From IMG/VR virus record IMGVR_UViG_3300021180_000041, positions 1 through 30,795 of that record: a DNA stretch of 30,795 nucleotides; one strand, 5' to 3'. Positions 1 to 30,795 of the stretch are shown in pieces. The notes beneath the pieces are model-generated. The model was not told where the DNA came from. It did no database searches and saw nothing but the letters and a program-made list of their open reading frames with translations. The position numbers and the translations under genes were made by a program. The stretch is from a virus. Position 1 is the first letter of the stretch. Each line of letters opens with the position of its first letter.

Positions 1-14
1 CCGAAAAAGGCCGG

Positions 15-362
15 TGACCAGCGGTTTTCCGACAAAAGCCGGAAAACCCGGCCGGGCGCACGGGGGGACGGGTAACGCCCCGCCGCGACGGGAGGCGGTC
101 GGGGTCACCCCCCACCCCGTTGCCGCTGGTCAGCGCGGCGATTGGAACGCACCCCCGATCGTTCGCCCCGCCGCTGGTCACGCCCCTGTTTAGAACGGGC
201 GCATCCCCGCTGCTCAGAGCCCTGCCGCTGGCCCCTCGTTGCCGCTGGTCAGAGCCCCTATTCGGTGCTGCCCTGTAACCGCTGGTCAGTGGTGGCGAAC
301 AGGTGACCGATGAGCCGCCCGGCCTGGCCGACCAGTCGAATGGCCCACGTCTCCGCTGGTCA
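15..362. repeat. CCGCTGGTCA iteron-like repeat cluster
   Basis: Six exact copies of the 10-mer CCGCTGGTCA lie in a gene-free stretch: one in reverse orientation at 15-24 and five forward at 123-132, 171-180, 242-251, 279-288 and 353-362. Near copies are at 207-216 (CCGCTGCTCA) and 225-234. Chance would give essentially none in this length. Spacing is irregular (about 37 to 74 bp). Inference: binding sites for a phage DNA-binding protein (initiator, repressor stoperator or terminase) next to the HNH gene at the end of the early operon. No protein can be assigned from sequence alone. Confidence 0.8.
23..48. other. Stem-loop with 9-bp arms
   Basis: GGTTTTCCG (23-31) and CGGAAAACC (40-48) form a perfect 9-bp inverted repeat around the 8-nt loop ACAAAAGC. 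Runs of A and T like these are rare in this GC-rich window. It lies downstream of the last minus-strand early gene, so it could be a terminator for that operon, part of a packaging site, or an origin hairpin. The sequence does not decide between these. Confidence 0.55.
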
Positions 363-461
363 GGGCAGGCGAACAGGTGTCCGATAGGGCTGGAGCCAGG
401 GCAGGAGCGGGGAGGCATGGGAACACCCGTGCTAACTGGTCGTACACCTGACCGATAGGGC
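279..461 (+). repeat. Composite 33-bp direct repeat with ACAGGTG-CCGAT motif
   Basis: A composite unit made of CCGCTGGTCA, a short spacer and GGCGAACAGGTG(A/T)CCGAT occurs at 279-311 and again at 353-385, exactly 74 bp apart. A third, diverged copy with ACACCTGACCGATAGGG lies at 444-460. The second and third copies share CCGATAGGGC after the core. The two-part architecture suggests either an iteron pair or two promoter-operator units. No -10/-35 pair is convincing. Confidence 0.6.
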
Positions 462-470
462 GGGCCAGCC

Positions 471-616
471 CAGCTCCAGGCCCAGGCCAGGAGGGCAGGC
501 CCAGGGCCAGGGCAGGAGGGCAGGGCGAGGAGCGGGAGGGGGGGCCAGGAGCGGGGGGAGGGCCAGGAGGTCCAGGGCACCCAGGAGGGCCAGGGCCAGG
601 AGGCCAGGGTCAGGGC
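471..616. repeat. Low-complexity CCAGG / GGAGGGCAGG tract
   Basis: This non-coding stretch is built almost entirely of short variants of CCAGG, GGAGGG and GGGCCAGG. It follows the stop of the HNH gene (minus strand). No gene, promoter or hairpin stands out. It is an exaggerated form of the CCAGG-rich composition seen across the whole window and may be replication-slippage product or strand-asymmetric spacer. Confidence 0.5.
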
Positions 617-928
617 TCAGGGCTGGGCCAGGAGGCGGGCCAGGGCTGCCTGGGCCAGGGACTCCCGAAGGTGGCAGGGTGAGCAGACGCCGAGGAGCCA
701 GGCGTCATCCTCCAGGCCAGGGCTCAGGTGGTGGACCTCAGCCGAGGGGGCAGCCCAGCACAGGCCGCAGACAGGATCACGCCTGAGGATGCGGGCGGCG
801 GTGGCGGTCCAGCCTGGTGGCATCCGCCTGCCGCGCTGGCCCTGTGCCCAGGAGGCTGGGTGGTCGGGGCAGGGCTGGCGGTTGGGGCACCGCGGCGAGG
901 GGCAGCCGAGCGGGGCGCGGGTGGGCAC
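617..928 (-). CDS. HNH endonuclease
   Basis: 103 aa. The C-terminal half has a zinc-stabilised HNH fold: C54-x2-C57, the HH pair at 66-67 (EVHHLSPG), then C82-x2-C85-H86. The N-terminal 35 residues are Cys/Pro-rich (C9, C14, C20). Small phage HNH proteins of this type often sit beside the terminase genes and help cleave cos during packaging. Here it is the last gene of the minus-strand early operon and faces the non-coding repeat region, which fits a genome-end position. The start is a GTG with a poor ribosome site, so the N-terminus is uncertain. The HNH call is firm; a packaging role is inference. Confidence 0.8.
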   Translation of the reverse strand: MPTRAPLGCPSPRCPNRQPCPDHPASWAQGQRGRRMPPGWTATAARILRRDPVCGLCWAAPSAEVHHLSPGLEDDAWLLGVCSPCHLRESLAQAALARLLAQP

Positions 929-950
929 AGGCCCACGGTACGCCTGGCCC

Positions 951-1439
951 TCACCCGAACGGCCTGAGGGCAGCCTGCGGCACGCACCAGGCAGCAGCCT
1001 GGGCGGCGTTGAGCTGCTGCCACCATTCCGGGCGGTGCGCGTCCCCGGCCACGATCCACCCGGCTGCCCGGTAGACCACGCCGTTGGTCACGATCAGCGC
1101 GAACCGGGCGGCGCGGTCATCTCGCGGGTGGATGATCAGGTGGCCGTGCCGGTGGCGGGTAGAGCGGACCTGCCACCCGGCCACGTCAGACCCGATGGCG
1201 TCCAGTGCGCCGCTGGTGTAGGCAGCCCACTGGTCCAGGGGAACGCCGAGCATCCGGGCGAATGCCAGCTCGGCCCGTGTCCCGTCGATGTCCAGCCCGA
1301 TGGAGCGCTTCGCGCCGTAGGCAGGTGCGCGGCCGGTGACCATGTTCTGTCCGACGCGGGCCAGGGCTGCGACCCGAGCGCGGCGGGCGTCGTCGGGTGA
1401 TAGCCGGTGCTCCAGCTCGGTCAGGGTGACCTCAGCCAC
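951..1439 (-). CDS. Conserved phage protein of unknown function, nuclease-like
   Basis: 162 aa, overlapping the end of the upstream gene by 8 bases, so translationally coupled. The middle has a pattern seen in a widespread actinophage family: an ELAFARMLGVP helix, then DAIGSDVAGWQVRSTRH, a strand LIIHPRDD, and a C-terminal Trp-rich stretch (GWIVAGDAHRPEWW). The order E, D and Q-V-R resembles a degenerate PD-(D/E)XK nuclease core, but the catalytic lysine is not evident. The product may therefore be a nuclease relative or a DNA-binding derivative. No signal peptide or membrane segment. Confidence 0.7.
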   Translation of the reverse strand: MAEVTLTELEHRLSPDDARRARVAALARVGQNMVTGRAPAYGAKRSIGLDIDGTRAELAFARMLGVPLDQWAAYTSGALDAIGSDVAGWQVRSTRHRHGHLIIHPRDDRAARFALIVTNGVVYRAAGWIVAGDAHRPEWWQQLNAAQAAAWCVPQAALRPFG

Positions 1440-1767
1440 AGCCGTCTATGCGGGTGTCGATGTCGGCCAGCAGCCTGGTGATGGTGCCCACGACAGGCTG
1501 GACCATCCCGTCCTTATCGGTCCCGACGCGGATGTATGCCTGGTCCTCTGGGGCCTCGGGGTCGTAGACCTCGGTGAGCCAGGGCACCCCGTGGGCGTCT
1601 GCCAGCTCGGCTAGGTGGGAGTGGACCTCTGAGACGGTGGCGGTGAGGTCCTGGGCTCGGGGGTCCAGTGAGTCGATCCAGGCTTCGTCTATGAGAGCGC
1701 CGTCGATCCACAGGCGCAGGCGTAGGCGGGAGTCTGGGGGGCGGCGGCGGGGCTGTGGAGTTGTCAT
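1432..1767 (-). CDS. Hypothetical early protein
   Basis: 111 aa, soluble and acidic after a basic N-terminus (PRRRPPDSRLRLRLW). It begins at an ATG 29 bases after the stop of the replication protein gene and ends 8 bases inside the next gene, so it belongs to the same operon. No family is recognised. The body reads as alternating strands and helices (LRLRLWIDGALIDEAWID, then TVSEVHSHLAELADAHG). No cysteines suggest metal binding except one near the C-terminus. Confidence 0.6.
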   Translation of the reverse strand: MTTPQPRRRPPDSRLRLRLWIDGALIDEAWIDSLDPRAQDLTATVSEVHSHLAELADAHGVPWLTEVYDPEAPEDQAYIRVGTDKDGMVQPVVGTITRLLADIDTRIDGCG

Positions 1768-1796
1768 GGGCGGTGGTCCCCTCGGGTGGTGCTGGG

Positions 1797-2711
1797 TCAG
1801 AACGGAATCTCGTCCTCTGCGGGCTCCTCGGGCGCGGTGACGGGTTCAGGGTCAGGCTCGGGTGGTGGTGGCTGCTGGGGGGCAGGCTCCGGTGGGTCGT
1901 GCTCGGGTAGGGGGTCCTGGGCGGGTCCGGTGGCAGGGTCCTCAGGGCTGGTGATGCCTGCTCGGGCCTTGGCTGCCCAGCCGTGGACATCCCCGGTAGG
2001 GCCTCCAGGGCGGTGGGCCTCGGCCTGGACCTGGGCCACGTTGTCATGGGTGGTGCGGGGGCCTCCTCGGCGTGGCGGGCGGTCTAGGACCCTGCTGGGT
2101 GTCCAGCCTTGGCCCGTGCGGGCCGCATGCTCGCGTGCGGGGGGTAGGGGGGAATCTCTCTCTTGCTCTTGCTCTGCATCGGTGGGCATCGCTTTTTGAT
2201 GCGGCTCGGATGCCCCCCGGATGCTCGGGGCACCGGGCTGGTCCCAGCGGCGCAGGGCTGCCTTGCGGCTCCGTTCCGTCCTGACCTGCACGTCTGCCCT
2301 GGTGTCGTTCCATTTCGCATAGTTGAGGACCTGATAACCCCTGATGCCCGCCGCATCCCCAGAGGATGCGGACAGCATGCCGTTGGCATCCTCCAGCGAT
2401 GCGGCGGGCATCCCCTGGCCATTGCTCAGGGCATGCGGGGAGCACAGCGGCCCGTAGGCTCCACGGTCAGCCAGGTGAGCCGCCAGCCGCTCGGCATCGT
2501 CCACCGGCAGCGGGTACATCAGCCGCCCCAGCTCCTCGGCAGGCACCCACCCATCGGTGAGGTTGCGCCTGGAGTAGCCGATCATCTGGCTGAACAGGTC
2601 GCGGGCCAGGATGGCGTCCACGGGGCCGAACCGGGCCAGGGCCAACACCTTGGGGTCCTCGGTCCAGGCCACCGCCATCTTGTAAAACGTCTCGTCGGTG
2701 TGGGGCATCAC
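1797..2711 (-). CDS. Replication protein (winged-helix initiator type) with SSB-like C-terminal tail
   Basis: 304 aa. The N-terminal about 85 residues (FYKMAVAWTEDPKVLALARFG to the AERLAAHLADRG helix) match the layout of phage replisome-organiser / winged-helix replication proteins. A second conserved patch is GYQVLNYAKWNDTRADVQVR at about 124-143, followed by a basic helix ERSRKAALRRW. The C-terminal 130 residues are disordered and Pro/Glu-rich and end in EDEIPF, nearly identical to the acidic tip of bacterial single-strand binding protein. The gene itself carries a dense GATGC/GCATC repeat array, as lambda-type initiators carry their origin within the gene. No helicase gene is seen, so host helicase recruitment is the likely job. 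Function is inferred from family layout. Confidence 0.65.
   Translation of the reverse strand: MMPHTDETFYKMAVAWTEDPKVLALARFGPVDAILARDLFSQMIGYSRRNLTDGWVPAEELGRLMYPLPVDDAERLAAHLADRGAYGPLCSPHALSNGQGMPAASLEDANGMLSASSGDAAGIRGYQVLNYAKWNDTRADVQVRTERSRKAALRRWDQPGAPSIRGASEPHQKAMPTDAEQEQERDSPLPPAREHAARTGQGWTPSRVLDRPPRRGGPRTTHDNVAQVQAEAHRPGGPTGDVHGWAAKARAGITSPEDPATGPAQDPLPEHDPPEPAPQQPPPPEPDPEPVTAPEEPAEDEIPF
2176..2436. repeat. Helically phased GATGC/GCATC array inside the replication gene (candidate origin)
   Basis: GCATC occurs at 2176, 2186, 2353, 2386 and 2408; GATGC at 2198, 2209, 2220, 2343, 2365 and 2398. GCATGC at 2375 and 2431 adds related sites. Within each block the steps are 10 to 12 bp (2176-2186-2198-2209-2220 and 2343-2353-2365-2375-2386-2398-2408). 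The second block is bounded by a perfect 15-bp inverted repeat, GATGCCCGCCGCATC at 2343-2357 and its complement at 2398-2412. About half a site would be expected by chance in this span. Inference: iterons of an origin bound by the encoded initiator. Confidence 0.7.
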
Positions 2712-3109
2712 TCCTCCTGTCGGTGGCCGGGGCTAGACTGGCCAGCTCCGTGGCTGAGGTCCCCCACGGGGCGGGGCCTGGGCTCAGGAGCGAATCCAGC
2801 AGCGACAGCCAGGGGCATGACCGCCCACAGGGGCAGGACCACCAGGGCGTTGGCCACCTGTGCCTCCCCCAGCCCTGGGGGCAGGTAGACGACCAGGGCC
2901 AGCTCCCCGCGCCCGTCCGCGTAGCCCGCCGCCTGGTCGATGGCCTTATGCCGCCAGTGGGGGCTGGTCTTGACCTCGAACGCGATGCCGGGCGTGTTCT
3001 CGATGTCCCGGCCCCTCAGTGAGTTAGGGGTCTTGACCGCCTCGGGGAACCAGGCCCTCAGGTAGCGGGCCACCCAGGAGGGGGCCTCCAGGCCCTTGGC
3101 CCGGCTCAC
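2708..3109 (-). CDS. Holliday-junction-resolvase-like nuclease
   Basis: 133 aa from a GTG that overlaps the upstream stop (GTGA), with a GGAG ribosome site five bases away. The N-terminal half (KGLEAPSWVARYLRAWFPEAVKTPNS, then RGRDIENTPGIAFEVKTS) shows the spaced D and E-x-K of a PD-(D/E)XK nuclease (D45-like, EVK near 55), as in small phage resolvases of the Hjc/VRR class. A QAAGYA stretch follows, then a hydrophobic ALVVYLPPG strand. The C-terminal 40 residues are low-complexity. It lies beside the replication gene, fitting a role in resolving branched DNA. The exact family is not certain. Confidence 0.65.
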   Translation of the reverse strand: MSRAKGLEAPSWVARYLRAWFPEAVKTPNSLRGRDIENTPGIAFEVKTSPHWRHKAIDQAAGYADGRGELALVVYLPPGLGEAQVANALVVLPLWAVMPLAVAAGFAPEPRPRPVGDLSHGAGQSSPGHRQEE

Positions 3110-3351
3110 CCTGGCTCCAGGCTGACCGTGAACGCGCACAGGGGCCGGTTGGGCTGGCCGTCCGGTCTGCGCGGCCTGGTCCTGGGGACCTGCTGCCAGT
3201 AGGCCAGGGCGGCGCTGTAGTCCTCGAACCGGAGGGCCTGAGCCCGGTCTGAGGTCCAGTCAGACCAGCCGCGCCCGCCGAACGCCTCAGGGTCGTAGCT
3301 GAGCAGGTAGGCACCGATGGGGGCACCTGGAGGCCCGCCCGCGCAGACCAT
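3106..3351 (-). CDS. Conserved hypothetical phage protein
   Basis: 81 aa from ATG 3351, chosen because GGAG lies five bases upstream; a GTG at 3366 overlapping the previous stop (GTGA) is an alternative. The sequence GAYLLSYDPEAFGGRGWSDWTSDRAQALRF, then YSAALAYWQQVPRTRPRRPDGQPNRPLCAFTVSLEP, is typical of a short protein that recurs in actinophage early regions and ends in a conserved NRPL-(C/T)-AF strand. Function unknown. The stop overlaps the start of the resolvase-like gene, so the two are co-translated. Confidence 0.7.
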   Translation of the reverse strand: MVCAGGPPGAPIGAYLLSYDPEAFGGRGWSDWTSDRAQALRFEDYSAALAYWQQVPRTRPRRPDGQPNRPLCAFTVSLEPG

Positions 3352-3362
3352 CACGGCTCCGC

Positions 3363-3482
3363 TCACAGCCACCACCGCCAGCGGTACTCCAGGCAGCGGT
3401 CCAGGCCGCAGATCAGGCACCGGCCGCGCTGGTGCCAGCCAGCATGACGGCGGCGCGGGTGGCCGCATTTGCACCGTCTCAC
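3363..3482 (-). CDS. 39-aa zinc-binding mini-protein
   Basis: Begins at a GTG overlapping the upstream stop (GTGA) and ends just before the next gene. The 39 residues contain C4-x-C6-G-H8, H13, H17, then C22-x2-C25 and C29, dense enough to bind one zinc. The C-terminus is Trp/Arg-rich (YRWRWWL). Arg residues are many, so nucleic-acid binding is plausible. Similar CxCGH...CxxC small proteins occur in actinophage early operons with no known role. Coding is supported by exact operon overlap and the non-random Cys/His pattern. Confidence 0.65.
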   Translation of the reverse strand: MRRCKCGHPRRRHAGWHQRGRCLICGLDRCLEYRWRWWL

Positions 3483-3703
3483 GATCGCTCCTCCCAGGGC
3501 GGGGGCAGGCCGTAGGCTGCCCATTGCTGGCGGGACCAGGCCAGGGCCTCCTGGCCCTCGGGGGTGCTGTCCAGGTCGCGGAGGATGGCGACCGCGGCGG
3601 GTTCGGCCGTCAGGTCGTCGTGGATGGCCTGCCACGCATCGGCGGGGGTCATCCCCGCGTCGATGAGGCCCCGGAATCCCAGGCTGTGCGGGTCGGCGGT
3701 CAC
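3479..3703 (-). CDS. Small hypothetical protein
   Basis: 74 aa with ATG overlapping the stop of the methyltransferase gene (ATGA). It is helical and soluble: GLIDAGMTPADAWQAIHDDLTAEPAAVAILRDLD, then EGQEALAWSRQQWAAYGLPPPW. No catalytic motif or cysteine is seen. The tight coupling on both sides places it in the early operon. No function can be given. Confidence 0.65.
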   Translation of the reverse strand: MTADPHSLGFRGLIDAGMTPADAWQAIHDDLTAEPAAVAILRDLDSTPEGQEALAWSRQQWAAYGLPPPWEERS

Positions 3704-4383
3704 GATGCCTCCTCCAGGCTCCTCAGGTGGGCCATCAGGTCCTCCCCGATGTCGGCGGTGTAGGCAGGGGGCACCGCGTCTCCCAGCTCGTGCTTGGTCA
3801 TCCAGTCAATGCCCATCAGCCGCCCCGCGACGGCCAGGGGGATGTAGCGCCGCCCGTGCTGGGGCCTGGCGGTCATCCGAAACGCCCCCTGGCGGATCAC
3901 CACCACGGCGGGCCGGTCGTGGACGCAGGAGGGGCGCAGCGCGAACCCGCCCCAGGAGGTCTCAAACCACCGTTCGCGCTGGATCATCCATTCGCCATCG
4001 GTCAGGCCGTACATGCACCCGCACAGCCGGTAATCCGCTCTCAGCGGAGCCCCTGGCACGTTCTCGATCACCCAGGGCCTCCCGGTGGCCTGGAAGCGCT
4101 GGCGGATCGCGTCGAGGAGCCAGCCCGTGCCGTGGAGCTGGGGCGCGTTGCGGCGGTGGTCGGTGCATGGCGGTGAGGCGTGGAAGGCGTCAAACCCCTC
4201 GGTGGAGGCTGCCATCACGTCCCCCTGGACGAAGCAGCCCGGATAGCGGGGCTGGGGCAGCAGGTCATGGCCCACGACGTGGAACCCGGCCAGGCCGTAG
4301 CCGAAACCGGCCCCGCCCGCGCCTGAGCACCAGTCAGCCAGGACCGGCTGGCCCTCAGCTCCACACACCGGGCAGCAGCTCAC
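3700..4383 (-). CDS. Orphan DNA cytosine-5 methyltransferase
   Basis: 227 aa. Transfers a methyl group from S-adenosylmethionine to C5 of cytosine. Motif I is DWCSGAGGAGFGYG (17-30), motif IV is the PPC loop at 71-73 with catalytic C73, motif VI is ENV (107-109), motif VIII is QRERWF (135-140), and a motif X-like YTADIGEDL closes the protein. At 227 aa it is shorter than typical enzymes (over 300 aa) because the target-recognition part is small. An N-terminal CPVC pair precedes motif I. No restriction endonuclease is adjacent, so it is probably protective or regulatory. Specificity cannot be read from sequence. Confidence 0.85.
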   Translation of the reverse strand: MSCCPVCGAEGQPVLADWCSGAGGAGFGYGLAGFHVVGHDLLPQPRYPGCFVQGDVMAASTEGFDAFHASPPCTDHRRNAPQLHGTGWLLDAIRQRFQATGRPWVIENVPGAPLRADYRLCGCMYGLTDGEWMIQRERWFETSWGGFALRPSCVHDRPAVVVIRQGAFRMTARPQHGRRYIPLAVAGRLMGIDWMTKHELGDAVPPAYTADIGEDLMAHLRSLEEAS

Positions 4384-4393
4384 AGGGTCAGCC

Positions 4394-4651
4394 TCACCAG
4401 GTGTCCTCTAGCCGGTCCAGTGAGTCCCGTTCGTCCAGCAGCTCCAGCCCCCGCTTGCGGCGCTCGACATTGGCGAGCTTGCAACAGGCCGGGCAGAGGG
4501 GCTGCCGGTATGCCCGCTCTGGGTCGCCGCCCAGGTCTGGGGTCAGGCCGGTCACAGGGTCGATCGGGACCGAGGTCACCAGGTCAGGGTGGAAGCTGAA
4601 CGGCACCCCGCACATGAAACACGGGGCCACAGCCACCATGTAGCCGCTCAC
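4394..4651 (-). CDS. Small zinc-binding phage protein
   Basis: 85 aa. Two cysteine pairs, CFMC (11-14) near the start and CPACC (about 53-57), flank a Pro/Gly-rich loop, making a treble-clef or zinc-ribbon shape. The opening MSGYMVAVAPCFMCGVPFSFHPDLV matches a family common in actinophages, where VAxAPCxxCGxxFxFNP is conserved. A charged helix ends the protein (ERRKRGLELLDERD). It overlaps the upstream gene by four bases (ATGA). Role unknown; the zinc fold suggests nucleic-acid or protein binding. Confidence 0.75.
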   Translation of the reverse strand: MSGYMVAVAPCFMCGVPFSFHPDLVTSVPIDPVTGLTPDLGGDPERAYRQPLCPACCKLANVERRKRGLELLDERDSLDRLEDTW

Positions 4652-4992
4652 GGCTCCTCGCCTGGGTGGGTGGTCTCGCCCCTGCCCCAGGAGGCCATAT
4701 GCTCGCGGGTCCTCCTGGCATCAGCCACCGCGCCGTCCTCCTCGGGGGGCCACGGCACATTGCCGGTCATAATGCCCACGACGCGGTGGAGGTCCTGGGC
4801 TATCGACACGATGGCCAGGTGGGCGGCGAGCTGAGCCCCCTGGTGGGCACGCTCACCCGCCTGGTTGATGGTGGCCTGGAGGCGGCGGTCAGGGTCGGGA
4901 TGGTTCAGGGCCTCGGCGTAGACCTGGACCTGGGCCGCGAGATTGAGCGCCATCTCCAGGGGGGTGAGCCTGGCCTCCTCCTGGGCGGTCAC
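4648..4992 (-). CDS. Hypothetical early protein, helical
   Basis: 114 aa, overlapping both neighbours by four bases (ATGA). Predicted to be mainly helical: LTPLEMALNLAAQVQVYAEALNHPDPDRRLQATINQAGERAHQGAQLAAHLAIVSIAQDLHRVVG, then a disordered acidic tail. No motif is recognised. Co-translation with the zinc protein and the following gene suggests shared expression timing. Confidence 0.65.
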   Translation of the reverse strand: MTAQEEARLTPLEMALNLAAQVQVYAEALNHPDPDRRLQATINQAGERAHQGAQLAAHLAIVSIAQDLHRVVGIMTGNVPWPPEEDGAVADARRTREHMASWGRGETTHPGEEP

Positions 4993-5375
4993 TGGGCTGG
5001 CCCCCCGTCCTTGCCCCCCTTACCCGGCTCGTCTGGGTCCTCCACGCTCTCGGGGTCTTTCATGGCCTCGAATGCCTTGCGGATTTCGTCCTCCAGCTCC
5101 AGCTCCAGGGTGGGCTGGCCCGACCTGAACTCCAGGGCTCGCCTGATCATCTGCTCGACCGCGCCGAGGTCCTGAGCCAGGACCAGCTCCACACGGCGGA
5201 CCCGCACCGTGACCACCGTGTCTGACAGGTCGTAGTCCTCCACGCCGCGCTTGCAGTCGAACACCACCAGGGCAGCCCTCAGCCGTAGCGGTTCCTTGAG
5301 CAGTTCGTCCGCGATGGCGGACAGCCCGTTTTTGTCCCCCTTGGGTAGTAGGGCGGTGCCCTTGACATCAGCCAT
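4989..5375 (-). CDS. Conserved hypothetical early protein
   Basis: 128 aa. It starts MADVKGTALLPKGDKNGLSAIADEL, then a strand-rich core with LRAALVVFDCKRGVEDYDLSDTVVTVRVRRVELV, a helix (DLGAVEQMIRRALEFRSG) and an acidic, Gly/Lys tail. The VVTVRVRRVE strand after a tyrosine-aspartate turn is a recurring actinophage early protein pattern. Function unknown. It overlaps the helix-turn-helix gene upstream by eight bases. Confidence 0.7.
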   Translation of the reverse strand: MADVKGTALLPKGDKNGLSAIADELLKEPLRLRAALVVFDCKRGVEDYDLSDTVVTVRVRRVELVLAQDLGAVEQMIRRALEFRSGQPTLELELEDEIRKAFEAMKDPESVEDPDEPGKGGKDGGPAQ

Positions 5376-5760
5376 GCGAGGTCCTTCCGGTTGTCAACGG
5401 TTCGTTGCTGTCAGGCTGGGCTGGGCGGCGGCTGCGCCACTGCTGGATCGCCTGCCTGGAGACCTGGGCGACTGAGGCCAGCTCAGCCCAGGACACGCCC
5501 CTGGACCTGAGCCCGTCCAGGGCTATGGTGCATGCGGTGTCCGCCTCAGCTCGGACCTGCCACAGGACGGCGAACTCCACAGGATCGGCCGCGGCTCGCC
5601 GTCCGACTGCGCGGACCTGCCGCAGCAGGCCCCTGGACCACTCCCCCGAGTCCCTGGAGCGCTCGGCCCGGTGGCCCCTGACCCGGCACAGGTCCGAGCA
5701 GAAACGCCGGCGTCTGGGGGGCAGCTCCCGGCCGCAGCCTGGACCCTGGCAGGTGGTCAT
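5368..5760 (-). CDS. Zinc-finger plus helix-turn-helix DNA-binding protein
   Basis: 130 aa. The N-terminus holds C4, C9, C21 and C25 (CQGPGCGRELPPRRRRFCSDLC), a short zinc finger as seen in CGNR/DksA-type small fingers. A basic and helical middle follows, and the C-terminus has a clear helix-turn-helix: GVSWAELASVAQVSRQAIQQW at about 88-108. A regulator or DNA-packaging accessory role is inferred. It overlaps the upstream gene by four bases (ATGA). Possibly controls early or late transcription, but no target can be named. Confidence 0.7.
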   Translation of the reverse strand: MTTCQGPGCGRELPPRRRRFCSDLCRVRGHRAERSRDSGEWSRGLLRQVRAVGRRAAADPVEFAVLWQVRAEADTACTIALDGLRSRGVSWAELASVAQVSRQAIQQWRSRRPAQPDSNEPLTTGRTSHG

Positions 5761-6023
5761 CTGTGCCGCCCCCGCGCAACTAGCCTCAGCCGGTCCTGCT
5801 GGCGGCGCTGGAGGCCCTGCGGGGTCTGCCAGGTCCCGTTATGGTCCAGCACCAGCCCGAGGCTGAGAGGCCGCCGACACGACAGCGCCGCCCAGCCCGC
5901 CTCCCAGACCTGGTGAGAGTCGAACAGGGTCAGGGTGCCGAACGTCTGGTGGCAGACGTGGCAGTGGCACGCGGTGGCGGCGGCGGGCAGCCTGGGGCAC
6001 CCTGCCTCCGTGCAGGAGGGCAT
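5757..6023 (-). CDS. Small zinc-finger phage protein
   Basis: 88 aa from ATG 6023, which overlaps the upstream stop by one base (TGATG). Cysteines C4 and C9 open the protein; C19-x-C21-x2-C24-H25 is followed by FGTLTLFDSHQ and a late C49. The pattern CxxCHxTF...FDxH...C, ending LGLVLDHNGTWQTP, is characteristic of a short protein very common in actinophage early regions. It is likely a zinc-binding module of unknown function. The same frame stays open upstream to 6680, so this could instead be the C-terminus of a longer product; the coupled start favours a separate gene. Confidence 0.7.
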   Translation of the reverse strand: MPSCTEAGCPRLPAAATACHCHVCHQTFGTLTLFDSHQVWEAGWAALSCRRPLSLGLVLDHNGTWQTPQGLQRRQQDRLRLVARGRHR

Positions 6024-6680
6024 CAGACCGCCCCGGCTATCTGGGAGTTGACCGCCTGGATAGCTGCCCGCTGGGCCTGGACCAGGGCGGGGGTGCCTAT
6101 CGACTCGGGGCCTTGATACGCCGAGTAGACCGCCCGCTGGAGGGGTCGGGGGACCAAGCGCCAGTGAATCCCGCACATCAGCAGGTGGTCGGGGACCTCG
6201 CGTGGGCATCGCGTGGTGGGGCATAGGTGGGTCATCGGTCCTCCTCCAGGCAACGGCGGCATGACGCTGGCGGCGCTGCTCACAGGCCCAGGTGTGGGCA
6301 GCAGTCCAGTGGAGCCCAGGCCGCCAGGGGCCGAGGCTCCACCCGCCATCGGTCGCGGCGCGGCACACCCAGCAGCACCAGGGCCACCTGGGCTCGCTGG
6401 GCCGTCCGCAGACGCAGCGGGGCACAGGTTGACAACTTGAGACATCGGTGGACACCGGGACCGGCCCAGCCCTCCACACAAGCGACGTGCGCGGCATGGT
6501 CTCAGTCGGCGGGTCCGGGGTGGACCTGGCAGCGTGCCTCAGCCGCCTGGGGTGGCGGTGGAATAGGCGCCATATCTTGATGCGGCGGCGCAGGTCAGCC
6601 AGGGTGCGCTGGGGCTCCACCTGCTCGGCCGCGTCGTGCAGCTCGCGCCTGAGCCTGGCCTCGAACTCGGGATCGTTCAC
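5757..6680 (-). CDS. Long open frame; N-terminal portion (about 6236-6680) likely a real gene, 3' limit unresolved
   Basis: ATG 6680 overlaps the stop of the preceding gene (ATGA). The opening MNDPEFEARLRRELHDAAEQVEP is typical of small actinobacterial helical proteins, and later residues form a Cys/Trp cluster (RCVCGRPSEPRWPWCCWVC, then HTWACEQRRQRH) that looks like a zinc site. No stop occurs before 5757, so the frame runs through the nested 70-aa gene and in phase into the 88-aa zinc protein. Either a frameshift or sequencing error removed a stop near 6240-6280 (the +/-1 frame stops at 6280), or a true 307-aa fusion exists. The former seems likelier. Confidence 0.4.
   Translation of the reverse strand: MNDPEFEARLRRELHDAAEQVEPQRTLADLRRRIKIWRLFHRHPRRLRHAARSTPDPPTETMPRTSLVWRAGPVPVSTDVSSCQPVPRCVCGRPSEPRWPWCCWVCRAATDGGWSLGPWRPGLHWTAAHTWACEQRRQRHAAVAWRRTDDPPMPHHAMPTRGPRPPADVRDSLALGPPTPPAGGLLGVSRPRVDRHPRPGPGPAGSYPGGQLPDSRGGLMPSCTEAGCPRLPAAATACHCHVCHQTFGTLTLFDSHQVWEAGWAALSCRRPLSLGLVLDHNGTWQTPQGLQRRQQDRLRLVARGRHR
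6023..6235 (-). CDS. 70-aa Cys-rich phage protein, nested gene
   Basis: Starts at ATG 6235 with GGAGGAGG four bases upstream. The sequence MTHLCPTTRCPREVPDHLLMC (C5, C10, C21) then HWRLVPRPLQRAVYSAYQG and AQRAAIQAVNSQ fits a well-known actinophage and Streptomyces small protein family, where three cysteines and an HW pair bind metal and a helix follows. It lies in a different frame inside a 307-codon open frame (5757-6680). The strong ribosome site and the family match show that this frame is the coding one here. Confidence 0.75.
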   Translation of the reverse strand: MTHLCPTTRCPREVPDHLLMCGIHWRLVPRPLQRAVYSAYQGPESIGTPALVQAQRAAIQAVNSQIAGAV

Positions 6681-7096
6681 GGCGGGTCCTCCTGGGCCTC
6701 ATCCTGGGCGGCGAGGGCCAGCGTGCCGTCATACTCACCGCCCAGGGCCAGGCTGAGCTGGTCTGGGTCATGCTCCAGGTCCAGGGCTAGCTGGCCGGGG
6801 AGCTGGCCGGGGTCCACGTCCTGCCGGTGGCGGTGCTGGTCTGCCAGGTGGGCCAGGGCCAGGTCCTTGACCCCAGGCAGGGCGATCAGCTCCCGGTAAT
6901 GGCCGTTGACCTCGGTCAGCCGGTCCCTGGCCTGCCTCACCAGGGCCACTAGGCGGACCTGCTGGACCCGCAGCTCTCGGACCTCCCCGAGCAGGACCTC
7001 AGCGTCATCTGGGGTGAACGCTGACGGGTCCTCGTACCTGGCCCACCGCTCCCACTTGTCGCTCAGCTCGTGCAGCTCGTCATCCGTCATCATCAC
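6677..7096 (-). CDS. Hypothetical acidic coiled-coil protein
   Basis: 139 aa. Start is GTG 7096 with AGGAGG nine bases upstream; ATGs at 7093 and 7090 are alternatives. The gene overlaps the end of recT by 17 bases. Residues 30-80 form a long amphipathic helix (DAEVLLGEVRELRVQQVRLVALVRQARDRLTEVNGHYREL), suggesting a dimerising coiled coil. The rest is acidic and Gln/Leu-rich. Position after RecT suggests a recombination accessory role, but there is no motif to support one. Confidence 0.65.
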   Translation of the reverse strand: MMMTDDELHELSDKWERWARYEDPSAFTPDDAEVLLGEVRELRVQQVRLVALVRQARDRLTEVNGHYRELIALPGVKDLALAHLADQHRHRQDVDPGQLPGQLALDLEHDPDQLSLALGGEYDGTLALAAQDEAQEDPP

Positions 7097-8144
7097 GGGC
7101 TGGGTCCTCCTCGGGGCCTGGGTCGGGGTTCTCGTCGTCTGGGGACCTGGCCCCCAGGGTCCGCAGGGCAGCCAGCCGGTCCAGCACGGTGTGGGCCTCC
7201 GCGTCGGTCAGGTCGTTGGTGGACTCCACAGCTCGGCCTATCCAGGCCCCCAGGAGGGCCAGGGCCTCCTCCCGGTTCTCACGGGCACCTATGCCGATGT
7301 CACGCAGCCCCGCATAGAGCCGGTTCCGCTGGGGTTTGCTGATCATCGGCCCCTCAGGCGGGGGCACGTCTGAGGGGGCAGGCGGCGGCGCTGGTGGCTC
7401 GGTGGTGTCCGGTGGAGGAGGGGGGAGGCTGGCAGCAGCAGGGCGGCGGGGACGCCGGGCAGCCGTGCGCTTGGGCTCCTCTGGGGCCTGCTGGCCGGGG
7501 TCCGCCCCGTTGGCGTCGGCCTGGCCGGGGGGCAACGCCAGCAGCTCCCCGCGCTCGGCGTCCTCGACCTCCTCCACGATCATGGGCAGGCCCAGCATGG
7601 CGTCTGAGGCCACCCACCGCGATGCCTCGGCGGTGGCCCTCGCCACCAGCATGGCCTTGGGCTGCTTGCGCCAGTTGCCCTCCTGGTGGCCTGGGTAGAG
7701 CCCTGCCACCTTGGCCCGGTCCAGGTCCCACGTCACCCGCTGCCACTGGTCCGTCCCAGCTCGGCGGGCGTCCACTATGGCGCGGTGGTCGGTGGATTCC
7801 TTGACCACGATGTCGTGCCCGTTGCGCTGGAGGATGGCCCGGCAGGCTACGGCGTACAGCGCCACGGTGCCCTTGATGATGGTGATGGCCCGCAGGCTGG
7901 CCATCGGGCCGAACTCCAGCTCTTGACCGGCCAGCAGCACGGCGGTCACGGTGGCCACCGTGCCCTCCATATCGAGCTGCCGCTTGGCCGGGTCACGCTC
8001 CTGGGGGTTCAGCCACCTGCGGAGGCTGTCTGGGACGAAGGGGGTAGGGGCCAGGGCTCGGGCGATGCCTGCTGCTGCTTCGGCCTCCAGCGCCCATCCA
8101 CGGAGGCTGACGGCGGCGCTGTCTCGCGCCCTCGCGGGGCTCAC
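7080..8144 (-). CDS. recT: RecT-family single-strand annealing protein
   Basis: 354 aa. RecT proteins bind single-stranded DNA and anneal complementary strands for phage recombination. The conserved core runs from about 40 to 200: a helical ELEFGPMASLRAITIIKGTVALYAVACRAIL, a strand-rich DARRAGTDQWQRVTWDLDRA, then GNWRKQPKAMLVARATAEASRWVASDAMLGL, the usual W-x(n)-P-x-x-M-x-x-A-R-A signature. A Pro-rich linker (about 225-285) joins a C-terminal helical domain (ISKPQRNRLYAGLRDIG to TVLDRLAAL). The GTG start overlaps the stop of a 12-codon leader. It is paired with the exonuclease upstream. Confidence 0.85.
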   Translation of the reverse strand: MSPARARDSAAVSLRGWALEAEAAAGIARALAPTPFVPDSLRRWLNPQERDPAKRQLDMEGTVATVTAVLLAGQELEFGPMASLRAITIIKGTVALYAVACRAILQRNGHDIVVKESTDHRAIVDARRAGTDQWQRVTWDLDRAKVAGLYPGHQEGNWRKQPKAMLVARATAEASRWVASDAMLGLPMIVEEVEDAERGELLALPPGQADANGADPGQQAPEEPKRTAARRPRRPAAASLPPPPPDTTEPPAPPPAPSDVPPPEGPMISKPQRNRLYAGLRDIGIGARENREEALALLGAWIGRAVESTNDLTDAEAHTVLDRLAALRTLGARSPDDENPDPGPEEDPARDDDG

Positions 8145-8179
8145 CTGGCTGGGCTCAGGTCGGCTACCATCGGATACAC
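8141..8179 (-). CDS. 12-codon leader peptide coupled to recT
   Basis: GTG 8179 is preceded six bases away by AGGAGG (8186-8191), the only strong ribosome site in the recT leader. The frame reads V-Y-P-M-V-A-D-L-S-P-A-R and stops at TGA 8141-8143, which overlaps the recT GTG start (GTGA). recT has no ribosome site of its own. Inference: recT is translated by coupling to this leader. Start and stop geometry is clear; translation is unproven. Confidence 0.5.
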   Translation of the reverse strand: MYPMVADLSPAR

Positions 8180-8280
8180 AGCGGTCCTCCTCTGGGGGAC
8201 TGGCCGGGGGCTGGTGTCGCAGCCCCGAGCTGGCGGCGGGTTGTGGTGGTCGGCGGCGGGCTGGCTGGGCGGCTGGCCCG

Positions 8281-8300
8281 CCGCCTAACTAGTTAGGCGG
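8281..8300. other. 20-bp perfect palindrome at exonuclease stop
   Basis: CCGCCTAACTAGTTAGGCGG is a perfect palindrome whose right half includes the TAA stop of the exonuclease gene (8293-8295). With no loop it is a poor hairpin and a better dimeric-protein site. It lies about 100 bp upstream of the recT leader, in the one notable gap of the early operon (8192-8292), where no other clear signal was seen. Operator or internal regulatory site by inference. Confidence 0.5.
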
Positions 8301-9075
8301 GGATGGGCACGGCCACGGCAGGGCCGACAGTGGCCCTCATCTCGGGCAGACGGTCATAGATCCAGCGCAGGTGCCGGAAGTGCTCCCAGGTGGCCTCCCC
8401 CGTGTCCAGGGGGTGCAACTCCCACCCGTCAGCGGTGATATGGACCGCCCCGCAGTGCTCGATCTTGAGGTCGGCCATATCGCGCTCCTCCCCGGTCTCG
8501 GGGTCCAGGTACGCCTCAGCACGGGCGTAGCCGCAGACCTGGAGGGCTGTCTCCCCGAAGATGCCCGAGCGGGCTGTCTTGAGGTCCAGCAGCCACCGGC
8601 CTGGGGGGATGACCTCCTCAGCCATGACCTCCCCCAGGTCGCACACCAGGTCAGCCGTCCCGCAGTAGCGCAGGGTCCGGTTGACCACCACCAGCTCCAC
8701 AGCCACGGGCTCCGGGTTCATCGCGTCGAGGAACGCGACGTAGCTGTCGATGTGGCCTGCCAGCTCCTCGGGCTTGGCGACCTCCTCGAACGCCACCAGG
8801 TGCTCAGCTATCCGGTGGACCTCGGTCCCGCGCCGACCGGCCTTATCACGGTCCTGGCGGTATGCGAAGTGGAGGGCCTTATGGCGCTCGGACGGGCGCA
8901 TGGCCAGCAGCTCGTCCCAGTTGTCGATGCAGTAGTCCGCGGCGGACCTGGCCGCCCAGTCGGTCAGCCCGTCCTTGGGCGTGGTGTCCCCGATGATGGT
9001 GGTGACACCAGGGACCTTGACCTCATCGACGTAATAAGCGTGTCCGGTGCCGTACTTGCGGCGTTTGACGGTCAT
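8293..9075 (-). CDS. Cas4/RecB-like PD-(D/E)XK exonuclease
   Basis: 260 aa. A DNA exonuclease that makes single strands for RecT. Motifs in order: GTEVH (83-87) with the family histidine, GTADLVCD with D142, LLDLKT with D164 and K166, and Q179-x3-Y183 (ALQVCGYA). The arrangement H...D...DxK...QxxxY is the diagnostic order of Cas4/RecB-type nucleases. The four cysteines of Cas4 iron-sulphur clusters are not evident. It is near the usual length for phage forms and overlaps the gene upstream by four bases. Its neighbour recT makes an exonuclease-annealase pair. Confidence 0.85.
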   Translation of the reverse strand: MTVKRRKYGTGHAYYVDEVKVPGVTTIIGDTTPKDGLTDWAARSAADYCIDNWDELLAMRPSERHKALHFAYRQDRDKAGRRGTEVHRIAEHLVAFEEVAKPEELAGHIDSYVAFLDAMNPEPVAVELVVVNRTLRYCGTADLVCDLGEVMAEEVIPPGRWLLDLKTARSGIFGETALQVCGYARAEAYLDPETGEERDMADLKIEHCGAVHITADGWELHPLDTGEATWEHFRHLRWIYDRLPEMRATVGPAVAVPIPA

Positions 9076-9362
9076 ACCCCGTCGCCTCGCACTGTGCCGC
9101 TCCCAGGCCAGCCACCAGGCACTATGCGGCCCACCTTAACCCCGCGATGATCATTCCGTGAACCCCCGGTGTCTGAATTGTCAACAGACCGTGGCGGGCG
9201 GTGGCCCTGGTCACCGAATGGGGCCAGGAGGGCAGCGAGCTTACGGCGGGTCTCGGGAGACATGGGGCGTCGGGAGCGCTCCAGGGTGCGCCTGAGCCAG
9301 TCAGCCCTGGCCTGCTCCTGCCGCTGCCTGGACGTTTGTGTCCGGTCCTCTGGGCTGGTCAT
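9072..9362 (-). CDS. Small hypothetical protein between repressor and exonuclease
   Basis: 96 aa with ATG overlapping the repressor stop (ATGA). The N-terminal half is charged and helical (SRQRQEQARADWLRRTLERSRR), followed by MSPETRRKLAALLAPFG, which is a common actinobacterial small-protein pattern. The C-terminal 40 residues are low-complexity and may be marginal. No function recognised. Confidence 0.55.
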   Translation of the reverse strand: MTSPEDRTQTSRQRQEQARADWLRRTLERSRRPMSPETRRKLAALLAPFGDQGHRPPRSVDNSDTGGSRNDHRGVKVGRIVPGGWPGSGTVRGDGV

Positions 9363-9604
9363 TGCTGAGGCACCCCAGCCAGCAGCTCGCCCGGCTCGTG
9401 GCCGTACAACTGGGCCAGGCGGGTCAGGACTGCCAGGCTCGGGGCGCGGCCCTCGCCGCGCTCCAGGGCAGACAGCCAGGGAAACGAGATGCCGACTGCC
9501 ACGCAGACCTGCTCACGGGTGAGGTCAGCCTCCACCCGCCAGGCCAGCAGCTTGGCGTGGTCGTACAAGCGCCCGGATGGCTGGGGCGCGGTGGTCGCGG
9601 TCAA
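9359..9604 (-). CDS. XRE-family helix-turn-helix regulator
   Basis: 81 aa from TTG 9604, chosen because GGAGG (9611-9615) lies six bases upstream. An upstream start would extend into a region with paired operators and low-complexity sequence. The helix-turn-helix spans about 28-50: LTREQVCVAVGISFPWLSALERG, followed by PSLAVLTRLAQLYG. It is the first gene of the early operon. Two dyad sites overlap its ribosome site, suggesting autorepression. A role as repressor or early activator is inference; it is small for a main phage repressor. Confidence 0.75.
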   Translation of the reverse strand: MTATTAPQPSGRLYDHAKLLAWRVEADLTREQVCVAVGISFPWLSALERGEGRAPSLAVLTRLAQLYGHEPGELLAGVPQQ

Positions 9605-9611
9605 GGGGGGC

Positions 9612-9663
9612 CTCCAGTTGGCACGGGCCGGTGGGGGGGTGACCAGCACCGCGCCAACTGGAG
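9612..9663. promoter_or_regulatory. Paired inverted operators at the XRE gene
   Basis: CTCCAGTTGGC (9612-9622) and GCCAACTGGAG (9653-9663) form a perfect 11-bp inverted repeat separated by 30 bp, almost three helical turns. Each half contains CCAxxTGG, itself a small dyad. The left copy overlaps the ribosome site of the XRE gene. This fits two operators on the same DNA face bound by the adjacent regulator, possibly with looping. A long-loop hairpin is the alternative reading. Confidence 0.55.
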
Positions 9664-9823
9664 ACGAACAGGCAGCACAGCCAGCGCGGCTCCCCGGCAA
9701 TAATCGCTGCGCTACCGGGCGCGCTCCTGTGCATCAGGCCACTTATGTCATCGCGCCGCCAGCAGGGCGCTCCTCCGCCGTCAGGCTGTTTTTATCGTCA
9801 CGCCGCCTGTGCGCTCCTGTGCC

Positions 9824-9863
9824 TGTGGAGATTGTGTGGAGTCCGTGTGGAGACTCTGTGGAC
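9824..9863 (+). repeat. Four-copy 11-bp TGTGGA array
   Basis: TGTGGAG begins at 9824, 9835 and 9846, and TGTGGAC at 9857: exact 11-bp steps. TGTGGA is the core half of a DnaA box (TGTGGATAA / TGTGGACAA), so these could be weak phased DnaA sites or binding sites for another protein. The rest of the 9605-9975 gap also has a 12-mer repeat GCGCTCCTGTGC at 9721 and 9811, and a dyad GACAC-CTA-GTGTC at 9878-9890. No gene is supported in the gap. Confidence 0.6.
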
Positions 9864-9919
9864 TTCTCGGCCCATTCGACACCTAGTGTCTGGTTCTGTC
9901 AAGGCCCCCCCTGAACGCA

Positions 9920-9962
9920 CACCAGGCCACAGGCCCCCGTGGGGGTTGCCTGTGGCCTGGTG
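9920..9962 (-). terminator. Integrase terminator hairpin
   Basis: CACCAGGCCACAGGC (9920-9934) pairs perfectly with GCCTGTGGCCTGGTG (9948-9962), with additional CCCC/GGGG pairing inside the loop. It starts 13 bases after the integrase stop on the minus strand. No uridine tract follows, which is common in very GC-rich actinobacterial terminators. It would also block reading into the early operon. Confidence 0.75.
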
Positions 9963-9975
9963 CCAGCTCAGGAGC

Positions 9976-11478
9976 CTACGCGGCCAGGGCCTCCTCGACC
10001 CAGCGAACCCGGATGGTCTCAGGGTCAAATGCTGAGCCCTTCCGCTCAGCCCTGAGGATGACCACCTGAGCCAGGAGGAGCTGGACCACAGCCCGCCGCC
10101 TGGCCATGCTCAGGCCCTCCCAGACAGTCCTGGCAGGCTGGCCCCTGAACTCCTCCAGGGGGTCAGGCTGGCTGCTGGTGGTGAGCTGGGTCTCGATCTG
10201 AGACAGCCTGGCAGCCTTGCGGTCAATCTCAGCCTGGGCCTGGCTGTCGCCCTCGAACACAGCCAGGAGGGCCTGGCGCTGGCGGCGCAGGGTGGCCCGC
10301 TCAGCCCTCAGGGCCTCACCATCGACCAGGAGGGCAGGGGGCGGCTTGAGGAGGTCGGCCGCGTCGGGCTCCTCCAGCCTGGCGATGATCAGGTCACTGA
10401 TCAGGTCGTCCACAGCCTTGGCCTGGCGGCGGACATGCCCACAGGTGGAGCCCACATAGGCAGGAGACCGGCCCTTGCCAGCCCCTCCCACCTTGAGCTG
10501 GCCCTGGCAGATTCCGCACTGGGCGAAGCAGGACACCAGCCACCTGGGCTCATTCCCGCCGTTGTGAGTCCTCCTGCTGGGGTCAGTCAGCAGGTCCCTG
10601 AGCCGGTCCTGGTCAGGCTGGCTGATGATGGCCTCCCAGGGGGCGTCCACCCGCTCCCCAGCCCTGACCTGCTGGCCCACCACAGCAGCCGTGAGGAGCA
10701 TGTCCCTGATGGTCCTGGTGGACCAGGGGCCACCTGTCACGGTGGCAACGCCGCGGGCGATGAGGCCCCGCTCCACAGCAGCCAGGCTGACCCCGTGGAG
10801 GAGGTCAAATGCTGCCTGCCTCAGCTCCAGGGCCTCATCCTCATCAATGACCAGGTTCCGCTGGTGCTGGGCTGTGTGCTCCTGAACCTGGTAGCCGAAC
10901 GGGCGGCGGCCCCCCTGGTAGGACCTGCCAGCCCAGCGGCGGCGGCCCATCTTGACCTTGGCCGCGATGCTGGCACTGTAGCGGCGGGCATCGGCTATCC
11001 GGTCCCTCAGGGCCTCCTGCTCAGCATCACTGCCGCCGTCGCGGAGTATCCACCTGGCTGCCCAGTTCTCATCTGGGGCCACCACGGAGGCCCCGGCCAC
11101 CCTCACGTTGTCGATCAGGTCCAGGCCGTCCCGCTCGTTCCTGGCCAGCCTGGAGTCATCACTGACCACCAGGACCTTGGCCCTGCCGGTGAGGAGGTAG
11201 TCCCTGATGACCTGCTGCCACACGGGCCGGTTGGTCCTGAACTCCACCAGCCCGTTGGGGGTGGTGACCCTGAGTGGGGTCTTATAGGCACTGGCCCCCT
11301 TGGGCTTGCCGTCCCCGTTCAGGTCGTTCTCGATGGCGACCCAGACCACCCGCAGGCCCAGGCTGGCGGCGAACTCCACCAGCTCAGCCTTGCGGGCCTC
11401 GAAGGTCTCATCGTCCTGGTCTCGGAAGTCTGACAGCCGCAGGTAGATCACTGCTGGGGTCAGGGTGCTGCTAGTCAT
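9976..11478 (-). CDS. int: Large serine integrase (site-specific recombinase)
   Basis: 500 aa. Joins attP to attB through a serine-DNA intermediate. The resolvase domain opens with AVIYLRLSDFRD, with catalytic S16, and contains SRLARN (109-114) with catalytic arginine. A recombinase domain follows at about 180-300 (RRPFGYQV, then the GPWSTRTIRDML linker helix). The zinc ribbon is at about 317-348 (C317, C321, C324, C346), and a long coiled coil runs about 380-450 (ALRAERATLRRQRQALLAVF). Length is normal for the class. It is divergent from the plus-strand operon, with an attP-like dyad about 75 bp upstream of its start. Confidence 0.93.
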   Translation of the reverse strand: MTSSTLTPAVIYLRLSDFRDQDDETFEARKAELVEFAASLGLRVVWVAIENDLNGDGKPKGASAYKTPLRVTTPNGLVEFRTNRPVWQQVIRDYLLTGRAKVLVVSDDSRLARNERDGLDLIDNVRVAGASVVAPDENWAARWILRDGGSDAEQEALRDRIADARRYSASIAAKVKMGRRRWAGRSYQGGRRPFGYQVQEHTAQHQRNLVIDEDEALELRQAAFDLLHGVSLAAVERGLIARGVATVTGGPWSTRTIRDMLLTAAVVGQQVRAGERVDAPWEAIISQPDQDRLRDLLTDPSRRTHNGGNEPRWLVSCFAQCGICQGQLKVGGAGKGRSPAYVGSTCGHVRRQAKAVDDLISDLIIARLEEPDAADLLKPPPALLVDGEALRAERATLRRQRQALLAVFEGDSQAQAEIDRKAARLSQIETQLTTSSQPDPLEEFRGQPARTVWEGLSMARRRAVVQLLLAQVVILRAERKGSAFDPETIRVRWVEEALAA

Positions 11479-11511
11479 GGGGGGTGGTTCCTTCCCTGGT
11501 CACTGGGCCTG

Positions 11512-11537
11512 TGTTAGCCCAGCTAGCTGGGCTAACA
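11512..11537. promoter_or_regulatory. 26-bp perfect palindrome upstream of the integrase
   Basis: Thirteen bases TGTTAGCCCAGCT (11512-11524) are followed immediately by their exact complement to 11537. The centre is CTAG with no loop, so a protein-binding dyad is likelier than a hairpin. It lies 34 bp upstream of the integrase start on the minus strand, where a repressor would block the integrase promoter. The partner protein is unknown; candidates are encoded at 9359 or 11966. Confidence 0.65.
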
Positions 11538-11551
11538 ACGCTCAGGGCTCA

Positions 11552-11603
11552 GTGTATTCCAACGCCCCGTATGGTCTTGACCACACGGGGTGCTGGGGTA
11601 CAC
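11552..11603. other. attP: Candidate attP of the serine integrase
   Basis: A 52-bp imperfect dyad centred on TT at 11577-11578. The inner arms are CCCCGT-A-TGGTC (11565-11576) and GACCA-C-ACGGGG (11579-11590), and outer arms GTGTA (11552-11556) and TACAC (11599-11603) mirror exactly. Twenty of 26 base pairs match. Large serine integrases use attP sites of about 50 bp with imperfect arms and a central dinucleotide, TT in phiC31, next to int. Location, size, symmetry and centre all fit. Function is inference. Confidence 0.65.
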
Positions 11604-11608
11604 AGACG

Positions 11609-11649
11609 TTGTGCTGTGCATTGCACAGGTTATAGGGTGTGCATTGCAC
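11609..11649 (+). promoter_or_regulatory. Promoter with twin operators for the plus-strand operon
   Basis: TTGTGC (11609-11614) and TATAGG (11631-11636), 16 bp apart, make a plausible sigma-70 promoter. Two dyads flank the -10: TGTGCA-T-TGCACA at 11615-11627, in the spacer, and TGTGCATTGCAC at 11638-11649, around the transcript start. Their starts are 23 bp apart, about two helical turns. A bound protein would block transcription. AGGAGGT (11668-11674) and the first ATG (11683) follow. Confidence 0.65.
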
Positions 11650-11682
11650 CACATCGTCCCAGCTCACAGGAGGTCCAACCGC

Positions 11683-11973
11683 ATGACTCAGCTAGTACCG
11701 AATCGGACTGAGGTCCACCACGAACCCCTCCAGCCTCGGGAAGTGATCCGCTACTCAGTGATGGCGGACGGCGACCCCCACCCGGTAGAGACCTGGCCCA
11801 GGGACCAGGGGGGCCTGGGGGCCATCAATGCCACCACCCGCGCCTGTAACCTGTCGCTGCTCGGAGGCCCGCATGAGGTCTGGGTGGGGGACCGCCTCCT
11901 GGCCAGGTTCGTGAACGGTGCCCGCGAGGGCCGCACCAGGCCCCTCCGGGCACCAGTGACCGCCCATGACTAG
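11683..11973 (+). CDS. First gene of the plus-strand operon, unknown
   Basis: 96 aa from ATG 11683, eight bases after AGGAGGT; a further upstream GTG in this frame lies across the operators and is rejected. The protein is hydrophilic, with VIRYSVMADGDPHPVETWPRDQGGLGAINATTRACNLSLLGGPHEVWVGDRLLARFVNG. The C-terminal half looks like a small beta fold. No family is recognised. It overlaps the next gene by eight bases. Its control by the twin operators suggests a lysogeny or switch function, which is inference. Confidence 0.7.
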   Translation: MTQLVPNRTEVHHEPLQPREVIRYSVMADGDPHPVETWPRDQGGLGAINATTRACNLSLLGGPHEVWVGDRLLARFVNGAREGRTRPLRAPVTAHD

Positions 11974-12193
11974 TGCCACCACCACCACCCAGCCCCAGCG
12001 CGGCGGGCCTCAGCTCACCCTGCGGTTCCGTAAGGGCACAGACCTGCTGGCCTGGTATCAGCAGCTAGCCGACGACAACGGGGTCAGCCTGACTGCTGCC
12101 CTGCTGGTCGGGCTCGATTTCTACCGCGCCGCCCACGACAACGGCGGCCTCACCCTCAACACCGCCCATGATGGAAGGAACCATCTCGCATGA
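11966..12193 (+). CDS. Small ribbon-helix-helix-like protein
   Basis: 75 aa. After a Thr/Gln-rich N-terminus comes a strand LTLRFRKG and two helices, TDLLAWYQQLADDNG and SLTAALLVGLDFYRAAHDNGG, the order of a ribbon-helix-helix DNA-binding protein (Arc/MetJ/CopG). Arg residues in the strand would contact DNA. Such dimers bind short dyads, so it is a natural candidate to bind the twin operators upstream of its own operon. The family call is by pattern only. It overlaps both neighbours (8 and 4 bases). Confidence 0.55.
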   Translation: MTSATTTTQPQRGGPQLTLRFRKGTDLLAWYQQLADDNGVSLTAALLVGLDFYRAAHDNGGLTLNTAHDGRNHLA

Positions 12194-12693
12194 CCACCAC
12201 CGACCGCCACGGCCACACCACAGCAGGCCGCACCACCAGCGCGGGCCGCGCCGTAGACGCGGGCACGGTCCAGTCCCTCACCCTGGCCTATAAGCAGCTA
12301 GTGAGGGCTGGCAATGACAGCGTTCGGGCTGCCTGGAGGTTCGGGCAGACCATCGACAGCCACTCGGATGCCTACACCATGCGCCAGCTCGCGGAGTCGA
12401 TGGGCAGGAGCGTGGGCACCCTGAACCGCTACCACCGCCTGTTCGCGGCCTACCAGCGGCCTGAGCTGGCCGTGGAGGCATCCGAAATCCTTGAGACGTA
12501 CAACATCGACCTGGTGTGGGCGCTCGGTTCCCAGCTCAAGCCGGTGGAGCATGGCAGGCCCCTGGCTGGGCGGCGGTTCCGCTACAGGTGCCAGCACTGC
12601 TCCAGCCTGGAGGTCGGGCGCGAGGAGATTACCGACCCCGCCGAGCTGGCCGAGCTGGACCGCCAGGCCCACGCGGCGGCAGGGGCCAACTGA
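12190..12693 (+). CDS. Helix-turn-helix protein with a C-terminal Cys pair
   Basis: 167 aa. A central helical region (YKQLVRAGNDSVRAAWRFGQTIDSHSD) precedes a helix-turn-helix-like segment YTMRQLAESMGRSVGTLNRYHRLF at about 62-85. Another helical part (ELAVEASEILETYNIDLVWALG) follows, and then RYRCQHCSSLEVGREEI with a CxxC that could pair with metal or another chain. It may be a regulator or partition-like protein. Coupled by ATGA to the gene upstream and by TGATG to the gene downstream. Confidence 0.6.
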   Translation: MTTTDRHGHTTAGRTTSAGRAVDAGTVQSLTLAYKQLVRAGNDSVRAAWRFGQTIDSHSDAYTMRQLAESMGRSVGTLNRYHRLFAAYQRPELAVEASEILETYNIDLVWALGSQLKPVEHGRPLAGRRFRYRCQHCSSLEVGREEITDPAELAELDRQAHAAAGAN

Positions 12694-13283
12694 TGGGGCC
12701 AGGAGGCTGCCAGGAGCCAGGCCGGGAGCCTGGCTGGGATCATGGCCAGGAGGCCGCGCGGCTGGCCGGGCTGATCGACTCGGACGTTGCGGCCCTGGTC
12801 GAGTCAGGCCCCCTGCCCCGCCTGGAGGTCACGCTCACCTGCCCTGTGTGCCAGGCCCAGGTGTCTGGGCATGTCCCCCAGGCCCCTGGCAGGGGGCACC
12901 AGGAGGAGGCAGTGGCCGCCCTGCTGGAGGCTGAGGCCCTGGCCCAGGCTGCTGCCCTGGTGAGGGCTGACCAGGAGGGCATTACCCCAGGAGACCTCCT
13001 GGCCATAGCTGAGCGGGCGCTCAGGATGGCTGCTGGCCTCCGTGAGCACCTGGTGGCTGGCAGCCTGCTCGATGCCTGGGCCGCAGCGGACTGGCTGGGG
13101 GACCTGGCCCAGGAGGTCAAGGACAAATTGCCGGTCTCCAGCCAGGACATCCTGGCTGCGGTCGAGGGCCACCAGCTCCCCGAGTACCCGCGCCCGGCAC
13201 CGGAGGCATGGGAGGCAGCCCCCCAGATCATCGACCCCTGGACAGGGCCACCCCAGCCCAGGGAAGGGGGCGAGCAGTTCTGA
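12693..13283 (+). CDS. Hypothetical protein with CPVC motif
   Basis: 196 aa from ATG 12693, which overlaps the upstream stop by one base. N-terminal residues are Gly/Pro/Glu-rich, then LEVTLTCPVCQAQVSGHVP gives a CxxC and nearby His. The middle is strongly helical (QEEAVAALLEAEALAQAAALVRADQEG, DLLAIAERALRMAAGLREHLV). The tail is Pro-rich. No family is recognised. Codons are strongly biased to AGG and CTG. Part of the same operon. Confidence 0.65.
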   Translation: MGPGGCQEPGREPGWDHGQEAARLAGLIDSDVAALVESGPLPRLEVTLTCPVCQAQVSGHVPQAPGRGHQEEAVAALLEAEALAQAAALVRADQEGITPGDLLAIAERALRMAAGLREHLVAGSLLDAWAAADWLGDLAQEVKDKLPVSSQDILAAVEGHQLPEYPRPAPEAWEAAPQIIDPWTGPPQPREGGEQF

Positions 13284-13567
13284 TGCCGGGTCATTACCAC
13301 CCTGGGCGGGATGACACCAGTTTCGGGAGGCTGGCCCGTGAGCTGCACGCCGAGACGGCGGCCTACCTGGCAGCCTGCGCCCATGCCCCAGACCTGGACC
13401 AGTCGGCGGGCCTCAACGAGCTGCTGACCGGCAGGTGGGCTGTCTGGTTCGAGGCCACCACAGGCAGCCCAACCGTGTGGAAGGCCAGGCGCACCAGCGG
13501 CGGGCCGATCGTGACTGCCAGCAGCTCCACCGCGCTGCTGGCCCTGATCGAGGAGGCAGACACCTGA
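13283..13567 (+). CDS. Hypothetical protein
   Basis: 94 aa, start overlapping the previous stop (TGATG). Helical N-terminus (SFGRLARELHAETAAYLAACAHA), then LLTGRWAVWFEATTGSPTVWKARRTSGGPIVTASSSTALLALIEEAD, which suggests a small mixed alpha-beta fold. No cysteine pairs, signal or membrane segment. Function unknown. Coding is supported by exact coupling on both sides. Confidence 0.65.
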   Translation: MPGHYHPGRDDTSFGRLARELHAETAAYLAACAHAPDLDQSAGLNELLTGRWAVWFEATTGSPTVWKARRTSGGPIVTASSSTALLALIEEADT

Positions 13568-13842
13568 TGGGCGGTAAGGCAGGCTCAGTGAACCCGCCAG
13601 GCCGCTATGTGGTGGAGGACCACTCATCCATCAAGGGCCTGCTGAGTGTCTACTGGCACCCAGAGGGCCACCTGCGCCATGACCCGAGGCCCATCGTGAA
13701 CCTGGGGCCTGGGGCTGTGCCCCTGCTGGCTGAGGCCCTGGCTGAGTGGGAGCTGGAGCACAGGGTCAGCCCAGCCCCCAGGCAGGCCCCCAGCAGCTCC
13801 AGGGGCAGGCTCAGGGCTGTCAACGATGATGGGGTGATCTGA
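13567..13842 (+). CDS. Hypothetical protein
   Basis: 91 aa, coupled by TGATG. A strand-like RYVVEDHSSIKGLLSVYWHPEGHLRHDPRPIVNLGPGAVPLLAEALAEWELEH is followed by a Pro/Ser/Arg tail. No motif recognised. The upstream and downstream junctions, each a one-base overlap, show that it is part of a co-translated block. Confidence 0.65.
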   Translation: MGGKAGSVNPPGRYVVEDHSSIKGLLSVYWHPEGHLRHDPRPIVNLGPGAVPLLAEALAEWELEHRVSPAPRQAPSSSRGRLRAVNDDGVI

Positions 13843-14030
13843 TGCCTGAGCAGGTGATCAGGCCCAGGCTGAGCCTGGAGGACACCAGGCTCCTGATCGA
13901 GGCCCTGGACTACATCCCGACCAAGACCGTGGAGGAGGTCGAGGCCGTCAGTGACCTGGGGGCCAGGCTCCAGACCTCAGCCCAGAACGGGCCGTTTCGG
14001 GCTGAGTGGTTCCGGCAGATGAACGGATAG
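13842..14030 (+). CDS. Small hypothetical protein, last gene of the operon
   Basis: 62 aa, start overlapping the previous stop. Helical and acidic (LSLEDTRLLIEALDYIPTKTVEEVEAVSDLGARLQTSAQ), ending in FRAEWFRQMNG. Four of six arginine codons are AGG, unusual for a GC-rich actinobacterial gene. No family recognised. Followed within 30 bp by strong inverted repeats, so it closes the operon. Confidence 0.65.
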   Translation: MPEQVIRPRLSLEDTRLLIEALDYIPTKTVEEVEAVSDLGARLQTSAQNGPFRAEWFRQMNG

Positions 14031-14056
14031 ACCACCTGGCACAGCCCCAGACGCCA

Positions 14057-14114
14057 GGAGGCCCCCTGGGTGGGAGCGTCACAGCAGGTAGCTGATGACT
14101 CCCAGGGGGCCTCC
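14057..14114. terminator. Long inverted repeat after the plus-strand operon
   Basis: GGAGGCCCCCTGGG (14057-14070) and CCCAGGGGGCCTCC (14101-14114) form a perfect 14-bp stem around a 30-nt loop. It lies 26 bp after the last plus-strand stop. The loop is long and no T-run follows, so termination is likely but a protein site is possible. Confidence 0.55.
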
Positions 14115-14141
14115 CGACCGGCTGATTACACCAGGGTCAGT

Positions 14142-14174
14142 CTAGCCCGGCCGCCCGTGGGCTGGCCGGGCTAG
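14142..14174. terminator. Bidirectional terminator between converging operons
   Basis: CTAGCCCGGCC (14142-14152) pairs with GGCCGGGCTAG (14164-14174), and GCCC/GGGC pairs inside, leaving a GT loop and one bulged T. This is the strongest hairpin in the window. It lies six bases after the stop of the last late gene on the minus strand and also faces the plus-strand operon, fitting a two-way terminator. Confidence 0.8.
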
Positions 14175-14180
14175 CTGGCG

Positions 14181-14639
14181 TCAGGAGACGGGGGTGGTGT
14201 AGGCCGTGGGGCTGGGGCTGGCGTCCGGGCTGGGGGCCACATAGGGCGGCTCCTGCTGCTGCTCGGTCTCCTCCACGTAGGGCTTGCCCACGTCGGTCAC
14301 GGTCAGGTGCTCCCCGGTCTCGCAGACCTTGACGAGCTGGAATGCCTCGACCTTTTCGGCCTTCGGCTTATGGCCCTGGGTCTGCCCGTAGGGGGACTGG
14401 CTGGCCTGCCCGTAGCCGAGGTCCTGGCCCTGGCTGTCCTGGTCCAGGGTGATGCCCGAGAGCCAGTCAAACTCACAGTGGCGGACCTGCTTGGGGTGGT
14501 GCTGCCCGTAGGAGCTGGGCTGGGGGCTGCCTCCCGTGGTCGCGGCCGAGGCGGCGGCGGTGCCCCCTGCTGTCAGCGCGGCAGCAGCCAGGACGGCCAG
14601 GCCGACGCGGCGGAACCCGCGCCTGGTCATGTGCGTCAT
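14181..14639 (-). CDS. Secreted protein downstream of the holin
   Basis: 152 aa. The N-terminus has basic residues (TRRGFRR) then VGLAVLAAAALTAGGTAAASAA, a signal peptide with a likely cut near residue 32; the paired arginines hint at Tat export. The mature part is Gln/Tyr-rich, with two cysteines (RHCEFDW and VKVCETGE) that may form a disulphide, and ends in a Pro/Ser tail. AAAGGA lies before the ATG. It is the last late gene, after the holin. No lysis or exclusion family is recognised, so its role is open. Confidence 0.7.
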   Translation of the reverse strand: MTHMTRRGFRRVGLAVLAAAALTAGGTAAASAATTGGSPQPSSYGQHHPKQVRHCEFDWLSGITLDQDSQGQDLGYGQASQSPYGQTQGHKPKAEKVEAFQLVKVCETGEHLTVTDVGKPYVEETEQQQEPPYVAPSPDASPSPTAYTTPVS

Positions 14640-14706
14640 ACGAGTGTCCTTTCGTAGCGGGGTCCAGCCTGGCGGGGCTGGACCCCCCCACCGTAGCGGC
14701 CCAGGG

Positions 14707-14949
14707 TCACGGCGGCGTGTCAGGATTCTTACCTGTGCCCTGCCCTGGGCACATTCGCAGCGCCGCGTAGGCGAGGAGCTGGGAGAGCACCGCCACGGCG
14801 GCGGACCCGGCTAGGTCCTGCCAGAACTCCAGGGTCCGCAGCCTGGTGAGGTAGTCACCTGCTGCTGTGGTCACCAGCAGCGAGGCCACGAACACCTGGA
14901 GCCCGTGCCAGGCCAGGTCAGCTAGCTGCTTGCGGTGGCGCTGGTCCAT
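14707..14949 (-). CDS. Holin
   Basis: 80 aa. A basic start (MDQRHRKQ) is followed by two hydrophobic helices, HGLQVFVASLLVTTAAGDYL and LAGSAAVAVLSQLLAYAALRM, separated by a short loop with RTLEFWQDL, and then a polar tail. Size, two-helix plan and the FWxDLAxxAA segment match actinophage holins of the r1t-like type. It opens the membrane for the endolysin encoded upstream. The ATG overlaps the preceding fibre stop by one base. Confidence 0.75.
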   Translation of the reverse strand: MDQRHRKQLADLAWHGLQVFVASLLVTTAAGDYLTRLRTLEFWQDLAGSAAVAVLSQLLAYAALRMCPGQGTGKNPDTPP

Positions 14950-16478
14950 CAGCCAGGCATCGGGAAGTTGGCCGGGGGTGTCCAGTCAGCCCTGGCAGCC
15001 ACCAGCCGCCCGCCCTGGTCCGAGCTGGGCACACCAGGCGGGAGGCTGACCGGCACGAACCGGATCGAGTCAAGGAACAGGACTTGCAACGAGGTCGCCC
15101 CTGGGAAGTCGGACGGGGCTGAGTACACCTGGAGCTGGTAGCCCTGAACCATCATCACCTGGGCTATCACCCGCCCGCCGCCACCGGCAACCAGGATCGC
15201 GGGGCAGGGCCAAATGGTGGTCGGGGCGTAGAACCCGATCGGGATAGCCCCGATGACCGTGCCTGCGGCTGGCAGCCCGCCCAGGTTCCACTGGATATAG
15301 CCGTTGATCCAGCAGACCCCCCGGTGGTAGTAGAACCGCAGCGGGGGCTCAGGGGGGCCTGCCACGTTGCCGTCTGTCCAGCCAGGGCCGAGTGACAGCG
15401 ACCAGTAGCGGGGGGCTATCTCCAGCTCAGCCCTGGTGACCTGCCCGTCTTGGCCCGGTATGCCCTGGGGGCCTTGGCTGCCCTGCGGGCCTTGGGGTCC
15501 TGGCACGCCCTGGTCACCCTGCTGGCCCTGCGGCCCTGGGAATCCCAGCGTCCCGCGCGGTCCTTCCGGCCCGGCTGGTCCTGCTGCCCCCTCGGGGCCT
15601 GCCTGCCCGTCCACACCTGGCACGCCCTGGGGGCCTGGTGCCCCCTGCGGACCCTGCGGCCCCTGGATACTCCCGATGTCCACCCAGCCCAGCGGGTTAT
15701 TGACCTGCGACACGAAGCCGTACAGGGTGCCATCGACAGGGTGGCCCTCGCGGTGGAACAGGAGCGCATCCCCGATCCGGCACTGATAGGCGGGCTGCCC
15801 TGGCCGGTCCCAGTCGGCGGGCAGGTAGCCAGTCGGGGGCAGGTCCGTGGGGAGCTTGGACACCCCGAACTGGCCCACGATGATGGCTGCCGCGCCGTCC
15901 TGCCCAGGAGGCCCCTGGACCCCCGTCTGTCCGGTGAGGCCCTGGGCACCCTGGGGGCCTGCTGGCCCCATCTCGCCTCGGGCACCCTGCCCGCCTGGGA
16001 TGCCCTCCTGGCCCTGGGGTCCTGGGAACCCCATTTCGCCTCGGGCACCCTGGGGGCCTGCTGGCCCCTGGGCTCCTGGCCCTCCTGGTGGCCCCTGCGC
16101 CCCTGGAGGCCCTGGGGGGGCCTGGAGGATGCCGGGGGTTATCCAGGGCTGGCCTGCTGGCAGGCCATCACCCACGAACGTCCACAGCGTGCCGTCAGGC
16201 TCGTAGATCAGGGACCAGCCCAGCTCCACCTGGGTATCCCGCACCGGGCGGCCCAGACCGTCCCAGTCAGCAGGCAGGAACCCATCCGGGGGCAGCTCGT
16301 TGGGCTGGCGCTGAGCCCCGAAGGTCCCCACGATGATGGTTGCCTGGCCTCCTGGTCCCGGTGGCCCGTCAGGACCCTGGGGACCAGACGGGCCTGGTGG
16401 CCCCTCAGGGCCAGGCATCCCCGCCGACACGTCGATGGCCCCAGGCTGGCGGGGGACCGTCACGTCTATTTCGCTCAT
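14949..16478 (-). CDS. Collagen-like tail fibre / minor tail protein
   Basis: 509 aa from ATG 16478, which overlaps the upstream stop (ATGA). Three G-x-y collagen-like tracts (about 22-44, 121-196 and 272-346) alternate with two copies of a roughly 75-residue domain (46-119 and 197-271) beginning ATIIVG or AAIIVG and containing [12 protein letters not shown]. The C-terminal about 160 residues are a beta-rich globular domain, probably receptor-binding. Trimeric collagen-like rods are known in phage tail fibres. A related fibre is encoded at 18460-20052. It lies just before the holin. Confidence 0.85.
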
Positions 16479-16843
16479 CTGGTCACGTCCGGTTCCACCG
16501 TCACAGGCCCCTTGATGATGGTCTGGACCCTGCTCACGGGCCTGGTGAGCTGGAGGTCCCACCGGCCGGACGGGCAGCCCTGAGACTGCCCGGCCGACAG
16601 GTGAACGAATATCCAGTTCGGCGGGGTGATCTGACAGACCAGCTCCACGGCCACCCGGTCATCAGGGCTGCGGCGTATCTGTGCCCTGGCTGACTGGACC
16701 TGGCTCAGGTCGTAGGGCTGGGTCCTCTCGTCGTCCTCCCACAGCCTGAACCCCCAGGAGCGGGAGTCGCCCCGGTAGACATACAACGGGACCTCGAACG
16801 GAGCCCCGGTGTCTGCCTCGGCCTCAGCCAGCACGGTGGTCAT
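16475..16843 (-). CDS. Baseplate-like protein (BppU N-terminal-like)
   Basis: 122 aa. The pattern PLYVYRGDSRSWGFRLWEDDERTQPYDLSQVQSARAQIRRSPDD, then VAVELVCQITPPNWIFVHLSAG, and a last strand block [30 protein letters not shown], matches the first domain of phage upper baseplate proteins: a RGD-like turn, a PYDLS strand and an AQIRR strand. Here it stands alone and is co-translated with the collagen-like fibre, which it may anchor to the tail tip. Confidence 0.65.
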   Translation of the reverse strand: MTTVLAEAEADTGAPFEVPLYVYRGDSRSWGFRLWEDDERTQPYDLSQVQSARAQIRRSPDDRVAVELVCQITPPNWIFVHLSAGQSQGCPSGRWDLQLTRPVSRVQTIIKGPVTVEPDVTR

Positions 16844-16845
16844 GG

Positions 16846-17421
16846 CTACCTCTTGGGCTCGCGCTCGGGGAAGCCAGGCCCGCCTGTGTCCGGTTCGCCA
16901 GGCTCGGGCCTGGTGCCAGGAGTGCGGACCCAGGCCCAGGCCAGCGCCGCGCCGTAGAGCACCGCGACCCAGGTTCCGGGCAGGCCATAGCTGGGCGGGC
17001 GCGGCTCGTAGTCGTCCTCCACCTGCGGGGGCTCAGCCAGCAGCACGTAGCCAGTGAACTGGTCGGCCCCGTCCGTGATGAGGATGCGGCGGGTCATGGC
17101 CAGGTCAGGGACCTCGGGGTGGCCGCCCAGGTCGTCAGGGTCCTCGACCACGGGGTAGACCGGCCGCGGCGGGATCGGGAGCGGGTGGCCTGGCCGACCG
17201 GGGTAACCGGGGAGGCCCTGACCTGGGTAGACGGGGAGGCCCTGCCCTGGTAGCCCGCCCTCGGGCAGCCAGTTGTCAGGCGGGCGCGGTGCCCAGGGCG
17301 GGCGCGGGAGGGGCTGGCCTGGGTAGCCGGGCTCGCCAGGGGGGAGCCCCTGGTCTGGGGTGCCTGGCTCCCCGAGGTCGGGCACCCAGATGGTGACCCG
17401 CTGGTATCCGGTGACTAGCAT
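16846..17421 (-). CDS. Pro/Gly-rich minor tail-associated protein
   Basis: 191 aa. Residues 15-95 are a low-complexity Pro/Gly/Leu tract with repeated GLPGYPGQ and GQGLP elements, probably an extended rod, though not a strict G-x-y collagen pattern. The C-terminal half has strands (TRRILITDGADQFTGYVLL) and a hydrophobic segment GTWVAVLYGAALAWAWV that may be buried or membrane-associated. AAAGGA precedes the ATG. Position among fibre and lysis genes suggests a structural tail part. Not a recognised family. Confidence 0.6.
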   Translation of the reverse strand: MLVTGYQRVTIWVPDLGEPGTPDQGLPPGEPGYPGQPLPRPPWAPRPPDNWLPEGGLPGQGLPVYPGQGLPGYPGRPGHPLPIPPRPVYPVVEDPDDLGGHPEVPDLAMTRRILITDGADQFTGYVLLAEPPQVEDDYEPRPPSYGLPGTWVAVLYGAALAWAWVRTPGTRPEPGEPDTGGPGFPEREPKR

Positions 17422-17477
17422 CGGTGATCCTTTCGATTGGGGGTCTTGGCCTCGACGCTACGCCGAGGCGGTGAACT

Positions 17478-18284
17478 CTAGGTGACGGGTGCGCTCCAGG
17501 TCATTGCCCAGGTCTGGGGGCCGACCTTCCCGTCCACGGTCAGGCGCTTCTCCTGCTGGAATTGGCGGCAGACCCGCTCACTGCCTGGGCCGAATATCTG
17601 GTCCACGTCGATGGTCCAGCCCCGGCTCCGCATCTTGTTTTGCCAGGTCCTCACGTCAGGATGGCGCTGGTTGCGGTCCTGGCCGAAGTAGGGGTTCGCG
17701 GTGAACGCCGGGGCGCTGCCGCCACCACCTGAGGGCGGGGCCGGTGTGGACGGCCCCTGGGCTCCTCCAGCTATGGCCAGGATGCGGTCCATCGGGAACC
17801 CCGAGCCGCAGTCGTGGTGGTTGCCCCCACCGGACCCGAAATTCTTGTGCTCACAGAACCCCTTGGACGAGCCCTGGGCCTGGCTGCTGCTGAGCCCCGT
17901 GCGGGGGATGCCGAACTGGCGGGACAGCTCCCCGGCCAGCCTCCCGGCTGCGGTGAGCATGGCCCCCTTGGACAGCCAGGTGTCCCTGGACCAGCCCGAG
18001 GCCGCGCCGCCTGGGGTGCAGAATGCGATGGAGATTGCCTGGGGGTTGTAACTGGCCTGAGCCCAGGCGCGGTCACCGTCGCGGACGAACTGAGCCGCCC
18101 AGTTGTCACCGTGCGACATGTCCACCGCAAAGTGATAGCTGACCTTCGAGCTGGGATTGGTCAGCCAGTTGCGGAGCGATTCGGCCGTGGTGGAGCCCTC
18201 GGTGGTGTGGAACGCGATGAGGCGGCGGTTCAGGCCCCCTGAGTTGTAGTGCTGGGATGGCCACCAGGCCCTAGTTACCGCCAT
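17478..18284 (-). CDS. Endolysin: N-acetylmuramoyl-L-alanine amidase with peptidoglycan-binding domain
   Basis: 268 aa. Cuts the bond between muramic acid and L-alanine in the cell wall. The amidase_2/PGRP domain spans about 1-175. Zinc ligands are H26 (FHTTEG), H146 (CEHKNFG) and D158 or C159 (NHHDCGSGFP). A Pro/Gly linker (178-192) joins a PG_binding_1 domain (about 195-265, ending VDGKVGPQTW). No signal peptide, so release depends on the holin encoded downstream. It sits between fibre genes rather than next to the holin. The start lies inside the small gene upstream. Confidence 0.92.
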   Translation of the reverse strand: MAVTRAWWPSQHYNSGGLNRRLIAFHTTEGSTTAESLRNWLTNPSSKVSYHFAVDMSHGDNWAAQFVRDGDRAWAQASYNPQAISIAFCTPGGAASGWSRDTWLSKGAMLTAAGRLAGELSRQFGIPRTGLSSSQAQGSSKGFCEHKNFGSGGGNHHDCGSGFPMDRILAIAGGAQGPSTPAPPSGGGGSAPAFTANPYFGQDRNQRHPDVRTWQNKMRSRGWTIDVDQIFGPGSERVCRQFQQEKRLTVDGKVGPQTWAMTWSAPVT

Positions 18285-18447
18285 CGTCAGGCCCCCCCTC
18301 GTGCTCCAGGTCCCCGACCTGTTCGGACTCGGGGACTATGGCCGCGTCGGGCTCCACCCCCTCCAGCTCCACGTCCTCCGTGTCGCCTGTGTAGGTCTCG
18401 CCCTTGCGGACTAGGCGGCGCTGGTGCCGCCCTCCTCGGATTGGCAT
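18271..18447 (-). CDS. 58-aa acidic protein between fibre and endolysin
   Basis: ATG 18447 is preceded by GCAGGAGG, overlapping the fibre stop, and the frame ends in TAG 14 bases inside the endolysin gene. The N-terminus is basic (MPIRGGRHQRRLVRKGE), and the rest is acidic (GDTEDVELEGVEPDAAIVPESEQ). No family is recognised; it was found by reading the gap between genes. It may couple translation of the endolysin, whose own ribosome site is poor. Confidence 0.6.
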   Translation of the reverse strand: MPIRGGRHQRRLVRKGETYTGDTEDVELEGVEPDAAIVPESEQVGDLEHEGGPDDGGN

Positions 18448-18459
18448 GGGTCCTCCTGC

Positions 18460-20052
18460 TCAGATCGCGGCTGGCCTCCTGGTCAGCACGTCATAGGCGC
18501 GGCTCCCGGCCGCTGGGGTGGCGATGTAGCGGGACAGCCTGGAGCCCTGGAAGGTCACCAGCGCGGAGTTGTCGGTCTGACCTGCCCACCGCGCCGTCAG
18601 GCCCAGGGTGAGGTCATTACCGGCTATGAGCGTTTCGGGCTCCACGCTGCTGACCGCACCGGCCGCCATGTTCCCGCCTGTCCAGGCTGAGTGAGTGGGC
18701 CTGGGTGACATCAGGGCCTCGGTCCAGACCATCACCGAGGTTGGCGTGTAGACCTGGACGAACTGGCGCAGCACCACCCCGAACGGCACGTTGGCTGTGC
18801 CCGTCGCGGCATTGGTCAGCCGCAGGTCTATGTAGCGGAGCGACATCGAGGCATTGAACCGCTGGCCGACCACCAGGAGCCGCTGGTCATTGGTCGGCCC
18901 CCAGCCCCCGAATCCAGCGGTGTGGACCTCGAACCAGCTACCGGGGATGAGCTGGGCGGCAGGGATGACCCAGGCGCGGGTGACCATAGTCGCCGCGCCT
19001 TGGTTGCCAGCCAGCGGGAACGCCTGGTTATCGGACAGGAACGTGGCATTGACCGGGCCTGCTGGCCCCTCGGGGCCTTGCGGACCCTGGGGGCCTTGGA
19101 TGCCTGCCGGGCCTGCCTCACCAGGAGGCCCCTGGACGACGGCAGGGCTGAACCACTCGCCCTGAGGCCAGGATGGACCCATGTAGACCCACAGCCGCCC
19201 ATCCGGCTCGTACACGAGCGCCCAGCCCTGCTCTACCGTCACGTCCTGGGCCGGTCGGCCTGGGCCGTCCCAGTCGGTTGGAATGAGCCCGTCCGGGGGC
19301 AGGTCCCCAGGCTGGCGCTGCTGCCCGAACGACCCCACGATGATGGTTGCCGCGCCTGCTGGCCCCTCCTCACCGCGTGGACCGGCGTCACCCTGCGGCC
19401 CGGCTGGGCCTGATGGCCCCTGGTCCCCGCGCTCGCCAGTGGGGCCAGCAGGCCCCTGCTCGCCGTAGCCTGGCGGGCCTACGGGACCTGCTGGCCCCTC
19501 CTGGCCAGGTGGCCCTGGGTCGCCCTGGGGTCCGGGTGGGCCTCCAGGGTCACCAGCAGGCCCCTGGGGGCCAGGCAGACCTTGAGGCCCTGGAGGACCT
19601 GGCGGGCCAGGCTCACCGGGCGGGAAGTCCTGAGCCCTGGGCACGAACGTCATGTCTGCGGCCGAGGCCGCGCCTGCCGGGACCTCCACCGTGGCCAGGA
19701 CCACCCCGACCTGCTGGCTGCCCTCGGGCTGCACGATCAGCACGTACTCAGCCGCCTCGGGGTCAGTGACCAGCGCCCACAGCTCGTCCGTGCGGGCGTC
19801 GTCCTCCTCGCCCTCACGGACCACCACCCCCAGCTCCACCGGGGAGGCCAGGACTGCCAGGGTGCCGTCCCCGCAGTCAGCGATGGCCAGCCAGCCAGGG
19901 TCCACGGTCGCGGTGAGCCCTGCCCCTGGGGTCACCACGACGGGGGTCACCACCCCGTGAGCGCGGCCAGCCAGGGCGGTGATGACCTGCCTGTCATCCC
20001 AGGCCGCATACCTGCCTGACTGGCCCCAGCGGAGCAGCGTTGGCGAGGTCAT
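18460..20052 (-). CDS. Collagen-like tail fibre with tail-attachment domain
   Basis: 530 aa. Residues 1-140 are a globular domain homologous to the start of the protein encoded just upstream (shared AxDDRxVITAxxG, GAGLxxxxxxGW and CDD/CGD patches). A G-x-y tract (about 146-234) follows, then one ATIIVG module (235-306) with [17 protein letters not shown], a short second collagen tract (308-334), and a C-terminal beta-rich domain of about 190 residues, probably receptor-binding. The start lies two bases after the upstream stop with GGAG before it. Confidence 0.85.
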
Positions 20053-20053
20053 G

Positions 20054-20965
20054 TCAGCTCCCGATGTCCTCTACGTCGAGCCACTGGAGCTGAGGCCCCA
20101 GGTCGGTGTAGCCACCGGGCCGGATGGACCCTGGGGTGGTGGGGTGCTTCCAGACGCGGCCATCGAACACCCGCCAGATTCCGACGCTGCCGATGGAGTG
20201 GCGGAAGATGTACTCGTGGTGGAGGACGTTCGGGACGGTGTAGTAGGGCCAGGCGAACACCCCGCCGCGCCGTAGCTGGCTCAGGGCAGCAGCCTGGCCC
20301 TCGTTGCGCTCCCCGATGCCGATGACGCCCTCAAGCTGGGTGCCCAGCGGGGGCCTGGTGCCGCCCACCAGGGACACCGCCGAGCAGTGATAGCTGATGC
20401 GGTACCACTGGCCCGGCTCGATCCAGCAGGGGATGGACTCCACCCCCCGGCCTACCGCTGTCGCCCAGCTCGTCGCGTTGTAGTCGTTGAAATTGGCGCC
20501 CATCGCGGTGTGCGACAGGAGCCGCCTGTCAATGGCCGCATCGACCGGAACCAGGTCCATCTGGGTGGCCAGGTTGGCGTTTTGCCCGGCTGTGACCCGC
20601 ACCAGGGGGATGCCTGACCGCCCGGCTGCCTGGGCCAGGGTCAGGGTCCGCAGCTCCCAGCGGCCCTCATCGGGCAGGGTGTCACACCAGATGACATCCT
20701 GGCGGCTGCCCGAGGCGGGGCCTGGGTTGACCGTGACGACCTCATCCTGGCGGGAGCCCACCACCGCGCTGGTGAGGTCATCGCAGGTGGCCACGCCGAC
20801 CCAGCCAGCCCTGATGAGGACCTGGAGGCCAGCCCCCGCGACCACGGACACGGGGCGGACCAGCCCTATCCTGCCGCCAGTGACCGCCGTGATCACAGCC
20901 CTGTCATCGGCCGCGTCGTAGTTCTCAGGCTGGCCGTAGGCCAGTTTGCCCTGGGGTGTCGTCAT
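20054..20965 (-). CDS. Minor tail protein
   Basis: 303 aa. The first 130 residues share a domain with the fibre at 18460-20052 ([36 protein letters not shown]), which likely attaches both to the tail tip. The C-terminal 165 residues are a beta-sandwich-like domain ([49 protein letters not shown]). No enzyme motif is seen. AGGAGG lies before the ATG. It sits between the Tal-like protein and the fibres, a position for a receptor-binding or baseplate part. Confidence 0.75.
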
Positions 20966-20980
20966 CGGGTCAGACCTCCT

Positions 20981-22201
20981 CTAGGTGGGCCTCAGCCCGC
21001 CGCTGTAGAACAGTTGCCGGGCTCCGGTGGCCAGCCGGTTCAGGGTGCCGCTGACGGACAGCCGGGCGGTCTGCGGCGGGCTGATGAACTGGGCGTGCCA
21101 GGTGGCTACGCCCGTGGCGGCGTTGACCTCGACCTGGGTCAGCCTGGCCGCGAACTCGATGCCCTCCGGTATCAAGGGGGTGACCGCCCGCACGGTCACG
21201 GTGTCTCCAGGCCCGTAGGTGCCCAGGGCCGGGTAGGACTCAGGCGGGCTGCCCTGGACCTCCTGAGCCGGGATGGAGTTGATGGTGGCCCCGGTGTTGG
21301 CCCGGTCCTCCAGGGTCTTGATGTTGACGGTGCCTGGCCAGTCGTCCACGGCGTCCAGGCGCGGCAGGCTCGGCATGTTCACGTTGCGGACCACCACCGG
21401 GCGCGGGGTGCCCTCGGGGATCGGGTTCCCGTTGGCATCAGCGTGGGGCAGGTCCCCCACGGCGTAGGTCCGCGTGCGGAGCTGGTCTGAGTCCATCTGG
21501 TAGCGGTAGGCCAGGATCGCGCCTGGCACCGAGACGCCGAGCCCGGCGTCATCTGAGCCCACCCTGGGGTAGGCGATCCGCAGCGAGCACTGAGGCCGGC
21601 CGTTGCTCAGGGTGGTGTATTCGGTGCGCCACTCAGGCCCCTGGAGGACCCCCGACAGGTTGACGAGGAGCTGGCCCCTGGAGCCGCCCTCCAGGTACTC
21701 ATAGGTCCGGTCTCGGAACACGGGCGGGACGCCAGGCTGGGTGATGATCTGGACCCCGACATCCTCAACGGGCTGGGCCAGCTCGCGGGCTATGGCGGTC
21801 TGCTCCCAGTTGATGAACTTCCGGTCTGGGAAGGTGTCGAACTGCCGCTTGCGGAGGTAGCCGGGCAGCTCGGTCAGGGTGAACGTGACCCGCTCTGAGC
21901 CGTTCTCATCCTGTAGCCCGGTCGGCACCCCGCAGAAATAGGGCTCGCCCGCGTAGTAGGCCCACAGCCGCCAGCTCCACAGGTTGACCAGGACATCTGA
22001 GCTGAGCCCGCACGGCAGGTTCAGGGTCACGTTGCCGTACCCGAAATCGGACAGCCTCCTGACGCAGTAGAACCCGCCCACATCGACGTTGCCGAGGGCC
22101 TGGCTGCCCACCATCGACTCAGCCCAGAATGTCCACTTGCCCGGCAGCGGGACATTGGGCTGGCGGGGGTCCAGGGCTAGCTGGTCGATGGTCAGACCCA
22201 C
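20981..22201 (-). CDS. Minor tail protein (Tal-like)
   Basis: 406 aa from GTG 22201, chosen because GGAGG lies five bases upstream and it overlaps the Dit stop by ten bases; an earlier start inside the Dit gene has no ribosome site. Early residues (LGNVDVGGFYCVRRLSDFGYGNVTLNLPCGLSSDVLVNLWSWRLWAYYAGE) match the opening of siphophage tail-associated proteins, where a ring of beta domains follows the Dit protein. A later IEFAARLTQVEVNAATGVATWHAQF segment is beta-rich. It would close the tail tip and hold the fibres. Confidence 0.75.
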   Translation of the reverse strand: MGLTIDQLALDPRQPNVPLPGKWTFWAESMVGSQALGNVDVGGFYCVRRLSDFGYGNVTLNLPCGLSSDVLVNLWSWRLWAYYAGEPYFCGVPTGLQDENGSERVTFTLTELPGYLRKRQFDTFPDRKFINWEQTAIARELAQPVEDVGVQIITQPGVPPVFRDRTYEYLEGGSRGQLLVNLSGVLQGPEWRTEYTTLSNGRPQCSLRIAYPRVGSDDAGLGVSVPGAILAYRYQMDSDQLRTRTYAVGDLPHADANGNPIPEGTPRPVVVRNVNMPSLPRLDAVDDWPGTVNIKTLEDRANTGATINSIPAQEVQGSPPESYPALGTYGPGDTVTVRAVTPLIPEGIEFAARLTQVEVNAATGVATWHAQFISPPQTARLSVSGTLNRLATGARQLFYSGGLRPT

Positions 22202-23115
22202 GCTGACCTCCAGGCCAGGGTGACCTGGCCCGCCCCTGCCGAGCGCAGGAACCACCGGGCGGTGGAGTCAGGCTGAACCCACATCGGCCTGCTGCCCGGC
22301 AGGATGTAGCTGGCCCTGCTGACCCCGCCCTCAGCCTCAGCGGTCAGGGTCGCGGTGGACACCAGGATGGCCATTCCGTCATCGACGCGGGACACGCGGA
22401 TGATCTGGTCAGGCCCTCCTGTCAGGGCTGACTGCTCTAGCGCCCCCTCATAGAGCGCCCACACCGGGGCGGCGTAGTTGCCCGCGTTCCGCAGGATGGC
22501 CGCGTTCGGGAGGTAGCCCGCGGCGTAGTGCCACGGGTAGGTCTTGGGGTAGTCGCGGCCGGTGGCCTCGGTGGAGTTGGTCAGGGTGGCTGTCTGCCAG
22601 GTGCCCGCGTAGAGGATGGGGTCAGCGGCGGTCACGGTGACCTCGTACTTAAACCCGGTGGAGCCCAGGGGCCGGTGCCGGTACTGGTCAGACCCGGCCC
22701 GGACCTCAGCCGTCAGGACCCGCTGGAGGTCCCAGTCACCCACGGCCAGGGTCTTGGGCTCCCGGCTGGCTGCCCTGGCGGTGAGCTGGTCACGGAACCT
22801 GCCCATCAGCTCACGGGGGCCGGTGGCTGCCCCCCTGATGGTGATGATGCGCGGCCCCAGGACCTTAGGCCCCCAGGCTGCGCCGTCGCTGATGACCCTG
22901 GCTGAGTCGTTGCCCTCCAGGGGCGGGGAGTCCAGCCACCCGGTCAGGCCCTCCACCACCAGGCACAGGCCGTTGGCCTGGTCGCCCGTGTTGAGCCACA
23001 AGTCGTCCCACACCACCGGCATCAGCTCCCGGCCAGGGGGCAGCGGGGGGGCCTCGTACTCCCAGGTGAACGCCCGGTCGTAGCCCCTGGTGGGCAGGCT
23101 CACCGATCTGGCCAT
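22192..23115 (-). CDS. Distal tail (Dit-like) protein
   Basis: 307 aa, ATG overlapping the tape-measure stop. The order tape measure, then this gene, then a Tal-like gene is the standard siphophage arrangement. The sequence VEGLTGWLDSPPLEGNDSARVISDGAAWGPKVLGPRIITIRGAATGPRELMGRFRDQL and then VRAGSDQYRHRPLGSTGFKYEVTVTAADPILYAG fits the Dit N-terminal beta-domain followed by a galectin-like domain. It forms the hexameric hub at the end of the tail tube. Confidence 0.8.
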   Translation of the reverse strand: MARSVSLPTRGYDRAFTWEYEAPPLPPGRELMPVVWDDLWLNTGDQANGLCLVVEGLTGWLDSPPLEGNDSARVISDGAAWGPKVLGPRIITIRGAATGPRELMGRFRDQLTARAASREPKTLAVGDWDLQRVLTAEVRAGSDQYRHRPLGSTGFKYEVTVTAADPILYAGTWQTATLTNSTEATGRDYPKTYPWHYAAGYLPNAAILRNAGNYAAPVWALYEGALEQSALTGGPDQIIRVSRVDDGMAILVSTATLTAEAEGGVSRASYILPGSRPMWVQPDSTARWFLRSAGAGQVTLAWRSAWV

Positions 23116-25715
23116 CAGGCGACACCCCCGGCTGTGGCCCAGGCCAGCTCACGGTTGACCAGGGCGGCTAGCTGCTTCTCGTCCATCTGGGCTGAGGGGT
23201 AGACGTTGATGGTCGCGCCCGCGCCGCCAGCTCCCAGGCCCGCCGCGCCGAGGTCCCCAGCGAGCGGGGCGGCCAGGCCGGGGACGGCGGGGACCTCCAG
23301 GTGGTCAGCGGCCTTGGCCATGCCGACCTCCACCCCCTCCATCAGGCCCACCCCGAACGGCATGGTGTACCGGGACGGGGAGCCGATGCCGAACGCGGAC
23401 TTGAGCCCGCCCAGGATGGGACCGGCCACGTTGGACTGGAGCCAGCCGCCCATCTGGCTGGCAGCCTGGAGGCCCTGCTGGAGCCCGCCTATCATCTGCT
23501 GGCCGATGGGGGTCATGGCGGCGGCGTCGAGCCCGGACCTGATCTTGTCGAGCACGGGGCCGGTCATGTTGGCCTGGAGCCAGCCGCCCATCTGCTTGGC
23601 AGCCTCCAGGCCCTTCTTGAGCCCGGCCACGACCTCAGACCCCACGGTGATGGTCATGGTGGAGGGGCTGAACACCCCGAACCCGGACTTGATGAACCCC
23701 ATCACGGGGCCGGTGACGTTGGACCCGATCCAGCCGCCCATGCTCTTGGCGGCAGACAGCCCGGCCTTGAGCCCTTCCACCATGCTGGAGCCTGCCGACT
23801 GGGCCTCGCTGGTCATCTTGGACCAGGCCCCGCGTGCCGCGTCCACCATGCCGCTGGTGGCCCCCTGGACCGCAGACAGGGCCTTACCGAACCCGGCCGC
23901 GACCACCCCGCCTATCGCGCCCGCGATCTGGCCAGCCACCTGGCCGAGCTGCTGAAACGCGGGGATGAGCCCTGGTGAGTTGCCGGTGATCCAGTGCCAC
24001 AACTTCTCGGCTATCCCGATCAGCCACTCCACCGCAGCACCCAGCAGCTTGAGGGGCTGGACCACCTGGAGCGCGGCCGAGGCCATCGCCGCCAGCTTGA
24101 TGGGGACCTCAAGAATCGGCACCAGGACCTTGGTCGTGATGTCGAGCAGGAACCCGATCACCTTGATTACCCCGGTGATGGCGGGCACCAGGGCACCCAT
24201 TGAGGAGGTAGCCCCCTCAGCCCCGCCCGACAGGTTTTGACCGAACAGGGCAGCGATCTGCTGGAGGAGCGGAGCCAGGTTTTTCAGGGCTGGGCCTAGC
24301 GCGTCCCCGATGGCCTTGATGATTTCCCACAGGGCCAGCCCGAAGGTCTTGACCAGCTCCCAGACCGAGGACAGGGCTGGCTTGAGCCCGGTCCAGAGGG
24401 CCTGACCCATCGCCAGGACCCCCTCCCGAAAATCCTTACTGCTGATCATCAGGGCAGCGATGGCCGCGACCACCCCGACCACGGCAGCTCCTACGGGGTT
24501 CATCGCGGCGGGCAGCAGACCGGCCGCGGAACCCATCGACCCGAGCCCTGGGATAGCCGCGACGGCTGAGCCGCCCATCTTGACCAGCCCGCCGCCGACC
24601 ATCTGGATAGGCCCGAGCAGGTTCTTGAGGACACCGCCCAGCACGGGGATTCCGCTGAGGAGCTGGGGGGCCACCAGGACAGACAGGGCAGCCGCCCCGG
24701 CCAGGATCGCAGGCCCGAATTTCTCAAGGATCTTGACGACGCCCTGTATCTGCTCGGGCTTGAGGTTGGCGATCCAGGCAGTCCACCGCTCGATGACGTT
24801 CGACAGGGGCACGGCCAGGGCCTCCACCGCCTGAGCGATGGCGATGATGATGGGGTTCAGCACCCCACCAGGAGCGACCGCCGCGCTGAACGCCTTGGCC
24901 ATGTCATACGCCGAGAGGATGACCGGCCCGAACGCCTGTACGAGGTCCTGGCCGATGCTGACCTTGATGTCATCGGTCACCCGCTTGAAACTGCGGAGGA
25001 CCTTACCCGGTTCGGTCATGGCCTCGGCGTAGGCCCCGGCCACGGTCTTACCTGACACCAGCACGGCGTTGAGGACCGCCTGGCTGCGCTCCGCGTCGGT
25101 CAGGTCCTTGACGCTCTTACCCACCGACTTGGCGTACTGGTCGATGGCCTGACCAGCCTGGACATTCAATCCGGCATTGCGGAGGACCTGGCTATTCTGC
25201 GTCGTGATGCCATGCGTCAAGTCGGCCAGGACCTCGGTGGAGTTGCGCCCGCTGATCACTGCCGCATCCTGGGCGACCCTGGCCAGGTCCGTGGACTTGC
25301 CCAGGTCCAGGTTGTTACGGGCGAACTGGGCCACGAGGTCCTGGGCAACGCCCGCCTCGATGCCCTGCTTGCGGATCGCGGTCACAGAGTCTTGCATGGC
25401 CTGGTAGCTGAGCCCGTTGGCCTTGGCCAAGGCGCGGAGGCTGGCGTCCATCTCGCCCACGCGGGCAGCGCTCTTGAAAGACTCGATCCCGAACGCGGTA
25501 GCCGCCCCGGTGGCCACCGTCAGGCCCGTGGCCACGCTGGTCCCCAGGGACTTGGCCAGCCCCCCAGCGGCCTTGAGGCCGTTGGTCATGCTGCTGCCGA
25601 TCTTGCCTGCTGCGTCCTGCCCTGCCGCGCTGGCGGCCTGGCTGATGTCAACGGACAGTTGCTTGGTATCGGCAGATACCCGGATGGTCAGGGCTCCGTA
25701 GGAGTAGCTAGCCAT
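23115..25715 (-). CDS. Tape measure protein
   Basis: 866 aa from ATG 25715, overlapping the chaperone stop by eight bases; an earlier ATG frame adds only Trp-rich residues. N-terminus: GALTIRVSADTKQLSVDISQAASAAGQDAAGK, then long helical and hydrophobic stretches (VVGVVAAIAALMIS, ALKNLAPLLQQIAALFG). The C-terminal 200 residues carry three full and one partial repeat of about 48 residues (GLKAGLxAAKxMGGW(L/I)xxNxxGPV). At about 1.5 angstrom per residue this implies a tail near 130 nm, so a siphovirus. Confidence 0.92.
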   Translation of the reverse strand: MASYSYGALTIRVSADTKQLSVDISQAASAAGQDAAGKIGSSMTNGLKAAGGLAKSLGTSVATGLTVATGAATAFGIESFKSAARVGEMDASLRALAKANGLSYQAMQDSVTAIRKQGIEAGVAQDLVAQFARNNLDLGKSTDLARVAQDAAVISGRNSTEVLADLTHGITTQNSQVLRNAGLNVQAGQAIDQYAKSVGKSVKDLTDAERSQAVLNAVLVSGKTVAGAYAEAMTEPGKVLRSFKRVTDDIKVSIGQDLVQAFGPVILSAYDMAKAFSAAVAPGGVLNPIIIAIAQAVEALAVPLSNVIERWTAWIANLKPEQIQGVVKILEKFGPAILAGAAALSVLVAPQLLSGIPVLGGVLKNLLGPIQMVGGGLVKMGGSAVAAIPGLGSMGSAAGLLPAAMNPVGAAVVGVVAAIAALMISSKDFREGVLAMGQALWTGLKPALSSVWELVKTFGLALWEIIKAIGDALGPALKNLAPLLQQIAALFGQNLSGGAEGATSSMGALVPAITGVIKVIGFLLDITTKVLVPILEVPIKLAAMASAALQVVQPLKLLGAAVEWLIGIAEKLWHWITGNSPGLIPAFQQLGQVAGQIAGAIGGVVAAGFGKALSAVQGATSGMVDAARGAWSKMTSEAQSAGSSMVEGLKAGLSAAKSMGGWIGSNVTGPVMGFIKSGFGVFSPSTMTITVGSEVVAGLKKGLEAAKQMGGWLQANMTGPVLDKIRSGLDAAAMTPIGQQMIGGLQQGLQAASQMGGWLQSNVAGPILGGLKSAFGIGSPSRYTMPFGVGLMEGVEVGMAKAADHLEVPAVPGLAAPLAGDLGAAGLGAGGAGATINVYPSAQMDEKQLAALVNRELAWATAGGVA

Positions 25716-26112
25716 CGCCCACCACCATGCCCGGCACACCGGCTAGGGCCTGGGCAGCCTCAGCCCAGGTGCCTGCCCTGCGCCCCTCCTGGCCGTCCTG
25801 GGCCGGTGCTGGGGGCTGCTGCGCCCACCTGGACCCTGGCCTGGGTATGGGCCTGGGCCTGGGTGCCCGCTTGGCACCGTTGGCCCGCAGCGTGACCCAC
25901 GTCAGGAGGGCCACCTGGTCCACCAGGAGGGCCAGGAGGTCAGCCTCGGTGCTCCACAGCTCCCCGCCCTTGAGGGCTGAGGGGGGCAACCGTCGCAGCA
26001 GGTCCCTGACCCGCCGTGTGGACACCTGCGGGTCTAGGACATCGACCCCGAAGGCGTGCAAGAGCGCCGCCTCTACCTCCGGGTCGAACCGCGCCGCTGC
26101 GGCGGCTTGGAA
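25708..26112 (-). CDS. Tail assembly chaperone, frameshifted T extension
   Basis: This frame has no ribosome site of its own and is reached by a -1 slip at CCCAAAT. After the slip it reads F-Q-A-A-A-A-A-R-F-D-P-E-V-E-A-A-L-L, then HAFGVDVLDPQVSTRRVRDLLRRLPPSALKGGELWSTE. The combined GT product is 239 aa. A TTG at 26061 could start an independent product, but frameshifting is the rule for this gene pair. It ends eight bases inside the tape-measure gene, the usual layout for a chaperone that coats the tape measure during tail assembly. Confidence 0.8.
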   Translation of the reverse strand, partial: FQAAAAARFDPEVEAALLHAFGVDVLDPQVSTRRVRDLLRRLPPSALKGGELWSTEADLLALLVDQVALLTWVTLRANGAKRAPRPRPIPRPGSRWAQQPPAPAQDGQEGRRAGTWAEAAQALAGVPGMVVGDG

Positions 26113-26426
26113 TTTGGGAGGCTGTCCAGGCCGTACCTGGCCGCGATGCCCTCGAACAGGGCGTTCAGCTCGCCCAGGTTCAGCCCTGCCACCGATAGCT
26201 GCTCGTAGGCCAGCTCACCCAGGAGCATGGGCATCGCCTCGTCCAGCTCGCCCTTGGCGACCAGCCGCAGGGCATTGAGGGGCCACACCGATGCCGGGGG
26301 CACGCTGTAGGTCTTGCCGTGATAGGTGAACACGAACGGCTGCGCCTTGGCCTCAGCCAGCCTGGCGTTGGCTGCCTGCTCCAGGTCGAAAGGCTCAGGG
26401 CCTCCGTTCGCGGCTGGCCTGGTCAC
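26073..26426 (-). CDS. Tail assembly chaperone G (zero frame)
   Basis: 117 aa with ATG overlapping the major tail protein stop. The FVFTYHGKTYSVPPASVWPLNALRLVAKGELDEAMPMLLGELAYEQL core has the same helix-strand order as actinophage G-type chaperones, between the major tail and tape-measure genes. The last dozen codons follow the slip site and are not conserved-looking (PQRRGSTRR). Most ribosomes end here; a fraction shift to the T frame. Confidence 0.8.
   Translation of the reverse strand: MTRPAANGGPEPFDLEQAANARLAEAKAQPFVFTYHGKTYSVPPASVWPLNALRLVAKGELDEAMPMLLGELAYEQLSVAGLNLGELNALFEGIAARYGLDSLPNSKPPQRRGSTRR
26112..26118 (-). other. Programmed -1 frameshift site CCCAAAT
   Basis: Reading on the minus strand, zero-frame codons are CTC CCA AAT, so the heptamer C-CCA-AAT is a canonical X-XXY-YYZ slip site (X=C, Y=A, Z=T). 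It is in the correct phase (26426 minus 26117 is a multiple of 3), lies 12 codons before the zero-frame stop, and joins to the T frame without a stop. No structure was sought downstream. Confidence 0.85.
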
Positions 26427-27067
26427 GCCGCCGCGCTGGCGGTCTCGCGGGCCTTGGCCCTCTTGCGGCGGGCCGGGGTGCTGAGGCTGGCAGCACTGCG
26501 GGCACCGAGCTGGACCCTGCCCAGGACCCCGCCGTCGTCCAGGGCTGCCAGGGTGCAGTCCAGGGGCACCGCTGCCCCTCGGGTGATCTGCATATCCCCG
26601 GCAGCGGTCAGGCTGGCCCTGCTGAAACTGATGCGGAAGGTCCGCTCCGCGTCGGCTGAGTCGATGCTGATGGCGTGGAGCCGCTGGGGCGCGTCGGTCC
26701 TCAGCTCCATGTCGATGTTGCCGTCAGCGTCGGGCACTGGCTCCGTGGCGTCGAAGTAGACACCCAGGGTCACCGCGTTGAGCTGCCACAGGACGAACTG
26801 GAGCGTGATGGACCGGCCGGTGATCACCGAGCGGAGCGGGACGACCGACTGCCAGGGGGTGATGTCCTCGGTGTCGGTGGAGGAGCCCACGGTGGGGCCG
26901 TCGTCGGACAGGTAGCCCAGGATGCGCCACGGGTCCTCGTAGTCGTCCTCTGTGGTGTCGGGGGGCTCGGTGCCAGCAGGGGCCAGCCAGATACCTGGCC
27001 CGTTGGCGGTGCCGACCTGGACCTCTGACGGGTTCAGGGTGGGCTCGACTGGAGCGGGGGTGCTCAT
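26423..27067 (-). CDS. Major tail tube protein
   Basis: 214 aa. The order PSEVQVGTANGPGIWLAPAGTEPP, then WRILGYLSDDGPTVGSSTDTEDITPWQSVVPLRSVITGRSITLQFVLWQLNAVTLGVYF, matches actinophage major tail subunits, with the conserved YLSDDG...S...ED(I)xxWQS...R segment. It polymerises to the tube around the tape measure. The C-terminal 15 residues are basic and Ala-rich. It overlaps the chaperone gene by four bases. Most abundant structural protein along with the capsid, by inference. Confidence 0.88.
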   Translation of the reverse strand: MSTPAPVEPTLNPSEVQVGTANGPGIWLAPAGTEPPDTTEDDYEDPWRILGYLSDDGPTVGSSTDTEDITPWQSVVPLRSVITGRSITLQFVLWQLNAVTLGVYFDATEPVPDADGNIDMELRTDAPQRLHAISIDSADAERTFRISFSRASLTAAGDMQITRGAAVPLDCTLAALDDGGVLGRVQLGARSAASLSTPARRKRAKARETASAAA

Positions 27068-27076
27068 CGGTTCCTC

Positions 27077-27451
27077 CTACGGGTCCGCACCAGCCAGGGC
27101 GGCGGTGCGGGGGGGATGGACTCGGACCTCATAGCGGGCCACATAGCGCGGCCCGCCGTCTGGGTCGGGGAGCCAGAATGGCCCCTCGATCGGCTGGGCA
27201 TAGCAGACGCACCCGAGGCCCCAGGGCACGTCAGGCAGGCCCACCATGACCTGCCGGATTCGCTCGGCCAGGTCCCTGGCGAGCTGCTTGGACTTGTGGC
27301 GGGCATCGACCTGGAGGTAGTGGGCCATCAGCCACCCCGCTGGGTCCTGCTGGGTCGCGGCGTAGGCCCAGGAGGTCACGCCGCCCAGGTCCTTGAGCTG
27401 AGCCCAGACGTGGGCCTCAAGGTCAGGCTGGACCACCACGGGCGCGGTCAT
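27077..27451 (-). CDS. Tail terminator-like protein
   Basis: 124 aa from ATG 27451 (MTAPVVVQPDLEAHVW), overlapping the upstream stop; the longer frame has no supported start. Helix LEAHVWAQLKDLGG, then strands around LQVDARHKSKQLARDLAERIRQVMVG and RYVARYEVRVHP, the alpha-beta order of phage tail terminator (gpU/gp17-like) proteins. The position just before the major tail gene is standard. It caps the tail tube. Confidence 0.75.
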   Translation of the reverse strand: MTAPVVVQPDLEAHVWAQLKDLGGVTSWAYAATQQDPAGWLMAHYLQVDARHKSKQLARDLAERIRQVMVGLPDVPWGLGCVCYAQPIEGPFWLPDPDGGPRYVARYEVRVHPPRTAALAGADP

Positions 27452-27732
27452 CAGGACCTCACCGCGGCGGCTGCCCGCCCGAGCGGGGCCGATGCCCTCA
27501 TCCACCTGGTGCCGTACTCGACATGGCGGGCATACGGAACGTCGGTGGTGACCAGGGTCGTGCCGGGGTCGCGGCCTGGGATGGTGTGCCAGCTCGCGGC
27601 CAGCCTGCCGGTCAGCCTGGGTGAGTTGGCCGAGGCAGCAGCAGCCACCTGGCCCGCGATGCCTGCTATGTCGGGCTGCACGCAGCGCCGAGGGGCTGAG
27701 GGGTCGGTGATCACGAACTCCGCATCAGCCAC
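27451..27732 (-). CDS. HK97 gp10-like head-tail connector
   Basis: 93 aa. The last part contains YARHVEYGTRWM, the signature of the HK97 gp10 family (neck component), after a helical AGIAGQVAAAASANSPRLTGRLAASWHTI stretch. Short but complete for this family. The gene overlaps the stopper gene by eight bases and the terminator gene by one base. It helps join head and tail. Confidence 0.8.
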   Translation of the reverse strand: MADAEFVITDPSAPRRCVQPDIAGIAGQVAAAASANSPRLTGRLAASWHTIPGRDPGTTLVTTDVPYARHVEYGTRWMRASAPLGRAAAAVRS

Positions 27733-28090
27733 GGGGGGCCTCCGTCGCGGTCATGGCCCAGCAGTCCAGATAGCCGCCCAGCTCGGGGTCCTTGATGTAG
27801 CGGACCTGAGACAGGACCCAGACCTGGCCCCTGATCACCGCCGCCATGCCCTCGGCGGGCTGGGCCTCGGGCGGCAGGTAGAGGTTGCCCGCGTTCGCGG
27901 CCCTGGGGCTGAACGGGCCAGCCCCGCCGCCCTCGGTGGCCCTGGGGTCCGAGGGGCCTGGGCTGAGCTGGAGATTCCCGGTCCCGGTCCAGGTGGCGCG
28001 GTCAGCAGGCGGCAGCTCCCATCCGTGGGCGTCGGCCAGGCCGGGCGCGGTGTGGAGCGCCACCTGGTCTGTGGCCAGCAGCACGGTCAC
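27725..28090 (-). CDS. Head-closure (stopper) protein
   Basis: 121 aa from GTG 28090, overlapping the adaptor stop (GTGA), with GGAGG upstream. N-terminal strand VTVLLATDQVALHTAP, later PPEAQPAEGMAAVIRGQVWVLSQVRYIKDPELGGYLDCWAMTATE. A small beta-barrel-like protein in the order adaptor, stopper, gp10, terminator, major tail. The family call rests on position and size as no strong motif is present. Confidence 0.7.
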   Translation of the reverse strand: MTVLLATDQVALHTAPGLADAHGWELPPADRATWTGTGNLQLSPGPSDPRATEGGGAGPFSPRAANAGNLYLPPEAQPAEGMAAVIRGQVWVLSQVRYIKDPELGGYLDCWAMTATEAPRG

Positions 28091-28461
28091 GGGACCTCGA
28101 CCTCCCACACGCCCCGGTTGACCCTGGCGGGCCTGGGCGGCAGCTCCAGGGGCACCGATACGGCGGTGGTGAACGAGCGGTGCCAGGTAGCGCGGGCCAT
28201 CGCCAGCCCGTAGGACCCGCCTGGCAGGGCCGGGGAGTAGCTGACCGACTGAGCCCCGGTGGCCACCTGGGAGACCGTGGGTGTCATCGGCAGGGTGGCC
28301 GCGTATGCCTCCCACTGGAGCGCGGCGCACAGGTGCGGGTCCTCCTCCCACCAGGCGTCAGCGATGGCCTGGGCCTGGTCCTGGGGCAGCCCTCCAGACG
28401 CGGGCGGGTTCAGGGGCGGTGCCCAGGACTCCCACGCTGGAGGGCTGCCAGGTGTGCTCAC
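28087..28461 (-). CDS. Head-tail adaptor protein
   Basis: 124 aa from GTG 28461, overlapping the upstream stop (GTGA). Its helical core, LPQDQAQAIADAWWEEDPHLCAALQWEAYAATLPMTPTVSQVATGAQSVSYSP, fits phage head-tail connector gp6/gp15-like adaptors. It lies two genes from the capsid gene. The C-terminal part is Pro/Arg-rich with beta strands. It binds the portal ring. Confidence 0.7.
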   Translation of the reverse strand: MSTPGSPPAWESWAPPLNPPASGGLPQDQAQAIADAWWEEDPHLCAALQWEAYAATLPMTPTVSQVATGAQSVSYSPALPGGSYGLAMARATWHRSFTTAVSVPLELPPRPARVNRGVWEVEVP

Positions 28462-28610
28462 TTCGCGCCGCTCCGCTCAGCCGTGACCGGCCCGTGCGGG
28501 TGGTTCGCCAGCGCGGTCATCAGCCCGGCGTGCCAGGTCAGGTGTAGCGCCATCTGATCAGCAGCCACCAGCGCCCGGCACTCCGCGCAGGTCTCAGCAG
28601 GGCGGGCCAT
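28458..28610 (-). CDS. 50-aa C2H2 zinc-finger mini-protein
   Basis: ATG 28610 lies three bases after the capsid stop; the frame ends at TGA overlapping the adaptor start. MARPAETCAECRALVAADQMALHLTWHAGLM: C8-x2-C11-x11-H23-x3-H27, a perfect C2H2 spacing, rare in bacterial viruses, plus a polar tail. Too short for most gene finders. It may act in head assembly or as a regulator translated with late genes. Function unknown. Confidence 0.65.
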   Translation of the reverse strand: MARPAETCAECRALVAADQMALHLTWHAGLMTALANHPHGPVTAERSGAK

Positions 28611-28613
28611 CGG

Positions 28614-29585
28614 TCAGTCCTTGGCCGCTGCGCCGCGCTTGGTCGTGACCACTTCGGTATCGCTGCCCAGCGGGGCGATGGTGCCCAGGTTCATACGGGC
28701 GAACGGGCGGGCACCAGCAGGGACACGCGGGGTCACTGGCCGCACGATCGCAGCCGCGAACCTGGCCCACACCTTGATGGGCGTCACGTTGTCTTGGAAC
28801 CCGCTCACGATCACCGCGCCGTCAGCGTCAGCGATCACCGCGTTGGGGTCCATCGTGTACCTGATGTCTTGGCGCACCCCGATCATCAGGTAGTTGAATG
28901 CGCCCGTGATCAGGTCTGTGGTGATGCGCGGCCAGGAGGAGTAACTGGCGGGCACCCCGTAGATGGAGGGCCTGGTGGTCTCATCCGCCTGGGTCACGCC
29001 CAGGAGGAGGGCTCCGGTGTCGTCGCGGACGCCCCTCAGCCTGCCCTTGACGGTCAGGTCTGCCGCGTGGCCGGTGACCGCGAGGCCCTGGCCCTCCACC
29101 AGGGACATGCCCTGGTTGATGGCGTCCACCGCGTCCGAGCCAGCAGCTACGGCCTGGCTGAACGTGTTGGACACGATGCCCCCGACCGGGTAGCTGGGCG
29201 GGGCACCCTGCCCGAAGATCACCGCGTCGTCCAGGGCCAGGCCGATGGCCTCAGCCAGGCGCGGCCTGACGAATCCCCAGATGTTGACCACCGCATCCTC
29301 TAGGTACTGATCGGGGATCGCGGAGACCGCCGCGACCTCCTCAGCCCTGAGGACCTGGGCCTCCAGCGCCAGCTCAGTGAACGGCTTGCGCCCGCCAGCG
29401 GCGTTGACGAATGAGGCCCTGGGCAGGGTCTTGGGGATCGGCAGCTCGTTAATCTGGGTGCCCATCGGGACCAGGTTGGCGAGCTGGAGAACGGTGGAGT
29501 ATTGGGCGGCCTCTTGGATGATCTGGGCCGCCATCTCGGTGGGTATGACCCCCGAGTAGTCGTAGTTCGGCGCTGCTGGCGGCAT
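28614..29585 (-). CDS. Major capsid protein
   Basis: 323 aa from ATG 29585 (MPPAAPNYDYSG), with GAGGAGG eight bases upstream; an earlier GTG adds a basic stretch with no ribosome site. The HK97-fold order is visible: N-arm, VNAAGGRKPFTELALEAQVLRAEEVAAVSAIPDQYLEDAVVNIWGFVRPRLAEAIGLALDDAVIFG (spine helix), then GVPASYSSWPRITTDLITGAFNYLMIGVRQDIRYTMDP (P-domain), and C-terminal strands VTPIKVWARFAAAIVRP. This is the HK97/phiC31-like plan. The scaffold gene is upstream. Confidence 0.92.
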   Translation of the reverse strand: MPPAAPNYDYSGVIPTEMAAQIIQEAAQYSTVLQLANLVPMGTQINELPIPKTLPRASFVNAAGGRKPFTELALEAQVLRAEEVAAVSAIPDQYLEDAVVNIWGFVRPRLAEAIGLALDDAVIFGQGAPPSYPVGGIVSNTFSQAVAAGSDAVDAINQGMSLVEGQGLAVTGHAADLTVKGRLRGVRDDTGALLLGVTQADETTRPSIYGVPASYSSWPRITTDLITGAFNYLMIGVRQDIRYTMDPNAVIADADGAVIVSGFQDNVTPIKVWARFAAAIVRPVTPRVPAGARPFARMNLGTIAPLGSDTEVVTTKRGAAAKD

Positions 29586-29623
29586 CGGTTGCCGCCTCCT
29601 CTCGACGTGACGGGTTGCGATTG

Positions 29624-29746
29624 TCACGCCGCATTTGCGCGCCACCTGGCAGGCAGGGGCATCACGCCGCCTGGCTGCCCGGCCTCGGAATCACTCCTCG
29701 TGAAGCGCCCGGAGTCGGCTACCGGCTGCCTGGGGCCTCACGCCGC
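29624..29746. repeat. Three TCACGCCGC repeats in the capsid leader
   Basis: TCACGCCGC occurs at 29624-29632, 29662-29670 and 29738-29746 in the 178-bp gap between capsid and the gene upstream. Steps are 38 and 76 bp, an exact 1:2 ratio. On the transcribed strand it is GCGGCGTGA. It may be a regulatory or RNA-level element for the most highly made protein. No promoter boxes are clear. Confidence 0.4.
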
Positions 29747-29763
29747 CAGGCATCGGGGTCAGG

Positions 29764-30288
29764 CTACGCCTGCGGGAGCTGGGGAGTCCAGCCAGCCGCC
29801 TGGAGGTCATCAGCCAGCAGGCCCGCCGTGGTCAGGGTCGGGGGGTCGTTCCCGGTGAACCAGATTCGGACGACAGCCCCGGCGCGGGCCACCTGGGCGA
29901 ACAGGTCATCAGCCGAGTGGGGCACCAGGGCCAGGCCCTCGGTGAGCCAGGTCCGCCTGGTCATGCTGGCCACCCACTCGATGATGGGGGGGTCACCGCA
30001 CGCAGGGCCGGTCGCGGTCACGATGACCTGCTGCCCGTTGGGGGTGGTCGGGGTGTACCAGGCGCAGCTCAGGGGCCTGGGCGCTGGTGTGGGCCTGGGA
30101 GCCGGTGTGGTCGTGCCACAGGCCACCACCAGGAGGCCCAGGGCTGCCAGGACCAGCTCCACCCTGACCAGCCTGAGCGCGTGGAGAACGCGACACAGGG
30201 CTGAGCAGTAGACCGACCCTGGGCGGGAGGGGCGGCGCAGGCAGGTCAGGCACAGGACCTCGGGCGGGTCCTCCTCGGGGTCGGCCAC
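29764..30288 (-). CDS. Zinc-finger and membrane protein between scaffold and capsid
   Basis: 174 aa from GTG 30288. C13-x2-C16 and C28-x3-C32 make a zinc finger (CLTCLRRPSRPGSVYCSALC). It is followed by a hydrophobic segment VELVLAALGLLVVACGTT (43-60), with a lipobox-like LVVAC. A Pro/Thr linker and a C-terminal domain (PLSCAWYTPTTPNGQQVIVTATG to AVVRIWFTGND) follow. A zinc finger before a membrane/lipobox segment is unusual for the capsid operon. Another start might yield a lipoprotein only. No family is recognised; membrane anchoring or host-surface modification are possible. Confidence 0.6.
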   Translation of the reverse strand: MADPEEDPPEVLCLTCLRRPSRPGSVYCSALCRVLHALRLVRVELVLAALGLLVVACGTTTPAPRPTPAPRPLSCAWYTPTTPNGQQVIVTATGPACGDPPIIEWVASMTRRTWLTEGLALVPHSADDLFAQVARAGAVVRIWFTGNDPPTLTTAGLLADDLQAAGWTPQLPQA

Positions 30289-30297
30289 CTGGCTACC

Positions 30298-30795
30298 CTA
30301 GCGCCGCCTGATCTGCCGGATAAAGTCCACTTCCGAACTGGCCGGGGGGGCGGGCTCGCGGGGTCCAGGCGGGATGTAGCCGGGAGCTGGCGGCGGCGGG
30401 GGAACCACGGCTAGCTGCTCGACCAGGGCCGTGATGGCATTGGTGTCGGGCTCCCCGTTCTTGCCCAGCAGTTTGGTCAGGTCCAGGGCTGCCAGGGCGG
30501 CGTCTGGGTTGGCGATCCTGCCTGCTGCCTTGGCCCTGAACTCGGCAGCCGCCAGCTTGAGGTTGGCTGCCTGCTCAGCCTCGGCGCGGCCCTGGGCCTT
30601 GGCCTCGGCTATCGCCTTTTCAGCGTCGGTCATGCCCTGCTGCTGGGCCTTGGCCAGGTCAGCCTCCAGCCGCTTACGGGCCTTGCGCTCCTCGTCCAGG
30701 GCGGCGGTGACCTTGGCCAGGTCCTCAGCCGTGGGGGCACCGTTGGGAGGAGCTGGAGGAGCTGGAGGAGCTGGAGCTGGAGCTGGAGGAGCTGG
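30298..30795 (-). CDS. Capsid scaffold protein (N-terminus beyond the window)
   Basis: At least 165 aa: the frame is open to the right edge of the window, so the start lies outside. It opens with a Pro/Ala repeat (PAPPAPAPAPPAP, encoded by GGAGCT repeats on the plus strand at 30750-30795), then a long charged coiled coil (AEDLAKVTAALDEERKARKRLEADLAKAQQQGMTDAEKAIAEAKAQGRAEAEQAANLKLA), and ends in a short basic tail DFIRQIRRR after a Pro tract. Scaffold proteins of this shape precede the capsid gene, with the basic tail binding capsid. Family inferred by position and pattern. Confidence 0.8.
   Translation of the reverse strand, partial: PAPPAPAPAPPAPPAPPNGAPTAEDLAKVTAALDEERKARKRLEADLAKAQQQGMTDAEKAIAEAKAQGRAEAEQAANLKLAAAEFRAKAAGRIANPDAALAALDLTKLLGKNGEPDTNAITALVEQLAVVPPPPPAPGYIPPGPREPAPPASSEVDFIRQIRRR

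Follow-up and report, generated by a model that had tools for sequence, protein, structure and literature searches.

The 52-bp imperfect inverted repeat located immediately 5' of a large serine integrase gene in a soil phage genome is very probably the phage attachment site (attP) of that integrase, with crossover at its central TT. The whole stretch of DNA analyzed here (30,795 bp, hereafter the window) is a 30.8-kb IMG/VR contig with a GC content of approximately 70% that carries capsid, tail, endolysin, and recombination genes, including two collagen-like tail fibre genes with repeats in common (14949-16562 and 18460-20052). The features discussed below are as follows.

9976..11478, minus strand: large serine integrase (int), 500 aa, with Y-x-R-x-S16 catalytic motif, recombinase domain, and Cys pair C321/C324
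11552..11603, no strand: putative attP, imperfect inverted repeat (from sequence, chance test, and invariance relative to the 82% identical relative)
11552..11576, no strand: int-proximal half-site of the putative attP, GTGTA...GGTC (from sequence)
11577..11578, no strand: predicted crossover dinucleotide, TT as written and AA in the int direction (from the dyad centre and relatives)
11579..11603, no strand: int-distal half-site of the putative attP, GACC...TACAC (from sequence)
11683..14030, plus strand: small early genes without assigned function, forming a divergent operon beyond the putative attP as seen from int

The inverted repeat and its surroundings

The dyad has the form GTGTATTCCAACGCCCCGTATGGTC-TT-GACCACACGGGGTGCTGGGGTACAC (25 + 2 + 25), in which 20 of the 25 arm pairs match. 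The first-pass annotation had described arms mirrored around TT and counted 20/26 pairs including the T:T centre; all the arms it named do pair, namely the outer GTGTA/TACAC and the inner CCCCGT/ACGGGG and TGGTC/GACCA. Its placement of the dyad near a serine integrase is likewise correct, because the ORF start is 73 bp away and both Pfam (Resolvase and Recombinase) and PHROG (PHROG 95, "integrase") assign the product to the large serine recombinases. Identity to annotated phage integrases is at most approximately 30%, over approximately 72% of the length.

The dyad is the top-scoring centre across the window. Among 300 dinucleotide-shuffled versions of the whole window, 3 contain a centre scoring 20, and a 19-pair dyad is present at 2377, as would be expected if such symmetry could arise by chance. 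However, shuffling only the intergenic stretch gave this score once in 20,000 trials, a local probability of approximately 5e-5 beside the integrase, and the dyad is fully conserved in a related phage. A fortuitous origin is therefore extremely unlikely.

Close integrases were present in two other IMG/VR contigs, L004, which is a near-identical phage, and L003, whose integrase is 82% identical. None of the 52 dyad positions differs in L003, versus 18 of 152 positions in the rest of the intergenic region (one-sided Fisher p=0.004), and the int-side edge of the dyad coincides with the end of the invariant block in the alignment. In L003, approximately 276 extra bp (L003:5737-6012) separate attP from int; they include the leader CAGGGAAGGAACCACCCCC in a second copy as well as a small ORF. 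An exact half-site scan of IMG/VR also returned L007 and L008, which were rejected as chance matches inside coding sequence.

A perfect 26-bp palindrome (TGTTAGCCCAGCT/AGCTGGGCTAACA, 11512-11537) lies between the putative attP and int and folds into a strong RNA hairpin (z -2.9) in the leader of int. One of its arms is altered in L003, and also in the otherwise near-identical L004; a scan of the palindrome against IMG/VR gave no match. The 52-bp dyad, as an inverted repeat upstream of int with arms only 2 nt apart, might itself be taken for an RNA hairpin, a terminator, or a leader structure of the int transcript. However, it has no T-run and no terminator-like match, its unpaired positions are kept in L003 as well as its paired ones, and the perfect palindrome is a better candidate for such a structure, which leaves this possibility practically negligible.

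On the operon side, TGTGCATTGCAC occurs in two copies 23 bp apart (11615-11626 and 11638-11649), each near-palindromic; they flank TTATAG and are largely retained in L003. These operator-like repeats are likely control elements of the divergent operon, the first three genes of which had no above-threshold Pfam or PHROG match. Such regulatory-looking neighbours (the dyad at 11512-11537 and the direct repeat), together with the position of the 52-bp dyad in a divergent intergenic region and a Cro/C1-type HTH gene directly downstream of int (9359-9700), are what would be expected if the dyad were not an attachment site but an operator through which a repressor or activator controls int and/or the divergent operon. 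We consider this very unlikely, since 52 bp with 25-bp arms far exceeds a typical operator and, in relatives, the corresponding position 5' of int is where the prophage junction actually lies.

We propose an integration pathway in which the dyad acts as attP. Integrase dimers would bind attP and the host attB, both DNAs would be cut with a 2-bp TT overhang at 11577-11578, and rotation and rejoining would follow. In the resulting prophage, int would be terminal with its 5' end towards attL, and the divergent operon would border attR at the opposite end. Because the likely control elements of the operon (11615-11649) are on its own side of the crossover, they would remain with it after integration. 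The first-pass annotation's suggestion that integration could alter control of this operon found no support here. An int promoter reading across the dyad, if any, would be severed; none was detected, and a promoter and terminator scan of the intergenic region gave no match.

Attachment sites of related phages and lysogens

The relatives used for attP testing have integrases only 29-38% identical to the window integrase. A GTDB genome scan yielded 40 actinobacterial loci, and further free phages were recovered with a profile built from both close and distant integrases; an alignment of eight integrases contained no stretch conserved enough for use as a scan query. Dyads were located directly 5' of int in the free phages L019 (19 pairs), L027 (18), L028 (20), L030 (17), and L033 (19), and Arthrobacter phage BaileyBlu (L014) has a 17-pair dyad just 5' of int. 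The centre is AA or TT in several of these dyads, versus CT in L019, the nearest free phage after L003. Most chromosomal copies score 12-16 at the equivalent place, which is the chance level; a dyad in free phages and a chance-level score in chromosomes are expected if integration splits attP. Exceptions were found on both sides, namely the free-phage contigs L020-L023 without a clear dyad and the chromosomal loci L037 and L070 with 17-18 pairs. L035 was scored around the int start, though its junction is approximately 330 bp further 5'.

Junctions at both ends were located in three lysogens, L038 (Amycolatopsis), L035 (Kutzneria), and L040 (Acrocarpospora). The prophage junction in these related lysogens is 5' of int, and the rebuilt attP sites are all 46 bp (22+2+22) with a TT or AA centre. 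In Amycolatopsis, a sibling genome has the intact gene, and synteny ends approximately 50 bp 5' of the start of the int alignment. The remaining half of the AfsR-like gene is on contig C175 beside phage-like DNA; since the two ends are on separate contigs, their pairing is a deduction. Both ends share the core CTTGCCGA, and rejoining them gives the attP GTGTGGTTTTCCGGGTATGGGC-TT-GCCGAAAACTTGTTTATGACAC. In Acrocarpospora, both ends are on one contig (G006:C17, about 59,560-68,830), and an ABC-transporter ATPase is broken between GFLGPNGAGK and TTTIR. The rejoined attP, GCGTCACAATCCATCGTTCGGC-TT-GCCCAACGCTGGAATTAGACGC, has 17/22 pairs (counted by hand). Because attL and attR are only approximately 9.3 kb apart, this is an integrated element of small size or what remains of a prophage, not a full phage. 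In Kutzneria, siblings have an empty intergenic site, the element is approximately 60 kb, and the rejoined attP has an AA centre. On the host side, the sequence is a REP-like repeat with more than 60 matches in the Kutzneria genome (L035:7526-7572 and genome-wide), and the junctions of the element are in or beside this repeat. The crossover of L035 is the least certain of the three because its ends have only a short AAGG core in common.

The above-chance symmetry, the invariance relative to L003, the confirmed class of the integrase, and the junctions and rebuilt dyads of relatives together favour the attP assignment, which is the best-supported reading of the first-pass annotation's site. From these relatives, 29-38% identical and with attP sites of 46 rather than 52 bp, we infer that the window phage itself would use the dyad and its TT core. 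The genome search for its own attL and attR that had been suggested came back empty: the 25-bp half-site pattern had 0 matches in GTDB genomes, and scans of IMG/VR and GTDB genomes returned no lysogen, attL, or attR of the window phage or L003.

Walker A-coding DNA as integration target of related integrases

In 11 lysogens, the core TT/AA at the attL site falls exactly on the Lys codon of GK[ST], the Walker A motif, and each phage half is exactly 22 nt long with a GACAC-like end. The target genes are of three families, which were confirmed by Pfam/NCBIfam profiles.

AfsR-type NB-ARC: L036, L038, L103
ABC ATPase: L039, L040, L044, L102, L107
TadA-family ATPase: L100, L101, L111

The profile break position is 191 in the TadA copies and 24 in the ABC copies; the Lys codon was the cutting point chosen for the fragments, so these values only show the place of Walker A in the profiles. 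The independent evidence for insertion at Walker A is that host sequence gives way to phage sequence directly after the Lys codon. Most insertions are antisense to the target gene, while L101 and L111 are sense; L100 and L101, whose integrases are closely related, each interrupt a TadA-type ATPase gene at the same Lys codon, one in each orientation. L037 (TadA gene) was left out of the 11 because, though its break is near Walker A, its phage half departs from the 22-nt rule, and L105, at a contig edge, was set aside. The Mg-chelatase lysogens (L110, L112, and L115) and the comEA lysogens sit at other motifs and were kept apart from this set. More distant integrases target comEA, Mg-chelatase, or other genes, and a separate subclade (L026, L053, L055, L056, L066, L067, and L072) has one conserved site near the comEA 3' end. 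Walker A targeting is not universal, since the neighbour L035 uses a REP-like repeat.

In the phylogenetic tree, the window integrase, L003, and L019 are inside a 20-row clade that holds all the Walker A cases, with moderate support (91/87), and the window group has a long branch, with the AfsR-targeting group as its sister (84/78). The window core GGTCAAGACC (GGTC-AA-GACC towards int) is one base from the P-loop sequence GGGCAAGACC. This nesting and the one-base difference make it plausible that the window phage uses, as its attB, the stretch of a P-loop NTPase gene that codes for Walker A, with crossover at the AA of the Lys codon AAG, as in the 11 related lysogens. We put this forward tentatively, as a possibility a little short of even, because the window dyad is 52 rather than 46 bp, L019 has CT at its centre, and L035 targets a REP-like repeat; the 25-nt halves of the window dyad also depart from the 22-nt, GACAC-ended halves typical of the clade. 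A TGGAAT stretch common to the half-sites of the window, L040, and L103 was disregarded, being out of register with the core.

Significance and comparison with known systems

The window offers a ready-made int/attP pair with a predicted core, from a lineage far from characterized integrases. Its clade points to an ability of serine integrases to follow a functional protein motif nearly invariant at the codon level, which would allow one enzyme lineage to find targets in unrelated genes and species. If this is true, a suitable DNA context would be all that a P-loop ATPase gene needs to serve as a target, and integration would split the ATPase exactly at the ATP-binding lysine, as seen in the 11 lysogens in three ATPase families and as predicted for the window phage. 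These data bear on the evolution of integrase specificity and on the choice of integrases with predictable genomic targets. The Walker A target of the clade appears to be undescribed in the open-licence literature searched, where we found nothing relevant on a serine integrase with a Walker A, P-loop, or ATP-binding motif as its target.

Characterized phage serine integrases with attP sites of this type include those of phiC31 and Bxb1. Serine-integrase attP sites are described as 45-50 bp with inverted repeats, adjoining int (PMC5311408), and with 25-bp half-sites (PMC3783163). The size, symmetry, and location of the dyad agree with such sites, as the first-pass annotation had proposed: like the attP of A118/LI Int and phiJoe, it is a pseudo-palindrome of approximately 45-52 bp with 25-bp half-sites and a 2-bp centre beside the int 5' end (PMC3783163, PMC5311408). 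This likeness implies no sequence identity, in keeping with the distance of the integrase from annotated ones. The rebuilt attP sites of L035, L038, and L040 share with it the position 5' of int, a TT/AA centre, and outer GTGT/ACAC-type arms, but are shorter (46 bp with 22-nt halves).

The LSR targets given in the main text of Durrant et al. 2022 include Mg-chelatase/ATP-dependent protease, prolyl isomerase, and competence genes, along with a multi-targeting DUF4368 clade (PMC10083194). That main text makes no mention of P-loop, ABC transporter, or ATP-binding targets. As with the LSRs described there, conserved protein-coding DNA serves as attB in the related lysogens, and distant relatives in our set hit comEA and Mg-chelatase. 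Unlike the targets in that account, those of the present clade share one codon-level motif common to unrelated ATPase families.
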